The notes under the pieces are model-generated. The model searched no databases. It saw only the letters and a program-made list of their open reading frames with translations, and had not been told where the DNA came from. 64,000 nt of DNA from Microbacterium sp. CGR2 (GTDB lineage Bacteria; Actinomycetota; Actinomycetes; Actinomycetales; Microbacteriaceae): assembly GCF_003626735.1 (NCBI RefSeq), contig NZ_RBHX01000001.1, forward strand, positions 1,178,001-1,242,000, given 5' to 3'. Shown here in pieces: positions 1 through 64,000 of this stretch. The position numbers and the translations under genes were made by a program. Within the stretch, counting starts at the first letter, position 1. The number at the start of each line of letters is the position of its first letter.

Positions 1-1173
1 GCCGAGGTAGACGATCGCGTCATCTCCGACATCGAGCATGTAATAGCTCTCGTCCTGCGTGTAGTGCATCCCGAAGGTGTTCTGGATGTAATCGGTGAGC
101 GGGTGCACCTGCAGGCTGAGGTTTCCGCCCTGCATCGTGTCGAGGAAGTCGAAGCGGATCGGGAACTCGGCGCCGAAGCGAGCGAAGGTCTTCGCGCCGA
201 GGAGGTCGACAGGACGGCTGAACACGAGGTCCAGCGCAGGGATCTCGATGACACCGCCGTCGCCTTCGAGCAGGAGGGAGTTCTCTTCCGGCACGCAGTC
301 GAAGCACCAGGCGTAGTTGTCCTTCGACGGGTCCAGTCCGATGAGATTCTTCATCCACTGGCCACCCCAGACGCCGGGGTCGAAGAACGGCACGACGCGA
401 AGTGGCCGAGTGGCGGCATCCTCCAGCGCCTGCCGGAACGCCGTGCCGGTGATCATGCCGGCGTCCGGCGAGTCCGCATGCGCCTCCGCCGGTGCGATCG
501 CGTTGCCGTCGACGACGAAGTCGACCGTGTCGAAGAGTCCGCGCTTGTGGCGGTCGGCGACGCGCCACTCCACGAAGAACCCGCGCTTGTACTTGCGCAG
601 GTTGTCCTCGCCGGCGTTGTCGGCGCGCCAATTGGTGGCACCTCTCCGCTGGCGCAGCTGTATCTCCCACCGGGCCATATCGACCAGCACCGTGGTGGCA
701 GGGCCGTCGATGCGCGAGTCCACGAGGGCAGCACCCCAGCCGAGGACGACGGTCGGGTTCCCGCCGACCGTGCGAGCGAGCTCGTCGAGGGCGACCTCGT
801 CGTAGAAGTCCGTCAGGGTGAAATGGCTCATCACGCCGAAGACGCGGTCGTCGGTCAGATTGGGTGCGATCAGTTCTTCGACCTCGGCGATCGGCCGAGC
901 AGCGGTCTCGACCTCGAGGAAATCCCAGTTCGGAAGGGCGGCCCGCACCTGCGAGGTGAGAGCCGGAACGTCGACGCCGGGATACGCGTCGACCAGCAGG
1001 ACGGGCGTCGTGCCCGACACCCGAGCGCGTTCCTCCGCGAGGGCGGCGGCTGCGCGCCAGGCGTCCGGTCCGCGGACGATCCGCTCGCCGGCGGGAAGGG
1101 CGACCGTGGGTTGTGTGTCGTACCGACCTCGAGTCGTGTGGCCTTCGTGCATGTCGCTGATGGGGGTGGTCAC
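1..1173 (-). CDS. manA: Class I mannose-6-phosphate isomerase-like protein (partial, C-terminus outside window)
   Basis: The frame is open for 391 codons to the window edge, so only the N-terminal part is seen. The GTG start at 1173 overlaps the stop of the upstream ROK kinase gene by four bases (GTGA), which implies translational coupling. Around residues 255-265 it has VWGGQWMK, and near 350-375 GGNLSLQVHP and YTQDESYYML, which match the cupin metal-site region of class I phosphomannose isomerases. The first 200 or so residues form an extra domain that I do not recognise beyond its presence in long actinobacterial ManA-like proteins. Likely role: interconversion of a hexose 6-phosphate made by the adjacent kinase. 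The exact sugar is not shown. Confidence 0.75.
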   Translation of the reverse strand, partial: MTTPISDMHEGHTTRGRYDTQPTVALPAGERIVRGPDAWRAAAALAEERARVSGTTPVLLVDAYPGVDVPALTSQVRAALPNWDFLEVETAARPIAEVEELIAPNLTDDRVFGVMSHFTLTDFYDEVALDELARTVGGNPTVVLGWGAALVDSRIDGPATTVLVDMARWEIQLRQRRGATNWRADNAGEDNLRKYKRGFFVEWRVADRHKRGLFDTVDFVVDGNAIAPAEAHADSPDAGMITGTAFRQALEDAATRPLRVVPFFDPGVWGGQWMKNLIGLDPSKDNYAWCFDCVPEENSLLLEGDGGVIEIPALDLVFSRPVDLLGAKTFARFGAEFPIRFDFLDTMQGGNLSLQVHPLTDYIQNTFGMHYTQDESYYMLDVGDDAIVYLG

Positions 1174-2075
1174 TTTTCCTCCAGTTGGGGGTGAGCGGTG
1201 TGCGGGCGAGCGGTGTCAGCAGCGGCAGTGCCTGAGCGGGCCAGCACGCTCAGGCCGCGTGCGACGGACAGCTCGGGTTCGGGAGGGACGATGAAGCGCG
1301 GCATCGTCATCGAGGGCCACAGGTGGGTGCGCACGAATGCCTCGATCGGCGCACGGACGGCGGCACCGGCACGGAGGATGCCGCCGGAGAGGATGACCAC
1401 TTCCGGGTCGTACGAGTGGACGAGCGTCGTGACGACGGCACCCCAGACGTGGAGGAACCTCTCGCGCACCGTGCGGTGGACGTCGTCCGAGAACACCTCC
1501 GCCATGCTCACTCGGTCGCCCAGCGCCCACGTGCTCGCGAGCGCTTCTCCGCAGCCGACGTTCCCACACGGGCAGATCGGTCCGTCGAGCTCGACCGTCA
1601 GGTGGCCGCCGAGGATGCCGGCATGCCCGGTCCGTCCGCGCAGAGGGACACCGTCGATCATGGCCGCCGTTCCGATGCCGGTGCCGAGCGTGATCAGCAC
1701 GGCATCGCGCTCGCCTGCCGCGCTTCCCGTGGAGGTCTCGCCGACGAGTGCCGCTCTGGCGTCGTTGTCGACGGCGGCCGGATGGCCGAACTCGCGGAGA
1801 GACCAGGCGCTGAGGTCGAAGTCTCGGAGGAAGTGGTACTTCGCGTTGGCGTGCAGCATCCGTCCTGTGCGCGGGTCGACGACTCCGGGGACGGCGATGC
1901 CGACGGCGTCCGCTGTGCGCCCGGTCCGGGCGAGGAGCCGCTGAGCTTCGGCGCCCGCGGCGGCGAGGTCGGACACGCTCCCTGTGACGGGGATCCGCGT
2001 GGAGGCGATGACCTGCGCTCGGTCGGCGACAGCGAGTTTGATCTCGGTGCCTCCGAAATCGATGCACAGTTCCAT
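1170..2075 (-). CDS. ROK family sugar kinase
   Basis: 301 residues, typical ROK length. The start codon at 2075 follows GAGGAG by five bases, and the protein opens directly with the ATP-binding segment CIDFGGTEIKLAV. Around residues 150-185 it has HAGILGGHL and the zinc motif CPCGNVGCGEA, the ROK signature. It probably phosphorylates a hexose (glucose, mannose or fructose are the usual substrates) in the cytoplasm. It lies between the LacI regulator and the ManA-like isomerase on the same strand, and a LacI-type palindrome sits 20 bases upstream of its start, so it is probably the first structural gene of the regulated unit. A longer reading from 2129 would run through that operator and lacks a good ribosome site. 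Confidence 0.88.
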   Translation of the reverse strand: MELCIDFGGTEIKLAVADRAQVIASTRIPVTGSVSDLAAAGAEAQRLLARTGRTADAVGIAVPGVVDPRTGRMLHANAKYHFLRDFDLSAWSLREFGHPAAVDNDARAALVGETSTGSAAGERDAVLITLGTGIGTAAMIDGVPLRGRTGHAGILGGHLTVELDGPICPCGNVGCGEALASTWALGDRVSMAEVFSDDVHRTVRERFLHVWGAVVTTLVHSYDPEVVILSGGILRAGAAVRAPIEAFVRTHLWPSMTMPRFIVPPEPELSVARGLSVLARSGTAAADTARPHTAHPQLEEK

Positions 2076-2094
2076 CCGGCCTCCTCGTCGATGA

Positions 2095-2110
2095 TTGGTA
2101 ACGTTATCAA
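2095..2110. promoter_or_regulatory. LacI-family operator upstream of ROK kinase
   Basis: TTGGTAACGTTATCAA is a 16-bp palindrome around the AACGTT core with a single mismatched pair. The central pattern is usual for LacI-family operators. It lies about 20 bases upstream of the ROK start, and a related site (12 of 16 positions on the opposite strand) lies just upstream of the adjacent LacI gene. Confidence 0.7.
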
Positions 2111-2191
2111 CGAGCGAAAGTCCTGTCAACGATCTGCAACGATCGCCGGCCGTAGCGACAGCTCTCGCGCACGTCGCGAAGGGTCGGACTT

Positions 2192-3217
2192 CTACCGCAC
2201 CCCGACCCGGAGTGACACCGGCAGTTCGATCTCGCGAGGTGCAGCATCCCGCTCGCCGCCGTCGAGCCGATCCAGCAGCAGTCGTGCCGCGGTGCGCCCG
2301 AGCTCCCGCGGGTCATGATGGATGACGCTGATCGGCACGGGGGAGAGTTCGGCGAGTTCGAAGTCATCGAAGCTCATCAGCTCGGGGAAGTCGGATGCCG
2401 TGCGCAGCCCGATACCCAGCTGATGGCTGATCTCCTTGAGCGCACCGATCGCGTTGCGGTTGTTGGCGCAGAAGACGGCCGTGGGCGGGTTCTTGGCGCG
2501 GAGGAGAGCGCGCGTCGCGTCACGCGCCTGATCGACGGTCTGCTGATCCGTCGCGATGAGCCGCGGATCGACGGAGAGGCCGCGGGCTTCGAGGGCGCGG
2601 ACGAACCCGGCATGGCGGCGGGCTCCGGTGAAGATCGAAAGGGTGTTGCCCAGATAGCCGATGCGGGTGTGGCCGCGGTCGATCAGAGCAGTCACGCCGC
2701 GGAACGCCCCGTCGTCATCGGCGAGCACGACGCTGTCGGCGGCGAGACCGTCGACACGGCGAGAGGCGAGAACCACGGGTACGCCCTGATTCTGCGAGTG
2801 TGCCAGGTGCGCCGAGCTCGCGCCCGCCGGAACCACGATGAGCCCGTCGACGCGGCGACCCAGGAAATCGCCGACGAGCTCGGCCTCTCGGGCGACGTCT
2901 TCGGAGGTGTTGCCGAGCAGGATCCGCCGGCCGGCCAAAGCCGCCTCCTCTTCGACGCCCAGCGCGAAGGTGCTGTAGTACGGGTTCGCGATGTTCGTGA
3001 TCGCGACGCCGATGAGCCCGCTGCTGTGGCCGGGGCGGATGCTGCGCGCATTCTCATTCCGGTGATAGCCGAGTTCGGCGACGGCTTCGAGCACGCGCTG
3101 CTGCACATCGGGCTTCACATTCAGCCCGCCGGAGAGCGTGCGAGACACGGTCATGGGGCTGACGCCCGCTCGTCGAGCGACCTCTTTGACGGTGGGACGA
3201 GGCGTTCGTTCACCCAT
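2192..3217 (-). CDS. LacI family transcriptional regulator
   Basis: 341 residues. The N-terminal helix-turn-helix reads VKEVARRAGVSPMTVSRTLSG (residues 9-30) followed by the hinge, then a periplasmic-binding-protein-like sensor domain with IANPYYSTFALGVEEEA and GHTRIGYLGN. The start at 3217 gives a normal LacI N-terminus; upstream in-frame codons run through the repeat cluster at 3321-3398 and look non-coding. It is followed on the same strand by the ROK kinase and isomerase-like genes, so it is most likely the local repressor, responding to a sugar or sugar phosphate. AACGTT sites precede both it and the kinase, which suggests autoregulation. Confidence 0.92.
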   Translation of the reverse strand: MGERTPRPTVKEVARRAGVSPMTVSRTLSGGLNVKPDVQQRVLEAVAELGYHRNENARSIRPGHSSGLIGVAITNIANPYYSTFALGVEEEAALAGRRILLGNTSEDVAREAELVGDFLGRRVDGLIVVPAGASSAHLAHSQNQGVPVVLASRRVDGLAADSVVLADDDGAFRGVTALIDRGHTRIGYLGNTLSIFTGARRHAGFVRALEARGLSVDPRLIATDQQTVDQARDATRALLRAKNPPTAVFCANNRNAIGALKEISHQLGIGLRTASDFPELMSFDDFELAELSPVPISVIHHDPRELGRTAARLLLDRLDGGERDAAPREIELPVSLRVGVR

Positions 3218-3249
3218 TCCAGCCCTCCGACCCGTGGTGCCTGCGATTT

Positions 3250-3265
3250 TAGGGAACGTTACCAG
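3250..3265. promoter_or_regulatory. Second AACGTT operator, upstream of lacI-type gene
   Basis: TAGGGAACGTTACCAG; read on the minus strand, CTGGTAACGTTCCCTA shares GGTAACGTT with the site at 2095-2110. It lies about 33 bases upstream of the LacI start, a position consistent with autorepression. Confidence 0.5.
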
Positions 3266-3320
3266 CGCTCGGCATCGGGACGGTGTGTGGGAGAGCCGTC
3301 GGGGGCGGCGGCGCGGGGTG

Positions 3321-3398
3321 CAGATGTCGGGCCGAACAACAGTTGTCGGGAGATATCGCCGATTCGGCCCGACATCTGTCCGATCGCCCGACATCTGT
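3321..3398. repeat. Cluster of four ACAGATGTCGGG-type repeats forming a perfect 16-bp hairpin
   Basis: CAGATGTCGGGCCGAA (3321-3336) is the exact inverse of 3363-3378. A further copy, CCCGACATCTGT, lies at 3387-3398 and a near copy, ACAGTTGTCGGG, at 3339-3350, giving two copies in each direction within 80 bp. The cluster lies between the end of the Ser/Thr kinase gene and the promoter of the LacI gene. It could be a kinase-gene terminator or a multi-site operator. No T-run follows the hairpin. Confidence 0.7.
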
Positions 3399-3412
3399 AC
3401 ATAGCAGGGCGG

Positions 3413-4837
3413 CTACTTGTCCTTGCCCTTGGGCTTGTCGGCGTTGTCCGCCTTCTTATCCGAACCCTTGTTGCCGTTGCCGTTGCCCTCGTTGCCCTGG
3501 CCTTGGTTGCCCTCGTTGCCGTTGCCCTGGTTGCCCTGGTCGGTGACGGGCTCGACAGGAGCTTCCCGTTCGGTTTCGACGGGGGTCTCGTCGACGGTCT
3601 CCACCTCGGTGACGGGCTCGGTGGTCTCTACAGGTGCGCGCACGGCCACGTCCGATGCCGTCCGGCCGAGTTGCTCCGCGGGCGGCGTGAGGGCTGCCGC
3701 GCCGACTCCGATGCCGCCGACCACGAGGAGGGCCGCAGCGCCGATCATCACTCCGCGTCGAACGCGTGAGGAGCGTGCCTGCTCGCTCGGATCGACGGGT
3801 GCGAGTACCGCCGTCGCTCGCGTTTCCCATGGCGCGTGTGCTTCTGTGCTCGCGTTCGCCGCGCCCGCTCCACCCGGTGCCGCCGCTCCGCCTGCTGCCG
3901 CGGCTCCGCCTGCCGCCGCGGCTCCGCCTGCCGCCGCGGCCGCCCCCGCGGCGAAAGCCACCGTCTCATCGGTCTCCGCTCCGCCCGTGCGTGCGAGGTC
4001 CCGCGCCGCACGCGCGACCTCGGTGGCGGTGGGCCGCTCCGACGGGTCGAGGCGCGTCATCCGTTCCAGAAGGTTGCGCCACTCGCCCTCCACCGATGGC
4101 GGGATGACCGGCGCTGTCCCCACGCGGGCGACGGCGGATGCGCGGCCCGACCCCAGCGAGGGGTACGCCGACATGCCTGTCAGTGCTTCGATGGCGACCA
4201 GGCCGAGAGCGAAGATGTCGACCGGCGTTCCCGGATCCGCGTCGGTGAGCTGCTCGGGCGCCATGTAGGTGAGCGTCCCGAGGACGATGCCGGGCGAGGT
4301 CATCCGCGAGTTCCCGATCGAGTGCGCGATGCCGAAGTCGGCGAGTTTGGCGGCCCACGCCCCGCCACTGCGTGTGGTTCGCGGAGCCATCAGCACGTTC
4401 GACGGTTTCACGTCGCGGTGGACGATCCCCGCCGCGTGCACCACGGCCAGACCTTCGGCCAGGTCGCGGACGATGCGGGCCAGCTCGCGCGCACCGATGG
4501 GCCCGTCTGCCATGCGCTCGGCGAGAGTGGGGCCGTCGATGTACTCCATGACGAGGTACTGGGGCCGCTTGGGCTCGAGCTGCGCGTCGAACAGGGTCAC
4601 GAGCGCGGGATGGCTCAGTGATGCGAGAAGGGCCTTCTCCGTGTGCGCGCGATCTGCGGAGCCGAGTTCCTCGCCGTCCGCCTCCCCCTCGTGGATCATC
4701 TTGATCGCCACGACGCGGCCGAGATGAGTGTCCTGGGCGCGATAGACAGTGGCCATGCCGCCTTTGCCGACGCGGTCTTCCAGGATGTATCGTCCGTCGA
4801 GCAGTGCCGCCGTCGGCGACATCACTTCAAACGTCAT
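3413..4837 (-). CDS. Membrane-anchored Ser/Thr protein kinase (PknB-type, no PASTA domains)
   Basis: 474 residues from the ATG at 4837, which has GAGGAG six bases upstream; an in-frame ATG 13 codons earlier is less well placed. The kinase domain spans about residues 17-283: GKGGMATVY glycine loop (24-32), Lys46 in VAIKMI, HRDVKPSNVLM with Asp142, DFG at 168-170, and APEQ. Then follow an Ala/Gly-rich linker (about 297-328), one membrane segment (about 362-382), and a short outer tail rich first in Thr/Glu/Val, then in Gly-Asn-Glu-Gln and finally Lys/Asp. It has no PASTA or other folded sensor domain, so its signal input is unclear. It likely phosphorylates cytoplasmic proteins at the membrane. 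Confidence 0.93.
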   Translation of the reverse strand: MTFEVMSPTAALLDGRYILEDRVGKGGMATVYRAQDTHLGRVVAIKMIHEGEADGEELGSADRAHTEKALLASLSHPALVTLFDAQLEPKRPQYLVMEYIDGPTLAERMADGPIGARELARIVRDLAEGLAVVHAAGIVHRDVKPSNVLMAPRTTRSGGAWAAKLADFGIAHSIGNSRMTSPGIVLGTLTYMAPEQLTDADPGTPVDIFALGLVAIEALTGMSAYPSLGSGRASAVARVGTAPVIPPSVEGEWRNLLERMTRLDPSERPTATEVARAARDLARTGGAETDETVAFAAGAAAAAGGAAAAGGAAAAGGAAAPGGAGAANASTEAHAPWETRATAVLAPVDPSEQARSSRVRRGVMIGAAALLVVGGIGVGAAALTPPAEQLGRTASDVAVRAPVETTEPVTEVETVDETPVETEREAPVEPVTDQGNQGNGNEGNQGQGNEGNGNGNKGSDKKADNADKPKGKDK

Positions 4838-5021
4838 CTCACACTCCTCTGTCACGGCATTCGGGTCCAGCTTCACCTGACGTTAGTTCACCTGCCTGGG
4901 ATTGCCAGAGGGCTTGACGTGGCGCGGAAACAGTGAATCGCCTCGTCGAGGCGGGTGTGTCAAGGGGCTCCCGCCTCCCTGCATCCCCTCGTAGAAAGGA
5001 TGCAGACGAAAGGAATTCGGC

Positions 5022-5249
5022 ATGGCCGCAGGCGATATCGAGACGTACCAGCGCGACGGGATCTGGTTCAACCGGATCGAGGGTGAATCGTTGACATTGG
5101 GGAGCAGCTTCGAAACCGAGGAGGAAGCGGTGAAGGTCGGACGCGGGGCCGCTGTCGCGCGCCAGGTCGCACACAACGTGCGCACCGAGGAAGGCCCCTC
5201 GCAGGACGACAGCGCCTATGACCGCCACCCGCGAGACATCATCGGTTGA
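5022..5249 (+). CDS. DUF2188 family small protein
   Basis: 75 residues, with an AAAGGA ribosome site seven bases before the ATG. The pattern IWFNRIEG, then a segment ending in FETEEEAVKVGRGAAVAR, fits DUF2188 (a strand-rich half followed by a helix). The C-terminus is polar and charged. Function is not known. It is transcribed divergently from the kinase gene and its stop codon overlaps the start of the next gene by one base (TGATG), so the two are probably co-transcribed. Confidence 0.7.
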   Translation: MAAGDIETYQRDGIWFNRIEGESLTLGSSFETEEEAVKVGRGAAVARQVAHNVRTEEGPSQDDSAYDRHPRDIIG

Positions 5250-6043
5250 TGGCCGCAGCTGATTCGACGGCGATCCGTGGGCGTTCCGCCGCGCGGATGC
5301 TGCAGGCGTGCGTCAACGGAGCGCGGGACGTGGCGCAGCATCCGTGGTTGAGTGCGGACGCGACGGTTGTCGCCGCTGATGCCGCACGCGCGGTGGCGGC
5401 CGGAGCGCGGGAGATCCACGTCCACCCGAAGGATGCCGCCGGCCGGGACAGCCTGGCGCCGGAGGACGTCGACGGATGGGTGCAGGCGATGCGGGCTGCG
5501 TGTCGGGGCGTGCCGATCGGGGTCACCACCGGGGCGTGGGCCGAGCCCGATGTCGAGCGCCGACTCGCTGCGATCTCCGCCTGGACTCAGCTTCCCGACT
5601 ACGCCTCGGTGAATTGGCATGAGGCGGGAGCGGACCACGTCGCCGCGCTGCTTCGGCGGCGCGGAATCGGCGTCGAGGCAGGGATCTGGGACGGCGCGGG
5701 CCTGGAAACCTGGAAGCGCTCGCCGACGCGCAGCGACTGCCTGCGGGTGCTGGTCGAACTGCCGGACGAGTCGGCCGAGATGGTCCGAGCACACGCGGAG
5801 GGGCTCATCGCTCATGTCGCTCTCGCGGAGCCGAGCATCCCGGTCCTGCTCCACGGAGAGGATCGTTCGGCGTGGCCCGCGCTCGATCTCGCCGTCGAGC
5901 TCGGCTTGGACGCGCGGATCGGGCTGGAGGACTGCCTGCTGTTCCCCGACGGACGAACGGCCACCGACAACGCCGCACTGGTGCGAATGGCGAGAGGGCG
6001 GATGCCGGCGGCAGCCCTCGGGGCACGGAACTCCGGCGGTTGA
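5249..6043 (+). CDS. BKACE (DUF849, 3-keto-5-aminohexanoate cleavage) family protein
   Basis: 264 residues. The N-terminal part carries ACVNGARD and later REIHVHPKDAAGRDS, the HxH metal-binding strand typical of the beta-keto acid cleavage enzyme family, which splits a beta-keto acid using acetyl-CoA and a divalent metal. Further barrel strands end in GVTTGAW, SVNWHEAGAD, VLLHGED and RIGLEDCL. It is slightly short for the family (usually 270-310). The substrate cannot be told from sequence. The ATG at 5249 is coupled to the DUF2188 stop; a TTG one codon earlier is possible. Confidence 0.78.
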   Translation: MAAADSTAIRGRSAARMLQACVNGARDVAQHPWLSADATVVAADAARAVAAGAREIHVHPKDAAGRDSLAPEDVDGWVQAMRAACRGVPIGVTTGAWAEPDVERRLAAISAWTQLPDYASVNWHEAGADHVAALLRRRGIGVEAGIWDGAGLETWKRSPTRSDCLRVLVELPDESAEMVRAHAEGLIAHVALAEPSIPVLLHGEDRSAWPALDLAVELGLDARIGLEDCLLFPDGRTATDNAALVRMARGRMPAAALGARNSGG

Positions 6044-6154
6044 GTCCTCCGCGGCTTCACTCCGGAGAAGTGCCAGGGGCGTAACATCACGTCGAGAAGC
6101 GCCGATGGGCACACGGTCGTCGGCCGACGGAGAAGAACCACCGGAGGGACTGCG

Positions 6155-7219
6155 ATGCAACTGGCGATGATCGGACTCGGACGCATGGGAGCGAACATCG
6201 TTCGCCGGCTGATGCGAGACGGCCACGAGTGCGTCGTGTACGACGTGAACGCGGATGCCGTGCGGACTCTGGTGGACGAAGGGGCCGTCGGCGCCGAGAG
6301 CATGGCCGACATGGCCGCGAAGCTCCAGGCGCCGCGTGCCGTCTGGATGATGGTGCCCGCATCGCTCACCGGAAAGGTCGCCGACGAGGTCGCTGCGGTG
6401 CTCGAACCCGGCGACACCCTCATCGACGGCGGCAACTCGAACTACCGCGACGACGTCCGGCGGGCTGCCGTGTTCCGGGAGCGCGGAATCGACTACGTCG
6501 ACGTCGGCACCAGTGGCGGCGTCTTCGGGTTGGAGCGAGGGTACTGCCTCATGGTGGGCGGACCGGATGCTGCGGTACAGCGCCTCGAGCCGATTCTCCG
6601 CACGGTCGCCCCCGGACCGGGCGAGATCGAACGAACCCCGGGTCGAACCGGGGACTTCGCTCCCGAAGAGCAGGGCTACCTGCACTGCGGGCCGTCCGGG
6701 GCCGGACACTTCGTGAAGATGGTGCACAACGGCATCGAGTACGGCATCATGGCGGCGCTCGCCGAGGGGCTGAACCTGCTTCACAACGCGGATGCCGGTG
6801 TGCGGGAGGCGCAGCACTCCGCCGAGATCGCTCCGCTCGAGGAGCCGGAGTTCTACCAGTTCCCCATCGACACGTCGAAGGTCGCCGAGCTGTGGCGTCG
6901 CGGCTCGGTCGTCTCGTCCTGGCTGCTCGACCTGACCGCCGCCGCGTTGACCGACAACCCCACGCTCGACGGCCTGGCCGGGCGGGTGTCCGATTCGGGC
7001 GAGGGTCGGTGGACGGTCAAGGCGGCCGTCGACGTCGGAGTGCCGGTTCCGGTGCTCGCGGCATCCCTGTTCGAGCGCTTCGCGTCGCGTGACGAAGACC
7101 GTTTCGCCAACCAGGTGCTGTCGGCCATGCGGCTGCAGTTCGGCGGCCACCAGGAGCTCCCCGCCGGAGACGTGCTGGAAGCGGGCAGCCGCCGGTCGGA
7201 GTCGGGCTCCGAGAGCTGA
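6155..7219 (+). CDS. gnd: 6-phosphogluconate dehydrogenase, decarboxylating (short form)
   Basis: 354 residues, the short form (the common form is about 470). Rossmann motif GLGRMGANI at residues 7-15, DGGNSNY near 90 and the active-site stretch GPSGAGHFVKMVHNGIEY around 185-205, with the conserved Lys and the His-Asn pair. It oxidises and decarboxylates 6-phosphogluconate to ribulose 5-phosphate; short forms often use NAD. GGAGG precedes the ATG at good spacing. It stands alone, with no other gluconate gene next to it. Confidence 0.92.
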   Translation: MQLAMIGLGRMGANIVRRLMRDGHECVVYDVNADAVRTLVDEGAVGAESMADMAAKLQAPRAVWMMVPASLTGKVADEVAAVLEPGDTLIDGGNSNYRDDVRRAAVFRERGIDYVDVGTSGGVFGLERGYCLMVGGPDAAVQRLEPILRTVAPGPGEIERTPGRTGDFAPEEQGYLHCGPSGAGHFVKMVHNGIEYGIMAALAEGLNLLHNADAGVREAQHSAEIAPLEEPEFYQFPIDTSKVAELWRRGSVVSSWLLDLTAAALTDNPTLDGLAGRVSDSGEGRWTVKAAVDVGVPVPVLAASLFERFASRDEDRFANQVLSAMRLQFGGHQELPAGDVLEAGSRRSESGSES

Positions 7220-7281
7220 GGCGTTCGCGCCGAGATCCGTCTGGGGCGCGTTGCCCGCCGCACCGCTGCCGCTGTAGATTA

Positions 7282-7296
7282 AATATAACTATTTGA
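7282..7296. promoter_or_regulatory. Putative autoregulatory operator of the GntR/LacI regulator
   Basis: AATATAACTATTTGA lies in a very AT-rich patch unusual for this DNA, 19 bases upstream of the regulator start. It matches AATAAGTCTATTTAT at the divergent mannan operon promoter (14385-14399) at 10 of 15 positions. Confidence 0.5.
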
Positions 7297-7314
7297 CACG
7301 GCGAACGGACGAGC

Positions 7315-8421
7315 GTGCTCTACAAGCGGGTGTATGAATCGTTGCGCGACTCGATCACGCAGGGGACCTACGCGGTCGGCGAGAAGCTGCCGTCGGAAGC
7401 CGAGCTGTCGAAGCAGTTCGAGGTCAGCCCGATCACGGTGAAGCGCGCACTGGAGCTGCTCCGTGCCGACGGAATGATCATGCGTCGGCCCCGCATCGGC
7501 ACCATCGTGACGAGCGCCTCGCCGACGACAGCGGGCGCGGTATCGGAGTCCGACCGCGGACCGCGCCTCATCGGCTGCGTCCTCACCAGCTTCGACGACA
7601 CCTTCGGCAACAAGGTCATCGAGGGCATCCTGGCGGCGGCGGGAGCCGACACGCACGTCGTCTTCAAGCGGTCAGGTGGAGACCTCGCCGAGGAAGACGC
7701 GTGCATCCGGGCGCTCATCGATGCAGGGGTGGAGGGTCTGCTCCTGCTGCCGAGCTCGTCGGAGTACATTCCGCCGGCGGCGCTCGAACTCGTTCCGAAG
7801 AAGTTCCCGGTCGTGATCCTCGACCGCCTCTTCGACGGCATCCCGGTGTCCGCTGTGTGCTCCGACAACGCCGGCGGTGGGCGGGCCGCCACCGAGCACC
7901 TTCTCGAACTCGGGCACCAGACGGTCGGATTCGTGAGTTCGACGAGCCACGTCTCCTCCAGCGACGACCGGCGAGGCGGCTACATCCACGCGCACGCGAT
8001 GAACCATCTGCCGCTGGAGAACCGGGCTGAGCTCCGGACCATCGGCTCGACCGTGCCCGGAAGCTCGGAGACCACCGAAGACGACATCGCGCGTCTGGTC
8101 GAGTTCGTGCAGCAGCATCCGGACATCACCGGCTACGTCGCCGCCGAATACAACATAGCGCTGATGCTGCGGGAGGCGTGCCACCGGATCGGGTTGGCGG
8201 TGCCGACCGACATCTCGATCGTGTGCTTCGACCATCCGGACGCGTTCTTCGACACACAGCTCTTCCGGTTCACGCACGTGCGCCAGGCGCAGACCGAGCT
8301 CGGATCAACCTCGATCGAGTCGGTCCGCCGGCAGATCCGTGAGCCGCACGCGATCGAGAAGGTCGTCCTGCCGACGGAGTTGGTGCTCGGGTCGTCGTCG
8401 GCGGCGCCGCGAGCGCGCTAG
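7315..8421 (+). CDS. AraR-like transcriptional regulator (GntR HTH + LacI-type sensor domain)
   Basis: 368 residues from a GTG. Residues 1-68 are a winged helix of GntR type (YKRVYESLRDSITQGTY, LPSEAELSKQFEVS, TVKRALELL, then RPRIGTIV in the wing). Residues 80-360 are a sugar-binding sensor domain of LacI/periplasmic-binding type (VVILDRLF, GHQTVGFVSS, DISIVCFDHPD). This is the architecture of B. subtilis AraR. It is convergent with the GH76/ABC/GH125 operon and shares an AT-rich operator motif with that operon's promoter, so it is most likely its repressor, relieved by a mannose-derived sugar. Confidence 0.88.
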   Translation: MLYKRVYESLRDSITQGTYAVGEKLPSEAELSKQFEVSPITVKRALELLRADGMIMRRPRIGTIVTSASPTTAGAVSESDRGPRLIGCVLTSFDDTFGNKVIEGILAAAGADTHVVFKRSGGDLAEEDACIRALIDAGVEGLLLLPSSSEYIPPAALELVPKKFPVVILDRLFDGIPVSAVCSDNAGGGRAATEHLLELGHQTVGFVSSTSHVSSSDDRRGGYIHAHAMNHLPLENRAELRTIGSTVPGSSETTEDDIARLVEFVQQHPDITGYVAAEYNIALMLREACHRIGLAVPTDISIVCFDHPDAFFDTQLFRFTHVRQAQTELGSTSIESVRRQIREPHAIEKVVLPTELVLGSSSAAPRAR

Positions 8422-8435
8422 CCCGGCGGAGGCCA

Positions 8436-8469
8436 AAACGCACGTGCGAGACGTCTCGCACGTGCGTTT
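8436..8469. terminator. Bidirectional terminator (perfect 34-bp palindrome)
   Basis: The whole stretch is a perfect palindrome centred on GACGTC, with AA at one end and TT at the other. It lies between the convergent ends of the AraR-like regulator and the GH76 gene, where a shared terminator is expected. Confidence 0.85.
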
Positions 8470-8496
8470 CGACTGCGCGTCAACAGGCGGATGCTG

Positions 8497-9639
8497 TCAG
8501 CCGGCCACGGCGCCCGCGGGCGCAGCGGACGATGCCGTCGCACTCGACTCGGCACCGGCCTCCCGCGCCTCGAGTCGCGCCCGCTGCTCGACCGCGAAGA
8601 TCGCACTGACCATGGTCGAGTACGGGATCCACTCGACAGGCTCCTTCGACCAGTCGTTGCCTGGGCGCAGGTGTCCGCCGACGACGCCGTTCTCCCACAG
8701 GGCATCCGTGCCGGCTCGCAGGAAGCGCTCCAGCTCGACGCGCTGCTCCGTGAACTCGTCGTCCCCGTCTTCCGCGAGGCGAGCGAGCACCGCGAGCAAC
8801 TCCCCGAGATAGCGGTAGAAGACACCCTTGAAGAGCCCCTCGTCACCGCCGTCGCCCTCGTCGGGGAACACGGTCCCGTCGCTCAGCTCCCGCACGGCGG
8901 TCATGGCCGTCTGCACGGCACGATCGAGGTAGTGCCGAGCATCCGTCGCGGTGAACAACTCGACCGCCGCGCCGATGTAGAGGCCCTGGTTGTAGGTGAA
9001 GCGCCACTGAGTGTCGACGGCGCCGTCTTCGTTGCGGTTGACACCGTCCTCCACGAAGCCGTTCTCACTGACGAGGTTGGCGGTCAGCCACTCGAAAGCG
9101 AGCTGCGCGTAACCGAGGTAGTCGCGGGACGAGTCGTGGCGGCTGAGACGTACTCCGAGGATGACCAGCGGACCGTTCGCCGGAGTGTTCTTGTAGGCGA
9201 GCTGCTGCTTGCGCCACGCGAGGCTCCATCCGAGGGTGTCGTTCCACCCCTCGGCGATGACGTGGTCCCAGATCGCGATGGCCTCGTCGAGGTACTGCTG
9301 CTCGCCGGTGGCCTGGTGCACGCGTTCGAGGGCGAGCGCGAACCACAGCATGTCGTCGAAGTAGTCGTTGAAGAGCTGTCCGCCGTTGCGTTCCACGATG
9401 TTGTCGCGTGCGACGATCGCGAGCTGGCGCCAGGCCGGGTCGCCGGAGCGGTCCCAGGCGTCGGTGCGTGCATCGATCACGTGGGCCAGCCACCAGTAGT
9501 TGAAGACCTCGGTGTTGCCGCGGTCATGCGGGTGGCTGTTGGCGAGGTACTGCGGACCTCCGACGCGGAAGAAGTGGTCGAGGCTGTGCTGTGCGGTGTC
9601 GGCGCGGGCCGACCACGTCTGGGCGGGAGTGCTGGTCAT
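8497..9639 (-). CDS. Glycoside hydrolase family 76 (alpha-1,6-mannanase type), apparently intracellular
   Basis: 380 residues. The start at 9639 has AAGGAA just upstream. It is an all-helical protein with the GH76 sequence FNDYFDDMLWFALAL at residues 90-104; the adjacent aspartates 95-96 are the family's catalytic pair. Further family segments are FRVGGPQYLANSHPHD, NYWWLAHVIDA and TYNQGLYIGAAVEL. There is no signal peptide or lipobox, so it should act inside the cell on imported alpha-1,6-mannose oligomers, not on whole mannan. It is the last gene of the operon, after the solute-binding protein and a strong intercistronic hairpin. Confidence 0.88.
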   Translation of the reverse strand: MTSTPAQTWSARADTAQHSLDHFFRVGGPQYLANSHPHDRGNTEVFNYWWLAHVIDARTDAWDRSGDPAWRQLAIVARDNIVERNGGQLFNDYFDDMLWFALALERVHQATGEQQYLDEAIAIWDHVIAEGWNDTLGWSLAWRKQQLAYKNTPANGPLVILGVRLSRHDSSRDYLGYAQLAFEWLTANLVSENGFVEDGVNRNEDGAVDTQWRFTYNQGLYIGAAVELFTATDARHYLDRAVQTAMTAVRELSDGTVFPDEGDGGDEGLFKGVFYRYLGELLAVLARLAEDGDDEFTEQRVELERFLRAGTDALWENGVVGGHLRPGNDWSKEPVEWIPYSTMVSAIFAVEQRARLEAREAGAESSATASSAAPAGAVAG

Positions 9640-9677
9640 GATTCCTTTTCCTGGGTTGCCGTGGCGTGTGTCACCGT

Positions 9678-9733
9678 TCGAGTGGCGCGAATGGACGCGT
9701 TTCAGCGGAGATGCGACCATTCGCGCCACTCGA
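9678..9733. promoter_or_regulatory. Intercistronic hairpin between solute-binding protein and GH76 genes
   Basis: A perfect 17-bp inverted repeat (9678-9694 with 9717-9733, arm starting TCGAGTGGCGCG) with a 22-base loop, placed 24 bases after the solute-binding protein stop. In transporter operons such hairpins stabilise the upstream message or cut down read-through, so that binding protein exceeds the downstream enzyme. Confidence 0.75.
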
Positions 9734-9757
9734 GACGAAGTGAGCGGATGCTGAGGC

Positions 9758-11011
9758 TCAGCGGTTCTGTTCGAGGATCTGGTCGCCCTGCTCCTGAGCA
9801 TCCTTCAAGGCCTGCTCGGCCGAGATCTCGCCGGAGAGGAAGCGCTCGAGTGCGGGGACGAGCGCCTTGCCGTCGACGTCGGAGTAGCCCTTCACGTTCG
9901 GTCGGGCCTGGGCGTAGTTCATCGTCTCGATGAAGGCCGCGTAGTGCTCGTTCTCGGTGAAGTAGGGGTCGTTCGCGGCTTCGATGTTCGCGGGGATCCA
10001 GCCGGCGATCTCTCCGAACGCGACACCGTTCTCGGCCTCGGTCGTCCACCACTTCATGAACTCCCAGGCGCCTTCGGCGTTCTTCGCGCCCTCGGGGATG
10101 ACGAGCCCGAAGCCGCCCATGTAGGCGCCGGTGTCGCCGTCGGGGCCGGCGGGCGGGGGCACGACGCCGTACTCGAGGCCTTCGACCTGGTTGAGCGTCG
10201 ACAGCGCCCACGGCCCGTCGAGTTTCATCGCGGTCTTGCTCTCGGCGAACGAATCTCCGGTGTCGCCGAAGCCCTGCTCGTAGACGTCGGCGTCGAGGAG
10301 GCTCTTCCAGAACTCCAGCACCTCGAGACCCTCCGGGCTGTTATATGCCGTCTTGGTCTGGTCGTCGTTGAGCAGCTGCCCGCCCGCCTGGGCGAGGTAC
10401 ATGTTGAACAGTCCCGGGTCGCTGAGGTCGAGCCCTGCCTGCTTCAGCTTGCTGCCCTCGGAGACCGCGAGTGCCTCCGCCGCGGTCTTGAGCTCGTCCC
10501 AGTCGGTGGGCGGTTCGACGCCGGCTTCCTCCAGGAGTGTCTTGTTGTAGAGCAGCGAACGATTGTCGACCAGCAGCGGCAGACCGTACAGGGTGTCGTC
10601 GACCTTCATCTCCTCGAGCGCGGGCTCGTAGAAGATGCTCGTGTCGATGGCATCCTCTTCGACGAACTCGTCGATGGGCGCGAGGGCCCCCTTGGGCGCG
10701 TAGAGCGAGGTCTGGTACCTGTCCCAGAGCACGACGTCGGGCACCTGACCGCCGGCGAGGGCGGTGAGCAGCTTCTCCTCGACGAGCTCCTGAGGCACGT
10801 AGGACACTTCGTAGTCGTCCTGCGATTCGTTGAACCGCGCAGCCTGTTCCTCGAGCTGGTCGACCTGGTCGCCCGACCAGGATCCCCACATGACGACGGG
10901 TTCGGGGCCGTCTCCGCTGCCGGCATCGCCGCCGCCGGAGGAGCATCCGGCCGCGGTGACGGCGAGTGACGCGGTGGCGAACAGGGTGAGGACTCGCAGG
11001 TGTTTCTTCAT
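9758..11011 (-). CDS. Sugar ABC transporter solute-binding lipoprotein
   Basis: 417 residues with a lipoprotein signal: KKH at the N-terminus, a hydrophobic stretch, then the lipobox TAAGC at about residue 23. The mature protein has an acidic Gly/Ser linker and the two-lobe fold of family 1 sugar-binding proteins (VVMWGSWSG, ALAGGQVPDVVLWD, YGLPLLVDNRSLLYNK, AMKLDGPWA, EFMKWW). It delivers an oligosaccharide, probably alpha-mannose oligomers, to the two permeases encoded upstream. AAGGAGAG precedes the ATG. No dedicated ATPase is in the operon, as usual where a shared MsiK/MsmK-type ATPase serves several transporters. Confidence 0.93.
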   Translation of the reverse strand: MKKHLRVLTLFATASLAVTAAGCSSGGGDAGSGDGPEPVVMWGSWSGDQVDQLEEQAARFNESQDDYEVSYVPQELVEEKLLTALAGGQVPDVVLWDRYQTSLYAPKGALAPIDEFVEEDAIDTSIFYEPALEEMKVDDTLYGLPLLVDNRSLLYNKTLLEEAGVEPPTDWDELKTAAEALAVSEGSKLKQAGLDLSDPGLFNMYLAQAGGQLLNDDQTKTAYNSPEGLEVLEFWKSLLDADVYEQGFGDTGDSFAESKTAMKLDGPWALSTLNQVEGLEYGVVPPPAGPDGDTGAYMGGFGLVIPEGAKNAEGAWEFMKWWTTEAENGVAFGEIAGWIPANIEAANDPYFTENEHYAAFIETMNYAQARPNVKGYSDVDGKALVPALERFLSGEISAEQALKDAQEQGDQILEQNR

Positions 11012-11051
11012 CGAACTCTCCTTGGTGAGGTGGGTGAGGGGGTGAAAGGGG

Positions 11052-12005
11052 TTACTTCGAGCCGACGTGCGCGACGCCCTCGATGATGTAGCGCTGTGCG
11101 AACAGGAACACCAGCAGCACGGGGAGGCTGGCGATCACGGTGCCGGCCATGAGGGGGCCGTACGCGGTCTCGTAGTTGTTGACGAACGAGGCGAGGCCGA
11201 CCTGGACGGTCATCATGTCTTGGCTGTTGAGCACGATCAGCGGCCAGAGGAAGTTGTTCCAGCCCGCCTGGAAGCTGATGATGCCGAGCACGGCGAGACC
11301 TGCTTTGGCGAGGGGGAAGTAGATGATCGCGAAGATGCGGAACTCGCTCGCGCCGTCGATCCGGGCGGCTTCACCGAGCTCGTCGGGCAGCGTCTCGAAG
11401 AACTGCTTCATGAAGAAAACCGCGAATGCGCCGGCGGCCCCCGGGATGATGACGGCCCAGTAGGTGTTGATGAGTCCGAGTCCGCCCTGGCCGAGCGCGT
11501 CGTTGCCGCCGGCGAACGGGATGGATCGCAGGATCAGGAAGGAAGGGATCATCGTGATGATGCCGGGGATCATGAGCGACGAGAGGAACACGGCGAACAC
11601 GGCGGCACGTCCGCGGAACTTCAGCTTCGCCAGCGCGTATCCGCCGAGGGCGCCGAAGAAGATGTTCGTCAGCGCGCCGCCGATGCCCAGCACGAGGGAG
11701 TTCACGAAGTACTGTCCGAACGGCACCTCGTCGAACACCTGCAGGTAGTTCTCCAGGGTCGGGTTCGCGGGAATCAGGTTGAGGGCACCCGAGAGGATCT
11801 CGGTCGCCGGCTTGAGTGACGTGGAGATCGTCCACACCAGCGGCGCGACCGTGATGATGCTGATGAGCACCACGCCGATGTACCAGGCGACGGTGGCGAC
11901 GCGCTGCCGGGTCGTCTTCTTGCGGGCGGGCGGCAGGAGTCGCATGGCGGTGCCGGCGGCGAGAGCGGTCTCGATGGTGCGGGTGCCGCTGAGTGTGTTC
12001 GTCAT
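11052..12005 (-). CDS. Sugar ABC transporter permease (MalG type)
   Basis: 317 residues, six predicted membrane segments. The cytoplasmic loop reads ELGEAARIDGASEFRIFAIIYFPLA, the EAA motif by which CUT1 permeases contact the ATPase. The ATG at 12005 shares one base with the stop of the upstream permease (TGATG), so the pair is translationally coupled. It forms the channel with the MalF-type partner for import of the mannan oligosaccharide. A much longer open frame upstream on this strand is a shadow of the partner permease. Confidence 0.94.
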   Translation of the reverse strand: MTNTLSGTRTIETALAAGTAMRLLPPARKKTTRQRVATVAWYIGVVLISIITVAPLVWTISTSLKPATEILSGALNLIPANPTLENYLQVFDEVPFGQYFVNSLVLGIGGALTNIFFGALGGYALAKLKFRGRAAVFAVFLSSLMIPGIITMIPSFLILRSIPFAGGNDALGQGGLGLINTYWAVIIPGAAGAFAVFFMKQFFETLPDELGEAARIDGASEFRIFAIIYFPLAKAGLAVLGIISFQAGWNNFLWPLIVLNSQDMMTVQVGLASFVNNYETAYGPLMAGTVIASLPVLLVFLFAQRYIIEGVAHVGSK

Positions 12006-12961
12006 CAGCTGTTGTTCCTGTTCGTGAGCCGTGCATTGAGCAGGGAGAAGACGAGGATGATCAGGAACAGCACGAACGACAGCGCCGAGGCGTAGCCCAT
12101 CTCGAGGGCGCCGAAGCCTTTGTTGTAGATGTAATAGACCATCGTGACCGTCGAGTTTCCGGGGCCGCCCTTGGTCAGCACGTACGCCTGGTCGAACACC
12201 TGGAACGCTCCGATGATGAGGAGCGTCGAGACCAGGAACGTCGTGCGGGTGAGCGAGGGCAGCGTCACGTACCGGAACTGCTGCCAGGCGTTCGCGCCGT
12301 CGAGGCGTGCGGCTTCGTAGAGGTCGTTCGGGACGCCCTGCAGTCCGCCGAGGAAGATGATCATGTTGGCGCCGAAACCGGCCCAGACGCTCATCATGAC
12401 GATCGCGATCATCGCCCACTGCGATTCGTAAAGCCAGGCAGGGCCGTCGATGCCGAACCAGCCGAGGACGACGTTGAGGAGGCCGTTCTGCGGGTTCAGC
12501 ATCCAGAACCAGATGGTGGCGGTCGCGACGGTGGAGGCGACGACGGGGATGTAGAAGAACGTCCGGAAGAGGCGGACGGCGCGGTGGCGGCGGTTCAGCA
12601 ACAGGGCGGTGCCGAGGGCGACGAGGAGTCCGGCGGGGACGTAGAGGAGCGTGTAGTACGCGGTGTTGCGGAGGGCGACCCAGAAGAACGGGTCCACCGC
12701 GATCGCGAGGTAGTTGTCGATCCCGAGCCACTCGAAGTCGCCGACGATGGCGTAGTCGGTGAAGCTGATCACGAGCGCCATGACGATCGGCAGGGCCATG
12801 AAGACGACGAACAGCGTGACCGGTACGAGCAGGAACAGCCAGGCGTTCCACGTCATCTGCCTCGCCGAGGGGTTGCGGGATTTGCGCGGGCGGCGCGGTG
12901 CCGGTTTCGTCGTCGCGGCTTCGGGGGCGGATGCCGGGGGCGTGAGGGTCGGGGCGCTCAT
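12005..12961 (-). CDS. Sugar ABC transporter permease (MalF type)
   Basis: 318 residues. An N-terminal basic, Pro-rich cytoplasmic tail (about 35 residues, ending in RRPRKSRNPS) precedes six membrane segments. The EAA loop reads DLYEAARLDGANAWQQFRYVTLP. The ATG at 12961 overlaps the GH125 stop by four bases (ATGA), which decides the start against longer in-frame alternatives. CUT1 family, partner of the next permease. Confidence 0.94.
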   Translation of the reverse strand: MSAPTLTPPASAPEAATTKPAPRRPRKSRNPSARQMTWNAWLFLLVPVTLFVVFMALPIVMALVISFTDYAIVGDFEWLGIDNYLAIAVDPFFWVALRNTAYYTLLYVPAGLLVALGTALLLNRRHRAVRLFRTFFYIPVVASTVATATIWFWMLNPQNGLLNVVLGWFGIDGPAWLYESQWAMIAIVMMSVWAGFGANMIIFLGGLQGVPNDLYEAARLDGANAWQQFRYVTLPSLTRTTFLVSTLLIIGAFQVFDQAYVLTKGGPGNSTVTMVYYIYNKGFGALEMGYASALSFVLFLIILVFSLLNARLTNRNNS

Positions 12962-14313
12962 GCGCTGCGCGCTTCCGTGAGAGGCGCTTCCGTGGCGGGC
13001 GCTTCCGTGAGGGGAGTCCGCTTCAGCGTGCGGAGGCCGGTGATGTCGAGCACCAACTCGCAGAACATCGCGTTCGCCCACGAGAACCAGGGGCGCGTGT
13101 AGACCTCGGGGTCGGTCGCGAGGAACGATTCATGCATGAGGCCGGTGCCGGCATCCGTCTCCAGCAGCAGGCGACGGATGCGATCCTTCTCAGCCGGGTC
13201 GTCGGTGGTGAGGGCTTCGATGCAGAGGCCGATCGGCCAGACATGACCGGCGGGTGTGTGGGGACTGCCGAGGCCGCTGGAGTCGGTTCCCGAGGGGAGC
13301 GCGCCTGACACGAAGGTGGGGTTCGACGTGCTGAGGATGAAGGCGCGGGTCGCGAGATACAGCGGGTCGTCGGTCTGGCACCAGCCGAACAGCGGCAGGG
13401 AGAGGAGGCTGGGCACGTTCGCGTCGTCGAGCAGCAGGATGCCGCCGCGCCCGTCGATCTCGTAGGCGAGGACGTCTCCGTGATCGGGGCTGGGGACGAC
13501 CGCGTGCTGCTGGATGCCTCGTTGGATGTCGGTGCGAAGGGCACGCGCGCTCGCCGCGAGGTCGGCGTCGCCGAGGACCTCGGTGGCTATGGTCTCGATG
13601 TGCTGGAGCTCGACGGCGGCGAACATGTTGCCGGGGATGTTGTAGCCGTGGGTGCAGGCGTCGTCGCTGGGGCGGAAGGCCGACCAGGTGAGGCCGGTCG
13701 GGGCGGTATCGCTGCCGCGGCCGTCGCGCACGAGGGTGTCGGTGGGCGGGCAGTCGAAGCGCTGGAACCGGTAGGGCGACTGGGTCTCGTGGTTCTGCTC
13801 GGTGCGCCAGAGATCGATGATCACCCGGGCTGCGCGTGCGAAGGAGTCGCCGAGGTGGTCGGTGCGTCCGGTCGTGGTCCACAGGTCGTGCGCGAGCTGC
13901 ACCGGGTAGCAGAGGGAGTCGACCTCGTACTTGCGCTCCCAGATCCACGGCGACTGGTCGGTGAGGTCGCTCTGGTGTCCGGCGCCGTTCGCCTCGGCGT
14001 TGAACGCGTTCGCGTACGGGTCGAGGAGGACGTACTCGATCTGCCGACGGTTGACGGCGGCGATCATGTCGCTGATCGTCTCGTCTTCGGCGGCGAAGTG
14101 CAGGTAGGGCATGAGCTGGGCGGAGGAGTCGCGCAGCCACATCGCGGGGATGTCACCCGTGAGCATGAACAGCGTTCCGTCGGGCATCTCGCGGAGCGTC
14201 GTGCCGAGTGTGTTCTCGAAGCACCGCGCGAACATCGCGGCGGTCGCCTCGTCTGTGCGTTCGCTGACGCGCTCCACGACGGAGTGGATGAAAGCCGAAT
14301 GGGTCTGAGCCAC
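12958..14313 (-). CDS. Glycoside hydrolase family 125 (exo-alpha-1,6-mannosidase)
   Basis: 451 residues from a GTG preceded by GAGGAG. The family (formerly DUF1237, metal-independent exo-alpha-1,6-mannosidase) is recognised from GDIPAMWLRDSSAQLMPYL (about 53-71), YANAFNAEANGAGHQ, PWIWERKYEVDSLCYP, and GTDSSGLGSPHTPAGHVWPIGL near 340-360. No signal peptide, so intracellular. It should trim alpha-1,6-linked mannose from oligomers imported by the adjacent transporter, complementing the GH76 enzyme at the other end of the operon. The C-terminus carries a short TEAP-type repeat (PLTEAPATEAPLTEA) not needed for the fold. It is the first gene of the operon. Confidence 0.92.
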   Translation of the reverse strand: MAQTHSAFIHSVVERVSERTDEATAAMFARCFENTLGTTLREMPDGTLFMLTGDIPAMWLRDSSAQLMPYLHFAAEDETISDMIAAVNRRQIEYVLLDPYANAFNAEANGAGHQSDLTDQSPWIWERKYEVDSLCYPVQLAHDLWTTTGRTDHLGDSFARAARVIIDLWRTEQNHETQSPYRFQRFDCPPTDTLVRDGRGSDTAPTGLTWSAFRPSDDACTHGYNIPGNMFAAVELQHIETIATEVLGDADLAASARALRTDIQRGIQQHAVVPSPDHGDVLAYEIDGRGGILLLDDANVPSLLSLPLFGWCQTDDPLYLATRAFILSTSNPTFVSGALPSGTDSSGLGSPHTPAGHVWPIGLCIEALTTDDPAEKDRIRRLLLETDAGTGLMHESFLATDPEVYTRPWFSWANAMFCELVLDITGLRTLKRTPLTEAPATEAPLTEARSA

Positions 14314-14384
14314 GGTGCTCCTCGATCGGTGTTCCTGGGCCGCCCGGCACTGGACGACACCGCCGAGTGTAGAACGGAATCTGC

Positions 14385-14474
14385 AATAAGTCTATTTATA
14401 TATATTGATATACGGAGGTGACGGAGGCGGACGTCTATGAGCACGCTCGCGCGCCCGAATAAGTATGTTTATTC
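14385..14474. promoter_or_regulatory. Mannan-operon control region with two matching AT-rich operators
   Basis: GAATAAGTATGTTTATTC (14457-14474) is an inverted repeat (GAATAA/TTATTC), and AATAAGTCTATTTAT (14385-14399) matches its core at 13 of 15 positions. Both lie 70-160 bases upstream of the GH125 start, in otherwise GC-rich DNA, and resemble the site in front of the AraR-like regulator. They are probably its operators. The rest of 14314-14703 holds the GH125 leader and one copy of the dispersed repeat. Confidence 0.6.
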
Positions 14475-14489
14475 CTGATCTCCCGTTTG

Positions 14490-14533
14490 TTGCGAGAGCG
14501 AAGCGAGACGAAGCGCCCCGTTCGTTGAGCGGC
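14490..14533 (+). repeat. Dispersed GTTGAGCGA/GAGACGAA repeat, diverged copy
   Basis: Contains GCGAAGCGAGACGAAGCGCC followed by CGTTCGTTGAGCGG, the two halves of the repeat seen at 28127, 44523, 45854 and 54114, here in swapped order. Unlike the other copies it is not downstream of a gene. Confidence 0.5.
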
Positions 14534-14703
14534 CCGTACTCAACCCGTGACGCGGATGGCTCGCCCGCCGCCCGCCGCCCGCCGCGGCCGCAGCCGACCG
14601 CACGCCCTATCGAACGGCCGGTCTGAGCGGTACGTTGGCATGAGATCGCAGGAGCCCTCAACGAGGATCTCGCTCAGAGTCGCGGCAGTGAAGCGCAATC
14701 GAT

Positions 14704-16416
14704 ATGACCGAAGACCACGAATTCAGCTTCCTTGATGATTCCCGCGGCGACTTGGATCGTGCGTTGGATGACCTGGTCGGTAGAGCGCGGACGGTGTTGG
14801 CCACGCAGGGCCGACTGCGTTCGCTGCTGAAGGCCAACCAGGCCGTCGTCGAGCACTTGGAGCTCCCGGTCGTGCTGAGGCGGATCGTGGAGGCGGCTGT
14901 CGAACTGGTCGGCGCCCGGTACGGCGCACTCGGAGTCGTCGCGGCGGACGGCACGCTCGAACAGCTGGTCCATGTCGGGATGACGGACGACGAGATGACG
15001 GCGATCGGCCGGCTTCCGAGTGGTCACGGTCTGCTCGGCGCGCTGATCGATGACCCCCGACCGATCCGGCTCGACAATCGATCCGAGGATCCTCGGTCCG
15101 TCGGCCTCCCGGCCGGCCATCCGCCCATGGACAGCTTCCTCGGCGTGCCGATCCGGGTGCGCGATGAGGTCTTCGGCAATCTCTATCTCAGCAATCATCC
15201 GGGAGGGAGTTTCACCGAGGAGGACGAACAACTCGTGACCGCACTCGCGGCCACAGCGGGCGTCGCCATCGAGAACGCCCGGTTGTTCGCAGAGATCCGT
15301 CGTCGGCAGGCGTGGAGCTCCGCGTCGGCTGAGATCAACGAGACCTTGGTGTCCAGCGATGAGGCGAACTCCATCTCGACGCTGGCCGCCCGGGTTCTCA
15401 GACTCGCCGAGGCAGACGTGGTCTGGGTCCTGCTTCCGACGGATGACCCGAAGCAGTATCGCGTGGAGACTGCGCGCGGACTCGATCACCTCGCGGTGGA
15501 GGGGAGCCGCATCCGGATTGCGGGGTCCGTCGTGGCGCGCGTCTTGGAAGACCATCACCCGCGCCTGATCGATGACGGTTCGACGCACGAGGTCGGATTG
15601 AGCACGGGCGACGCGATCGGGCCTGCCATGGCGGTTCCGCTCATGGCAGGGGGCCATCCTCAGGGCATCTTGTATGTGGCTCGCACAACCGGTCGTGCTC
15701 GTTTCGCGGCGTCCGATCTCGAGATGGCGGCAGACTTCGCCGGTCAGGCGAGTCTCGCGGTGGAGCTGACGGCAGCCCGAGTCGATCGCCAACGCATGGT
15801 GCTGCTCGAGGAACGAGGACGCATCGCGCGGGATCTGCACGATCACGTCATCCAGCAGCTGTTCGCAACGGGTCTCGACCTTCAGAACGTGGCTGAATCG
15901 ATTGCGCCGTCATCCGTCTCGGACCACATCACCCACTCGGTGAGCAATCTGGATGCCGCCATCTCACAGATCCGGACCGTCATCTACGCCCTCACGCCTC
16001 CGGACCACGACCGGCACGATACGATCCGCAACAGGATCATCGAGCTCGCCGGCAAACTGTCGCCGGGGCTCGCGCGCACCCCGTCGGTCACATTCTTCGG
16101 CCCCGTAGACCTCGTCATCACGGCGGACCTCGCGGACGATGTGATCGCTGTGGCCCGTGAGGCCCTGTCGAACGTCATCAAACACGCCGACGCGCAGAAC
16201 ACCTCCGTCTCGCTGTCTGTCAGCGAGGGCTCCGTCTCTCTGGAGATAAGCGATGACGGATGCGGGTCACGCGGCGTGCTGCGGCGCAGCGGCGTCGCGA
16301 ATCTCGAGCAGCGTGCGCTCCGCCGCGGGGGAGCGTTCACCTTCGATTCAGACGCGACCGGGACGCGTCTGAGATGGAGCGTCCCTTTCGCTCCCGATGA
16401 TTCGCTGGGTGCATGA
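14704..16416 (+). CDS. devS: DevS/DosS-like sensor histidine kinase with two GAF domains
   Basis: 570 residues: a short N-terminus, GAF domain 1 (about 55-200), GAF domain 2 (about 220-365), then a HisKA_3 region (ERGRIARDLHDHVIQQLF, about 375-392, with the phospho-acceptor His) and an HATPase_c domain (EALSNVIKHA, SDDGCGSRG). The first GAF contains AGHPPMDSFLGVPIRVRDE; His139 there aligns, from memory, with the haem-ligating His of mycobacterial DosS. If so it senses O2, NO, CO or redox state. Its stop overlaps the start of the response regulator gene. Confidence 0.9.
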   Translation: MTEDHEFSFLDDSRGDLDRALDDLVGRARTVLATQGRLRSLLKANQAVVEHLELPVVLRRIVEAAVELVGARYGALGVVAADGTLEQLVHVGMTDDEMTAIGRLPSGHGLLGALIDDPRPIRLDNRSEDPRSVGLPAGHPPMDSFLGVPIRVRDEVFGNLYLSNHPGGSFTEEDEQLVTALAATAGVAIENARLFAEIRRRQAWSSASAEINETLVSSDEANSISTLAARVLRLAEADVVWVLLPTDDPKQYRVETARGLDHLAVEGSRIRIAGSVVARVLEDHHPRLIDDGSTHEVGLSTGDAIGPAMAVPLMAGGHPQGILYVARTTGRARFAASDLEMAADFAGQASLAVELTAARVDRQRMVLLEERGRIARDLHDHVIQQLFATGLDLQNVAESIAPSSVSDHITHSVSNLDAAISQIRTVIYALTPPDHDRHDTIRNRIIELAGKLSPGLARTPSVTFFGPVDLVITADLADDVIAVAREALSNVIKHADAQNTSVSLSVSEGSVSLEISDDGCGSRGVLRRSGVANLEQRALRRGGAFTFDSDATGTRLRWSVPFAPDDSLGA

Positions 16417-17102
16417 TGGCGACGATCCGCACCTTCCTGGTCGACGACCACGAACTGGTACGGCGTGGTGTCGCCGGACTGTTGTCGACGCAGGCGGACA
16501 TAGAGGTCGTCGGCGAAGCCAGCACCGCGGCACAAGCCCGTTCCCGCATCCGCGCGACGACTCCTGACGTCGTGATCCTCGACGTCAGGCTGCCGGACGG
16601 GAACGGGATCGACGTGTGTCGCGATGTGCGGTCGACGAACCCGAGCACCAGGTGCATAATCCTCACCGCCTACAACGACGACGAGGCCATCTACGCGGCG
16701 GTCTTGGCCGGCGCATCCGGTTATGTGCTGAAGGACGTCCGCGGTAGCGGGCTCGTGGAGGCGATCCGTGCAGTGGCAGAGGGGCGGTCACTCCTCGACC
16801 CCGCCCTCACCCGGCGGGTGGTCGAACGCCTTCGCTCGCCGCATTCGAGAGATCCTCGGCTCGGCTCACTGGGCAGGCGGGAACAGCAGATCCTGACCTT
16901 GATCGCCGAGGGGATGACCAATCGGGAGATCGGTCATTCTCTCGCCCTCGCCGAGAAGACCGTCAAGAACTACGTATCGTCGCTCCTCAGCAAACTGGGT
17001 CTGCACCGGAGAACGCAGGCAGCCGTGTTCCACCTCGAATCCCGCGAACCTCATCGTGGCGCGAATCCATCGAGAACCGATCCCGTCGTCGACTCGGTGT
17101 AG
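16413..17102 (+). CDS. devR: NarL/DevR-type response regulator
   Basis: 229 residues. Receiver domain 5-120 with the DD pair, phospho-acceptor Asp57 in VVILDVRLPDG and Lys in YVLKDV; a LuxR-type helix-turn-helix at about 145-210 (LGRREQQILTLIAEGMTNREIG, AEKTVKNYVSSLLSKLGLHRR). The ATG overlaps the kinase stop (ATGATG, so two adjacent ATGs are possible starts). The partner of the preceding sensor is certain by context. GGCC-N4-GGCC palindromes elsewhere in the window are candidate targets. Confidence 0.92.
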   Translation: MMATIRTFLVDDHELVRRGVAGLLSTQADIEVVGEASTAAQARSRIRATTPDVVILDVRLPDGNGIDVCRDVRSTNPSTRCIILTAYNDDEAIYAAVLAGASGYVLKDVRGSGLVEAIRAVAEGRSLLDPALTRRVVERLRSPHSRDPRLGSLGRREQQILTLIAEGMTNREIGHSLALAEKTVKNYVSSLLSKLGLHRRTQAAVFHLESREPHRGANPSRTDPVVDSV

Positions 17103-17254
17103 ATGTCTCCGCGGCAGGACCTTCGGCACTGTTGCTGCCCCTCAGCGCGTCGCATGCTGAGAAGGCTGAAGGCCCACAACCACCCGATGGGGCCGGTCCT
17201 TCGTGCATCGTCGCCGTCTCGAGCGTCGGTGCCGCTTCGGAGGGGGAACTTCTC

Positions 17255-17863
17255 ATGCAAAAACCCACTGTTCGTACTCGTCGTCTCGCAACGATGGTCG
17301 TCGGTCCAGCGGCGATCCTGCTCGCAGGCCTGATGGTCTGGCAGGGATCCAACGCCGCGTTCACCGCGACCACCCGCAACACGGGAAGCAACTGGCAGAC
17401 CGGGTCGGTGATCCTCTCCGATGACGATCTCGGCGCGGCAGCCTTCCGCATCGACGGAGTGGTGCCCGGCCAGACCGGCTCGAGATGTCTTGTCGTGACC
17501 TCGCAGTCCACGGTTCCCGGGCAGGTTCGCACCTACGTGCAGAACCTCGGAGCCCAGGGTCTCGAGGACTACATCACGATCAAGCTGGAGCGCGGGACCG
17601 GCGGCAGCTTCGCTGACTGCACGGGCTTCGTGGCCACCAGCAGCCTCCCGGGGCCGCCTGTGCCCCTCTCCGCCGTCAGCGTCGCTATGAGCGGCTACGC
17701 CTCTGGTGTACTGCCCTGGAACACCACCGGAGTCTCCGGCGAGTCCACGGTCTATCGCGCGACGTGGACCTTCGACGTCACCGGATTGACCCAGGCGCAG
17801 GTCGACGCGCTGCAGGGAAAGTCGGTCAGCGTCGACGTCGTCTGGGAACTGCAGTCCTCCTAG
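17255..17863 (+). CDS. SipW-dependent exported protein (TasA/camelysin-like)
   Basis: 202 residues; ATG at 17255 after GGAGGGGG. Basic N-terminus, a hydrophobic helix (about 11-31), then NAAFTATTRNTGSNWQTGSV, the typical cleavage region of SipW-type signal peptides followed by the first strand of a beta-sandwich. The mature part (about 168 residues) has two cysteines and no cell-wall sorting signal. It lies 27 bases upstream of the signal peptidase-repeat fusion gene, whose internal export signal has an almost identical AAFTATT-x-N-xx-SNW stretch. It is probably a secreted surface or matrix protein processed by that peptidase. Confidence 0.8.
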   Translation: MQKPTVRTRRLATMVVGPAAILLAGLMVWQGSNAAFTATTRNTGSNWQTGSVILSDDDLGAAAFRIDGVVPGQTGSRCLVVTSQSTVPGQVRTYVQNLGAQGLEDYITIKLERGTGGSFADCTGFVATSSLPGPPVPLSAVSVAMSGYASGVLPWNTTGVSGESTVYRATWTFDVTGLTQAQVDALQGKSVSVDVVWELQSS

Positions 17864-17890
17864 GCGCTTCGGCGACGCGGAGGCTGACTG

Positions 17891-20182
17891 ATGACGGGGC
17901 AACTTGTGGAGGAGGAGTCCCCGACCCGACGCGCAGTCGCTTCGGGCTGGGGGCTCTTGCTCGCGCGCCTACTCGCGCACGGGTACCTGCTGTTCCTCGT
18001 CGCGCTCCTCTGCTGCGCCGCGCTTCCGATGGCGTTCGGCCTCACCGGAAACGTCGTGCAGAGCGGGTCCATGGCGCCGCACATCCGCGTCGGCGACGTC
18101 GTGCTCTCCCGCCCGCTGCCCGCAGAGGCGCCGACGCCCATGGGCTTGGTGGTGACGTTCCCCGCGGCCCCAGGGTCGGCGACACCGGGCGAACGGTTGC
18201 ACCGCGTCGTGGGCACCAACCCAGACGACTCTCTGATCACGGCCGGCGACGCCAACCGGGATATGGACAGCGCTCCGCTTGATCGCGCCGACATCATCTC
18301 GGTCGCCAGCCTGCTCATCCCCTGGATCGGCCTTCCTGCTTTCTGGTTGCAGCACGACCTCATCCTTCCGTTCGCCGGGTGGGTCGCTGTCACCCTGCTG
18401 GCCCTGATCGTCGAGTTCGTCTCCACACGCGATCAGAAGAAGGAACGTTCGAGACGCGAGCCCGAGCGCGCCCGGCCACCGCGGCGCCGCCTGCCCGCCC
18501 GGGTCGGCGCCCGGCATGCGTTGCCGGTCGTCGCGCTCGTTCTCTGTGGGGCACTCGCCGTCACCGCCCCGAACGCCCCCTCCGCGAGTGCGGCGTTCAC
18601 GGCTACGACCGTGAACGTGTCGAGCAACTGGGTCGCCGCGGTAGTGCTGACTCCCGCCGAACTCGCGTTCGCCGACAGTCCGTCGAACGCGACCGGCGGC
18701 ACGGCCTTCGCCACCCAGCCCGCCGTGGAGATCCACACCGCGAGCGGTGCCGACACGACGAGCACCGCGCCGGTGTCACTGTCGATCACCACGCCTGCGG
18801 GTGCCGCCCTCACCTGTGGTGCCAACCCCATGGCGGCTGTTGCCGGAACGGCCCAATTCGCCGGCTGCAAGATCGACAAGGCCGGCACGTATACGTTGAC
18901 CGCAACCTCGCCAGGCCTGTCCAGCGCGACGAGCACGAGCTTCACCGTCTCCGTCGGCCCTGCCGCCAGACTCGTCTTCACAGCGAGCCCCGGCAACACG
19001 GCCCGCAACACCGCTTTCAGCAGACAGCCGGTGGTCGCCGTGCAGGACGCGGGTGGCAACACGGTCACAAGCAGCAGCATCCCGGTCACGCTGTCGGTCA
19101 ACAGCGGCACACTGATCTGCACGAGCAACCCGAGGAATGCGGTCGCGGGTGTGGCGACGTTCGCCGGATGCCGGATCGACCAGGCCGGGAACAAGGTGCT
19201 CACGGCACGGTCGGGAAGCCTGACCGGAACGAGCGCCGGTTTCTCCATCTACTCGGTGGCCAGCAGACTCGCATTCCTCACCTCGCCGTCGTCGTCCGTC
19301 AGCCGCACAGCCTTCGCCAGTCAACCTGTCGTCGCCATCCAGGATTCGGCCGGTCTCACCACCGGCGGGACAAGCGCCATCACCCTCGTGATCACGACAC
19401 CAGCGGGTGCCACGCTCGCCTGCAGTGCAAACCCGGTCGCCGCCGTCAACGGCACCGCGACGTTCACCGGATGCGCCATCGGCAGAGCCGGCACCTACAC
19501 GCTGACCGCGACCGCCAGTGGTCTCAGCTCAGCGACGAGTATCAGCTTCACCATCCGCGCAGGCCCGGCCACGCGCCTCGGCTTCACCTCCTCCCCGTCG
19601 AGCTCGACCAGTTCAGTCGCTTTCTCCACGCAGCCCGTCGTGGCCGTACTCGACGCCTTCGGCAACACCACCACCAGCACGGCCGCCGTCACGCTCGCCG
19701 TCACGACTCCGGCTGGGACGAGCATGATCTGCACGAGCAACCCGAAAGCGGCTGTCGCCGGGGTCGCTGCTTTCGCCGGATGCCGTATCGCTCGAGCTGG
19801 CACCTACACGCTGACGGCAAGCGCAAACGGGCTGACCTCCGCCACCAGCGGCAGCTTCACCATCTTTGCCGGTGCCGCCGCGAAAGTCGTCGTCACGACC
19901 TCGCCCGCGAGCGCGGTTCGCGGTGTGTCCTTCTCGACCCAGCCCGCTGTCGCCATCCAAGACGTCGCAGGCAACCTCATCTCGACCACGGCACTGGTCA
20001 CTCTCACGATCACAGCTCCGACCGGGGGAGCAACGCTGAGCTGCTTCTCCAACCCCATCGCCACCTTCGGCGGAACCTGGACCTTCAGCGGATGCCGGAT
20101 CGACCGCGCCGGAACCTACACCCTGACGGCGGCGTCATCCGGATTGTCCTCAGGGCAGGGTACGAGCTTCGTCGTCGGGTGA
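17891..20182 (+). CDS. sipW: SipW-type signal peptidase fused to an exported five-repeat Ig-like protein
   Basis: 763 residues. Residues 1-180 are a SipW/ER-type signal peptidase: membrane helix (about 22-47), VQSGSMAPHIRVGDVV with catalytic Ser60, RLHRVVG with His104 (the Ser-His pair; no Lys), the ITAGDAN box with Asp120, and C-terminal hydrophobic segments (about 136-177). After a basic linker (180-209) comes a second export signal (about 210-234) ending SASAAFTATT, nearly the same as that of the preceding gene product. Residues 254-763 are five repeats of 101-104 residues, each with QPxVxVxD, a Cys pair spaced exactly 17 (309/326, 410/427, 511/528, 614/631, 718/735) and AGTYTLTA. The reading frame is continuous, so the fusion looks real. 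Confidence 0.88.
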   Translation: MTGQLVEEESPTRRAVASGWGLLLARLLAHGYLLFLVALLCCAALPMAFGLTGNVVQSGSMAPHIRVGDVVLSRPLPAEAPTPMGLVVTFPAAPGSATPGERLHRVVGTNPDDSLITAGDANRDMDSAPLDRADIISVASLLIPWIGLPAFWLQHDLILPFAGWVAVTLLALIVEFVSTRDQKKERSRREPERARPPRRRLPARVGARHALPVVALVLCGALAVTAPNAPSASAAFTATTVNVSSNWVAAVVLTPAELAFADSPSNATGGTAFATQPAVEIHTASGADTTSTAPVSLSITTPAGAALTCGANPMAAVAGTAQFAGCKIDKAGTYTLTATSPGLSSATSTSFTVSVGPAARLVFTASPGNTARNTAFSRQPVVAVQDAGGNTVTSSSIPVTLSVNSGTLICTSNPRNAVAGVATFAGCRIDQAGNKVLTARSGSLTGTSAGFSIYSVASRLAFLTSPSSSVSRTAFASQPVVAIQDSAGLTTGGTSAITLVITTPAGATLACSANPVAAVNGTATFTGCAIGRAGTYTLTATASGLSSATSISFTIRAGPATRLGFTSSPSSSTSSVAFSTQPVVAVLDAFGNTTTSTAAVTLAVTTPAGTSMICTSNPKAAVAGVAAFAGCRIARAGTYTLTASANGLTSATSGSFTIFAGAAAKVVVTTSPASAVRGVSFSTQPAVAIQDVAGNLISTTALVTLTITAPTGGATLSCFSNPIATFGGTWTFSGCRIDRAGTYTLTAASSGLSSGQGTSFVVG

Positions 20183-20217
20183 GCCGTCGGCGGCGACGAT
20201 ATCCAAATCGCACACGG

Positions 20218-20320
20218 CGACTCGCTCCGCTCGCTGAGTGCGGGTCTCCGCCCCTGTTCGTTCAGCGACACTTCGACTCGCTCCGCTCGCTCAGTGCGGG
20301 TCTCCGCGAGACGAAACGCC
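20218..20320 (+). repeat. Dispersed repeat, tandem copy and a half
   Basis: A 34-bp unit starting CGACTCGCTCCGCTCGCT occurs at 20218-20251 and again at 20274-20307 (one mismatch). The 57 bases 20264-20320 match 28127-28183 with one mismatch. It lies directly downstream of the signal peptidase fusion gene in the sense direction. The rest of 20183-20350 shows nothing else. Confidence 0.85.
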
Positions 20321-20350
20321 CTGTTCACCTTGGCGGCTTAGTCTCGCGAC

Positions 20351-21001
20351 ATGCCGCACCAACTCGTTCCTGTCTACGCGGTCGTCGCCGGCGTCCTCAT
20401 GGCCGCGTTTCAGCTCCTCCGACCGTGGGGCGATGTGACGGAAGAGCCCGGCGCCATGGCGGAGGCGTTCGCCGACCCGCGCTGGGTCATCGCCCATCTC
20501 GCGGGAGCTGCGGCCTTCGTGATGCTTGCACTCCTCGCTCATGTCGTCGTCGCCTCCGGCGTGCGCGAGCAGACGGTTCGGCGGCGGTCACCGGTCGCGC
20601 GGATCGCGCGTTACGGCACGGCACTCGGAGCGGCGCTCGTGCTCCCCTACTACGGTGCTGAGACCTTCGCGCTGCATGAGATCGGTCGCGCGGCGCTTGC
20701 CGGCTCGCCCGTTGATGTGGTGGCGTTGAGCGGCAGCATCCGAATGAATATGGCGGCGGTGACACTCTTCGGAGCCGGGTTGCTGCTGGTCGCGGTGGCG
20801 ATGGTGTGCCTGTCGATCGTCGCGGTGCGGATGGGTGTTGCGGCGTGGGCCGCGTGGCCGCTCAGTGTGCTGGCGGCGCTGGTGCTCCCGCAGTTCGCGC
20901 TGCCGCCGGTGGGACGGATGGCGTACGGGGTGGCGTTCCTGGTGGCGGCGGTGCTGTTCGCGGTGGGGTGGTCACGGCATTTCACTCGCCATTCGAGTTG
21001 A
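20351..21001 (+). CDS. Hypothetical membrane protein (about 6 TM)
   Basis: 216 residues, nearly all hydrophobic, with segments at about 7-24, 46-68, 87-105, 128-150, 157-176 and 186-206. I do not recognise a family. The sequence is rich in Ala, Val and Leu, and shows no obvious catalytic motif. It is followed 47 bases later by another multi-pass membrane protein gene, so the two may be expressed together. Confidence 0.6.
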   Translation: MPHQLVPVYAVVAGVLMAAFQLLRPWGDVTEEPGAMAEAFADPRWVIAHLAGAAAFVMLALLAHVVVASGVREQTVRRRSPVARIARYGTALGAALVLPYYGAETFALHEIGRAALAGSPVDVVALSGSIRMNMAAVTLFGAGLLLVAVAMVCLSIVAVRMGVAAWAAWPLSVLAALVLPQFALPPVGRMAYGVAFLVAAVLFAVGWSRHFTRHSS

Positions 21002-21048
21002 GCGTGGGCAGTAGGAGCGCTGGGCATCCTGTGGCAGAGTCTTGCCCC

Positions 21049-22002
21049 ATGACCGAAGCATCCGTCGCACCCCCTCCCGCACCGCGCGCGCGACTCCTCT
21101 CTTTCGCGATCGGGCTTGCCGGCGGCATCCTCGGTCTTCTGCCCTGGCTGGTCGGCGGCGGCATCCTTCCGCTGCAGAATCTGTGGGCGGTGGAGACGAT
21201 GCCGGACGACATGCCGTTCGCCATGCTCCCGCTGAGCCAGTACTTCGCGACCCTGCTCTTCTCGCTCGTGCTGCTGGGAGGTGTCTTCGCCGGTCTCGCC
21301 GTGCACGTCGTCGGTCGGCGGCGGGGAATCGCCGCGTGGCCGGCATCCGTCGGAGTTCTGCTCGTGCACCTGATCGCGGTGGCGCAGAGCTTCACCATCC
21401 TGTCTGACGGGCTCGGGATCGGCAGGGGCGGTGACACTCGGGCGACGCTCTACTTCGCGGGGATGCTCGGCGGCGTCATCGTCGCGATGCTGTTCGCGCA
21501 GCTCGGGTTCTGGATGATCTCGCGCCCCTCGGTCGCAGTCGCCGCTCTCGGGGTGGCGCTCGCCGCCGTGCCGTTCGCGAGCTGGGTCAGTCGGTGGTTC
21601 CTCGCGGTCACCGGCGACGCGTTCCCGCCCCCGTTCCTCTCCGATCTGGGTCGCTGGCTGCCGGCCGTGATCGTCGGAGCCGCGCTGGTGTGGTGCGGGG
21701 TGCGTCCGGCGGCGCGGATCGCGGTGTGGGTCGTGTCTCTGCTCGCGCTGTGGGTGGTGCCGGCGCTGTTCACCGCGATCCAGTACGGACTCGGGATGCG
21801 GGTACTGCAGGGCAACGTGGCCGATATGGCGGAGGCGTCGGCGCAATTGTTTCCGCTGGCGCTTGCGGAGATGTGGGTGCCGGTGGTCGTCGCGCTGGTG
21901 ATCGGGGTCGTCGGGACGGTGGTGCGGATGGTGCTCGAGCGCGATCGGCCGGATGCTGCGCCGGAAGCCGAGCGTGACGACGCGGTGGTGGGCGAGCGAT
22001 GA
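21049..22002 (+). CDS. Hypothetical multi-pass membrane protein
   Basis: 317 residues. A Pro-rich cytoplasmic N-terminus is followed by about seven hydrophobic segments and a charged C-terminal tail (about 25 residues). The ATG at 21049 is chosen because the membrane protein begins there; upstream in-frame sequence is an antisense-like shadow of the preceding gene. No recognised family. The stop overlaps the start of the DUF2283 gene by four bases (ATGA), indicating one transcript. Confidence 0.7.
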   Translation: MTEASVAPPPAPRARLLSFAIGLAGGILGLLPWLVGGGILPLQNLWAVETMPDDMPFAMLPLSQYFATLLFSLVLLGGVFAGLAVHVVGRRRGIAAWPASVGVLLVHLIAVAQSFTILSDGLGIGRGGDTRATLYFAGMLGGVIVAMLFAQLGFWMISRPSVAVAALGVALAAVPFASWVSRWFLAVTGDAFPPPFLSDLGRWLPAVIVGAALVWCGVRPAARIAVWVVSLLALWVVPALFTAIQYGLGMRVLQGNVADMAEASAQLFPLALAEMWVPVVVALVIGVVGTVVRMVLERDRPDAAPEAERDDAVVGER

Positions 22003-22217
22003 CGAACCGCAGGGTGGAATTCCGATACGACCCGGAGGTCGACGCGGCGTACATCCCACTCGCCGACGGCGTGATCGATCGCACGGTCGATCTCGAAGAG
22101 ATGCCGCTGAAGCTTCCCGTCCTCGTCGACCTCGACAGCTCGGGCCGGATCGTCGGGATCGAGATCCTGCACGTGAGCTCGACGGTCGGGCCGGGCGAGT
22201 CGATCGGTCAGAGCTGA
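21999..22217 (+). CDS. DUF2283 family protein
   Basis: 72 residues. RYDPEVDAAYIPLADGVIDRTVDL and later LVDLDSSGRIVGIEIL are the two halves of DUF2283, a small beta-rich family of unknown function often found near toxin-antitoxin genes. Here its tail overlaps the tail of the convergent PIN toxin gene by ten bases. It is coupled to the upstream membrane protein gene by an ATGA overlap. Confidence 0.8.
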   Translation: MTNRRVEFRYDPEVDAAYIPLADGVIDRTVDLEEMPLKLPVLVDLDSSGRIVGIEILHVSSTVGPGESIGQS

Positions 22218-22588
22218 TCTGAAGCGGGTATGCCGAGCCGAGCCGCGACGGCTGCGAACTCTCGATCGAAGGTCAAGATGCTCGTGATCGTATCTCCGAG
22301 CTCGAGGGCAGTCGCCAGGTGCAGAGCGTCGAGGGTGCGCAGACCGCAGTGGATGTCGATGGCGCGTTCGAGGGTGTCGTCGCCGAGGGAGACGAGGGCT
22401 ACGCGGTCGAGGAGTTCCTGCGCCGCGTCACGGTCGATCGCGCGGCGGTCGGCGACGGCGTGCAGTTCGACGGCGAGCAGCTTTGAGGAGACGAAAGGGA
22501 TGCCGTCAGCGAATGCTTTGCGGACGACGTCACTGCCGTCCTCGTCGATGAGTGCCTTCGCCGCGGCGGAGGTGTCGAGGTAGATCAC
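22208..22588 (-). CDS. vapC: PIN domain toxin (VapC type)
   Basis: 126 residues from a GTG overlapping the antitoxin stop by four bases (GTGA). PIN-domain acidic residues are visible: VIYLDTSAAAKAL (Asp5), a Glu in LLAVELHAV, LRTLDALHLATAL, and LTFDREF. VapC proteins are Mg-dependent ribonucleases that arrest translation, often by cutting tRNA or rRNA, and are neutralised by their partner. The gene order (antitoxin first, overlap) is standard. Confidence 0.88.
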   Translation of the reverse strand: MIYLDTSAAAKALIDEDGSDVVRKAFADGIPFVSSKLLAVELHAVADRRAIDRDAAQELLDRVALVSLGDDTLERAIDIHCGLRTLDALHLATALELGDTITSILTFDREFAAVAARLGIPASDQL

Positions 22589-22848
22589 ACGCGGTCCCCG
22601 CGAATGTCTTCGAGGATGTCTGCGGTCGAGCGGGTGCTGCGGGCCGCGGGTGCTTCGAGGCGGCCAGACTTCTTCGGCAGGGTGACGCGCCCCGACGCGA
22701 CCAAGCGTTGCCATGCCGTGTCGGCGGGTGGCGTGAGTTCAGCGATCGGCCGGCCGCGGTCAGTGATGGTCAGCCGTTCGCCGGCCTGGACGCGGGCCAG
22801 CACCTTGGCGGTCTGCTGATTGAGTTCGGTCTTCGTCACGGTGGCCAT
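22585..22848 (-). CDS. Phd/VapB-type antitoxin
   Basis: 87 residues. The N-terminal half (TKTELNQQTAKVLARVQAGERLTITDRGRPIAEL) is the Phd/YefM-like DNA-binding fold; the C-terminal half (ending STADILEDIRGDRV) is the toxin-binding tail. It normally represses its own operon together with the toxin. A 14-bp inverted repeat begins twelve bases upstream of its start and is the likely operator. Confidence 0.87.
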   Translation of the reverse strand: MATVTKTELNQQTAKVLARVQAGERLTITDRGRPIAELTPPADTAWQRLVASGRVTLPKKSGRLEAPAARSTRSTADILEDIRGDRV

Positions 22849-22859
22849 TCTCGGATTCT

Positions 22860-22891
22860 ACCCCCTTCTAGTAGAAGTACTAGAAGGGGGT
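22860..22891. promoter_or_regulatory. Toxin-antitoxin operator (perfect 14-bp inverted repeat)
   Basis: ACCCCCTTCTAGTA (22860-22873) and its exact inverse (22878-22891) are separated by GAAG. The centre is itself made of nested TTCTA/TAGAA units. It overlaps the expected promoter of the antitoxin gene, fitting autorepression. Confidence 0.8.
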
Positions 22892-23060
22892 GCGGTGGGT
22901 GGCAGGTGGGGTTTCACAGGACGGTACGCGCGGCTGCCGACATGCGCCGATCGTGTTAGCGTTTCGGCAGCGTCGCGTGTCGTTGGCAGTCTGTGTCAGG
23001 CATGGAGGCGCCGGATCCGAAGGAGCGCGACGATGAACACGTCGACCCCTTCGCCCTCAC

Positions 23061-23522
23061 GTGACTGAGGGCGAGAAGACCAGGCTCGTCGCCTGGAGTA
23101 GAGAACTGCGCAGCGTCCACCAGCGGTTGCGCAAAGCACTGTCGATCACCCAGGAAGCGCTTGCGTCCGGCGAACCGCCGGGCCGTGATCTGCTGCTGTT
23201 CTGCCACGGCTTCTGCACCGCGTTGACCGGGCATCACGAGGGTGAAGATCGGATGCTGTTCCCCGCGATCGCCGCGGAGCAGCCGGAACTGCGCGAGACG
23301 CTGCGGAAGCTGGAGCAGGATCACTCGATGGTCGCCCATCTGATCGGCGGCATGCAGGCGGCCGTGGAGTCGTCGGCGACCCCTGAGGAGTTGTCGCGAC
23401 ATCTCGAAGGGATCGGGGCGATCATGGAGAGCCACTTCCGCTACGAGGAACGGCAGCTGCTGTCGGTGCTCGAGACACTCGCGCTGGATGCTGACCCCGG
23501 GGTCGTGCTGGGGCCGCTGTGA
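23061..23522 (+). CDS. Hemerythrin domain-containing protein
   Basis: 153 residues from a GTG. Four-helix hemerythrin-like pattern with His in VHQRL, GHHEGEDRMLFPAI, DHSMVAHLIGG and ESHFRYEERQLL, the His/Glu set that binds a di-iron centre. Family members bind O2 or sense iron/redox state. There is no good ribosome site at the GTG. Instead AAGGAG and an ATG at 23033 start an 11-codon frame whose stop overlaps the GTG, so translation may be coupled to that short leader, or a frameshift may separate the true N-terminus. Confidence 0.8.
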   Translation: MTEGEKTRLVAWSRELRSVHQRLRKALSITQEALASGEPPGRDLLLFCHGFCTALTGHHEGEDRMLFPAIAAEQPELRETLRKLEQDHSMVAHLIGGMQAAVESSATPEELSRHLEGIGAIMESHFRYEERQLLSVLETLALDADPGVVLGPL

Positions 23523-23525
23523 CCG

Positions 23526-23912
23526 TCAGAGGGCGTGTCGGTTCGTCCAGCCGGACCAGTCGGGGTGGTCGATGATGCAGAAACGGTTGCCCTCGGGGTC
23601 TTCCATGATGATGTAGTCGGCGTCGTCGGGTCTGCCGTCCCAGTGCACCTCGCGGGCTCCGAGGTCGGTGAGGCGGCGGACCTCCGCGGCCTGATCGTCT
23701 GCATAGATGTCGAGGTGGATGCGCGGAGGCAGCACGCGCTCGGAATGATGTGCGTCGAGCGAGATGCACGGAGCGTCGGCGTCGCGCGGACGGAGGACCG
23801 CCCAGTCATCCTGGGGCGGGTCTCGCAGGATGTAGTCGAGCGCTTCCGTCCAGAAGCGGATCTGTTCGTCGAGGTCGTTCACGCGGAAGACAATCGAGCC
23901 GATGGCCAACAT
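23526..23912 (-). CDS. VOC superfamily (glyoxalase/bleomycin resistance-like) protein
   Basis: 128 residues; ATG at 23912. It has two beta-alpha-beta-beta-beta modules: IGSIVFRVNDLDEQIRFWTEAL, RIHLDIYADD, and a C-terminal MEDPEGNRFCIID that is highly typical of actinobacterial VOC proteins. These are metal-binding lyases, dioxygenases or binding proteins; the substrate is unknown. It is convergent with the hemerythrin gene (3-base gap). Confidence 0.85.
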   Translation of the reverse strand: MLAIGSIVFRVNDLDEQIRFWTEALDYILRDPPQDDWAVLRPRDADAPCISLDAHHSERVLPPRIHLDIYADDQAAEVRRLTDLGAREVHWDGRPDDADYIIMEDPEGNRFCIIDHPDWSGWTNRHAL

Positions 23913-24054
23913 GCGGTCGAGTTTAGAGCGGGGGCGGTGAGCGAGCCAGGGCTTCGGACTCTGTCCTGGCGTCGTGGTCGTCGTCGTAGGCAATGGTCTC
24001 CACGCGCGGGCATCGTCGACACACGATGATCACCGGCAATCCGGTCGACGATAT

Positions 24055-24070
24055 TCGGCCAAAAGGCCTA
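24055..24070. promoter_or_regulatory. GGCC-AAAA-GGCC palindrome upstream of the exported-protein gene
   Basis: TCGGCCAAAAGGCCTA lies about 90-105 bases upstream of the start of the 24161 gene. The same 12-bp core, GGCCAAAAGGCC, occurs in inverse at 25902-25913, and a one-base variant at 29595-29606. It resembles DevR/DosR-type boxes, so the local DevR is a candidate binder. The rest of 23913-24160 shows no gene. Confidence 0.45.
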
Positions 24071-24160
24071 ACAGTCGCGGCTTCTTCAGTGTGACTCTCC
24101 TTTCACCAGGCGCTCGTGTCTGACCGCCCATCGAGGGCGCTGAAGGAGAAAGGAGACATC

Positions 24161-24991
24161 ATGACGATTTCCGGCCGGAGGACAGGTATGGCATCCCGAC
24201 CGACAGCGATCGTTACCGCGACCGCTTTGTGCGCTGCGCTTGTCGCTGTTTCGCCCACGACCGCGTGGGCCGACACAGAGAACGTTGCTTCCGAGGAGGT
24301 CGTTGCTGACGCGTTGGCAGCGCTCGACGACTCGCTCCTTCTAGACGCGACCGATGACAGCGGAGTGGGCATAGTAGCGCTGAGCCGGGGCAGTGTGAAG
24401 GTGCCAGCCGACCTGAAGGAAGGCGTTTCAATTCGTGCTGCTGGGCAAGATCCCCTGACGGTGGCGCTGCCTGAAGCGGATGTGGCCAGTGCTGCGGAGG
24501 TGCTGGCCGACGGCACGGTCACGTATCCCGCGGGACGATCGAACAACTCGGTCATCGTGAGCGACGTGGGCGTGCAGATGCTCACCACGATCGTGGGCGC
24601 CGGCGCTGCAACCTCTTTCGAGTACGAGCTGTCGCTTGAGCCGGGCCAGAAGCTCCAGCTAGTGGGTGACGGCGCCGCCGTGTTCAACGCGGACGGAAGT
24701 ACGGCGGCGACGGTCGCTCGCGCATGGGCGGTCGACGCGAGCGGCGCCTCGGTGCCCACGCGTTATGAAGTCCACGGCTCGACCCTGGTGCAGCGGGTAG
24801 ATCACACTGCTGACGACGTCGTCTATCCCGTCGTCGCGGACCCGATCTGGTTGGCGCCGTGGGTCGTTCGCTGTCTCGCGGGGCTCGGTCTCAATTCCTC
24901 GCAGATAGCGGGTATCGGCAGTAGCGGTAGTCCAGGTGCGATCCTGGCGGCGTTCGGCTATGCCGCGGTGCGCTGCGTATTGGGGCGCTGA
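24161..24991 (+). CDS. Exported protein with YPVVADP motif and Cys-containing hydrophobic C-terminus
   Basis: 276 residues; AAGGAG and AGGAG precede the ATG. A Sec signal peptide occupies about residues 1-37 (cleavage near AWA-DT). The middle region is acidic and Ala/Val-rich with no recognised fold. At 222-228 is YPVVADP, a motif I know from many uncharacterised exported actinobacterial proteins, where it stands just before a short Gly/Ala-rich tail. Here the tail (229-276) is hydrophobic with Cys238 and Cys272. The layout recalls a precursor with a C-terminal peptide. A small cytoplasmic gene follows after three bases. Confidence 0.65.
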   Translation: MTISGRRTGMASRPTAIVTATALCAALVAVSPTTAWADTENVASEEVVADALAALDDSLLLDATDDSGVGIVALSRGSVKVPADLKEGVSIRAAGQDPLTVALPEADVASAAEVLADGTVTYPAGRSNNSVIVSDVGVQMLTTIVGAGAATSFEYELSLEPGQKLQLVGDGAAVFNADGSTAATVARAWAVDASGASVPTRYEVHGSTLVQRVDHTADDVVYPVVADPIWLAPWVVRCLAGLGLNSSQIAGIGSSGSPGAILAAFGYAAVRCVLGR

Positions 24992-24994
24992 CCG

Positions 24995-25282
24995 ATGTTT
25001 GCAACCGAAACGCTGGAACAGTTGATGGCGCGTCTCAAGCAGGTCGAGGCCGACATCGCTGCCCACCCGTTGGCTTCCGAGCACGTGAAGCTGGCTCAAG
25101 CCGTAGTTGACAACGCTGACGACAAAGACGAAGTCGAGGTGAATCGGCAACTCACGGAACGAGGACTGCCGAGGTTGGAGGAATTGGGGAAGATCGTGGT
25201 TCAGGGCACTGCGAGCTGGTGGCGTCTACACCGGGACAAGAAGAGGATTGAGAAGAAGATCGGCAAGCTGTCACACAGCTGA
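24995..25282 (+). CDS. Small helical cytoplasmic protein coupled to the exported protein
   Basis: 95 residues, charged, with heptad-like helices (LEQLMARLKQVEADIAAH and a basic C-terminus HRDKKRIEKKIGKL). No signal peptide, no membrane segment, no family recognised. The start lies three bases after the upstream stop, so the two are co-translated. A terminator hairpin follows. A partner or immunity role for the exported product is possible but only suggested by position. Confidence 0.6.
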   Translation: MFATETLEQLMARLKQVEADIAAHPLASEHVKLAQAVVDNADDKDEVEVNRQLTERGLPRLEELGKIVVQGTASWWRLHRDKKRIEKKIGKLSHS

Positions 25283-25297
25283 CACGCTCCCCTTATG

Positions 25298-25326
25298 GGC
25301 AGAGGTGGCTGCGGGCCGCCTCTGCC
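25298..25326 (+). terminator. Terminator hairpin after the two-gene unit
   Basis: GGCAGAGGTGGC and GCCGCCTCTGCC pair with one G-T wobble around a 5-base loop, 16 bases after the stop, followed by TTGTCCTGTGTG. Confidence 0.75.
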
Positions 25327-25398
25327 TTGTCCTGTGTGTGCCTGCGGAGAGTCGTAATCAGGGATGTTGTGGTCTCGCCCGTCGGGCCTGATAAGAGT

Positions 25399-25620
25399 TC
25401 AGCTCAGGCGAATCAATCCAGCCTTCGCCGCCAACAAAACCACCTGGACGCGATCACGCACGTCCCACTTGGCCATGATCGAGCCGAGGTGGATCTTCAC
25501 GGTGCCGGGTGCGAGGTGAAGGGCATGGGCGATCTCAGCGTTGGACTTGCCGCGTCCGAGCTGTTGCAGCACCTCAGTCTCTCGTTCTGAGAGGGCAGGG
25601 AGCTGGAGGTGAGGGTTCAT
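25399..25620 (-). CDS. Stand-alone LuxR-type HTH protein
   Basis: 73 residues from an ATG with GGAAGG four bases upstream. It is essentially one GerE/LuxR helix-turn-helix (LSERETEVLQQLGRGKSNAEIAHALHLAPGTVKIHLGSIMAKWDV, then RVQVVLLAAKAGLI) without receiver or sensor domain. It could be a real single-domain regulator (such small forms exist) or the remnant of a NarL-type response regulator. It faces the exported-protein operon tail to tail. Confidence 0.7.
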   Translation of the reverse strand: MNPHLQLPALSERETEVLQQLGRGKSNAEIAHALHLAPGTVKIHLGSIMAKWDVRDRVQVVLLAAKAGLIRLS

Positions 25621-26117
25621 CGGCCTTCCAGACGTGGTCGTGTCGACATGGATGCCTGGCAAGCGAAGCTCACGTATGAGGTCACCGGCGACCCGCCCTT
25701 GGGATTACGTACCTGTCGGATAGCAGCGCAGTACTCAGCGGTGCCTTTGCAGTAGTCGCAGGCAACGCGTTAAGTGGGGAGTACGTCGTGCAGTCATGAG
25801 GTGTGAGCGATCAAAAGGCCGGTCGAGTCGGCCGTGCCCGGAAAGGCTGCGTCTGCGGCACTCGTCACGTACCGGATCCTGACTATGTGATCGGCGATGT
25901 AGGCCTTTTGGCCTATCACCCCGGGTTCGCCCGGTGCGACTCTTCTTGCGTTTTTTCGCATCGCCGAAGCCGCAGCGCCAGCTGAAGAAGGCCAGCAAGG
26001 ATTGCCCCCACGGCCCGGCAGAAGATCCAGCTTCGACTGGCCGCCCATACGCAGGCAACGGAGGAACGGTTGGATTCTGCATCCAGCAGGCCGGCGCATA
26101 CAGTTGAGGAGAATCTG
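25621..26117. other. Intergenic region with a GGCC-N4-GGCC palindrome
   Basis: About 500 bases without a convincing gene. TAGGCCTTTTGGCCTA at 25900-25915 is a palindrome whose core is identical to that at 24057-24068. Translations on both strands through here look like non-coding shadows (Arg/Pro/Ser-rich, no family features). The palindrome is about 205 bases upstream of the next gene. Confidence 0.5.
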
Positions 26118-26357
26118 ATGGCCCGTGCAAGGCTGGCGTCACGGCTTCCCGTGATAGCGCCCCTTCTGGCAGTCGGTCCAATACTCGTGAGTCAGATCTC
26201 GCCCTTTAGCGGCATCGCGGCGATTCTCTGGCTCATTTCTGGTCTTTTGCTGTTGACGGGATTGATCGCTGCCCTGGTAAACATACGGGGCAGAAGGGCC
26301 CGCATCTTTTCTGAGAACAGCACTGCCTCTGACCGCAGCCGTCCCGCGCCACCGTGA
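26118..26357 (+). CDS. Small two-TM membrane protein
   Basis: 79 residues from the ATG at 26118, nine bases after GAGGAG. A basic N-terminus (ARARLASRLP) is followed by two hydrophobic segments (about 11-27 and 30-53) and a polar basic/Ser-rich C-terminus. No recognised family. A bidirectional terminator follows. Two-pass proteins of this size are often holin-like or accessory membrane proteins, but nothing here decides that. Confidence 0.55.
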   Translation: MARARLASRLPVIAPLLAVGPILVSQISPFSGIAAILWLISGLLLLTGLIAALVNIRGRRARIFSENSTASDRSRPAPP

Positions 26358-26407
26358 TCCGAGTGGGACGGCTCAGGGAGATTGCCTGGCGGTGTCACTC
26401 GCGAGAC

Positions 26408-26447
26408 CAGAAAAGCACCTCTCCGAGCCCGGAGAGGTGCTTTTCTG
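26408..26447. terminator. Bidirectional terminator
   Basis: An 18-bp perfect stem (CAGAAAAGCACCTCTCCG and its inverse) with a 4-base loop and A/T-rich stem ends on both sides, between the convergent 26118 gene and the SDR gene. Confidence 0.9.
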
Positions 26448-26469
26448 ACCTGGCGCGCAGAGGCGGGGC

Positions 26470-27471
26470 CTACTGAACTGACCACCCGCCGTCCGACGCG
26501 AGCACGGCGCCATTGATGTTCACCGCGTCGTCCGACAGCAGGAACGTGATGGATGCTGCCAGCTGCTCGGCCGTCGCCACGGTCGGGATCGCCTGCTGGA
26601 ACGGGCCGAGGCGATCGGAGCCGTACTCCGACATGTTCGGTGGCATCGGGATGCCGGTGGCCACACCGCCGGGGGCGACCGAGTTCACGCGGATGCCCTT
26701 CGGTCCGTACATGAACGCTGCCGACTTCGTGACGCCGATGATGCCGTGCTTGCTGGCCGTGTAGGCGTTGCCCGACGCGTTGCCGCGGAGGCCCGCTTCG
26801 CTCGAGACGTTGAGTACCGCGCCGCGGCCCGCCGCCTCCATCAGTGGCAGCACCGCGCGCATGAGCTTGAACGGCGCGGTGAGGTTGATCGCGATGACGC
26901 GGTCCCAGACAGCATCCGTCGTCTCGCCCGCGGGGGAGAAGTCGTCGTTGATGCCGGCGACATTCGCGAGGCCGTCGATGCGGTCGCCCGCTGCGGCGAG
27001 CACCGCGTCGATGGCTTCCTGCTTGGTGAGGTCACCGGCGACCGTGATGATGTCGGCATCCGACAACTCTGCCTTCAGGGCGTCGAGCTTCTCGGCGGCG
27101 ATGTCGCTGGCGATCACGCGTCCGCCTTCACGGGCGATGCGCGAGGCGGTGGCCTTGCCGATGCCGGATGCGGCGCCGGTGACGATGACGGTCTTGCCGG
27201 CGAAGCGTCCGCCGGTGGTCTTCTCGGTCCAACCGGCGGTGTCGTCGGCATCCGGGATCTCGCCGCCGTTGGCTGCGCGCACGAGGTCGTCGACGACCGC
27301 CTGCGGCAGCTGGCCCTGGCTCAGCGCGACGAGCTGCTGCAGAGGCAGCCCCAGCACGGGAGTCAGCGTGGCGGGGTCGGCGCCCGTCTGCTCGAAGAGG
27401 CCGCGGATGAGGGGACCGCCAGTGGGGTCGTTCATCCAGTCGCCGATGGTGGAGTGTGCGGTGAGGGCCAT
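26470..27471 (-). CDS. SDR family NAD(P)-dependent oxidoreductase
   Basis: 333 residues; AAGGAG precedes the ATG at 27471. An N-terminal extension of about 85 residues (IGDWMNDPTGGPLIRGLFEQ) stands in front of a classical SDR: TGAASGIGKA cofactor loop, NVAGIND, Ser in NVSSEAGLRG, YTASK active-site Tyr-Lys, and a final SDGGW. The N-terminal extension resembles the small domain attached to some glycosyl hydrolases and SDRs in Microbacteriaceae. Substrate unknown. A divergent TetR gene lies 74 bases away and probably controls it. Confidence 0.9.
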   Translation of the reverse strand: MALTAHSTIGDWMNDPTGGPLIRGLFEQTGADPATLTPVLGLPLQQLVALSQGQLPQAVVDDLVRAANGGEIPDADDTAGWTEKTTGGRFAGKTVIVTGAASGIGKATASRIAREGGRVIASDIAAEKLDALKAELSDADIITVAGDLTKQEAIDAVLAAAGDRIDGLANVAGINDDFSPAGETTDAVWDRVIAINLTAPFKLMRAVLPLMEAAGRGAVLNVSSEAGLRGNASGNAYTASKHGIIGVTKSAAFMYGPKGIRVNSVAPGGVATGIPMPPNMSEYGSDRLGPFQQAIPTVATAEQLAASITFLLSDDAVNINGAVLASDGGWSVQ

Positions 27472-27545
27472 GCGTTTCTCCTTGCTTCGGGCATTTCGCA
27501 ACGGTGCGTCTACTTATGCTCGAGTCTACGCCTGAGTACGCTCGG

Positions 27546-28127
27546 ATGGTGCCTCGTCCTCGCAGTGAGAAAGCCCGTCAGTCCGTGCTGGACGCGATGC
27601 GGCGCACGCTCGCCGCTGACGGCTACGAGGCCGTGACGATCGAGGGTCTCGCCGCCGAAGCCGAGGTCTCGAAGCAGACCATCTACCGCTGGTGGCCGTC
27701 GAAGGCGGCGATCCTCGGGGAGGCGCTGCTCGAAGGACCGATCCCAGGAGCGGATGCTGCGCCGCCGATGACCTCCGACCTCGGGGCTGACCTGCGGGCG
27801 TGGTTCTCCGCGACGTCCGCACAGTTGGCGCGGCCCGAGGGTGTGGCGCTGGCGCGCGCGCTCATCGAGGTAACCGCGGCGGATCCGGAGTTGGGGCTGC
27901 GGTTGAACGAGCGCCTTGCTGCGCCGATCCGCGAGTGGGTCGGTGAGCGGATCTCGCGGGGGCAGGATGCCGGAGATGTGCGAGCGGATGCGGATGCCGC
28001 TGCGATCGCCGACCAGCTCATCGCGATGGCGTCATACTCGGCGCTGATCGGTCAGCCGTTGAGTGCGGAGCGCGTCGAGGCGACCGTGGGGCTGTTGCTG
28101 CGGGGAATCGCGGACGCCGGTCGTTGA
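27546..28127 (+). CDS. TetR family transcriptional regulator
   Basis: 193 residues. N-terminal HTH: ARQSVLDAMRRTLAADGYEAVTIEGLAAEAEVSKQTIYRWWPSK (about 9-52), then an all-helical ligand domain. It is divergent from the SDR gene with a short shared promoter region, the normal arrangement for a local repressor. Either the ATG at 27546 or the GTG one codon later can be the start. The last codons (GR-stop) lie inside a copy of the dispersed repeat. Confidence 0.9.
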   Translation: MVPRPRSEKARQSVLDAMRRTLAADGYEAVTIEGLAAEAEVSKQTIYRWWPSKAAILGEALLEGPIPGADAAPPMTSDLGADLRAWFSATSAQLARPEGVALARALIEVTAADPELGLRLNERLAAPIREWVGERISRGQDAGDVRADADAAAIADQLIAMASYSALIGQPLSAERVEATVGLLLRGIADAGR

Positions 28128-28183
28128 GCGACACTTCGACTCGCTTCGCTCGCTCAGTGCGGGTCTCCGCGAGACGAAACGCC
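28121..28183 (+). repeat. Dispersed repeat supplying the TetR stop codon
   Basis: GGTCGTTGAGCGACACTTCG opens the element, and its TGA is the stop of the TetR gene. 28127-28183 matches 20264-20320 at 56 of 57 bases and ends GAGACGAAACGCC. GTCTC-CGC-GAGAC near the end can form a short hairpin. Confidence 0.85.
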
Positions 28184-28307
28184 TCATGCAGCAGGGAACC
28201 CTGGATGCCGCAGCAAAGGCGTTTCGCTCGTCGCCAATGCGCTCGCGCACCCCCAACAAAGCGCCAAAACGCTTGCGCTCGCGCATCCCGCGGAGTTCAG
28301 TGGAGTG

Positions 28308-28790
28308 ATGAGCGAGGGTGAAGAGCTACGGAATCAGATGGACCGCCTCGTCGGCACGTGGCGATCCACGGGTCGCTTCGTGGGCGGCGACAACGCCGGT
28401 GATGAGTGGTCCGGTTATGACATCTACGAGTGGTTTCCTGGCCGACATCACATGGTGCATCGCGTCGATGTGGAGATCTTCGGCGGTCGGAAGGAAGCGA
28501 TCGAGATCTTCACTCCGCGCGCAGGTTCGTCGACCGAGTTCGATCAGACGTCCTTCGACGCCGACGGCACCGTGGAGAAGGCGGTGGGCCGGTTCGATTC
28601 GGAGGGTCGATATCGCAACGACGGTGAGGGGGTTCGCGCCTTGCTGACGTTCCACGGGCCGGACGAGATGCGAGCCCGATGGGAGATGCGTCAACCGGAC
28701 GGCAGCTGGATCGACTGGATGCTCGTGATCTTCGCGCGAACGGGTCCCCCGCGCATCGAGGTGCGGTCGAAGGGCGACCACAGCTCGTAG
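28308..28790 (+). CDS. DUF1579-like protein
   Basis: 160 residues (a GTG one codon earlier is an alternative start). LVGTWRSTGRF near the N-terminus, then YDIYEWFPGRHHMVHRVD, DADGTVEKAVGRFDSEGRY and a final ARWEMRQPDGSWIDWM fit the beta-barrel DUF1579 / lipocalin-like family of small cytoplasmic proteins of unknown function. It stands alone. Confidence 0.65.
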   Translation: MSEGEELRNQMDRLVGTWRSTGRFVGGDNAGDEWSGYDIYEWFPGRHHMVHRVDVEIFGGRKEAIEIFTPRAGSSTEFDQTSFDADGTVEKAVGRFDSEGRYRNDGEGVRALLTFHGPDEMRARWEMRQPDGSWIDWMLVIFARTGPPRIEVRSKGDHSS

Positions 28791-28814
28791 GCCCTCGAGG
28801 ACCACCACCCGGCA

Positions 28815-29200
28815 CGTCAGATCACGGGGGGAACGACGTCGCCGGTGGCTCGACCGTCGGCGTGCAGCAGGTGTCCCAGGTGAGGGGGACTTCTTCGATG
28901 CGTCCCAGCTGTCCGCCGATGTGAGCGGCCATCGCGGACGCGGATCGCCAGCCGCCCAGACTCGCGCATCTCGGCGATCGCATCCCGCACTCGTCGCGGG
29001 GCCATGCCCAGCCGTGCCGCGAGTTCCGTGGTGCCCGCGCGCCCGTCGTAGGCGAGCTCTGCCGCGATGGCGCGACGCTGGTCCGCCGAGATTCGGATCG
29101 GAGAGGTCGGCGCTCGTCGTTCGGCTGTCTCGATCTGCGTCACCTCCTGAGCTGAGAGTGCTCGGAGCCGCCACCTGCGCGCATCGCGGACAGTCTCGGA
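28815..29200 (-). pseudogene. Remnant of an Lrp/AsnC family regulator
   Basis: In one frame LRALSAQEV is followed by RISADQRRAIAAELAYDGRAGTTELAARLGMAPRRVRDAIAEMRESGRLAIR, the second winged helix of actinobacterial double-HTH Lrp/AsnC proteins. The first HTH and the effector domain are missing. After LAIR the frame turns into Arg/His-rich shadow sequence, while another frame gives HIGGQLGRIEEVPLTWD to a stop. The open reading of 204 codons (28817-29431) is therefore not a normal gene. Confidence 0.5.
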
Positions 29201-29312
29201 CACCAGGTGGGTGCGCATCGCACGGACGCCGGAACCCCGCGGATGCGCTCCAGCGTGGAGCATCGCGATTGTCAGGCCCCACGGGCAGTCTGCACACGGT
29301 GCGCCATCGCAC

Positions 29313-29350
29313 GAGAGTGAGGCCCGCCCAAACGGGCGGACCTCACTCTC
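29313..29350. terminator. Terminator hairpin
   Basis: A 17-bp stem with one mismatch (GAGAGTGAGG-C-CCGCCC with its inverse) and an AAAC loop, 20 bases downstream of the small TM gene on the minus strand. Confidence 0.8.
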
Positions 29351-29369
29351 AGTGTGCGTCGCGTGTGTG

Positions 29370-29489
29370 TCAGTCGTGTCGTTTGCCGCCGCGCTTGATG
29401 CGAACGAGCAGGTAGCCGACGAGCGCGACAACTGCGATGATCACGACGACCGTGATGATGAGATGCACGGGTGCGATACCGGATGACAT
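29370..29489 (-). CDS. 39-residue single-TM protein
   Basis: ATG at 29489, stop at 29370. The sequence begins MSSGIAPVHL, continues with a hydrophobic helix (about residues 9-29, IITVVVIIAVVALVGYLLV) and ends in a strongly basic tail (RIKRGGKRHD). The composition fits a membrane microprotein with the N-terminus outside. A good terminator follows, and a GGCC-N4-GGCC palindrome lies about 106 bases upstream, the same distance as at the 24161 gene. A GGGG ribosome site is weak. Confidence 0.55.
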   Translation of the reverse strand: MSSGIAPVHLIITVVVIIAVVALVGYLLVRIKRGGKRHD

Positions 29490-29939
29490 TTGCTTGTTAC
29501 CCCGTGATGTTGAAAGAGCTTCTGGACGTATAAAACGTTGCGTCGTAGTTCATCGTCCAGAGGGACGTTACTTTCCCCGCCCGCGTTTCATATAGGCCGT
29601 TTGGCCTGTAGACGAACGTCTGGTTTGCCCTATTCCCTCTCTAGTGGCGTGTGATTCCGCTTCGCGAGCCTGCCCCCATCGTCGACCCGGACTTTGCCGC
29701 TTCCCGTGAGAGTGCCAGCGGGCGGAAGGTCCCGTCGAGACTTTGGAGTTATGGAGTTTGGCCGAAAGACTCGCATGCTGAACCTTGGGCGTAAGTAAAT
29801 CTACGTACGGATCTTGCCCGTGGGCGCACGGATGAGCCCACGGACGTGCGGTCGCGGATGGTTGCTGGCCTCTATCGGCCGGCAGTGGAGCCAGCGAGCA
29901 CGAGGGCCCGATCCGGCGAGCGGTGATCCTCGCCGATAG
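29490..29939. other. Intergenic region with possible DevR-type boxes
   Basis: About 450 bases with no gene. It contains TAGGCCGTTTGGCCTG (29593-29608), and GGCCGAAAGACTC (29760-29772), whose complement GAGTCTTTCGGCC resembles mycobacterial DosR sites. AT content is higher than in the surroundings. The terminator of the exporter gene lies at its right end. Confidence 0.4.
29818..29843 (-). terminator. Probable terminator of the Cmx-type exporter gene
   Basis: CCGTGGGC and GCCCACGG pair around a 10-base loop, about 97 bases beyond the stop on the minus strand. Confidence 0.5.
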
Positions 29940-31118
29940 TCACCGCGCCACTGCCGAAGGAGCCTCCGCGAGCAAACCCCGTGCCGCCCCGGCCATGATG
30001 AGCGCAACCGCCGTCAGCCCGGCCGCCACCAACATCGGGGCGCTCAGACCCGCACCCACCGCGATCGCCCATCCACCGAGAACCGGCCCGATAGCCGCTC
30101 CGATGTTCAACGCGGCGGTTGCGTACGATCCGCCCATGGTCGGTGCACCGGATGCCGCGTACAGAACTCGCGCGATCAGGGTGCTCCCGACTCCGAACGA
30201 GAGCACGCCCTGCGCGAGAACGAGCACAAGGATCACCGCCGGGTGGGATGCCGTCAGAGTCATCGTGATCCAGCCTCCGAGCAGCAGCGGTCCGCCGACG
30301 GCGAGGACGAGTCCGGGGTAACGGTCGGACAGCCGCCCCGCGACCGTGACTCCAGCGAACGATCCGATCCCGAAGAGCACGAGCGCGACAGGCACCCACA
30401 CCTCATCCAGGCCCGCGGTCTCGGTGACGACCGGAGCCAGGAACGTGAAGGCCGCGAACGTGCCGCCGTTGATCAGAGCGCCGAGCGTCAGGGCGAGGAT
30501 GAGGCGAGGCGAGGCCAGCTGGCGCAGCTCGCTGCGGAGGGTGGTGGTGGCGGGGCCAGTCATTGACTGGCCGTCCGTCTTCGTAACGCCCCGAACAACG
30601 CCGACGATGGCGGGCAGACAGAGGAGTGCGATCGCCCAGAAGGTCGATCGCCAGCCCAGCGCGGTGCCGAGCAGCGCTCCGGCGGGGACGCCGGCGACGG
30701 TCGCGATGGTCGTGCCGGAGAGCAGCACCGCCAGTGCTCGTCCTTTCCGGTCGGCTGCCACGAGCGTGGTGGCCGTGGAGAGTGCGACGGCGAGGAACCC
30801 TGCATTCGCGAAGGCGCTGAGCACGCGTGTGATCAGCAAGACAGAGAACTCAGACGTCAGCGCTCCGACGACGTGGCATCCGGCGAACACGACAAGACAG
30901 GCGACAAGGGTGAGTCGAGGTGGCCAGCGGCGGGCAAACGCCGCCATCAGCGGTGCGCCGACGACCATCCCGACCGCGAACGCCGACGTCAGCAGACCCG
31001 CGGTCGCAAGGGTGACTTCTAGGTCGGACGCGATCGCGGGAAGGAGTCCCGCAAGCATGAATTCTGAAGTGCCCATGACGAAGACCGCCAGGGCAAGCAA
31101 ATAGAGAGAGAAGGGCAT
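29940..31118 (-). CDS. cmx: Cmx/CmrA-type MFS drug exporter (chloramphenicol efflux family)
   Basis: 392 residues, twelve membrane segments. The N-terminus (MPFSLYLLALAVFVMGTSEF), LLTSAFAVGMVVGAPLMAA, the motif-C-like GVPAGALLGTALGWR, GALINGGTFAAFTFLAP and SGAPTMGGSYATAALNIGAA match, from memory, the Cmx/CmlR proteins of Corynebacterium and Streptomyces very closely. These proton antiporters expel chloramphenicol and florfenicol. Resistance activity itself is not shown. The 5' leader carries two GC hairpins and a short coding frame, suggesting inducible control. Confidence 0.85.
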   Translation of the reverse strand: MPFSLYLLALAVFVMGTSEFMLAGLLPAIASDLEVTLATAGLLTSAFAVGMVVGAPLMAAFARRWPPRLTLVACLVVFAGCHVVGALTSEFSVLLITRVLSAFANAGFLAVALSTATTLVAADRKGRALAVLLSGTTIATVAGVPAGALLGTALGWRSTFWAIALLCLPAIVGVVRGVTKTDGQSMTGPATTTLRSELRQLASPRLILALTLGALINGGTFAAFTFLAPVVTETAGLDEVWVPVALVLFGIGSFAGVTVAGRLSDRYPGLVLAVGGPLLLGGWITMTLTASHPAVILVLVLAQGVLSFGVGSTLIARVLYAASGAPTMGGSYATAALNIGAAIGPVLGGWAIAVGAGLSAPMLVAAGLTAVALIMAGAARGLLAEAPSAVAR

Positions 31119-31259
31119 CGAGTACTCCGAGGTGAGAGATCAAGAAAGGGAGCTTCTTGGTCACCACGGCCATCGCCCGAGTACGACGGAGTCACGCCCG
31201 CGCAGAGGGCGGGCGTCGCTTCAGCGGTTCACGGGGCTGGCGGTGTGACCGGCAGCCCC
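31119..31259 (-). promoter_or_regulatory. Structured leader of the Cmx-type gene
   Basis: In transcript order there is a hairpin at 31259-31233 (GGGGCTG/CAGCCCC with an inner GGT/ACC), one at 31216-31194 (ACGCCCGC/GCGGGCGT), then an ATG at 31173 opening MAVVTKKLPFLISHLGVLDA in a frame that overlaps the exporter start, and a small CAAGAA/TTCTTG hairpin just before the exporter ribosome site. A short leader peptide plus alternative hairpins is how cmlA-type genes respond to chloramphenicol-stalled ribosomes. Here this is inference. Confidence 0.45.
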
Positions 31260-31342
31260 TGACCTGTCTGACTCAGGACTCGACATGGTCACGATGCTAC
31301 CTGGGCCTACAGTCTTCACGTCTTCAGTGGACGCAACAGCGA

Positions 31343-31378
31343 CTCCGTAGCCGCCGGCATCAGCCGACGGCTACGGAG
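31343..31378 (-). terminator. Terminator of the subtilase gene
   Basis: A 16-bp stem with one mismatch (CTCCGTAGCCG-C-CGGC and inverse) and an ATCA loop, nine bases after the subtilase stop codon on the minus strand. Confidence 0.8.
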
Positions 31379-31386
31379 AAGGTGTC

Positions 31387-32667
31387 TTAGGGGAGACGGT
31401 TGAGGGCGTCGGGGATGGAGATAGTTCGACCACCCAGGGTCTGCTCCGCGCGCTCACCGGTGATGGGGGCGCCGGATCGCTGCAAGGCATCGATGCGCAT
31501 ATTGAAATCAGTGACTGTGCGAGGAGACCCGGCCTTATCGGCGAGTACTGCGAACGCGGCGGCGACCTGCGGAGCGGAGAATGACGTGCCCTTCGCGGTG
31601 CTTGCGCCTCCGGGGTAGTAGGTGAGCATGGTGTTGGCGGTCGGTGCCCACTCGCCGTAGCCCACCGGCGCGTAGAGAGTGCGCCAGCCCATGTCGAGCA
31701 CGTTGGAGTACGCGGTCGGCACGGTCGGGTGCGCGATCTCGGTCGCACCGGACGGCACGATCGACTTTCCGCAGGTGTAGGGCGTGCTGCCTTCGGTCAA
31801 GCCTTCGTTGCCGGCCGAGATCACGACGGCAACTCCATAGGCAAGGAGCCGCTTGGCAATCGCGTCGATCTTCGCTCCCGGGGATCCAGGCGTGCACGTG
31901 GTGGCCGAGCTCCAGTTGTCGCGGTTGCCGTACATCCCTGAATTCGAGATGTTGACGGCCACGATCGGGTTGGCCTTGAGCTCTGCCGTATCGGGGCTCT
32001 TCACCAGCTTCTCGGTTTCGAGCAGAGCGTTGAGAATGCTGTTCGTCTCGAACATCGGGCCCGTCTTGCCCGTGCCGACCTTCATCGCGATGAGCTTCGC
32101 TCCGGGCGCCACACCGGAGTAGGGCTGTGTCTCATTGACTGAGCGCCACACGCGCTGGCGCGGCTGCCCGACGAGCAGGCCAGCAGTCATCGTGCCGTGC
32201 GCCGCGTGGCAGAAGCCTCCGTCATCGCTGCAGGTCTGCGAAGCGCCGTTCGACGGAGCGGAGACACCGGATCCGCCCGCTCCCTCCTGGCGCACGAAGG
32301 ACTGGTCGGGGAGTCCGCTCCCGGGGTACGTCTCCGACCGTGTCATGGTCTCTCCGCCGGAGCACAGGCTCCCGAACTTTGCGTCGAGCTGCCCGAAGCA
32401 GTACTCGCCGATCACCTGACTGGCGAGCGCGGAATCGGTCAGATCGAAGGCGCCGTCGATGTCGACGATCGTCGTGCCGGACCCGTCGTAGGAGGCGCCG
32501 GTCGAGTCTTTGAACTGACCCGCGATCGTGCCTCCGAGGTTGTATGGCGCTGAGCGGATGGGAACGAGCGGGGGGTCGTCCGTTGGTGCGGCCGTTGCGG
32601 GTGCTGCGACGGTGGCGACACAGGAGAAGGCGGCGAGAACGGCGACAGCGAAGTGGGTACGTTTCAT
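31387..32667 (-). CDS. Secreted S8 family (subtilisin-like) serine protease
   Basis: 426 residues. Sec signal peptide (about 1-27, cleavage near ATA-AP). Catalytic triad visible: Asp in IVDIDGAFD (Asp69 or 71), His157 in AAHGTMTAG, Ser362 in GTSFSAPQVAAA; the oxyanion Asn287 is in ISAGNEG. There is no long propeptide between signal and catalytic domain, so it may be made nearly active or use a short pro-segment. Six or more cysteines in the mature part suggest disulphides. No cell-wall anchor. The domain order and a C-terminal dalnrl-type helix recall mycosins, but no membrane anchor or ESX genes are present. Confidence 0.92.
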   Translation of the reverse strand: MKRTHFAVAVLAAFSCVATVAAPATAAPTDDPPLVPIRSAPYNLGGTIAGQFKDSTGASYDGSGTTIVDIDGAFDLTDSALASQVIGEYCFGQLDAKFGSLCSGGETMTRSETYPGSGLPDQSFVRQEGAGGSGVSAPSNGASQTCSDDGGFCHAAHGTMTAGLLVGQPRQRVWRSVNETQPYSGVAPGAKLIAMKVGTGKTGPMFETNSILNALLETEKLVKSPDTAELKANPIVAVNISNSGMYGNRDNWSSATTCTPGSPGAKIDAIAKRLLAYGVAVVISAGNEGLTEGSTPYTCGKSIVPSGATEIAHPTVPTAYSNVLDMGWRTLYAPVGYGEWAPTANTMLTYYPGGASTAKGTSFSAPQVAAAFAVLADKAGSPRTVTDFNMRIDALQRSGAPITGERAEQTLGGRTISIPDALNRLP

Positions 32668-33102
32668 CCGGCCACCGTAGGGATGGGTGGCGAGGCCGCG
32701 GAGCGTGTCATCGCGATTAAGTGGTCAGAGCTCGGGGCAGCAGGGGTGGCACCCAGCCGTTAAGTGTTTTCGCGCCACGGATGCAGTGCTTGGCCTCAGG
32801 GGCTTAGGTGGCGAGCCCGGTCGTCGAGCGGCGCTTCCACTGGTTCCGTGCGCTGCGGGTCTCTGCGAGAGGATCGCCCGCGCCCACGCCCAGCGGATTC
32901 GGTTGGCGGATGCCGTTCCGGCGGGGGACGTAGTCGGGTCGAGGGATGGGGTCGATGCTCCGTCGGAGTGCATCGCTGAGTGCAGCGTGCTCGGGGCGTG
33001 CTCCTCGACTGCCGGGCGGCGCTGAGCATGGCTCCCCTGCCGCTACGCTCGGCATGGAAAGCAGCATCGGCGCGCGCTGTCGCGCGCCTGGAGAGGAATG
33101 AC
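32668..33102. other. Intergenic region
   Basis: No convincing gene. TTAAGTGGT and TTAAGTGTT occur about 43 bases apart near 32718 and 32761, and 32820-32873 contains a strongly decayed stretch similar to the dispersed repeat (GTCGAGCGGCGCTTCCACTG ... GGGTCTCTGCGAGA). Otherwise nothing stands out. Confidence 0.4.
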
Positions 33103-33618
33103 ATGAGCACAAATCCTGCCGGTTGGTACCCGAACGGTGACCAGTGGGAAACATACTGGGATGGCGCGCAGTGGACCGAGCAGCACCGCGCCGTGGCGCC
33201 TACGGGGATGCCAGCACCGCCTGCACCGCCCGCGACTGTCGCTCAGCCCGCTACCGAGTCGTACAGCAATGATGGGGCGTTGCTGAGGTTCAAGTCGCAC
33301 ATCGACGGGAAGAACGCAGACGTCGTGATTTTCCCTGATCGCATTGAGTGGCTCATGGCTAGAGGCGTGTCGGGCGCGAAGGTGACGGCCGGAGTCTTGA
33401 CCGCTGGACTCTCGGTGTTCGCGACCGGTGTGAAGAATGGCAAGGCAGGGAGCCAAATGATCCCGATGAAGTCGATCACCGGAGTTTCGACGAAGCGCGA
33501 CGGAATTATCAACACGATCGTGACAGTGACGTCCTCGAGCTCGGCGATCGGCTTCCGCGTCTCGCACAAGGAGGCCGAGCAGATGCGTCAGCTCCTGAAC
33601 CAGCTCATCCTCGTCTGA
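33103..33618 (+). CDS. DUF2510 domain protein with C-terminal PH-like domain
   Basis: 171 residues; GAGAGGAATGAC before the ATG. The N-terminal DUF2510 module (PAGWYPNGDQWETYWDGAQWTEQH, residues 4-27) is followed by a Pro/Ala linker and a domain of about 115 residues (LLRFKSHIDGKNADVVIFPDRIEW ... MIPMKSITGVSTKRDG ... AIGFRVSHKEAEQMRQLLNQLI) that looks like the bacterial PH-like fold. No membrane segment. Function unknown; DUF2510 modules are common in actinobacterial cell-surface and accessory proteins. Confidence 0.78.
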   Translation: MSTNPAGWYPNGDQWETYWDGAQWTEQHRAVAPTGMPAPPAPPATVAQPATESYSNDGALLRFKSHIDGKNADVVIFPDRIEWLMARGVSGAKVTAGVLTAGLSVFATGVKNGKAGSQMIPMKSITGVSTKRDGIINTIVTVTSSSSAIGFRVSHKEAEQMRQLLNQLILV

Positions 33619-33624
33619 CTCGTG

Positions 33625-33661
33625 CGCCGAAGCCCCGCTCAGAAGAGTCGAGGCTTCGGCG
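33625..33661. terminator. Bidirectional terminator
   Basis: CGCCGAAGCC and GGCTTCGGCG pair around a 17-base loop, six bases after the DUF2510 gene and facing the end of the convergent DUF4188 gene. Confidence 0.75.
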
Positions 33662-33688
33662 TCCGCGAATCAAGCGCTGAAACCCGGT

Positions 33689-34198
33689 CTACGTATTGAC
33701 CGACGGATGCTGCGCCGCCTCGGTTCGCCCATCCACAAACCGCGCCTGCGCCCGGTCGTGCCGCTTCCCGACCTCGACCATCTCGGTCGCCTTCGGCAGT
33801 CCCATCGGCCTGGTCGAGACGTACACGCTCTCGGCGCGGTCGACGAGGAAGGTCTCGTGCCAGATGCCGACCGCTCCCGGAGCTTTGCGCGCCATCTTGT
33901 TGAAGCGGGTCCAAGCGGGGCGGTGTTCGTGCGAGGGGCTGGACGCGTAGGCATAGAGCTTGTCGATGGATGACCAGTACTGCACGAGGTACGGTCCGCC
34001 GGCGCCGAGGAGCAGGTGGAAGCCGAGGAGGCCCGAGTCGGGGTCGGTGGCGAGCTCGCGCAGCATCCGCGGCATGGCGCCGAAGACCGGCATCCAGAGG
34101 TCGGGGCGCCACCAGCTGTTGATCTGCATTCCGATGTGGAACACGACGAGCTCGCCCTCGTGGCGGTGCGTCATGCGTCCCTTGATGACTCGCGACAT
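33689..34198 (-). CDS. DUF4188 family protein
   Basis: 169 residues. VVFHIGMQINSWWRPDLWMPVFGAMPRM, GFHLLLGAGGPYLVQYWSSIDKLYAYA and GIWHETFLV are hallmarks of DUF4188, a dimeric alpha-beta-barrel family related to haem-containing aldoxime dehydratase-like proteins and small monooxygenases. The enzyme activity is unknown. Divergent from a MerR regulator with a nested palindrome between them, so very likely the regulator's target. Confidence 0.88.
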   Translation of the reverse strand: MSRVIKGRMTHRHEGELVVFHIGMQINSWWRPDLWMPVFGAMPRMLRELATDPDSGLLGFHLLLGAGGPYLVQYWSSIDKLYAYASSPSHEHRPAWTRFNKMARKAPGAVGIWHETFLVDRAESVYVSTRPMGLPKATEMVEVGKRHDRAQARFVDGRTEAAQHPSVNT

Positions 34199-34213
34199 GC
34201 TGTCTCCTCGACT

Positions 34214-34252
34214 CGATAGTCCTGCTATCCATAATGGATAGCGCTACTATCG
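34214..34252. promoter_or_regulatory. MerR-type operator: 39-bp nested palindrome
   Basis: CGATAGT (34214-34220) mirrors ACTATCG (34246-34252), and CTATCCAT (34225-34232) mirrors ATGGATAG (34234-34241), all about the same centre at 34233. It lies midway between the divergent DUF4188 and MerR genes. Pairs of ACTAT-type half sites are typical of MerR-family spacer operators. Confidence 0.8.
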
Positions 34253-34268
34253 AAGTCAAGAGGTGGCC

Positions 34269-34880
34269 ATGAGAATTTCCGAACTGTCAGCCCAGACCGG
34301 CGTGAGTGTGCCGACGATCAAGTACTACCTGCGCGAGGGGCTGCTTCCCGAGGGTGAGCGCAGCGCGCCGACCCAAGCCGCGTATGGCGAGAAGCATGTG
34401 GAGCGGCTACGGGTGATCCGGGCGCTGCTCGACGCCGGGGTGAGCATCGCCGAGACGCGGCGGGTGCTGGGGGCGCTCGATGATCCGCCAGAGGATCCGC
34501 ACCTGCTTTTGGGGGCGGCGCATTCGGCGATCACTCCGGCGGTGGGTGACCCGCTGGATTTGGCGGAGGCTGAGCGGCTCGTTGCGGGGCTGGGGTGGAA
34601 GCCGGGGATGTGCGACGCTTCTGTCTTGAACGCGGTTGCGCGCGCGTTGCAGGGGTTGGAGCAGGCGGGGTTTGAGGTTCCGGACGCTGTGATGGCGGAG
34701 TACCTCGCGAGCATGCGGCGGATTGCGGATGTGGAGATCGCCGGCGTGCCGGAGGAGTCTGCGGAGGCTGCGGTGCGGTACGTGGTGTTGGGGTCGGTGC
34801 TAGTGGAGCCGTTGTTGTTGGCGTTGCGGCGAGTGGCGGAGCAGGTTTCGTCGGGGGAGAGGTTCGACCAGCCAGTTTGA
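34269..34880 (+). CDS. MerR family transcriptional regulator
   Basis: 203 residues; the ATG at 34269 is preceded by AAGAGG. The N-terminal HTH (MRISELSAQTGVSVPTIKYYLREGLLP) and wing (GERSAPTQAAYGEKHVERLRVI) are followed by a helical effector part of about 130 residues without the Cys residues of metal-sensing members, so a small organic ligand is more likely. The neighbouring DUF4188 gene is the probable target. Its end lies eight bases from that of the convergent nuclease gene at 34889. Confidence 0.92.
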   Translation: MRISELSAQTGVSVPTIKYYLREGLLPEGERSAPTQAAYGEKHVERLRVIRALLDAGVSIAETRRVLGALDDPPEDPHLLLGAAHSAITPAVGDPLDLAEAERLVAGLGWKPGMCDASVLNAVARALQGLEQAGFEVPDAVMAEYLASMRRIADVEIAGVPEESAEAAVRYVVLGSVLVEPLLLALRRVAEQVSSGERFDQPV

Positions 34881-34888
34881 TGAGTTGT

Positions 34889-35416
34889 TCAGTACCCCAC
34901 CAAGAGCGCGCCTTCGAACGGAAGACGGAGACGGTCAGATGCGTAGATAGCTGACAGCTGGTCGCGCGTTCGGGCGAAGGCACTAGTGCTGGTGTTCCCG
35001 TAGCGGTAGATCTCTGGCGTCATGATCACCATGTATGTTGCGTCCAGCAATAGCGACATCCGAATGATGTCGCGGTAGTCAGCGTTTCCCATTGCTCCAC
35101 GGCCGGCTTCGACCTCGACCGCGATGCCGAGCTCGTCGTGGAAAGCGTCAATTTCGTAAGAGACTTCGGGGCGACCGTTGTCTCCGAACAGGACGGGGCG
35201 CCGGATTCGCTGGGCTGCTAGCTTGCCGGACTCGACGACATAGCCGAGCTCTTCCATGCCGGGACGCAGAGCGGAGAGCACGTAGTCACTGGTCAAGCGG
35301 TCGTGATCCGCAGCACGCAGGGGCTCAGTGTCGACTACAGGCCGACTGCTAGCCACCACCCCCACGAGCTGTTCGACCAGGAAGGCGGCCGAGCGTTGCG
35401 GGGGAAGTAACTCCAC
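34889..35416 (-). CDS. PD-(D/E)XK-like nuclease (third gene of MazG/helicase cassette)
   Basis: 175 residues from a GTG with AGGTGAG upstream. The core is YEIDAFHDELGIAVEVEAGRG (about residues 87-107), a beta-hairpin with Asp and the E-x-E pair placed as in the PD-(D/E)XK fold, followed by a helix (DYRDIIRMSLLLDATYMVI). Similar short proteins are annotated as restriction endonuclease-like. The usual Lys is replaced (EVE instead of ExK). It begins 38 bases after the helicase stop, on the same strand. GC content is lower than in the flanking genes. Confidence 0.55.
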   Translation of the reverse strand: MELLPPQRSAAFLVEQLVGVVASSRPVVDTEPLRAADHDRLTSDYVLSALRPGMEELGYVVESGKLAAQRIRRPVLFGDNGRPEVSYEIDAFHDELGIAVEVEAGRGAMGNADYRDIIRMSLLLDATYMVIMTPEIYRYGNTSTSAFARTRDQLSAIYASDRLRLPFEGALLVGY

Positions 35417-35454
35417 TTGGGATAGCTCACCTGCTCATCTTCCCGTGCTTCGCG

Positions 35455-37233
35455 TTAGATCGGACTCTGTCGGTCCGATGTAGATGCCAAAGAATCGTCC
35501 AGCAGCGCCGCCCGGATCTGACCGCGCAGGGCCGGATCGCAAACGTAAACGTACGTTCCACGAATCCCACGAGTCAGTAGCACTCCGTAGATGTTCCGAA
35601 TGAACACCAGTAGATCGTCGTCTGAGAAGGCGTCCTTGAGGTGGCCGGTGTTCTCTTTCCCCTTCTTGTCCCGATACCGTTCACGGTCCGCGACGATCCG
35701 GCCGGAATCACGGTCGAGCCGCAGATCCGGCCCGATGATCACGCCGGCGTAGTTGAGGTCGTAGCCCTGCACCGTGTGGATGGAGCCGACCTCATCGAGA
35801 GATCCCGCAGAGTTGATCCAGTCTTTCTGCGCTTTGTTCCAGCGCATGCGCTCGCCGTCGAGCTCGATGTCGAAGGCATCACGGTCGTTCTTGGAAGCCC
35901 AGTCCCACGCATACCCAGCGACGAGCCGCGAGAGTCCAACTTCCGCGTCCTTCTCCCGTATCGCAGCACGCATCTCCCGGAGGTCGTCAAAGAACTGGAG
36001 GTCGTAGTCTCCGAGGTCAGGAAGTGCTGGTTTCTCATCGCGGAGTAGGGCTCTGATGAACTCGACGTAGTCCGCACCCGCCCGCACTCGCATCTGCGTG
36101 GTGAGGCGAAAGAAGCGGTGAGTATCCCGCGCAGCCCGCACCTCCCTGTTGAGAGTTGCAGGGGAGAGATCATGGGGACGGACACTCTGCTCGCCGTCGA
36201 TGAGCAACAGCTGGTGCCTACTTCGTGCCTTGATCCAGTCGAGTTGAGTGTGACGAGGATCGTCCGCACCGAAAAGTTCAGTGTTGATGTCCCGGAACTT
36301 CTTGTTCTGAACCCCGGACGCCTGGTTCGCACGCTGACCGAGTCGGTGGGTCTCATCAACAAGGACGAGATCGTACGCGGAGTCAGATTCGCCGAGTTGG
36401 AACGGGGACAGCACCATGTCTGCATGGAGCTTCGGCGTTTTCCTGAACACCTTCTTGACTGACTCGCGCAGCGACTGTTGAGGGATCACGAGCGCCATCC
36501 GAAGGGTCCTCAGCAGGTCCCGGTTTTCGGGAACGAAGAACTCGGAGAACATCGAGTCGGGCTCGATGTCATCGTGGTCCTGATAATCGCGGATGTCGGC
36601 GAGCAGCTTCATCAGAAAGATCGCGATGATCGTCTTGCCTGTGCCGGGGTTGCCCTCCACGACCAGCGTTGACCGAGCGTTCGGATGCTGAAGGTCATCC
36701 AGCAAGCCCTCAACGATGTCCGTGATCGCGACTGCTTGGTCGTTGGTCAGCACTTTGAACGGCGAGAGTTTGAAAAGGTCGGAGTTCTCGATCTGCGGGA
36801 TGCTGCGACTGAACAGTCCTTCTTCGCGGAGGGCTTCAAACACATCGCGGAACGACTCGCGATAGAGATCGCGATCGTAGTACTGGGCGTCGGTGAGACC
36901 GTCATTGCCGTTGAGAATCGCGTATCGACCGTCGCCGTGGAACCACCGGATTAGGTGGGACTCCAGGTCGAGACATACCGACTTGTTGAAGGTGTGGTCG
37001 ATGACTACCCGAATCGACTCAAGTCCTTCGTTCTTCTTTGAGCCTCCGAGGTGCTGCCGCATGCGCGTCGCTGCGCTGACCGTCTCCCCGACGTACAGCC
37101 CAGGAATCTTGCGATCCGTCGCACCGTCGATCATATAGACGACAGGCCAGTTGGTGTGACGCGTATCGTCGTGTGCCCAGCAGTCGACGGCTTCGCGGCG
37201 GAAGAGGAGCCGCTGGATGCTGAAGCCGGTCAA
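35455..37233 (-). CDS. GIY-YIG nuclease-DUF2075 helicase fusion
   Basis: 592 residues from a TTG overlapping the MazG-like gene stop (TTGA). Residues 30-100 form a GIY-YIG module (VVYMIDG, LYVGET, RMRQHL, and the acidic Glu in LESHLIRWF). Residues about 160-580 are a DUF2075/Schlafen-group-3-like SF1 helicase: Walker A GNPGTGKT at 194-201, DETH box at about 293-296 (LVLVDETHRLG), TTQMR, IHTVQGYDLNYAGVIIGPDL and LLTRGIRGTYVYV. A GIY-YIG end fused to such a helicase suggests nucleolytic processing of DNA, most likely in phage or plasmid defence. Confidence 0.85.
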   Translation of the reverse strand: MTGFSIQRLLFRREAVDCWAHDDTRHTNWPVVYMIDGATDRKIPGLYVGETVSAATRMRQHLGGSKKNEGLESIRVVIDHTFNKSVCLDLESHLIRWFHGDGRYAILNGNDGLTDAQYYDRDLYRESFRDVFEALREEGLFSRSIPQIENSDLFKLSPFKVLTNDQAVAITDIVEGLLDDLQHPNARSTLVVEGNPGTGKTIIAIFLMKLLADIRDYQDHDDIEPDSMFSEFFVPENRDLLRTLRMALVIPQQSLRESVKKVFRKTPKLHADMVLSPFQLGESDSAYDLVLVDETHRLGQRANQASGVQNKKFRDINTELFGADDPRHTQLDWIKARSRHQLLLIDGEQSVRPHDLSPATLNREVRAARDTHRFFRLTTQMRVRAGADYVEFIRALLRDEKPALPDLGDYDLQFFDDLREMRAAIREKDAEVGLSRLVAGYAWDWASKNDRDAFDIELDGERMRWNKAQKDWINSAGSLDEVGSIHTVQGYDLNYAGVIIGPDLRLDRDSGRIVADRERYRDKKGKENTGHLKDAFSDDDLLVFIRNIYGVLLTRGIRGTYVYVCDPALRGQIRAALLDDSLASTSDRQSPI

Positions 37234-37565
37234 TCGCGCTCCTCGGCGAGCTTGGTGTACTTCGTCGTGCGTCCCTTTGCCAGCGCGACGGGATACTTCG
37301 CCTTCGTCGATTCCAGCTTGCGCATGACGATCTCGTCTAGGTCGACGCCGATCTTGTTCGCGAGGTGGACGCAGTAGGTGACGACATCCGCGAGTTCGGC
37401 TTCAACCTGCTCTCGATCGAACTCGGGCGACCACTGGAAGCATTCCAGGAGTTCGCCAGCCTCGATCGAGATGCTCTTCGCGAGATTCTCGGGCGAATGG
37501 AACTGGTCCCAGTCACGCTCGGCGACGAGGTCGCGCAGGGCAGCGAGAGTCGAGTCGGTCAACAT
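37230..37565 (-). CDS. MazG-like nucleotide pyrophosphohydrolase
   Basis: 111 residues. All-alpha MazG fold: SIEAGELLECFQW provides the E-x-x-E pair and ELADVVTYCVHLANKIGVDL the second acidic helix; the tail KAKYPVALAKG is typical of the short MazG-like (RS21-C6 / iMazG) group. These enzymes hydrolyse dNTPs or (p)ppGpp-like nucleotides to monophosphates. It is the first gene of a three-gene cassette; the TTG of the helicase overlaps its stop. No clear ribosome site, and CTAACGT lies about 10 bases upstream of the ATG, so the message may be leaderless. Confidence 0.9.
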   Translation of the reverse strand: MLTDSTLAALRDLVAERDWDQFHSPENLAKSISIEAGELLECFQWSPEFDREQVEAELADVVTYCVHLANKIGVDLDEIVMRKLESTKAKYPVALAKGRTTKYTKLAEERD

Positions 37566-37740
37566 GATGCGACGTTAGCAGTGCCCTCCGCAAGATCGAC
37601 AGCTGCGCAATCCGGCGGTGCTAGGCAGTGCTGCTGTCAGCCGCGCTACGCGCGCCCAACTCTTCGTGAATCCGAAGCGCCGGCTCGCCGCAGTTGACGC
37701 TCGCGGCACCCTGCTAGCTTGCTCATGAGGTGATGTGGGG

Positions 37741-38142
37741 ATGAACCGAGAACGCGTTGTTGAAGTTGTCGCGGCAGTCATCGAGCACGATGGCCGGGTA
37801 CTCGCGTGCAGACGTCGCCCGAAGAAGGCTGCGGGCGGAAAGTGGGAATTCCCCGGCGGCAAGATCGAACCTCACGAGACGCCAGAGTCTGCACTTGTCC
37901 GAGAGATTCAGGAGGAGCTGAGCATCGGTATCGAAGTTGTCTCTCGGCTGCGAACCGACGAGACGCAGGTCGGAGATAGCGTGATCCGCCTGATCTGTCT
38001 TCGTGCACGTCTGACGGGCGACGCTCCGACGGTAAGTCTCGACCACGATGAACTGCGCTGGCTCGCGCCGGAGTCTCTGCCCGAACTAGATTGGGCCGCA
38101 CCCGATCTGCCTGCTGTCGCCGAACTCGCCGGCAGAGCCTAA
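37741..38142 (+). CDS. MutT-type Nudix hydrolase
   Basis: 133 residues (a GTG two codons earlier is possible). The Nudix box is complete: GGKIEPHETPESALVREIQE followed by ELSI (about residues 39-62), after KWEFPGG. C-terminal LDHDELRWLAPESLPELDW is typical of the 8-oxo-dGTP / CTP pyrophosphohydrolase (MutT/NudG) group. It cleans oxidised or modified nucleotides from the pool. It is divergent from the MazG-like gene, and its stop overlaps that of the convergent SRA-nuclease gene. Confidence 0.92.
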   Translation: MNRERVVEVVAAVIEHDGRVLACRRRPKKAAGGKWEFPGGKIEPHETPESALVREIQEELSIGIEVVSRLRTDETQVGDSVIRLICLRARLTGDAPTVSLDHDELRWLAPESLPELDWAAPDLPAVAELAGRA

Positions 38143-39221
38143 GTAGCGACTGAGAAGCTTCCTTCGTCTCGGACGACGAGAATGATGCCGAGGTCGGACA
38201 TCAGCGACTCCAGATGTTTGATCGGCCGGCCCGGGAGGAGGACGACGGGAACGGCCGCAATGCCTGCACCGCGAGCAACCCGGGCGTAGTCCAAGACCTG
38301 GCCGATCGCCGTGCGGACGTATCCGCGGGCAGTTGACTTCTTGGCTTCGATGACCCATCCCGACTCGGGGACATACATGTCCGGTTCAATCATGGTGCCC
38401 GCAGAACGCAGCAGTAAACGGTTTGGCGTCTGACCCTGTTGCTGGAGCCATGCACCAAAGTCGGCTTGAAGCTCGAACTCGATGCGCGAAACCACGCGCT
38501 CATCGACCGTTGTCCTTTCGTCGACCCAATATGGCGTGGACTCGGGTGCGACCCACGATGTAACCTGCGCTTCGCGCACAAGCGACCGCGGCCGGGGATC
38601 GAGCGCCTCGATGTCGGCAGCGACTGGGACGAGGTTGAAGATGATGCCCTCACGTAGGTTTCCGTCAGAATCGGGAATCGTCTCGGGCCGGTATGGGGGC
38701 TCGCCGGTGGTGAACTCTCCCACGTAGGTGACGAACGTTGCCTGCTTCGTGAACAGGCGAATCGGCCGCCCATCTCGTGCCGCATCGCGGAGCGCGGCGT
38801 TCCCGCGGACGAACTGCTGGGGCCCGTACTGCCCTTCCCCTGTGTAGGAGAAGGAACCGTCCTCCTGAAGTCCTTCGAAAGCGTCGTATCCGTGGCGCGC
38901 GCCACTCTCAGCGCTAGTGATCACGAGGATGTCTGGAATGGAACGAGGCGTGATGATGCCGCCCTGCTCCTGCCCGCCGTAGGCAGCGTGGAGTTCGCGG
39001 CGGCGCACGGTGTCACCAACCTCCAGAGTCCAAGTGGTAGTTGTGACCCCGGACCCTTGCTCGCGAAAGCGCGCTCTCACGGCAGCCGCCTGATCTTCGT
39101 CAAGCTCCCACCGTGCGCGGTCGGCGGCGAGCGTCCCGTACAGCGCACGAAGTTGGTCGCGAATGCGCTTCTGATCCACGCCAAGTTCGAGCGACAAGGT
39201 AGCTGGCGTGATGAGGGTCAT
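38139..39221 (-). CDS. SRA (ScoMcrA-like)-PD-(D/E)XK protein, probable modification-dependent restriction endonuclease
   Basis: 360 residues. An N-terminal helical module (1-50, SLELGVDQKRIRDQLRALYG). Residues about 68-171 match the SRA domain of ScoMcrA: VGDTVRRRELHAAYGGQEQGG, HGYDAFEG, DGSFSYTGEGQYGPQQF, RGNAALRDAA, VTYVGEF. Such domains read modified bases or phosphorothioated DNA. Residues 240-355 form a PD-(D/E)XK nuclease: MIEPDMYV (Asp281) and WVIEAKKS (Glu292, Lys294), then GQVLDYAR. It is most likely a type IV restriction enzyme acting on methylated or otherwise modified foreign DNA. No matching methylase is present, as expected. Confidence 0.82.
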   Translation of the reverse strand: MTLITPATLSLELGVDQKRIRDQLRALYGTLAADRARWELDEDQAAAVRARFREQGSGVTTTTWTLEVGDTVRRRELHAAYGGQEQGGIITPRSIPDILVITSAESGARHGYDAFEGLQEDGSFSYTGEGQYGPQQFVRGNAALRDAARDGRPIRLFTKQATFVTYVGEFTTGEPPYRPETIPDSDGNLREGIIFNLVPVAADIEALDPRPRSLVREAQVTSWVAPESTPYWVDERTTVDERVVSRIEFELQADFGAWLQQQGQTPNRLLLRSAGTMIEPDMYVPESGWVIEAKKSTARGYVRTAIGQVLDYARVARGAGIAAVPVVLLPGRPIKHLESLMSDLGIILVVRDEGSFSVAT

Positions 39222-39436
39222 GCGCGCAGCATACTGATATTCCGGTTGATGCGAAGCGGTCTCCGATCCGAGCTCAGGATCCCTCGCCGCAGATATTCAC
39301 GGTCCTAAGAGCCCGTTCTACTCAAACCTTCACGTTGATCATCGTCTGATCGATCACGGTCCAACACTCATGTCGCAGACGGGCGAGCGGCTGTGGACCC
39401 CCATCGATAGAATGCGGGAGAATTCAAGGGAGAAGC
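39222..39436. other. Intergenic promoter region of the coiled-coil/DUF4041 pair
   Basis: 215 bases, divergent between the SRA-nuclease gene and the coiled-coil gene. TAGAAT near 39409 could be a -10 element and AAGGGAGA is a strong ribosome site before 39437. No repeat or gene seen. Confidence 0.4.
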
Positions 39437-40687
39437 ATGGCGCGTCGTAGAGGGTTTTTCGCTGAGGTTCAGCACCAGGCGAAGTTGTCGGAACAGCGCC
39501 AGCGGGCGGCGCAACGGCAGCATGATCAAGCCGTGCGGCAGGCGACCGCTGCGCAACGGGCAGCCGAGCGCGCACAGCTCGCTGCGGAGCGCGCATCGGA
39601 GCAAGACCGAAAGCGTCTCGAGCGTGAAGCTGCTCAGGCATACGCGGCCGCCCGAGTGGCCGAGGCTGAGGACATGACGACCGATCTACGTGCCAGGCTG
39701 GCGGAGTTGGACGGGTTGCTGGCCGCCACGCTCGAGGTCGACGACTTCGTTGACCTCGAGACGCTGCGCGTCGTGGCTCAGCATCCTCCGTTCCATCACC
39801 CGGAGCTTCAGTATCCCCTTCCGCCCCCTGCCCCGATCCCTCATCCGCCCCTCCCCGTGAAACGCGAACCTGAGGCCCCGAAGGGTCTCTTTGGCCGGAA
39901 GCAGAAACAAGAGCAGGCCGCTGCGGCGGCAGAGGAGCAGTACGCTGCCGACTACCGGGCTTGGAAGGTGGTCTCCGACGCGCTCCCGGCGCAGCGCGCT
40001 GCAGCGCAGGCACAGTACGAGGAAGCGGAGCGGAAGCGCCAGGCGGAGCTGGCGTTCGCGGTCGAGCGCCACAAGCAAGAGTCTGCGGAGCGAGAGCGTG
40101 AGGTCGCGGAGCAGAACGAAGCGCTTGATCAATTGATCGCGGGTTTGGCGTACGGAACTGTCGACGCAGTCCAGGAATACATCTCAGTCGTGCTCGCAAA
40201 CTCGGTATATCCGGAGTGGATGCATGTCTCGCACAGCGCCGATTTCGAGCCCAGCGACGCCGAACTCAAGATGCGCATCATCGTGCCAGGACCGGACATC
40301 GTACCCACCGCGAAACACTACAAATACGTCAAGGCCTCCGACGAGATTGCGCCGGTTGGGGCAACACAGAAGGAGACCAAGGACCGCTACGCGTCGATAG
40401 TAAATAACATCGCGTTGAGGTCCGTCCACGAGGTCTTCGAAGCGGATCGCCGATCGCTGATCCAGTCGATCAGTCTCGAGCTGGGCGCAGAGACGATCAG
40501 CCCTGCGACTGGGCAGCCAATCTACGTGCCGTTTGTCGCGGTTGCGGCGAGCCGCGAAGCTTTCGAAAAGCTCGATCTTTCAGCGGTCGTGCCGCTCGCC
40601 ACGCTGGAGCACCTGGGTGCCGCCGTGTCGAAGAACCCCTACGGCCTGACGCCGATCACGGCCGGCGGGGTACGGCGCGCACGATGA
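39437..40687 (+). CDS. Coiled-coil protein of an actinobacterial 'restriction system protein'-like family
   Basis: 416 residues. Residues 1-105 are a long Ala/Gln/Arg/Glu coiled coil starting MARRRGFFAEVQHQAKLSEQ; then a Pro-rich region (ELQYPLPPPAPIPHPPLPV), a second coiled coil (about 155-235) and a globular C-terminus (about 236-416: YGTVDAVQEYISVVLANSVYPE, RDRYASIVNNIALRSVHEVFEADR in variant form, VPLATLEHLGAAVSKNPYGL). I recall close relatives in many actinobacteria labelled 'restriction system protein', without a tested function. No nuclease motif visible. It overlaps the DUF4041 gene by ATGA. Confidence 0.7.
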   Translation: MARRRGFFAEVQHQAKLSEQRQRAAQRQHDQAVRQATAAQRAAERAQLAAERASEQDRKRLEREAAQAYAAARVAEAEDMTTDLRARLAELDGLLAATLEVDDFVDLETLRVVAQHPPFHHPELQYPLPPPAPIPHPPLPVKREPEAPKGLFGRKQKQEQAAAAAEEQYAADYRAWKVVSDALPAQRAAAQAQYEEAERKRQAELAFAVERHKQESAEREREVAEQNEALDQLIAGLAYGTVDAVQEYISVVLANSVYPEWMHVSHSADFEPSDAELKMRIIVPGPDIVPTAKHYKYVKASDEIAPVGATQKETKDRYASIVNNIALRSVHEVFEADRRSLIQSISLELGAETISPATGQPIYVPFVAVAASREAFEKLDLSAVVPLATLEHLGAAVSKNPYGLTPITAGGVRRAR

Positions 40688-42072
40688 CTGAAAGCGGCAT
40701 AATCTTCAACCCGCCGCCCGGGTGGCCGAAGCCGCCTGTCGGCTGGATTCCGCCCGCAGGGTGGACTCCTGACCCGGCTTGGCCTGAGGCCCCCGTGGGT
40801 TGGCAGCTCTGGCTGACCCCTGACGATGGCCAAAAGGCGACTCAAGGGGCACCGATCAATGCGTCGATGGCGGCCGAGGTCGCTCCTGCCAGAACCCGCG
40901 CCGAGGCGAAAGCGGAGGCTTCTCGATCCACACTGAATCCTCCGAGCTCCGAGATGGCGTCGCCCACCACGGAGGCAGGAAGGATCGCCTACTTAGAGGC
41001 GGAGAATGCGTCCCTGCGTGCTCAGGTTGGTGCAGCGACGTCAGGGGATTTCGTGGAGCTCGACGATGCGCGAGTCCTGCAAGACGTCGGCATCTACCGC
41101 TATCACCACCCACTCGAGTCGGCTGCCGCCTACCAAGACGAGCTTCGCAATCTGGAGCGCGCTGTAGCCGAGCTAGTTAGTTCTGGGCGCGCGATCGTGA
41201 GGTCGGAACTCTTCACGCTGAACAACTCGCTCTCCCAAGGACGCCGCATGTCGGACGATCTCGCGAAACTCATGCTCAGGGCGTATAACGCTGAGGCGGA
41301 CAACGCCATCCGCACGCTTCGCGCGGGAAACGTTGTGACAGCTCTAAAGCGTCTGGATGCCTCGAAAAAGGCGATCGCAAAACTTGGACAGCTGATGGAG
41401 ATGCATATCGGTGACGAGTTTCATGAGCTACGAGTTCGAGAAATCGAGTTGACCGCTGACTGGTTGATTAAGAAGCAACAGGAGCGTGAAGCGGAGCGCG
41501 ACGAGCGTGCGCGGTTACGCGAGGAGAAGCGGGTCTCACGCGAGCTCGCCGAGGAACGTGCGCGCTTGGACAAAGAACGTCTGCATCTCGTCAACACACT
41601 GGCGGCACTGCAGCAGGCTGGAGACGTAGACGACGCACTAATCCAGCGTCTTGCTGCGATTGATGAGGCGATCGTTCAGAACGACTTCCGCGCGGCCAAC
41701 ATCCGCGCTGGCTATGTTTACGTCATATCGAACCAGGGCGCGTTTGGAAGCAACGTGGTCAAGATCGGGCTGACCCGCCGTCTCGAGCCGCGTGAGCGGA
41801 TCTTCGAGCTCGGAGGAGCGTCCGTTCCGTTCCGGTTTGACACGCATGCGTTGTTCTTCTCAGAAGATGCCGTCACGCTTGAAGCAGACCTTCATCGGCA
41901 CTTCTCCGACCGAGCTGTCAACCGAGCGAATGCTCGCAAGGAGTTCTTCTTCGCTACCCCCACCGAGGTGCGCGACGTGCTCCTCAACAAGGTTGGAAAC
42001 ATTTTGGAGTTCACTGACGAGGTCGAGGCAACGGAGTATCGCCAATCGGTAGCGCTCTGGCCTACGCAGTAG
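40684..42072 (+). CDS. DUF4041-GIY-YIG (T5orf172/Mug113) protein with PPxGW repeats
   Basis: 462 residues. The N-terminus has repeated PPxGW units (PPPGWPKPPVGW, PPAGWTPDPAWPEAPVGW), followed by a linker, DUF4041 (about 125-300, with the long charged helix QEREAERDERARLREEKRVSRELAEERARL), and a T5orf172-type GIY-YIG domain at about 345-440: GYVYVISNQGAFGSNVVKIGLTRRLEPRERI, ASVPFRFDTHALFFSEDAVTLEADLHRHF, RKEFFFATPTEV. The GIY-YIG residues (GYVYV, KIGLTRR, Glu) are intact, so nuclease activity is plausible. Coupled to the preceding coiled-coil gene. Confidence 0.85.
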   Translation: MTESGIIFNPPPGWPKPPVGWIPPAGWTPDPAWPEAPVGWQLWLTPDDGQKATQGAPINASMAAEVAPARTRAEAKAEASRSTLNPPSSEMASPTTEAGRIAYLEAENASLRAQVGAATSGDFVELDDARVLQDVGIYRYHHPLESAAAYQDELRNLERAVAELVSSGRAIVRSELFTLNNSLSQGRRMSDDLAKLMLRAYNAEADNAIRTLRAGNVVTALKRLDASKKAIAKLGQLMEMHIGDEFHELRVREIELTADWLIKKQQEREAERDERARLREEKRVSRELAEERARLDKERLHLVNTLAALQQAGDVDDALIQRLAAIDEAIVQNDFRAANIRAGYVYVISNQGAFGSNVVKIGLTRRLEPRERIFELGGASVPFRFDTHALFFSEDAVTLEADLHRHFSDRAVNRANARKEFFFATPTEVRDVLLNKVGNILEFTDEVEATEYRQSVALWPTQ

Positions 42073-42114
42073 TCCGGCCGTCAGCGGCGCTGGAAATGGC
42101 CGCTAGCCGCTTTA

Positions 42115-42690
42115 CGAAATGAATGCTCGCACCACCTGCTCTACTCAGGCCGACCGTCAGCCGCCCCTGCATCCGCTGACTACTCTCATTCATCCCGACG
42201 ATCTCCACGGGCTTCCCAGCGCCACATACTTCGTGTCGATCGCATCCAACGTGGCAACCGTCGACGCATCTCACACATGCGGCCCCGACAGATCAATCAC
42301 GACGCGATCAGGATCGATTGAGTACGAGAACAACGTCGTCAGGTCATTGCTCGACGCGAGGACAGTGCCCCTTCCACGACATACGTCACAACACCTCCCG
42401 CCGCACCCAGAACCCGACGAACCGTCACGAAGTGCGTCACCCGCCGCACGAACAGCACCGACGCCACGAGCGCTCCGCCGACGACCCCGACCGCCAGGTT
42501 GTGCGTGATCAGTACCAGCACAACGGTCAACACCATCACGAAGGTCTCGCTCTTCGGCATCCGCTTCAATGTCGACGGACGCACCTTGTGCCAGTCGAAC
42601 GCTCCGATCGCGACCATGATCATCACGGCCACGAGCGCCGCCATCGGGATCGTCCCGGACCTCGCGGGTCAGCATCCGCGGATTCTTCAG
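42115..42690 (-). pseudogene. Decayed SulP family anion transporter
   Basis: MAALVAVMIMVAIGAFDWH ... MPKSETFVMVLTVVLVLITHNLAVGVVGG ... RRVTHFVTV is the last membrane part of a SulP protein. The frame breaks at about 42370 (one base lost before ASSNDLTTLFSYSIDPDRVVIDLSGPHV), then TGA replaces the conserved Trp of the STAS domain (DASTVATLDAI follows), and another base is lost near 42215 before KPVEIVGMNESSQRM. The N-terminal 400 or so residues are absent. It marks the right edge of the nuclease-rich block. Positions 42691-42972 hold only a GCCCGCTAGCGGGC palindrome (42712-42725). Confidence 0.85.
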
Positions 42691-42972
42691 CGCTTGAAGC
42701 ACCGTGGATTCGCCCGCTAGCGGGCAGGATCATCGACCGCAGTTGTGAAGAGAAGGCCCAGAGAAGGGTGCTCGCGAATGAAGCAGACGTCTAGCGAAGC
42801 GGATGCCGGGGCAGGTGCCTCTGCCTGCAGACCCCGCGCGACGACCAGCCGAACAGCGCGTCGGCGTGTGCGATAACAATCAACCCCGGTGGGTCACTCC
42901 CTGATAGACGCCCGTCATAACGAAGCTGCAACTCCGCACGGAAGGCTCACAGCGCTCTGCCAGGATGAGCGC

Positions 42973-44052
42973 ATGACGACACCGAATACCACTCCCGCCG
43001 GTTGGTACGACGACGGCTCTGGTCGCCAGCGCTGGTGGGATGGTCAGCAGTGGGGGAGCTTTGCTGACGAGGTTAGCGCGGGCGGTCCCACGGCGATCGC
43101 AACGGCCCCCGCCGCCTACTCCGGTGCGCATCCCGCCGGAGCCCTTCCGAAGAAGCTCAACGTTCTCGCTTTGGTCGCTGCGATCGTTGCCGCTGTCGGA
43201 TTTATTTTCGCTTGTATGCCCGGCGCCATGATCGTTGGCTGGATTCTGCTGCCGATCGCCTTCGTGCTGAGCATCGTCTCGCTCTTCCTCAAAGGTGACA
43301 AGAAGTGGCTCGGCATCGTCGGCCTCGTGCTGTCCATCGTCGGGACGATCGTTGGTGTCTTGGTGTTCCTCGGTGTTGTCGCGACCGCCGCTGACGAGGC
43401 GTTTAGCGGCGGTGACACCAGCGTCACCCAGCCGGGGGAACCTGGCGAGGCCGAGGAGCCTGCCGAAGAAGAGCCTGCAGAAGCTGCGGAGGGCAGTCGG
43501 GAGAACCCATTCCCTATCGGGTCGGAGATTAGCAACAGCGACTGGGCCGTCGTCGTTAACACGGTGAACGCTGACGGCAACGCCATCGTCTCCGAAGCCA
43601 ACCAGTTCAACGAGGCGGCTCCTGCTGGTTCTCACTATGAGATCGTGAACTACACGATCACTTACAAGGGTGCCGACTCGGCCACCTCGTCCGAGGTCAC
43701 GGTGGATGTCGTGACGTCCGCTGGCAATGTCATCAACAGCTATGACACCTATGTCAGTCTTTCGGATGAGTTTGGATTCGAGGAACTCTTCGCAGGTGCT
43801 ACCGTCACTGGATCGCAGGCGTTCCTGGTGCCCGATGGCGAAACCATTGTCGTTCGTGTCACCCCGGTTTCTTCGCGGACGAGGTCTTCATTCAGCCGTG
43901 ATCATCCGATGATGCGAATGAAGCCCTGGCACCTGCGGTGTCAGAGCTTCGCTCGTCTCGTTAGGTGGAGCGCGCTCCGCCCCCTCCCCGATGACGGATG
44001 CTGCCCCAAACTTCGCCGCAGAACACGGTATCCGCCGCCTTCCCCGGCGTGA
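42973..44052 (+). CDS. DUF2510 membrane protein with DUF4352-like domain, C-terminus frameshifted
   Basis: 359 residues as read. DUF2510 (PAGWYDDGSGRQRWWDGQQW, about 8-27), three hydrophobic segments (about 62-132), an acidic Glu/Pro linker and an exported beta domain of DUF4352 type (NPFPIGSEISNSDWAVVVNTV, GSHYEIVNYTITYKG, FLVPDGETIVVRVTP). After VRVTP the frame gives an Arg/Ser-rich tail of 60 residues, whereas a shift of one base gives GFFADEVFIQP and a TGA at 43899, the ending expected for such proteins. A base is therefore missing near 43866, by mutation or sequencing error. Confidence 0.8.
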   Translation: MTTPNTTPAGWYDDGSGRQRWWDGQQWGSFADEVSAGGPTAIATAPAAYSGAHPAGALPKKLNVLALVAAIVAAVGFIFACMPGAMIVGWILLPIAFVLSIVSLFLKGDKKWLGIVGLVLSIVGTIVGVLVFLGVVATAADEAFSGGDTSVTQPGEPGEAEEPAEEEPAEAAEGSRENPFPIGSEISNSDWAVVVNTVNADGNAIVSEANQFNEAAPAGSHYEIVNYTITYKGADSATSSEVTVDVVTSAGNVINSYDTYVSLSDEFGFEELFAGATVTGSQAFLVPDGETIVVRVTPVSSRTRSSFSRDHPMMRMKPWHLRCQSFARLVRWSALRPLPDDGCCPKLRRRTRYPPPSPA

Positions 44053-44505
44053 CGGTGATCGCGAGGATCCGCCGCGTGCTGACCCTTTCGCTGACCGCGG
44101 CGCTCCTATTTCCCGCCTTCATGTCGTCCAGCAAGGGCTATTGCCCGGGGTGGCGTCGACGCGAACGGCGGGTTCATCGACGCGACCGGCAAATCCGTCG
44201 AGGAGGCACCTCAATGCGTCCAGTTGACGCTGGCGCCAGGCCCGCTGGTCTTCGTCGGGATCGCGCTGATCGTCCTCATCGCGATCGGCCGGGTCATGAA
44301 GGCACCCGACGAACTCACGGCCCTGCGGATCCTCGACCGCTCGGCGATCGCCGTCGCTGCCCTCGTGGTCGTCGCGATCGTGGTGTCCCAGGTGTGGTTC
44401 CAGATGATCCCGCTCGAGGCCTTCAACGACGGGTCCTGGTCGCTCTTCAGCCCCTTCCCCTCCGGCAACATCGACGTCGAGATCACGCCGATGACGATGC
44501 CCTGA
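44049..44505 (+). pseudogene. Membrane protein gene broken by a single-base frame change
   Basis: From GTG 44049 (or ATG 43998) the frame reads VTVIARIRRVLTLSLTAALLF ... SSSKGYCPG, then becomes Arg-rich. Skipping one base near 44152 continues as GVDANGGFIDATGKSVEEAPQC into LTLAPGPLVFVGIALIVLIAIGRVM, two more membrane segments and IDVEITPMTMP. The whole would be a protein of about 150 residues with an N-terminal and two later membrane helices. No family recognised. It directly follows another gene with a one-base break. Confidence 0.6.
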
Positions 44506-44522
44506 CCGCAAGGTGTGGCGAT

Positions 44523-44600
44523 GGCGTTTCGTCTCGCTTCGCTCGCTCAACGCCCGGGACGGGGCGTTTCGTCTCGCAGGCTCGCTCAACGGCCCGGGGC
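44523..44600 (-). repeat. Dispersed repeat, two adjacent copies
   Basis: GGCGTTTCGTCTCGC followed by GCTCGCTCAACG occurs at 44523-44552 and again at 44563-44592, separated by CCCGGGACGG. On the minus strand this is the GTTGAGCGAGC...GCGAGACGAAACGCC element, starting just after the stop of the GTPase gene. Confidence 0.85.
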
Positions 44601-44604
44601 CGCC

Positions 44605-45735
44605 TCAGCCCTTCCCCGGCTTGACCTTCTTGAACCACACACCGACCTGCTGCTGGAACAGTTCCCGCACCATGTTGTTGTCGAGCGCACCGTCGATACC
44701 CCGCAACCTGCCCTGCGTGAGTTCCCCGCAGACGACAGCCCATGCGTATCCGATAGCGAGGGTGAAGGAGCTCGCCACGGCACCGGAGACCACGCCGCCC
44801 ACGATCGTCCCCGCACCAGGGATGAGCTTCAGCAGACCGCCGGCCGCGGCGCGTCCTGCGGCCGAGACCGCCACCGTGGCCGCGGTTGCCGCGAGGGTGG
44901 CGGTCTCCATCTTGACGCCGTAGATGGCGGAGACTCGGGCCATCATCGCGAGCTGAATCGGCACGAGCACTCCCGCGTCGGCGACCGGGATGGGTATTGC
45001 GCCGACAGTCAGCGCCGACGCGGCAGCCGTGCGGACAACTGCTTGAGCTTGTTTGCGCTTTCTGTCCAGATCGACTTTCTGTGCTGCCGCAAGGGCTGCT
45101 TCAACACCTGCGGGAGCTGCGCGAAAGGTGGCATCAACAAGATCCTTCAGGCCGTGTTGCACCTGTCCGGTGAACTCGTCCGCCGTCGACATCACCAGGA
45201 TCGGTCGGCCATTCACGATCGGCAGGTCGAGGCTGGCGATGTGCTCAGCCAGGGTCACGGCATCCGCGTGATACTGGCCCGCCCGGGACGGCACCTGCGT
45301 GAGCACGACGACGACCGGAAGGCCCAGCTGGTGGAGCTTACGGATGAACTCCGCCTCGGTCTCTTCGAATCGACGGTCCGTCGCTCGGACGCAGTACCAC
45401 GCGACGTGGATCTGCTCGGAGAGCGGTTGTTGCCGCATCCGCTTGATGTACGCCCCGAGCTCCTTGATCAGAGCGTCGGTGTCCTTCCCGATCTCCAGCC
45501 CGCGGGTGTCCAGGAGCCCGAGGAAGCCGGATCGATGGATGTAGAGGTGCTCCTCCATCGTGACCGGCTCGCCGACGCCCGTGGGTGCGACGTCTTCGCC
45601 GAAGATGGCGTTGATCAGAGTGGACTTGCCGACGCCCGTCTTGCCGAAGATCGCCAGGTTGAACCGGCCGATCTCTCGCGCCTGATCCTTCCACTCCTGG
45701 CGGAAGCTGTCTTCGGAGAAGGTTTCGTCAGTCAT
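44605..45735 (-). CDS. P-loop GTPase with DUF697-like C-terminal membrane-associated domain
   Basis: 376 residues; ATG 45735. G1 GKTGVGKST (about 32-40), G3 LLDTRGLE, and VVVVLTQVPSR in the G4 position (TQ instead of the usual NKxD). The C-terminal half (VRTAAASALTVGAIPIPVADAGVLVPIQ ... GRAAAGGLLKLIPGAGTIVGGVVSGAVASSFTLAIGYAW) is the hydrophobic DUF697-type region of YcjF/Era-like GTPases. Probably a membrane-associated regulatory GTPase; its target is unknown. Stands alone between repeats. Confidence 0.88.
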   Translation of the reverse strand: MTDETFSEDSFRQEWKDQAREIGRFNLAIFGKTGVGKSTLINAIFGEDVAPTGVGEPVTMEEHLYIHRSGFLGLLDTRGLEIGKDTDALIKELGAYIKRMRQQPLSEQIHVAWYCVRATDRRFEETEAEFIRKLHQLGLPVVVVLTQVPSRAGQYHADAVTLAEHIASLDLPIVNGRPILVMSTADEFTGQVQHGLKDLVDATFRAAPAGVEAALAAAQKVDLDRKRKQAQAVVRTAAASALTVGAIPIPVADAGVLVPIQLAMMARVSAIYGVKMETATLAATAATVAVSAAGRAAAGGLLKLIPGAGTIVGGVVSGAVASSFTLAIGYAWAVVCGELTQGRLRGIDGALDNNMVRELFQQQVGVWFKKVKPGKG

Positions 45736-45853
45736 CGCGCACGCTCTCTGAGACTGCGGCCTTGCGGCTCGTGAGAGGACTTCCCTCTCGGTGAGCATCA
45801 TCGTATAGGCCGTCGCTCCGCGCCGGCCGAGGGTTGAGTGCTCGGGGCGGGGA

Positions 45854-45889
45854 GGCGTTTCGTCTCGCAGGCTCGCTCAACGACCGGGG
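45854..45889 (-). repeat. Dispersed repeat copy downstream of the GntR gene
   Basis: 36 bases identical to 54114-54149 (GGCGTTTCGTCTCGCAGG, then CTCGCTCAACGACCGGGG). A fragment of a further copy follows at 45902-45917. The rest of 45736-45976 shows no gene. Confidence 0.85.
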
Positions 45890-45976
45890 CGGCGCGCAGG
45901 AAGGCGTTTCGGGTCGCCTGTGCTGCCGGTTCTGCTTCCGATGGAGTCAAGACCCTCGGGCGGGCCCCGCCGAGCT

Positions 45977-46681
45977 CTACTGCGTCAACTTCACGAAATA
46001 CTCATACCGGTCACCCGGCGATGAGCTCGACACATACTCGACCGGCCGCCCGGAGGTATCGCTCGTCCACCGGTTGATCGTCAGCAACGGGAATCCCTCC
46101 GCGACCCCCAAAGCGTCCGCCTGCTCAGGCGTCGCGGCCTCGGCGCGGATCTTCTCGCTGGCTTCCCTGAGGTAGATGCCCAGCTCCGCGAACAGCGCAT
46201 ACAGCGACTGCGTTCGACCCAGGTCCTCGGCTTTGAGCCGGGCGCCGATCTCGTCGGGAACCCACGACACCATCAGGCAGAACGGCCGGTCGTCGTTGAG
46301 CCGCACACGCGCGATGCGCCAGAGGTGGGCGCCGGGCAGGAAGTCGGTGGCGTTGAGGGGCGGCGAGGGATCGGGTTCGATCACGATGTCACGGATGCCG
46401 GGCCGGAGGCCGAGATCGCGCATGACGTCGGTGAAGCTGCGCAGATCGCCGAGCGTGTGGGTCATGCCCTGCTCGCTCACGTAGGTGCCCGACCCGCGCT
46501 GCCGTCGTAGCAAGTTCACCTGGGTGAGCACGTTGAGCGCCTGGCGCACCGTGTTGCGACTGACGCCGAACAGCTCGCCCAACTCGAGCTCGCCGGGGAG
46601 GCGTTCCCCCGACTTCCACCGGCCATCGGCGATCTCCTGTCGCAGTTGGTCGGCGATCTGTTGATATGCCGGTTTTGTCAC
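45977..46681 (-). CDS. GntR family (HutC/UTRA) transcriptional regulator
   Basis: 234 residues from a GTG at 46681, chosen because the HTH begins immediately (PAYQQIADQLRQEIADGRWKSGERLPGELELGELFGVSRNTVRQAL, GSGTYV). The C-terminal UTRA domain (about 95-230) binds a small ligand (LWRIARVRLNDDRPFCLMVSWVP, ... FPLLTINRWT ... PVEYVSSSSPGDRYEYFVKL). Divergent from the ribose-type ABC operon, with TGTA-N2-TACA sites between, so it is the likely repressor of that operon. Confidence 0.92.
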   Translation of the reverse strand: MTKPAYQQIADQLRQEIADGRWKSGERLPGELELGELFGVSRNTVRQALNVLTQVNLLRRQRGSGTYVSEQGMTHTLGDLRSFTDVMRDLGLRPGIRDIVIEPDPSPPLNATDFLPGAHLWRIARVRLNDDRPFCLMVSWVPDEIGARLKAEDLGRTQSLYALFAELGIYLREASEKIRAEAATPEQADALGVAEGFPLLTINRWTSDTSGRPVEYVSSSSPGDRYEYFVKLTQ

Positions 46682-46705
46682 CCTGTCACCTTGCCATAAG
46701 CCAAA

Positions 46706-46740
46706 TGTACCTACAGCTATTGAAGTTGTACCCACAACTT
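46706..46740. promoter_or_regulatory. GntR/HutC operators (TGTACCYACA twice)
   Basis: TGTACCTACA (46706-46715), a perfect TGTA-N2-TACA palindrome, and TGTACCCACA (46727-46736) are 21 bases apart, two helical turns. The second lies inside the inverted repeat AAGTTGT-ACCC-ACAACTT (46723-46740). They sit between the divergent GntR and transporter genes. Confidence 0.75.
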
Positions 46741-46823
46741 GATATGGTCATCTCACGCTGTACCCGACCACACGATACAAGCCAGCGCGAGCTACCCCCC
46801 TCGATCAACGAAGAGAAGAGATC

Positions 46824-47867
46824 ATGCAACGACGCAACCACTTCCGCCGCACCGCTGCGACGGCCGCCGCTCTGCTCACCGCTGTCGGCCTCCTCGCCGC
46901 CTGCACGGGCCCCGATTCCTCCACCTCTCCGGGGGCCACGGATGGCGGCGGCGATGGCGACGCCCGCATCGCATTCGTCTCGCAGGTCGAGGGCATCCCC
47001 TACTTCTCCGGATTCAAGACCGGGGCGGAGAAGGCCGCCGAGGAGTTCGGCGTCTCCTACACGCAGTCGGGCCCCGCCAAGGCGGACTCCGCCGAGCAGA
47101 AGCGAATCGTCGACGGACTCGTCGCCCAGGGCTACGACGGCATCGCGATCTCGCCCCTCGACCCCACCTCGATGGACGGCTCGATCGCCGCGGCTTCCTC
47201 CGACGGCCTCGCCGTCATAACCGCCGACGCCGACGCTCCGAACAGCAAGCGCACCGTGTTCGTCTCCCAGGTCAGCGACGAGGAGCTCGGCCAGACGGCC
47301 ATGGACCAGATCGCCGAGCAGGCCGGCAGCAAGGGCCAGTACGCGATCGTCTCGGGTGCGGCGGATGTCGCGACCTTCAACTCGTGGTCGCAGGCAGCGG
47401 TTGACCACCAGCTCGCCGAATACCCCGATATGGAGCTCGTCGGCGGCATCCGCCACACCGCTGACAGCGCCGAAGCCCTCCGCGAAGCGCAGGACCTGCT
47501 GACCGCCTACCCGGAACTCGCCGGCATCATCGCCGTCCCTTCCACCGCGGTCCCCGGTGTCGCGCAGGCCGTGCAGAACGCCGGCAAGTCCGGAGACGTG
47601 GCCGTGACCGGATTCGGCAGCCCCAAGACGGTGTCCCCGTTCATCGCCTCGGGTGTCATGAAGTCCAGCGTGCTGTGGAACGTCGAAGACCTCGGCTACC
47701 TCACCGTCTGGGCTCTCACCCAGGTGATCGAGGGTAACGAGTTCTCCGCAGAGAACGACGTCCCCGGGCTCGACGAACCCGTGCGCTACGACGAGGCCAC
47801 CCAGACCCTGCTGCTCGGCGAGCCGACCGTGTTCACCAAGGAGAACGTCGATGACTTCGACTTCTGA
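46824..47867 (+). CDS. Ribose-type ABC transporter solute-binding lipoprotein
   Basis: 347 residues; lipobox LAAC with Cys27. After a Ser/Gly/Asp linker, the type I periplasmic fold of the RbsB/LsrB group: IAFVSQVEGIPYFSGFKTGAEKAAEEFG, KRIVDGLVAQGYDGIAISPLDP, VITADADAP, YAIVSGAAD, GIIAVPSTAVPGVAQAVQNAG, VAVTGFGSPK. It resembles rhamnose/autoinducer-2-type binders more than classic RbsB. It overlaps the ATPase gene by 17 bases. The ligand is probably a pentose or a ribosyl compound given the downstream enzymes. Confidence 0.92.
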   Translation: MQRRNHFRRTAATAAALLTAVGLLAACTGPDSSTSPGATDGGGDGDARIAFVSQVEGIPYFSGFKTGAEKAAEEFGVSYTQSGPAKADSAEQKRIVDGLVAQGYDGIAISPLDPTSMDGSIAAASSDGLAVITADADAPNSKRTVFVSQVSDEELGQTAMDQIAEQAGSKGQYAIVSGAADVATFNSWSQAAVDHQLAEYPDMELVGGIRHTADSAEALREAQDLLTAYPELAGIIAVPSTAVPGVAQAVQNAGKSGDVAVTGFGSPKTVSPFIASGVMKSSVLWNVEDLGYLTVWALTQVIEGNEFSAENDVPGLDEPVRYDEATQTLLLGEPTVFTKENVDDFDF

Positions 47868-49386
47868 CCCGTCACCCCTCCTCGCCGTCCGCGGAGTCTC
47901 GAAGAGATTCGGCGCGGTCGTCGCACTGGAAGACGTCTCCCTCGAGATCGGCCGGGCCGAACGCGTGGCGATCATGGGCGAGAACGGTGCCGGCAAGTCG
48001 ACGCTCATGAAGCTGCTCGCCGGCGTCTACAGCCCCGACGACGGCTCCATGTCGTTCGACGGGGAGCCGTACGCTCCCGCCGACCCGCACGCCGCCCTGG
48101 CCCTCGGGGTGTCGACGGTCTACCAGGAGCCGGCGTTCTTCGCCCACCTCTCGGTGATCGAGAACCTGTTCATGGGCAACCTTCCCCGCACGCGGCTCGG
48201 ATCGGTCGACACCGCGGCGATGCGCACCGAGGCCCAGGCCTTGCTGCGAAGGCTCAACCTCCCGGAGAAGCTTCTCGACCGGAAGATGGGCGAACTGTCG
48301 CTCGGCGAGCAGCAGCAGGTGCTCATCGCCCGGGCCGTACGCGTCGACGCCCGCATCCTCATCCTCGATGAGCCGACCTCGATCTTGACCCGAGCCGAGT
48401 CGGAGCGGCTGTTCGACATCGTCGACACGCTGATCGCCGAAGGGACCTCCGTCGTCTCGATCACCCACCGCTTCGACGAACTCGAGCGCCTGGGGGAGCG
48501 GTTCATCGTGCTCCGGGACGGCCGCTACGTCGGCGAGACCGACGACCCGGCGCAGGAGCCGCTGCTGAAGATGATGGGTGGCCGCTCGGGCGCAGCCCTT
48601 GCACCCCTCGCCGCCGAAGAGCGCCCGCCGCTCCCCGAAGGTACGCCCCCCACCCTGACCGTCGAGCGGCTGACGGTCGAAGGGCAGTTCGAGGACATCT
48701 CCTTCGAGGTCTACCCCGGGCGCATCACCGGCCTGTACGGACTCGTGGGCGCCGGACGCAGCGAGGTCGCCCTGACGATCTTCGGAGCGACCGCGCTGAC
48801 CTCGGGCACGATGACCCTCGGCGCACGTCCCTTCGCGCCGCGCAGCACCCGCGACGCGCTCAACCACGGCGTCGCCTACGTGCCCGAAGACCGCAAGACC
48901 CAGGGCGTTTTCCCGTTCATGAACGTCACCGAGAACCTCACAGCATCCACCCACGAGAAGATCACCACGACCGGGCTCATCCGCGTCGCCAAGGAGCAGG
49001 GGTTCGTGTCGGCATGGATCTCGAAGTTCTCGATCAAGACCGCGACCAGCCGAGCCGGCATCCTTACCCTGTCGGGCGGAAACCAGCAGAAGACGCTCCT
49101 CGCCCGCGCCGTCGCCACCGAGCCCAAACTGTTGATCCTCGATGAGCCCACCCGCGGGATCGACGTCGCCACGAAGGCCGAGATCCATCGCGACATCCGC
49201 GACCTCGCGGCCACCGGTGTCGCGGTGCTGGTCATCAGCAGCGAACTCCCGGAGCTGATCGCCCTGTCCGACCACGTCCACGTTCTGAGAGAGGGGCACA
49301 TGACCGCCTCATTCACCCGCGAGCAGGCGACAGAGGATGCTGTGCTCCGCGCCGCGGTCGGAGCGGGGGTGAGCGCAGGTGGCTGA
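47851..49386 (+). CDS. Ribose-type ABC transporter ATP-binding protein (two ABC domains)
   Basis: 511 residues, the normal RbsA length. The first ABC domain has Walker A GENGAGKST, signature LSLGEQQQV and ILDEPTS; the second has the degenerate GLVGAGRSE and LSGGNQQKT with LILDEPTRGIDV. This CUT2-type tandem ATPase drives the two following permeases. It overlaps both neighbours (17 bases upstream, 8 downstream). Confidence 0.95.
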   Translation: MTSTSDPSPLLAVRGVSKRFGAVVALEDVSLEIGRAERVAIMGENGAGKSTLMKLLAGVYSPDDGSMSFDGEPYAPADPHAALALGVSTVYQEPAFFAHLSVIENLFMGNLPRTRLGSVDTAAMRTEAQALLRRLNLPEKLLDRKMGELSLGEQQQVLIARAVRVDARILILDEPTSILTRAESERLFDIVDTLIAEGTSVVSITHRFDELERLGERFIVLRDGRYVGETDDPAQEPLLKMMGGRSGAALAPLAAEERPPLPEGTPPTLTVERLTVEGQFEDISFEVYPGRITGLYGLVGAGRSEVALTIFGATALTSGTMTLGARPFAPRSTRDALNHGVAYVPEDRKTQGVFPFMNVTENLTASTHEKITTTGLIRVAKEQGFVSAWISKFSIKTATSRAGILTLSGGNQQKTLLARAVATEPKLLILDEPTRGIDVATKAEIHRDIRDLAATGVAVLVISSELPELIALSDHVHVLREGHMTASFTREQATEDAVLRAAVGAGVSAGG

Positions 49387-50344
49387 TTCCCGTTCTCTCC
49401 GGCGCGTGCAGCTCGCACTGCTCCCGGTGCTCCTCATCGTCGAGTTCCTCGTGTTCTCGCTCCTGTCCCCGCGCTTCTTCACCCCCGAGAACCTCGCGAA
49501 CATCGCCTACAACTCCGCCGACCTCGCCCTGGTCGCCGCAGGTGTCACGCTCGTCGTGATCCTCGGCGGCATCGACGTCTCGACCGGCTTCGCCGTCGGG
49601 ATCGTCGCGTGGACGGTCGCCAAGCTCAGCGGCACCGGCTTGCCGGCGTTCGTGGTGATCCTCGCCGCACTTGTCGTGGGCGCCCTGCTCGGAGCCATCA
49701 ACGGCAGCCTCGTGACCTTCGGCAAGGTGCCGCCCATCATCGCGACACTCGGAACCGCGGCGATCTTCCAGACCGCCCTGTTCGCACTCTGGAACAGCAA
49801 CGACCTGTTCTCCAGCCCCATCGCCCCGATCTTCTCCGGCGAACGCGTGCTGGGCGTGCCGATGGTCGTCGCCCTCGTGATCGCCGTCTACGCGCTGCTC
49901 GCCTGGTTCATGCATCGGCGCCCCTCGGGCCGCGAGCTGTATGCCACCGGATCCAACCCCGAGGCCGCGCGGCTGTCGGGCATCCGCGTCAAGCGCCTCA
50001 CCTTCCTGAGCTATCTGACGATCGGTGTACTGGTCGGGCTCGCCGGTCTGATCTACGTCGGCCGAGTGGGTGTCGTGCAGGCGTCGAGCGGAAACGAACT
50101 GACGCTCCTCGCGATCGCCGCGGTCGTCGTCGGCGGTACATCGATCCTGGGTGGCGAGGGCTCCGTCCTTCGCACTCTCGGGGGCCTCGTCTTCATCGTG
50201 GTGCTGCAGAACGGGATCGTCCTCGCCGGCGTCCCGCCGCTCTGGAACGGACTCATGGTCGGTACCACGATCATCCTCGCCGTGGCCATCGACGTCCTCG
50301 CGGCGCGCAAGGCCAACCGCCCACTCCTGAGAGGTCTCGCATGA
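49379..50344 (+). CDS. Ribose-type ABC transporter permease 1
   Basis: 321 residues from a GTG overlapping the ATPase gene. About ten membrane segments of the BPD_transp_2 family; VILGGIDVSTGFAVGIVAW, GALLGAINGSLVTFGKVPPIIATLGT and ATGSNPEAARLSGIRVKRL are diagnostic (the last is the cytoplasmic loop that contacts the ATPase). Pairs with the next permease. Confidence 0.94.
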   Translation: MADSRSLRRVQLALLPVLLIVEFLVFSLLSPRFFTPENLANIAYNSADLALVAAGVTLVVILGGIDVSTGFAVGIVAWTVAKLSGTGLPAFVVILAALVVGALLGAINGSLVTFGKVPPIIATLGTAAIFQTALFALWNSNDLFSSPIAPIFSGERVLGVPMVVALVIAVYALLAWFMHRRPSGRELYATGSNPEAARLSGIRVKRLTFLSYLTIGVLVGLAGLIYVGRVGVVQASSGNELTLLAIAAVVVGGTSILGGEGSVLRTLGGLVFIVVLQNGIVLAGVPPLWNGLMVGTTIILAVAIDVLAARKANRPLLRGLA

Positions 50345-51309
50345 ATCGCGTGATGAGGTCCATCCCCTGGAGTGACCGCCGGGTCTCCCTCGCACTACTC
50401 ATCCTCGTCGCACTCGTCGCGATGAGCCTGCTGTCGCCGTACTTCCTTCGCCCCGACAACCTGCTCTCCATGACGCAGTACGGCGCGGTGCTGGGACTGC
50501 TCGCCCTCGGGCAGAGCATCGTGATCCTCGGCGGCGGCGGTGGCATCGACCTCTCGGTCGGCTCGACCATGAGCCTTTCCGGCGTGGTGTTCGGACTGCT
50601 CGCGGTCAACGTCGGCCTTGACCCCTGGGTCGCGGCCCTCGGTGCCATCGCGGCGGGAGCGCTCCTGGGCGGCATCAACGCGGCTCTGATCACCCTGCTG
50701 CGCATTCCTCCGCTCATCGCCACGATCGCCACCCTGTACCTGTTCGCCTCCGCGGCGCTGGTGCTCACGAACGGCATCGACATCAATGGCTTCGACCGTT
50801 CCGGCTTCGCCTTCCTCGGTCAGAGCAAGATCGCCGGGTTCCCCACGCAGGTCGTGCTCGTCCTGCTACCCGCCTACGTGATCGCCGCCATCATCCTGTC
50901 GCGCACTCCTGCGGGCCGCCGCATCTACGAGACGGGCAACAACGCCCAGGCAGCGCTTCTCACGGGCGTGAACGTGCGCGCTACCCGCGCCGGTCTCTAC
51001 ATCACCTCGGGAGCGCTCGCCGGTGTCGCGGCCGTCGTCAACGCGTCATGGCTGCTGAACGCCAAGGCCGCTGCCGGTGCGGGCATGGAGTTGCAGTCGA
51101 TCACCATCGCGGTCCTCGGCGGCATCGTCATCACCGGTGGCATCGGCCGCGTATCCGGCACGTTGCTGGGCCTCGTGCTCGTGGTGATCCTCAACTCCGG
51201 TCTGCAACTGGCCGGTGTGAGCAACACCTGGCAGATCGGTCTTCTCGGAGCCGTGCTCATCATCAGCGTCCTGATCGACACCCTGCGAGTACGGAGGCAG
51301 CGCACATGA
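50341..51309 (+). CDS. Ribose-type ABC transporter permease 2
   Basis: 322 residues; ATG 50341 overlaps the previous stop (ATGA). Same family as its neighbour: VILGGGGGIDLSVGSTMSLSG, GALLGGINAALITLLRIPPLIATIAT, ETGNNAQAALLTGVNVRATR, VLGGIVITGGIGRVSGTLLG. Heterodimer partner of permease 1. A longer open frame starting upstream is a shadow within the first permease. Confidence 0.94.
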   Translation: MNRVMRSIPWSDRRVSLALLILVALVAMSLLSPYFLRPDNLLSMTQYGAVLGLLALGQSIVILGGGGGIDLSVGSTMSLSGVVFGLLAVNVGLDPWVAALGAIAAGALLGGINAALITLLRIPPLIATIATLYLFASAALVLTNGIDINGFDRSGFAFLGQSKIAGFPTQVVLVLLPAYVIAAIILSRTPAGRRIYETGNNAQAALLTGVNVRATRAGLYITSGALAGVAAVVNASWLLNAKAAAGAGMELQSITIAVLGGIVITGGIGRVSGTLLGLVLVVILNSGLQLAGVSNTWQIGLLGAVLIISVLIDTLRVRRQRT

Positions 51310-52328
51310 GCGAGCTCAGCACCCTCAGCACCCTCATCCCCTCGATTCCGGCACGAGGCGAGCGGGCGATCGACTTGCTCGTCGTCGGCGACACCGGCAT
51401 CGACCTCATGGTCGACGTCGCCGACCTGCCCGGCCGAGACGCGAAGTCGATCGGGCAGAGTCTCGGCATCCACCCCGGAGGCATGGGTGCGAACTTCGCC
51501 GTCGCAGCCGGCCTGGCGGAGTCGGCGCTGCGGGTCTCCCTGTTCTCGCGCGTCGGTGACGACCCGTTCGGCGTCGGATGCATCCGTGCGCTCGCCAGTG
51601 CGGGCATCGCGACCGATCATGTCGAGGTGATGCCCGACGAGCTCACCTGGTGGTGCGCCGTCGCGGTCGCCGCCGACGGCGAGAAGAGCCTCCTCGGCGG
51701 ACGCACGCCGGCCTCTCTTCCCGATGCCTCCCGCGTGGGCCGCGACGTGCTCTCGGCGACCCGCTGGCTGCATGTGCTCGCCGACGTTCCGGGGTCGGAC
51801 GACCTGATCCGGCGCGCGCGATCGGCCGGAGCGAGAACCAGCGTCGACGTCGAGGGCAGCTACGTCGTCGAAGACCCCGAACGGGCGAGGGAGCTCATCG
51901 CCCTCGCAGACCTGGCGATCATCAACACCGGCGCGGCGCAGAACCTCACCGGCACTGCCGATGACGAGACGGCGCTCGCCGCTCTTCTGGACGGCACCGC
52001 GCACCGCGCCGTCGTGCTCACTCGCGGTGCGGGCGGCTCGCTTTTCGGAGCTACAGACGGCGACGGCGCCATCTCGGTCTGGTCGCAGGCCAGCGTGATG
52101 GTGCCGCGTGTGGTCGACACGACGGGCGCGGGCGATGCATTCGCCGGCACGGTCGTCGCTTCGCTGCTCGCCGACCGTGGCGTCGACCAGGCTCTCGCCG
52201 CAGCGGCCGCGCACGCTGCCCAGACGATCCGGCACCTCGGGTCCCGCTCCGGTGGCGTCCCCGGGTGGCCGCACACCGTGACTCACCGCACACCTGCCTC
52301 ACAACAAACAGGAGACATCCATGACTGA
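51306..52328 (+). CDS. PfkB family carbohydrate kinase (ribokinase-like)
   Basis: 340 residues; ATGA overlap with permease 2. LVVGDTGIDLMVDVADLPGRDAKS, HPGGMGANFAVAAGLAES (substrate-binding Gly-Gly region), VLTRGAGGSLF and DTTGAGDAFAG with the catalytic Asp are PfkB signatures. It phosphorylates a sugar or ribosyl compound after import. The C-terminal tail (about 30 residues) is polar. Its end overlaps the next gene by eight bases. Confidence 0.93.
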   Translation: MSELSTLSTLIPSIPARGERAIDLLVVGDTGIDLMVDVADLPGRDAKSIGQSLGIHPGGMGANFAVAAGLAESALRVSLFSRVGDDPFGVGCIRALASAGIATDHVEVMPDELTWWCAVAVAADGEKSLLGGRTPASLPDASRVGRDVLSATRWLHVLADVPGSDDLIRRARSAGARTSVDVEGSYVVEDPERARELIALADLAIINTGAAQNLTGTADDETALAALLDGTAHRAVVLTRGAGGSLFGATDGDGAISVWSQASVMVPRVVDTTGAGDAFAGTVVASLLADRGVDQALAAAAAHAAQTIRHLGSRSGGVPGWPHTVTHRTPASQQTGDIHD

Positions 52329-53391
52329 ACTGACTGTCGCGACCCCGCAGACCGACCCGACGCGCTTCACCCGCCTCGAAGACAAGATCCTCGGATCACT
52401 CGCGACCGCGGTGATCGGCGACGCACTCGGTGCTCCGACCGAGACGCGCAGCATTCCCCAGATTCGCGCGCTCTTCGACGGTCCTGTGACGGAATTCCAG
52501 AAGCCCCTCGCGGATTCTCCCTACTCGAAGGGTCGTCACGCGGCGCAGATCACGGATGACAGCAGTCAGCTGCTCATGCTCGCCGAGGTGTTCATCCGCA
52601 CTCGCACGGCGATCACCGCGCGCGACGTCGCCGACATGATCCTCGAGTGGTCGACGAACACCGACTACTTCCCGCACTTCGCCGGACCCACGACCCGTCG
52701 CGCGGTCGCTGCGCTTCGTGAGGGCGCAGACCCCGAGACGATCGGCGCCGCGGGTGACGAGGCCACCACCGGTGCGAGCAACGGTGCCGCGATGCGCGCC
52801 GGTGCCGCCGGACTCGCCCACCCGGGAGACGTGGGTGCCGCTGTTCAAGCGGCGCTGATCACGGCACGCCCCAGCCACTTCACCTCGGTCGGAGTCGCCG
52901 GGGCCGCCGCCATCGCCGGCGCCGTGGCCGCTGCGCTCGTCGATGACGCGAGCGTCACCGACGTGGTCGATGCCTTCCTCTGGTCGGCGCTCGAGGGAGA
53001 GCGGCTCGGACGCGAACTCGGGCGCGAGGTCCCCGCGCCGAGCGTGTACGAGCGTGCCAAGCGCGCCGCCGAGATCGCGATCGTCGAGCGCGACCAGGAC
53101 CGGCTCGTCGCGCGCATCGCCGCCGAGATCGGCACCGGGCTCCCGGCAGCCGAGGCTGTTCCCGCGGCTCTCGGATTCTTCGTCGCCGCTGCCGGCGACC
53201 CGTGGCGCACCGTGCAGGCGGCTGCCAACGCGGGCGACGACACCGACACGGTCGCGTGCATGGCTGGATCGATCGCCGGAGCCTTCTCGGGCTTCGCCGC
53301 CGTGCCGCGCGACAAGTACGCGCAGGTGCTGGAGGCCAACCCGATCGACATCGCCGACGTCGCCCAGCGGTTGTACGAGGTCGTTCGCTGA
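52321..53391 (+). CDS. ADP-ribosylglycohydrolase (ARH) family protein
   Basis: 356 residues; GGAGACATCC before the ATG. DKILGSLATAVIGDALGAPTE (about 22-42), ITDDSSQLLMLAE (the TDDT metal motif in TDDS form), TGASNGAAMRAGAAGL and NAGDDTDTVACMAGSIAGAF are the conserved metal-site segments of the ARH/DraG family, which cleaves N- or O-glycosidic bonds of ADP-ribose or ribosides using two Mg ions. Cytoplasmic. As the last gene of a ribose-type import operon with a PfkB kinase, it more likely degrades an imported ribosyl compound than de-ADP-ribosylates a protein. Confidence 0.9.
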   Translation: MTELTVATPQTDPTRFTRLEDKILGSLATAVIGDALGAPTETRSIPQIRALFDGPVTEFQKPLADSPYSKGRHAAQITDDSSQLLMLAEVFIRTRTAITARDVADMILEWSTNTDYFPHFAGPTTRRAVAALREGADPETIGAAGDEATTGASNGAAMRAGAAGLAHPGDVGAAVQAALITARPSHFTSVGVAGAAAIAGAVAAALVDDASVTDVVDAFLWSALEGERLGRELGREVPAPSVYERAKRAAEIAIVERDQDRLVARIAAEIGTGLPAAEAVPAALGFFVAAAGDPWRTVQAAANAGDDTDTVACMAGSIAGAFSGFAAVPRDKYAQVLEANPIDIADVAQRLYEVVR

Positions 53392-53409
53392 CGGACATCC
53401 GGCAAGGAT

Positions 53410-53436
53410 GGGGTCGGGCCTCGGAGGTCCGGCCCC
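53410..53436 (+). terminator. Terminator hairpin of the ribosyl operon
   Basis: GGGGTCGGGCC and GGTCCGGCCCC pair with two mismatches around TCGGA, 18 bases after the last stop. Confidence 0.65.
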
Positions 53437-53461
53437 TTCCGCGTCCCTCCGCCAGCTGCCG

Positions 53462-54025
53462 TCAGACTCGCGGACGATACCGCTGCACGACGACTCCCGA
53501 CCCGAACTCCTCGCGCCCCACGAGCTCGAGCTGCACCCGCTCGCTCAGCCCGGCGAGCAGCGTCGGCCCGTGCCCGGCGACGACCGGATGCACGGCGAAC
53601 ACGTACTCGTCGATGAGTCCCCACTCGGCCAATGCCGTCGGCAGCGTCACGCCGCCCACCGACAGAAAGCTGTCTCCCGGCTCCTGCTTGAGGCGCTCGA
53701 CCGCCTCTCGGAGGTCGCCGTCGAGCAGTTCGGAGTTCCAGTCGACCGCAGTCAGGGTGCTCGAGACGACGTACTTCTTCGTCCGGTCGATGGCTTCGGC
53801 GAACAGGACCTCCGACTCATCCATCCAGTCGGGCCACACGCCGTCGGCCGGACGCCGCCACGCCGACTCCATCATCTCGTAGGTCACGCGGCCGTAGATC
53901 TCGGCATCCGCTCGTTTCATCTCGGACGTCCAGAAGTGCATGAACTCCTCGTCGGGTGGGAGCCCCGCCTCGTGATGGCAGCATCCGTCAAGCGTGACGT
54001 TGATGGCATATCGCAGCGGTCTCAT
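53462..54025 (-). CDS. DHFR/RibD-C-like reductase (YwjB/YyaP type)
   Basis: 187 residues; GGGAGAG before ATG 54025. RYAINVTLDGCCHHEAG at the N-terminus, EIYGRVTYEMM, KKYVVSST, LSVGGVTLPTALAEWGLIDEY and HPVVAGHGPTLL are characteristic of the RibD C-terminal / dihydrofolate reductase-like family of stand-alone NADPH reductases. The physiological substrate is generally unknown. Monocistronic. Confidence 0.9.
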   Translation of the reverse strand: MRPLRYAINVTLDGCCHHEAGLPPDEEFMHFWTSEMKRADAEIYGRVTYEMMESAWRRPADGVWPDWMDESEVLFAEAIDRTKKYVVSSTLTAVDWNSELLDGDLREAVERLKQEPGDSFLSVGGVTLPTALAEWGLIDEYVFAVHPVVAGHGPTLLAGLSERVQLELVGREEFGSGVVVQRYRPRV

Positions 54026-54113
54026 CTGTCGCTCTCCCTTGGATGCGCAGTGCGGTTTCTCGGGAAGGTAGCAGAGCACGATCGCGCTGTCACCGGCGTG
54101 GGCACGCGAAGGA

Positions 54114-54252
54114 GGCGTTTCGTCTCGCAGGCTCGCTCAACGACCGGGGTGGTTGGACTCGATCAATGGCTGGACGCTGTGGGGGTGAGGCGTTTCGTCT
54201 CGCTCCGCTCGCTCAGCGACCGGCGGGGGCCGAGCTCGCTCAACGACCGGGG
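54114..54252 (-). repeat. Dispersed repeat, two copies and a half, supplying the MarR stop codon
   Basis: 54114-54149 is identical to 45854-45889. A second copy lies at 54188-54222 (GGCGTTTCGTCTCGCTCC, then GCTCGCTCAGCGACCGGC), and a partial one at 54232-54252 (AGCTCGCTCAACGACCGGGGG). In the last, read on the minus strand, CCGGTCGTTGA contains the MarR stop. Confidence 0.88.
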
Positions 54253-54743
54253 GTCGGCTTGCGCCGGCCGGCCGACCGCGGGGGATTCGCGCGCAGGTGC
54301 CCACTGACCTGCGTCATCACTCGCGCGAGCGTGTCGACATCGGCATCCGTCAGTGATTCGAACAGCAGACTCTTCACTGCCTCGATGTGCCCGGGGAACA
54401 CTCTCGCCAGCACCTCCCGCCCCTCTGCGGTGATGGCGACGATCGTGCTGCGCTCGTCCTCGGGTGACGGCGCCCGCGTGACGAGCCCGCGTTCCTCGAG
54501 CGACTGCGCCTGATACGTCAGGCCACTCCTGCTGTAGACGACCCCGTCGGCGAGGTCGGTCATCCGCTGGCTGCCGCCCGGAGCGTCGCCCAACCGCGCG
54601 AGCAACTGGAACTGTACGTAGCTGAGCTTCCCGACATCTTTCAGCTGCTTCTCGACCGCGTGCCGCAGGAGGCTGCTGACTTCGGTGAAGGCGAAGTAGG
54701 CGGCGAGCTCCGTCGAGGAGAGCTGAGGAGGATTCGTGCTCAT
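54240..54743 (-). CDS. MarR family transcriptional regulator
   Basis: 167 residues. Winged-helix core: SYVQFQLLARLGDAPGGSQRMTDLADGVVYSRSGLTYQAQSLEERGLVTRAPSPEDERSTIVAITAEG in pieces typical of MarR (recognition helix about 70-84, wing about 90-105), flanked by dimerisation helices. Divergent from an oxidoreductase gene with two identical 18-bp palindromes between. Its C-terminal Gly-Arg-stop is encoded by the dispersed repeat. Confidence 0.92.
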   Translation of the reverse strand: MSTNPPQLSSTELAAYFAFTEVSSLLRHAVEKQLKDVGKLSYVQFQLLARLGDAPGGSQRMTDLADGVVYSRSGLTYQAQSLEERGLVTRAPSPEDERSTIVAITAEGREVLARVFPGHIEAVKSLLFESLTDADVDTLARVMTQVSGHLRANPPRSAGRRKPTPGR

Positions 54744-54760
54744 GCCCTAAGTATACGGCT

Positions 54761-54814
54761 TGCTTCGAATTCGAAGCAGTGCTACTGTCGACTTATTGCT
54801 TCGAATTCGAAGCA
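54761..54814. promoter_or_regulatory. Two identical MarR operators
   Basis: TGCTTCGAATTCGAAGCA, an exact 18-bp palindrome, occurs at 54761-54778 and 54797-54814, start to start 36 bases. Each site lies 18-20 bases from one of the two divergent start codons, so the regulator can control both its own gene and the oxidoreductase. Confidence 0.88.
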
Positions 54815-54832
54815 CAACGAAAGGACAACATT

Positions 54833-55762
54833 ATGAAGGCAGTACGGTTCCACGAAGTGGGCGGCCCCGAAGTTCTCCAGTACGAAGACATCGAGCAGCC
54901 CACGCCCGCCGCGGGTCAGGTGCGGCTGCGTGTCGCAGCATCCGCCTACAGCGCCGCCGACAACGGCATGCGCGCCGGCTTCCTCCCCATCCCCGTGGTG
55001 CTCCCCCACGTTCCGGGTTACGACGTCTCCGGAACCGTCGACGCGATCGGCGACGGCGTGAAGGAGTTCGCTGTCGGAGACGCGGTCATCGGCTTCCTGC
55101 CGATGGTGGAAGACGGAGGTGCCGCCGAGTATGTCGTCGCCCCGGCATCCGCTCTGGTTGCGGCGCCGAGCAGCGTTCCCCTCGCGGATGCTGCGGCGTT
55201 GCCGTCCGTCGCCCTCACTGCGCGCCAGGCGCTCTTCGATGAAGGGGGTCTCGAAGCGGGCCAGCGAGTCCTGATCGTCGGCGCGGGCGGCGTCGTCGGC
55301 AAGTACGCCATCGCCCTGGCCAAGAGGGCCGGCGCGTACGTCATCGCCACGGCAAGCCCGAGAAGTGCGGATGCTGTGCGCGCAGCCGGTGCGGACGAGA
55401 TCATCGACCACACCGAAACCGATGTGCGCGAGGCGGTCACTGAGCAGGTCGACCTCCTCCTCAACCTCGCCCCCATCGACCCGGACGAGTTCACCGCCCT
55501 GGTGAGCCTCGTCCGCTCGGGTGGAGTCGTGGTGAGCACCACCGCCTGGATGCCGGCACCTGACGACGCCGAACGGAACGTGCGGTCGGTGGTCGTGTTC
55601 GTCCGCAGCGACGCCGAACAGCTCCGGGAGCTCGTGGCCCTGGTCGACAGTGGCGATCTGCGACTGGAAGTCACCCGCCGCATCCCGCTCACCGAGCTGC
55701 CGGCGCTGCATGCCGAGGCCACCTCCAGACCGATCGCCGGCAAGGTGATCGTGATTCCGTGA
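54833..55762 (+). CDS. Zinc-independent NADP-dependent quinone oxidoreductase (MDR family)
   Basis: 309 residues; GAAAGGA before the ATG. MKAVRFHEVGGPEVLQYED, VPGYDVSGTVDAIGDGV and VLIVGAGGVVGKYAIALAKRAGA (nucleotide-binding loop, about 148-170) place it in the medium-chain dehydrogenase family, quinone reductase branch without zinc Cys clusters. It reduces quinones or enones with NADPH. The divergent MarR gene and its paired operators indicate induction by a reactive or phenolic compound. Confidence 0.92.
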   Translation: MKAVRFHEVGGPEVLQYEDIEQPTPAAGQVRLRVAASAYSAADNGMRAGFLPIPVVLPHVPGYDVSGTVDAIGDGVKEFAVGDAVIGFLPMVEDGGAAEYVVAPASALVAAPSSVPLADAAALPSVALTARQALFDEGGLEAGQRVLIVGAGGVVGKYAIALAKRAGAYVIATASPRSADAVRAAGADEIIDHTETDVREAVTEQVDLLLNLAPIDPDEFTALVSLVRSGGVVVSTTAWMPAPDDAERNVRSVVVFVRSDAEQLRELVALVDSGDLRLEVTRRIPLTELPALHAEATSRPIAGKVIVIP

Positions 55763-55769
55763 GGTGTCG

Positions 55770-56453
55770 TCACTCCCGTGGCAGTCGTGGTGCGCTATCC
55801 GGCCCGGAGGTCGCCACAGCTGCCGCGGGAGCGGCGGCGTGAGCTGCGGCTCGGGCGGCGTCGCGGGCCGCGCTCCGAGCGGCGTCATGCGCTTGTCGCA
55901 CGCGCGTCCTGATCTCCTGCGCGTCTTGGTCGGCGACGCGCATCAATTCCAGCAGGCGCTTGTGGTGCGCCCAGTGCCGATCCCACAACTCGGGCCCGAC
56001 TGCGGCGAGGAAGTCGACTTTCGTCGGGACTCCGCGGCGTTCATACTCCTGAAGCCGCGCGATCCGCTCCTCGATATCTCGGATGCCCCGGGCTGTGGGT
56101 GAGAGCCTCGCGGTGCTGCGCATCCACACGAGCCAATTCTTGTTCCCCTTGCTCTGGTTGCACTTCCCGCAGGCAGGGACGAGGTTGTGAATCTCAGAGA
56201 TATAGCCGGTCGGTCGCTGCTGGTCCACGAGGGGTCGCAGATGATCCCACTCCGTGCTTTCGCCGCCGCAGTACGCGCAGGCGATGTGGTCGAGCATTCC
56301 CAGGACATCCAGCGCGTCGCGGACCTCGGCCTCGGAAGGCATCACGACCGGGATGACTCCGTTCACGAACGAGTTCGTGATGCTCGAACTGCGGCCCGAG
56401 ATCCGCACCGGATTGGGCATTGCGAACCAGCTCAGATACACCGGAGAAGTCAT
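55770..56453 (-). CDS. HNH endonuclease domain protein
   Basis: 227 residues. The HNH/Cys4 module is at about 59-107: CAYCGGESTEWDHLRPL, HNLVPACGKCNQSKGNKNW. The C-terminal quarter is an Ala/Arg helix (DAARSAARDAARAAAHAAAP). Close relatives act as DNA-nicking or restriction-type nucleases. The start at 56453 lacks a good ribosome site; the ATG at 56339 (MPSEAEV) is an alternative. Divergent from a DUF222-HNH gene with an SOS box between them, and convergent with the oxidoreductase (7-base gap). Confidence 0.75.
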   Translation of the reverse strand: MTSPVYLSWFAMPNPVRISGRSSSITNSFVNGVIPVVMPSEAEVRDALDVLGMLDHIACAYCGGESTEWDHLRPLVDQQRPTGYISEIHNLVPACGKCNQSKGNKNWLVWMRSTARLSPTARGIRDIEERIARLQEYERRGVPTKVDFLAAVGPELWDRHWAHHKRLLELMRVADQDAQEIRTRVRQAHDAARSAARDAARAAAHAAAPAAAVATSGPDSAPRLPRE

Positions 56454-56552
56454 GAGTCGATCTTCGTGGATTGGCGACCGCACGCGCACGAATCCCATCG
56501 TCGAGCGGGCATCTGGATCACTTCCACCGATATGCCGAAGTACCGGCGTAAT

Positions 56553-56568
56553 TCGAACAAACGTTCGA
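56553..56568. promoter_or_regulatory. LexA (SOS) box
   Basis: TCGAACAAACGTTCGA is an exact TCGAAC-N4-GTTCGA, the actinobacterial SOS box, extended to TTCGAAC/GTTCGAA. It lies 31 bases before the DUF222-HNH start and 100 bases before the divergent HNH start. Confidence 0.88.
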
Positions 56569-56599
56569 AACTCGCAACGATCCGAGGTAGTATTGAGGC

Positions 56600-57940
56600 A
56601 TGGCAGAACTGATCGGATTGCACGAGGCGATGGCTCGCCTCGATGCGGTCTGGGCAGACGCTGACGCCGCGTCCGGCCTGTCACGCGAGCAGCTGATCGC
56701 CGTGAACGACGCCATCGGCGTGGTGCAAAGGCGAGTGGATGCCGTGCACGCCGACGTCGCTGCGGGAATCGCTCATGAGTCCCGCCCCGAGTTGGGTGCT
56801 GAGGGTCTGGCCAAGCAGCAGGGGTTCCGCACCGCAGCCAAGCTGATCGCCGCGACGACCGGGGTGTCCACCGGCGACGCCAGCCGCCTGGTGAAAGTCG
56901 GAGAGGCGACCGCGCCGCGCACAGACCTTTTGGGCGCCCAGCTGCCGGCCAAGTATCCGGCGCTGCGAGAGGCACTCGCCTCCGGCGCCCTCGGTGTGCA
57001 GGCCGTGGCCCTGATCCTCGCGCTGCTGGAGCGTTGCCGCATCGCCGCCGGGGCCGAGCGCATCGCGCAGGCCGAACAGTTGCTCGCCGAGGCCGCCGTC
57101 GGACTCTCCCTCGACGACGTACGACGCCTGGTCGTGCGGGCAGAAGCCTGGCTCGACCCCGACGGTATCGAGCCCAAAGAAGACGACAAGCGCTCGAAGC
57201 GATCACTGACGATCTCCGAACGCGGCGGAATGGTGCACCTGAACGCCATCCTCGACGCCGAGACCGCAGCCCCGGTGGTGGCCGCGATCCGCGGGTACGT
57301 CACCGCCGCCTTCGCGGCGCGCCAAGAAGCACCGGATGCCGATGCACCGGATGCCGACCGCCGCAGCGTCCAGATGATCCAGGCCGATGCTCTCGCCGTA
57401 TTCTGCGGCCACGTGCTCAGCTGCGGCCAGAAGGTTCCGCTCGCCGGGGCCACGGTCATCGTCCGCATGAACCTCGACGACCTGCAGAACGGCACCGGAT
57501 CAGCGACGATCGACGGTCTCGATCAGCCGGTCAGCGCGAAAACCGCCAGACAGATGGCGGCCGCCGGAGGAGTGATCCCCTGCGTCCTCGGCGGGGACAG
57601 CGAGATCCTCGACTGGGGCAGAGAGAAACGCCTCTTCACACGGGCGCAACGACTCGCACTCGTGGAACGCGACGGCGGATGCGCGATGTGCGGACTCCCA
57701 CCCGAAATGACCAAAGCACACCACATCCGATGGTGGAAACGAGACCACGGGCCCACCGATCTCACCAACGGGGTCCTCCTCTGCGAGACCTGCCACCACC
57801 GCATCCACGACAACGGCTGGGACATCCACATCGACGGCACCGGAATCAGCGCACACGTCTGGTTCCTCCCACCCCGCTACGTCGACCCCGACCGCACACC
57901 CCGCCTCGGCGGCCGCGCACGATTCGACATCGCCGCATGA
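56600..57940 (+). CDS. DUF222 (13E12 repeat family)-HNH endonuclease
   Basis: 446 residues. The N-terminal DUF222 domain (about 25-310, with GFRTAAKLIAATTGVSTGDASRLVKVGEAT and MVHLNAILDAETAAPVVAAIRGY) is followed by HNH at about 350-410: RDGGCAMCGLPPEMTKAHHIRWWKRDHGPTDLTNGVLLCETCHHRIHD in pieces, with both CxxC pairs and the catalytic His intact. This family is abundant and often duplicated in actinobacteria; a role in DNA damage or mobile-element biology is supposed. The SOS box in its promoter indicates induction by DNA damage. Confidence 0.92.
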   Translation: MAELIGLHEAMARLDAVWADADAASGLSREQLIAVNDAIGVVQRRVDAVHADVAAGIAHESRPELGAEGLAKQQGFRTAAKLIAATTGVSTGDASRLVKVGEATAPRTDLLGAQLPAKYPALREALASGALGVQAVALILALLERCRIAAGAERIAQAEQLLAEAAVGLSLDDVRRLVVRAEAWLDPDGIEPKEDDKRSKRSLTISERGGMVHLNAILDAETAAPVVAAIRGYVTAAFAARQEAPDADAPDADRRSVQMIQADALAVFCGHVLSCGQKVPLAGATVIVRMNLDDLQNGTGSATIDGLDQPVSAKTARQMAAAGGVIPCVLGGDSEILDWGREKRLFTRAQRLALVERDGGCAMCGLPPEMTKAHHIRWWKRDHGPTDLTNGVLLCETCHHRIHDNGWDIHIDGTGISAHVWFLPPRYVDPDRTPRLGGRARFDIAA

Positions 57941-57960
57941 GCCGGGGCGGCGTGGGGCGG

Positions 57961-57996
57961 GCGCTTCGTCTCGCTGGCGCTCGCCCAACGGCCGGG
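57961..57996 (-). repeat. Dispersed repeat, diverged copy downstream of the metallophosphoesterase gene
   Basis: GCGCTTCGTCTCGCTGGC then GCTCGCCCAACGGCCGGGAG. It is followed by two more short units (AGTCAACCACCGGG, AGTCAACGACCGG), the last containing, on the minus strand, the stop codon of the metallophosphoesterase gene. Confidence 0.75.
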
Positions 57997-58012
57997 AGTC
58001 AACCACCGGGAG

Positions 58013-58972
58013 TCAACGACCGGCCGCCCGCCAACCGATCCCACGCCCCGCGATCCGCCGACCGGCCTCATCCGCAGGGACCGCCTCGCCGACATCCCCG
58101 CCCCACTGCAATGACACAGCCGAATGCACGATCGTGTCCGCATACACATGAACCAGGTTGTAGCCCTGCGCAGCATCCTGACCACGGGTCGCACCAGGCG
58201 GCTGTGTCAGATCCTGGCCATACGCACTCGACGACGCCGCCACCACCGGCACCCCCGCGAACAGGCCGAACGACGGGTGGTGGACATGCCCAGACAGAAT
58301 CCCCCGCACCTCCGAACCCGCCAACACCTCACGCAACCGAGCCTGACCCCGCAACTCCACCATCACCGCGGTGTCCAATACCGTCGGCAACGGCGGATGA
58401 TGCATGAGCAGCAAGGTCCCCGCCGACGCCGGCGCCTCGAGCTCCGCCGACAACCACGCCAACTGCGCATCGTCGACCTCACCCCAATGCGCCCCCGGCA
58501 CCGTCGAATCCACCACGATCACGCGCAGATCGCCGAACCACCGGACCTCGGTGATCGGCTCCTCACCCACAAGACCGCTCGCAGAACCACCGGCACCGGA
58601 AACCGTAGGTCTACCGGCGTCCCCGGCAATCCCCGCAATCCCCGCGCCCGCCAACAACTCCGCCCGCATCGCCGCCCGGTCGTCATGGTTCCCGGCCGCC
58701 CACACGACTTCGCACCCCAGCGCTGCCGCGGCATCCTCCACCAGCGGGCGCAGCCGCCGATACGCCGACACATCGCCCCGATCCGCCAGATCACCCGTCA
58801 GCAACAGAGCATCCGGCTTCAACCCCGAAGCCACCAGCTTCGACAGCATCAACTCCAGATTCGAATCCGCATCCGCGCTGCTTCCGTACAGCGGCGAGCG
58901 TTCGCCAGGCAGATGCGTATCCGAGATGTGCACGAAAGTATGCGACGGACGGGGATGTTCGGTGAGGATCAT
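58013..58972 (-). CDS. Metallophosphoesterase (CpdA-like phosphodiesterase)
   Basis: 319 residues. All metal-ligand motifs are present: HISDTHLPG, LLTGDLADRG, GNHDDR, LMHHPPLP, SGHVHHPS. This is the class III cyclic-nucleotide / glycerophosphodiester phosphodiesterase layout. Cytoplasmic. It lies 39 bases after the LacI gene at the end of a transporter operon, so it probably hydrolyses the imported phosphodiester or phosphoester. A Gly-rich insertion (about 115-135) is a local oddity. Confidence 0.9.
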   Translation of the reverse strand: MILTEHPRPSHTFVHISDTHLPGERSPLYGSSADADSNLELMLSKLVASGLKPDALLLTGDLADRGDVSAYRRLRPLVEDAAAALGCEVVWAAGNHDDRAAMRAELLAGAGIAGIAGDAGRPTVSGAGGSASGLVGEEPITEVRWFGDLRVIVVDSTVPGAHWGEVDDAQLAWLSAELEAPASAGTLLLMHHPPLPTVLDTAVMVELRGQARLREVLAGSEVRGILSGHVHHPSFGLFAGVPVVAASSSAYGQDLTQPPGATRGQDAAQGYNLVHVYADTIVHSAVSLQWGGDVGEAVPADEAGRRIAGRGIGWRAAGR

Positions 58973-59011
58973 GTCACTTCCTGGTCAGCGAACGGTCGAA
59001 CAATCAACATT

Positions 59012-60049
59012 TCAGACAGCGGCCGCCGTCGAACCGACGACCAGCGAACCGGCGAACGACCTCCGCACGGTCGCACCAGCACCAGCACCAGCACCAACAC
59101 CCGCACGCAACAGGTCCTGCATGGTCTCCACGGCCGCCGCCGCCACCGACTCCACCGGAATCCGCACGGTCGTCAGGCCCAGCAGATCGGCTCCAGGCAG
59201 GATGCCGTCGCACCCGGTGACACTCACGTCACCGGGCACGTCGAGCCCTCCGGCCAGAGCAGCCCGCATCACCGCGAGCTGCCGATAGTCCGAGGCGCAC
59301 ATGATCGCAGTGTCTCCCGACACCACGGCCCCCATCGCCTCGGACACCCCTTCATCCGGCCGTGCCCCGGCCGAGATCATCGTCACCGACGCGCCCGCGG
59401 CGATCAGCGTCTCCCGCATCGCCTGCGCGCGCAGATGCTCCGGATACGACGCCTCCGGACTCCCGGCCAGCACCACCACCCGGCGATGCCCCAGCGACAG
59501 CACATGCGTCGCCAGCATCCGCCCGTGCGCAGCATCGTCATAGTGCGCCGAGTGAATCCGACCCGACTCCTCGCCGCGACCCGCCCGCAGAATCGGCACC
59601 TGATCCGTGAACGGCGCTAGCTGCTCCGAGGTGATGCCACCCGTCGCCACGATCAGCCCCGCCACCCGCATCCCGAGCAGCCGGTGCAGCGCACCCACCT
59701 GCTTCGCGCCCTGCTCGTCCGCACCGATCGTCACCGTCACCAGGTCGAGCCCGCGCCGATGCGCCTCGTCCTGCAACCGCGAGAACAGCAGACCGTACGC
59801 AGGGTTGCTCGCATCGCGCAGCATCAACCCGACCGTGTCCGTGCGACCGGCCGCCAACTCCGCCGCCATCGTGTTCGGCACGTAACCGAGCCGTGCGGCG
59901 ACCTCCAGAATCCGCTCCCGGGTCTCCGACGCGAAGCGCCCCTCACCCTTCAGCGCGCGCGTCGCCGTCGCCCGCGACACTCCGGCCGCTGCCGCCACGT
60001 CGCTGATCGTCACACGCAGAGCGGGCGTCGCATCCATCTCGCCGCTCAT
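59012..60049 (-). CDS. LacI family transcriptional regulator
   Basis: 345 residues. HTH: RVTISDVAAAAGVSRATATRALKGEGRFASETRERILEVAARLGYVPN in the usual place (12-60), then the sensor domain with GLMLRDASNPAYGLLFSRLQDEA and GHRRVVVLAGSPE. A GAGAGAGAGA stretch near residue 325 is low complexity. The start overlaps the permease stop by four bases (ATGA), so it is encoded inside the transporter operon it probably regulates. I did not find a clear operator in front of the operon within the 46 bases available. Confidence 0.92.
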   Translation of the reverse strand: MSGEMDATPALRVTISDVAAAAGVSRATATRALKGEGRFASETRERILEVAARLGYVPNTMAAELAAGRTDTVGLMLRDASNPAYGLLFSRLQDEAHRRGLDLVTVTIGADEQGAKQVGALHRLLGMRVAGLIVATGGITSEQLAPFTDQVPILRAGRGEESGRIHSAHYDDAAHGRMLATHVLSLGHRRVVVLAGSPEASYPEHLRAQAMRETLIAAGASVTMISAGARPDEGVSEAMGAVVSGDTAIMCASDYRQLAVMRAALAGGLDVPGDVSVTGCDGILPGADLLGLTTVRIPVESVAAAAVETMQDLLRAGVGAGAGAGATVRRSFAGSLVVGSTAAAV

Positions 60050-61830
60050 GCGGACCGCGCCTTCCGCCGCCGGCCAGAACCGTTCCGCGACCCTCGTCCG
60101 TACACGAGATACATGGTGACACCCATGATGATCATCAACAGCACCGTGTACACGAACGTGATCGGCATCGCATCGAGGTTGTTCTCACCTCGCGTGCTCT
60201 CCTGGATCGCCACACCCAGAGGCTTGTACAGCGGGTGATAGAGGAAGATCGCCGCGTCGTAGTCGTCGAGCAGGCTGTTGAAGTTCAACGCCGTGATCGC
60301 CGCCGCCGTCGGCAGCACCAGGGGGATGATCACCCGACGGAACGACGTCAACGATCGGGCGCCGAGAATCCGGGATGCATCCTCCAGCGAATCCGGCACC
60401 GACGCGAAACTCGCCTTCAGCAGCCGCAAGGTGAACGGGATCTTCACGCAGATGTACGCGACGAGCAGCAGCACCGGCGTGCCCGTCAGCACGATGTTCC
60501 CCACGATCCCGCGGGGCCGGTCGAACGCCATCACCAGGGCGAGGGCGATCAGCACGATCGGCAGAATCCACGGGATGTGCAGCACGTACTCGATCGCGGT
60601 CGTGATCGGGTTGCGGTACTTCTGCAGCACCCGCGCCACGAACAACAGCCCCACGACCACGATCACCGACGCGAGCGCGCTGTAGACGACGCTCACGATG
60701 AACGGGCGAAGCGCCGAGGCACTGCTGAACACGGTGATGTAGTTGTCGAGCGTGAAGCTGTCCAGCGTGATCGCGCCCGCCAGGATGCTGCGCGCATCGA
60801 CGAACGAGAACACCGCGATGAGGATCACCGGGATCAGGTAGATCACCCACAGCACATACGCGACCACGTGCACGACGACGTTCGCGAACGGATTGCGGAT
60901 CGCCTGCTTCTGAATCCGCGTCGCCACCTTCGCGACCGAGAAGTACACGCCCGACTTCTCCGCACGGTTCATGATCGCGAGCAGGATGATCGTCGCCACA
61001 CCCAGCACGATCGCCAGCAACGCCGCGATGTCCCGAGTGATCGGACTCCGCGACAGGTCGATGATGAGCGGCGCGACCGTCTGGAAGTCGGGTCCGCCGA
61101 GCACCAGGGGAGCAGTCAGCGCGCCGAGCCCGATCAGGAACGTCAGCACCGTGACCGCGAACAGCATCGGCTTCATCACCGGCAGCACGATGCGTCGCAG
61201 GATCGTCCAGGTCGATGCGCCCATCAACTTCGCGGCCTCGATCGACGCGTAGTCGACCTTGCCGAGCGACGACGACAGGAACAACATGTGGTTGGTGGTC
61301 GTCGCGAACGTCATGACGAACGCCACCGCGAAGAATCCCGAGAACCAGTCGCGGTTCATGTCGGGCCAGACGTTCACCATCATGTTCGTGAAGAACCCGA
61401 ACCGCCCGTAGATGAAGTTGTAGCCGGCGGCCAGCACGATGCCGCCGTAGATCAGCGTCGTCGCGTACCCGAGCCACAGCACCTTCGCGCCGCGGATCTG
61501 GAAGTACTGGGTCACCAGCACGATGAACACACCCACGACGTTGACCGTGATCGACAGGGTGATCGCCAGCAGGAAGCTGTTGCCGAGCGTCTTGATGGCC
61601 CGCTCGCTGCCGAACAGCTTCTCGACGGCGGCGATGCTGAACTGCCCGTCCGGGAAGAACGTCGTCCCCAGCAGCGCCGCGTTGGGCAGCACCAGGAATG
61701 CCACCGCGAACCAGATCACCACGACACCGGTCACCCACGCCATCGGCGAGCGCAGCATGGCCCGGATGCTGCCGCGCGGACGCTTCGTCTTGCTCGCCCG
61801 CCCCGGGATGAACGTCGTCGGATCGCTCAT
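60046..61830 (-). CDS. Fused double ABC permease (iron/2-aminoethylphosphonate type)
   Basis: 594 residues, about twelve membrane segments: two BPD_transp_1 domains in one chain. EAA loops at about 195-215 (SIEAAKLMGASTWTILRRIVLPVM) and about 495-515 (DSLEDASRILGARSLTSFRRVIIPLVLP). This fused form is typical of Fe(III) and phosphonate/putative phosphoester importers (FbpB-, PhnU/V-like). The ATG at 61830 lies one base after the ATPase stop. Works with the ATPase and binding protein encoded upstream. Confidence 0.93.
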   Translation of the reverse strand: MSDPTTFIPGRASKTKRPRGSIRAMLRSPMAWVTGVVVIWFAVAFLVLPNAALLGTTFFPDGQFSIAAVEKLFGSERAIKTLGNSFLLAITLSITVNVVGVFIVLVTQYFQIRGAKVLWLGYATTLIYGGIVLAAGYNFIYGRFGFFTNMMVNVWPDMNRDWFSGFFAVAFVMTFATTTNHMLFLSSSLGKVDYASIEAAKLMGASTWTILRRIVLPVMKPMLFAVTVLTFLIGLGALTAPLVLGGPDFQTVAPLIIDLSRSPITRDIAALLAIVLGVATIILLAIMNRAEKSGVYFSVAKVATRIQKQAIRNPFANVVVHVVAYVLWVIYLIPVILIAVFSFVDARSILAGAITLDSFTLDNYITVFSSASALRPFIVSVVYSALASVIVVVGLLFVARVLQKYRNPITTAIEYVLHIPWILPIVLIALALVMAFDRPRGIVGNIVLTGTPVLLLVAYICVKIPFTLRLLKASFASVPDSLEDASRILGARSLTSFRRVIIPLVLPTAAAITALNFNSLLDDYDAAIFLYHPLYKPLGVAIQESTRGENNLDAMPITFVYTVLLMIIMGVTMYLVYGRGSRNGSGRRRKARSA

Positions 61831-61831
61831 G

Positions 61832-62854
61832 TCATGCCGCCGGGTACTGCAGAATCCAGCGCGGATCGACATCCACGCGCACGGCATCGCCCGGATTCCA
61901 GCGCTGAGCGGATGCCGCAGCCGGCACGCTCACCCGCACGGCCGAATCGGCGACGGCCACCGTATAGACGCTGTGGCTGCCGTGATACGTCCGGTCGACG
62001 ACGGTGCCATCGACGGATGCGACGGACGCGACGGATGCCGGCGCACCGGCAGGACCAAGATGCAGCTTCTCCGGCCGCACGTAGCTCTCGGCCCTGGCAT
62101 CCAGGTCCCCGCCGATGTTGATGAGCATGGCCCGAGTGAGGCGGTTGTTCTCGCCGATGAACCGGCAGACGAACGGTGTCGCGCTGCGGTCGTAGATCTC
62201 CTCGGGAGTGCCCACCTGCTGCAACCGGCCGGCGTCGAGCACGGCGATCCGGTCGCTGAGGGTCAGCGCCTCTTCCTGATCGTGGGTGACGTAGACCGTC
62301 GTCACCCCGACTTCGCGCTGCAGTTCCTTGAGCTGCTCCCGCAGCTGCACGCGGAGCTTCGCGTCGAGGTTCGACAGCGGTTCATCCAGCAGCAGGATGC
62401 GCGGCGTCAGCACCAGCGCGCGGGCGATCGCCACGCGCTGCTGCTGTCCGCCGGAGAGTTCCGAGACGTTCCGGTCGAGCTGGGAAGAGGCAAGCCCCGT
62501 CCGGTCGGCGATCTCATCGACGCGACGCTTCTGCTCGGCCTTCGACACCTTCTGCACCGACAGCCCGAACGCGATGTTCTCCCGCACGTTCATGCTCGGG
62601 AAGAGGGCGTAGTTCTGGAACACCATGCCCACATCGCGCTTCTCGCTGGGCACGCGTGTCACATCGCGCCCCGCGATGTGGATGCGTCCACCGGTCGGCT
62701 CGACGAACCCTGCGAGGGAGCGCAGGGCCGTGGTCTTGCCGCACCCGGAGGGGCCCAGGAGGGTGAAGAACTCACCCTCCTGGATCTCCAGATTCAGCTG
62801 CGAGACGGCACGATGGTCGCCGAACACGACATCGACGTCTTCGAAACGGATCAT
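61832..62854 (-). CDS. ABC transporter ATP-binding protein (PotA/FbpC type)
   Basis: 340 residues. Walker A GPSGCGKTT, Q-loop VFQNYALFPSM, signature LSGGQQQRVAIARAL, Walker B ILLLDEPLSNLD, H-loop VTHDQEE, then a C-terminal TOBE domain (about 240-335, with a short AspAlaSer-rich repeat PASVASVASVDG). It energises the fused permease. Eight bases separate it from the upstream binding-protein gene. Confidence 0.95.
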   Translation of the reverse strand: MIRFEDVDVVFGDHRAVSQLNLEIQEGEFFTLLGPSGCGKTTALRSLAGFVEPTGGRIHIAGRDVTRVPSEKRDVGMVFQNYALFPSMNVRENIAFGLSVQKVSKAEQKRRVDEIADRTGLASSQLDRNVSELSGGQQQRVAIARALVLTPRILLLDEPLSNLDAKLRVQLREQLKELQREVGVTTVYVTHDQEEALTLSDRIAVLDAGRLQQVGTPEEIYDRSATPFVCRFIGENNRLTRAMLINIGGDLDARAESYVRPEKLHLGPAGAPASVASVASVDGTVVDRTYHGSHSVYTVAVADSAVRVSVPAAASAQRWNPGDAVRVDVDPRWILQYPAA

Positions 62855-62862
62855 GATGGCCC

Positions 62863-63954
62863 TCAGCCGATGTATTCGAGCGTGACCTTCTCGACCCAGG
62901 CGCCGAGGTTCTCGCTCACGAACGAGAAGTCGATCTCCTGACGCGGAAGCTCTTCCATCAGCGCGACGACATCAGGGTTGGCCTGCTCGACCGCCCCTTC
63001 GTTGACGGGCATGGCGTTGAACTCGGCGGCGAACTCACCCTGGACCTCGGCGCTGCCGAACCAGTCGATGAACTCCTGCGCGGTCTCTTCCTTCGCGGTG
63101 CCGGCGATCGGTGCGATCTGCTCGGTCACGTACGGGACGCCGTACTCCGGAACGATCATCCCGGTGGACGTGCCGTACTCCTCGTCGCGCGCTTCGATAC
63201 CGCTGGACGGCAGCACGGCGTAGTCGATCTCGTCGCGGGTGATGCGGGCGTACGGGTCGGTGCCTTCGACGGCGGGGGAGCCGTTGGCGTAGTACGACTC
63301 CACGAGCTTCCAACCCTTGTCGCTGACACCCAGGTCGCCGTCCTCGTCGAGGTGTCGGGAGAGGATGCTCGCCAGCACGAGCTGCGGGGTCGCCTGGCCG
63401 AGAGCCGGGTTCACCTCGTAGCGGCCGGCGTTCGCCTCATCCGTCCACAGGTCGTCCTCGCTGGACGCCGGGTCGCTGACGCTGTTCTCGTCGTAGACGG
63501 TCACGATCGCCTGCTCGACCAGCGGCCAGTACACGCCGTCGGCCGCGTCGCCCGCGTCCTTCGGGACCTCTCCGCTCCAACTCGGCTCGTAGCCGGTGAT
63601 CGCCTCTTCGGCCTTGAGCTGCTCGAAGAACATGTTGTTGAGACCGAACACCACATCGCCGACCGGGTTGTTCTTCTCCGCGATGATGCGGTTCGTGAGG
63701 TCGGCACCGCCGAGCCCGACGATCTCGATCTCGTAGCCGGCCTCCGCGGCCTTCTCGGTGATCCATTCGCCACGGCCGTCGCTGTTGGAGTTGGTGTAGA
63801 CGATGAGCGTTCCGCCCTCGCCGCCGCCGCTTGCCCCGTCGCCCTCGCCACCGCCCCCGGAAGATTCGGTGCCGCCTGCACAGCCCGCCAATGCGATCGC
63901 TGTGACTGCCGTGAGCCCGATGAGGGACCAGCGCTTCTTCCGGATGTCGACCAT
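62863..63954 (-). CDS. Extracellular solute-binding lipoprotein (iron/phosphonate-type cluster)
   Basis: 363 residues; lipobox LAGC with Cys25, then a Gly/Glu/Ser-rich linker (about 26-47). The mature domain follows the family that includes FbpA and 2-aminoethylphosphonate binders: LIVYTNSNSDGRGEWITEKAAEAG, NNPVGDVVFGLNNMFFEQLKAE, WTDEANAGRYEVNPALGQATPQL, SAEVQGEFAAEFNAMPVN. No Tyr-Tyr iron site is evident. First gene of a five-gene operon; GAAAGGA precedes the ATG and the promoter is at the window edge. Confidence 0.92.
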   Translation of the reverse strand: MVDIRKKRWSLIGLTAVTAIALAGCAGGTESSGGGGEGDGASGGGEGGTLIVYTNSNSDGRGEWITEKAAEAGYEIEIVGLGGADLTNRIIAEKNNPVGDVVFGLNNMFFEQLKAEEAITGYEPSWSGEVPKDAGDAADGVYWPLVEQAIVTVYDENSVSDPASSEDDLWTDEANAGRYEVNPALGQATPQLVLASILSRHLDEDGDLGVSDKGWKLVESYYANGSPAVEGTDPYARITRDEIDYAVLPSSGIEARDEEYGTSTGMIVPEYGVPYVTEQIAPIAGTAKEETAQEFIDWFGSAEVQGEFAAEFNAMPVNEGAVEQANPDVVALMEELPRQEIDFSFVSENLGAWVEKVTLEYIG

Positions 63955-64000
63955 GGTCGTCCTTTCTCGTCGTCGAGTGATGTCAGAGACGACATTACTC

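What the first reader, a model, noticed from the sequence alone, without database searches (positions are those of the whole stretch)
17255..20182. A SipW-type signal peptidase translationally fused to its own exported repeat protein
Seen: one uninterrupted 763-codon frame encodes a signal peptidase with an intact Ser-His pair (Ser60, His104), then a second signal sequence ending SASAAFTATT, then five Ig-like repeats. The internal signal nearly copies the one of the small exported protein encoded just upstream (AAFTATTRNTGSNW against AAFTATTVNVSSNW). Each repeat has two Cys exactly 17 residues apart. Known: SipW-type peptidases process TasA/camelysin-like proteins encoded next to them, normally as separate chains. 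Inference: the protease may cut its own C-terminal half free, a self-releasing surface or matrix protein made 1:1 with its protease.
Basis: partly seen in the sequence, partly recalled or inferred. Interest (0 to 1): 0.75.

Follow-up and report, generated by a model that had tools for sequence, protein, structure and literature searches.

The report
Signal peptidase fused to fibre partner
A Microbacterium-type bacterium carries a two-gene unit in which an enzyme that trims exported fibre proteins is joined in one chain to an exported partner bearing the same kind of trimming site, a design that relatives share with different partners swapped in.

Summary
One intact 763-codon frame (17891-20182) joins an ER/SipW-type signal peptidase (Ser60, His104) to a second signal peptide with a TasA-type Ala|Ala-Phe site and five repeats. 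It is no fluke: I assembled 51 fused loci (50 from Actinomycetota, the window's included), and two closed plasmids carry more. The exported half varies: Ig-type repeats, Big_7, ice-binding, laminin-G, short domains, or only 17-20 residues. The gene just upstream encodes a small protein whose predicted fold has the cryo-EM TasA fibre as best PDB match, with a disordered N-terminus where TasA has its donor strand. The window's fused cargo starts with nearly the same peptide. A search with the TasA-like profile found 18 of 197 genomes, all 18 with such a peptidase nearby, fused in 9. Elsewhere the same cargo is a separate gene after an unfused peptidase (52% identity over 613 residues). Best reading: a TasA-like fibre system whose SipW-type peptidase is welded to a TapA-like nucleator or tip protein. 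Cleavage (cis or trans), strand donation and fibre formation are inferred, not shown. Nine searches of the held library showed no description of it.

The parts
17255..17863 (+). small exported protein, read as TasA-like fibre subunit (202 aa)
   Evidence: translation; AF2 of the mature part pLDDT 87.7; Foldseek best hit TasA fibre 8aur_A E 7.1e-5
17357..17395 (+). mature N-terminus AFTATTRNTGSNW of the small protein, candidate donor strand
   Evidence: residues 1-13 of the mature part below pLDDT 50; position of TasA's donor strand from PMC9674648
17891..20182 (+). fusion gene, 763 codons
   Evidence: whole fusion kept in orthologues
17891..18415 (+). ER/SipW-type signal peptidase with two membrane helices (residues 1-175)
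   Evidence: TIGR02228 5.7e-9, below cut-off; family profile to SEC11C 5.1e-14; fold SEC11A 3.8e-4
18068..18070 (+). codon of Ser60, putative nucleophile
   Evidence: invariant in 46 relatives
18200..18202 (+). codon of His104, putative base
   Evidence: invariant in 46 relatives
18416..18514 (+). basic linker between second and third membrane helix (residues 176-208)
   Evidence: net charge +9 over residues 176-209; fast evolving
18515..18592 (+). internal signal peptide (residues 209-234), ends in SASA
   Evidence: model helix 210-225; sequence; cleavage inferred, SignalP not run
18593..18631 (+). cargo N-terminus AFTATTVNVSSNW, candidate donor strand
   Evidence: likeness to own partner exceeds the 493 other windows of the cargo; kept without the two anchor residues
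18647..20179 (+). cargo with five repeats, each with a Cys pair 17 residues apart
   Evidence: Pfam CarboxypepD_reg and fn3_3

Best explanation
The two genes form an actinobacterial TasA-like fibre system. Gene 1 makes the fibre subunit. Gene 2 makes an ER/SipW-type signal peptidase; after its second membrane helix a basic linker on the cytoplasmic side leads into a third helix, a signal peptide that exports the repeat domain. The peptidase trims the TasA-type site (Ala|Ala-Phe) of gene 1's product and the same kind of site in its own chain or in a neighbouring copy. The freed cargo then begins with a strand that copies the subunit's donor strand, so it can complement the first subunit as TapA is thought to do for TasA. 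It thereby starts the fibre and puts a repeat, lectin-like or ice-binding-like domain at one end. Shown here by computation: the fusion, its conservation, the constant neighbour, the neighbour's fold match, split homologues. Inferred: cleavage, cis or trans, strand donation, fibre formation, and TapA-like role.
For: Intact and selected fusion, also on two closed Arthrobacter plasmids. Catalytic residues invariant in 46 relatives. TasA-like protein above 25 bits upstream in 50 of 51 fused loci; of the 14 not used to build the profile, 13. Its predicted fold has the TasA fibre as best PDB match and only hit below 0.001, with N-terminal residues 1-13 disordered. From the TasA-like profile: 18 of 197 genomes, peptidase nearby in 18 of 18, fused in 9. 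Split form: in L159 a separate secreted protein after an unfused peptidase is 51.6% identical over 613 residues to the exported half of fusion L016. P2' is F or W in 47 of 51; a hydrophobic residue at +12 or +13 in 50 of 51 against 47.5% elsewhere in the cargos, aromatic in 32 of 51 against 13.7%. Published: SipW cleaves TasA and TapA, and TapA's N-terminus resembles the TasA donor strand (PMC9674648, passages); TapA residues 44-57 alone support biofilm formation (PMC10151520, passages), which would fit the cargos of only 17-20 residues (L007, L046, L049).
Against: No experiment. Cleavage sites were set by eye around the AF motif, so the P2' count is biased. Without the two anchor residues the cargo N-terminus is the best window against its own partner in only 20 of 41 loci, down from 32 of 41; in several short-domain cargos the likeness is poor. 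Own-partner pairing beats 5000 shuffles (904 against mean 743, SD 37), but relatedness alone could do that. By sequence the small protein's TasA link is weak: PF12389 matches 12 of 37 relatives but not the window's own, NF046066 one of 37 at 0.031, no TasA by profile in PDB. The model does not place the cleavage site. The cargos share no fold with each other, and no TapA-named family matched.
Confidence: 0.55

Rival explanations
1. The third helix is not cut. The fusion stays in the membrane as a surface protein that couples the peptidase to a fibre anchor, so subunits are trimmed where the fibre begins.
For: The model gives a third helix at 210-225. Four of 51 internal sites have Leu, not an aromatic, at P2'.
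Against: The TasA-type AAF site is kept in the window's orthologues. In the split form L159 the cargo carries an N-terminal signal of its own ending in the same motif.
Confidence: 0.2
2. The likeness after the cleavage site is only an extended recognition motif for the peptidase. The cargo is an unrelated surface or matrix protein with no part in the fibre; the fusion just ensures its processing.
For: PMC10269814 reports that residues P3 to P4' around the TasA site matter for LepB inhibition (passages). Cargo folds differ widely, and the likeness beyond the anchor is weak in about half of the cargos.
Against: A hydrophobic residue recurs at +12 or +13 in 50 of 51, far from the bond. Some cargos are only 17-20 residues long, leaving little but that peptide.
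Confidence: 0.2
3. Chance read-through or assembly error joining two neighbouring genes.
For: Other lineages have the parts as separate neighbours.
Against: The fusion recurs in many species and on closed plasmids, with both halves under purifying selection.
Confidence: 0.02

Closest known systems
Bacillus subtilis tapA-sipW-tasA operon
   Same: A TasA-fold exported protein, a SipW-type peptidase and a second SipW substrate whose N-terminus resembles the TasA donor strand, encoded together (PMC9674648 and PMC10151520, passages; own results)
   Different: Three separate chains in Bacillus. Here the peptidase and the second substrate are one chain, the subunit gene comes first, and the second substrate has no detectable sequence kinship to TapA.
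ER/archaeal-type signal peptidase I (TIGR02228, SEC11)
   Same: Ser-His active site, sequence profile and fold
   Different: Carries a third membrane segment, a second signal and an exported domain. The window's score is below the TIGR02228 cut-off.
Bacillus cereus sipW-tasA/calY/capP system
   Same: SipW processes filament proteins and a modulator, CapP (PMC13082335, passages)
   Different: Separate chains. CapP was not compared by sequence.
Streptococcus pyogenes SipA
   Same: A signal-peptidase fold serving assembly of a surface fibre (fold hit 4n31; title and abstract start in a listing)
   Different: It serves sortase-built pili. That it is a separate chain and not a working peptidase is recalled.

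Membership tests
ER/SipW-type signal peptidase I | Ser-His catalytic pair | tested here: met
   Ser60 and His104 invariant in 46 relatives
ER/SipW-type signal peptidase I | TIGR02228 score at or above the curated cut-off | tested here: not met
   36.0 bits against 51.85 for the window. All 46 relatives match at E 0.01 or better, best 6e-22
ER/SipW-type signal peptidase I | SEC11-like fold | tested here: met
   Foldseek best hit SEC11A, E 3.8e-4
SipW of Bacillus (NF046067 equivalog) | score above the cut-off | tested here: not met
   25.5 bits against 190, so SipW-type, not SipW itself
TasA/camelysin (small protein) | PF12389 match | tested here: inconclusive
   12 of 37 relatives, best 7.4e-5, not the window's own protein
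TasA/camelysin (small protein) | TasA fold with free N-terminal strand | tested here: met
   8aur_A best hit, E 7.1e-5, TMq 0.62; residues 1-13 disordered. A predicted model, not a solved structure
TasA/camelysin (small protein) | polymerises by donor-strand exchange | not testable with these tools
   needs protein work
TapA (fused cargo) | N-terminus resembling the subunit's donor strand | tested here: inconclusive
   Clear for the window. Across cargos the best window in 32 of 41 with and 20 of 41 without the two anchor residues
TapA (fused cargo) | sequence kinship to TapA | not tested
   No TapA sequence was compared. No TapA-named family appeared, and whether those libraries hold one was not checked
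TapA (fused cargo) | processed by the SipW-type peptidase and starts fibres | not testable with these tools
   needs protein work

The most novel reading that the evidence does not exclude
A self-processing fibre starter: one chain carries the protease, the substrate site and the first donor strand. Each cut of its own chain yields one nucleator at the spot where the protease sits, and the membrane-bound protease half then trims incoming subunits like a minimal assembly platform. Exchanging the exported domain behind a fixed enzyme and strand gives each species a fibre end with a different grip: repeats, lectin-like, ice-binding-like, or the bare peptide.
Probability: 0.33. Interest if true: 0.85.

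Novelty: new variant of a known kind. Interest (0 to 1): 0.7.

Why it matters
TapA is reported not to be conserved even within Bacillus (PMC10151520, passage), so what starts TasA-like fibres elsewhere is largely open. If the reading holds, the fusion itself points to the starter in many Actinomycetota, where likeness to TapA would not. It also supplies a natural, covalently paired enzyme and substrate for asking whether a signal peptidase can cut its own chain. In the two closed plasmid records looked at, the annotation does not name the peptidase half or the small partner.

Tried and rejected
Chance frame or assembly error: rejected. Separate internal translation start: in the 75 codons before AAFTA the window has one in-frame start codon (TTG, 23 codons before), L014 three and L095 one; no position is shared by all three. 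The sequence profile of the small protein found no TasA in PDB; the fold search did. The fusion model gave no usable placement of the cleavage site, and its coordinates could not be read. LPXTG-like peptidase fusions (L013, L113, L114, L119) lie in a distant peptidase group with no TasA-like match in the stretches held, so I set them apart. The first finder of upstream partners took wrong positions in many loci and was replaced (45 of 51). The profile used later found 50 of 51 above 25 bits; L028 (27.0) and L030 (36.3) are weak or partial, L065 (10.4) is not convincing.

Rows left out: near-copies were dropped from the 51-locus set and from the tree (lists in the scripts), not exhaustively, since some close relatives remain. 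Searches used 44 of 51 loci for pairing (L005 and the six without a partner left out), and 41 of these for the window test (cargo of 100 aa or more). The fold alignment A3 holds 37 proteins (the window's and 36 of the other 44). A4 holds 46 fusions. Cargo classes were set by hand and include the truncated-looking L030 and L047. Pfam was run on the window's fusion and on ten further proteins, nine from the actinobacterial fused set plus LPXTG-type L113.

Full report
What is there. Frame 17891-20182 on the + strand is open for 763 codons. It follows, after 27 bases, a 202-residue exported protein at 17255-17863. The N-terminal part of the long protein is a signal peptidase: TIGR02228 E 5.7e-9, below its cut-off, and Bacillus SipW E 8.3e-6, far below its cut-off. 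The family profile's best PDB match is human SEC11C at 5.1e-14, and the model's best Foldseek hit is SEC11A at 3.8e-4. Ser60, His104, Asp120 and Asp126 are invariant in the 46 aligned relatives. The model has helices at 12-48, 158-189 and 210-225. The linker between the second and third carries net charge +9, so by the positive-inside rule (general knowledge) the third helix should export what follows. After it comes Ala234|Ala235-Phe236 and then five repeats with Cys pairs 17 apart.

It is real and selected. Orthologues at 76-79% identity over the peptidase end keep the whole fusion: L014, a named Microbacterium MAG, 772 codons, and two unnamed same-genus genomes, 771 and 772. The 772-codon one, G155, looks identical to L014 in the stretch printed and may be the same genome. 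Against L014 and L095, dN/dS is 0.22 and 0.18 in the peptidase and 0.25 and 0.21 in the repeats; linker, signal and N-terminal stretches have too few codons for firm values, and the linker against L095 gives 1.3. Two circular Arthrobacter plasmid records carry the same gene pair. Their annotation calls the first gene a hypothetical protein and the second an Ig-like domain-containing protein; I read the peptidase, the second signal and the small partner in both.

It is a widespread design with exchangeable cargo. One scan of named genomes returned 80 loci, a capped list. Same-genus and same-order searches gave matches in 10 of 58 and 42 of 149 genomes; these are peptidase matches, not all fused. 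I assembled 51 fused loci, the window's copy included, after leaving out some near-copies; 50 are actinobacterial and one, L065, is a Kaiserbacteria contig. What follows the second signal differs. By Pfam: ice-binding PF11999 in L009 and L023, Big_7 in L016, Laminin_G_3 in L035, L045, L053 and L064. Twelve of the 51 are short cargos of 112-118 residues that I class together; the one tested, L057, matched no cargo family. Three are only 17-20 residues (L007, L046, L049). On a quick tree of 127 peptidase domains nearly all fused forms lie in one large group with some unfused ones. The cargo label needs at least 17 changes and fused/unfused at least 6 (many forks weakly supported, classes set by hand).

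The neighbour looks like a TasA-type fibre subunit. A profile of the small proteins matches upstream of the peptidase above 25 bits in 50 of 51 fused loci. Thirty-seven of these built the profile, so they match by construction; of the other 14, 13 pass, two of them weakly (L028 27.0, L030 36.3), and L065 does not. AlphaFold2 with 37 relatives gives pLDDT 87.7 with residues 1-13 disordered. The best PDB match is the cryo-EM TasA fibre (8aur_A, E 7.1e-5, probability 1.00, TMq 0.62), the only hit below 0.001. Archaeal bundling pili come second; Fim and Pap pilins, the CanA cannula and an archaeal filament are among the next hits, mixed with unrelated beta-sandwich proteins. By sequence the link is weak: PF12389 matches 12 of 37, not the window's own protein; NF046066 TasA matches one of 37 at 0.031; a profile search of PDB found no TasA.

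A census from the fibre side. Searching 197 genomes of the class, the own genome included, with the TasA-like profile gave 18 genomes. In all 18 the fetched stretch, about 1.5 kb on either side, holds such a peptidase. It is fused to a second signal and cargo in 9 genomes (the own included) and unfused in 9; one fused genome, G260, also has an unfused locus. The profile was built from proteins beside fused peptidases, so the fused share may be inflated, and the tool scores a limited number of candidates per genome.

The split form shows what the fusion joined. I fetched wider stretches for eight of the nine unfused genomes and the second locus of G260 and compared candidate neighbours from seven of these nine loci with eight fused proteins. 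Four matched. In L159 the gene after the unfused peptidase encodes a secreted protein 51.6% identical over 613 residues (E 2.7e-178) to the exported half of the L016 fusion, with its own signal ending in the same motif. L162 matches L016 at 42.9% over 611. L158 and L160 match laminin-G-type cargos at 32-35%. Candidates of L155, L156 and L157 did not match; L153 and L154 were not tested, and G282 was not fetched.

How it most likely works. Published work: SipW cleaves TasA and TapA; [quoted passage not shown] TapA's N-terminus resembles it and may give the first strand (PMC9674648, passages). TapA is an Ig-fold protein with a disulfide, and secreting its residues 44-57 alone supports biofilm formation (PMC10151520, passages). 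E. coli LepB cuts sites with an aromatic P2' inefficiently, none of 143 verified LepB substrates has one, other residues from P3 to P4' matter too, and SipW processes TasA, which has Phe there (PMC10269814, passages and introduction). In the fused set P2' is F or W in 47 of 51 and Leu in 4. A hydrophobic residue stands at +12 or +13 in 50 of 51 against 47.5% of position pairs elsewhere in the cargos, an aromatic one in 32 of 51 against 13.7% (sites set by eye, species not independent). The window's cargo starts AFTATTVNVSSNW and its partner AFTATTRNTGSNW. I therefore read the fused cargo as a TapA-like starter or tip that donates its first strand to the subunit, and the 17-20 residue tails as strand-only versions.

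What tells against it. Cargo N-termini are the best window of their cargo against their own partner in 32 of 41 loci, but in 20 of 41 once the two anchor residues are dropped. Own-partner pairing beats 5000 shuffles (904 against a mean of 743, SD 37), but relatedness alone could give this. The model leaves residues 233-258 below pLDDT 50, so whether the site reaches the chain's own active site is open. One strong TIGR02228 match was found in the own genome and a second at E 0.011, so this enzyme is the likely cutter, but cis and trans are not separated.

In print. Nine searches of the held open-access library listed no paper whose title or abstract start describes a bacterial signal peptidase fused to its exported substrate. 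I saw listings, and passages of four papers (PMC10269814, PMC9674648, PMC10151520, PMC13082335). Most subscription journals are missing from that library, so this is not proof of absence.

Noticed in passing
14704-17102: A histidine kinase-like (14704-16416) and a NarL-like response regulator frame (16413-17102; names from reading the translations) lie directly upstream. Of 58 loci compared both are kept in L014 (84 and 86% identity); weaker relatives lie near L032 and, regulator only, L031.
   Followed up: partly
L013, L113, L114, L119: A second kind of fusion in same-genus genomes: a more distant ER-type peptidase followed by a third helix and a protein with a C-terminal LPxTG-like end, with no TasA-like match in the stretch held.
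   Followed up: partly
L065:3233-4297: A Kaiserbacteria contig has a peptidase followed in frame by a signal ending GTLSYFRDTETSTGNMFTAGTW, TasA-like in look, far outside Actinomycetota.
   Followed up: no
L056:3692-7595; L161; L156: L056 has two peptidase fusions in tandem; L161 has a TasA-like gene on either side of the fusion; L156 has three TasA-like frames.
   Followed up: no
L030:3878-4495; L047:3749-4687: These two fusions end 18-23 residues after the site where relatives run on, so they look truncated or frameshifted.
   Followed up: no
L168:7647-8366: On the Arthrobacter sp. TMP15 plasmid a separate ice-binding family protein gene starts about 1.2 kb after the fusion.
   Followed up: no
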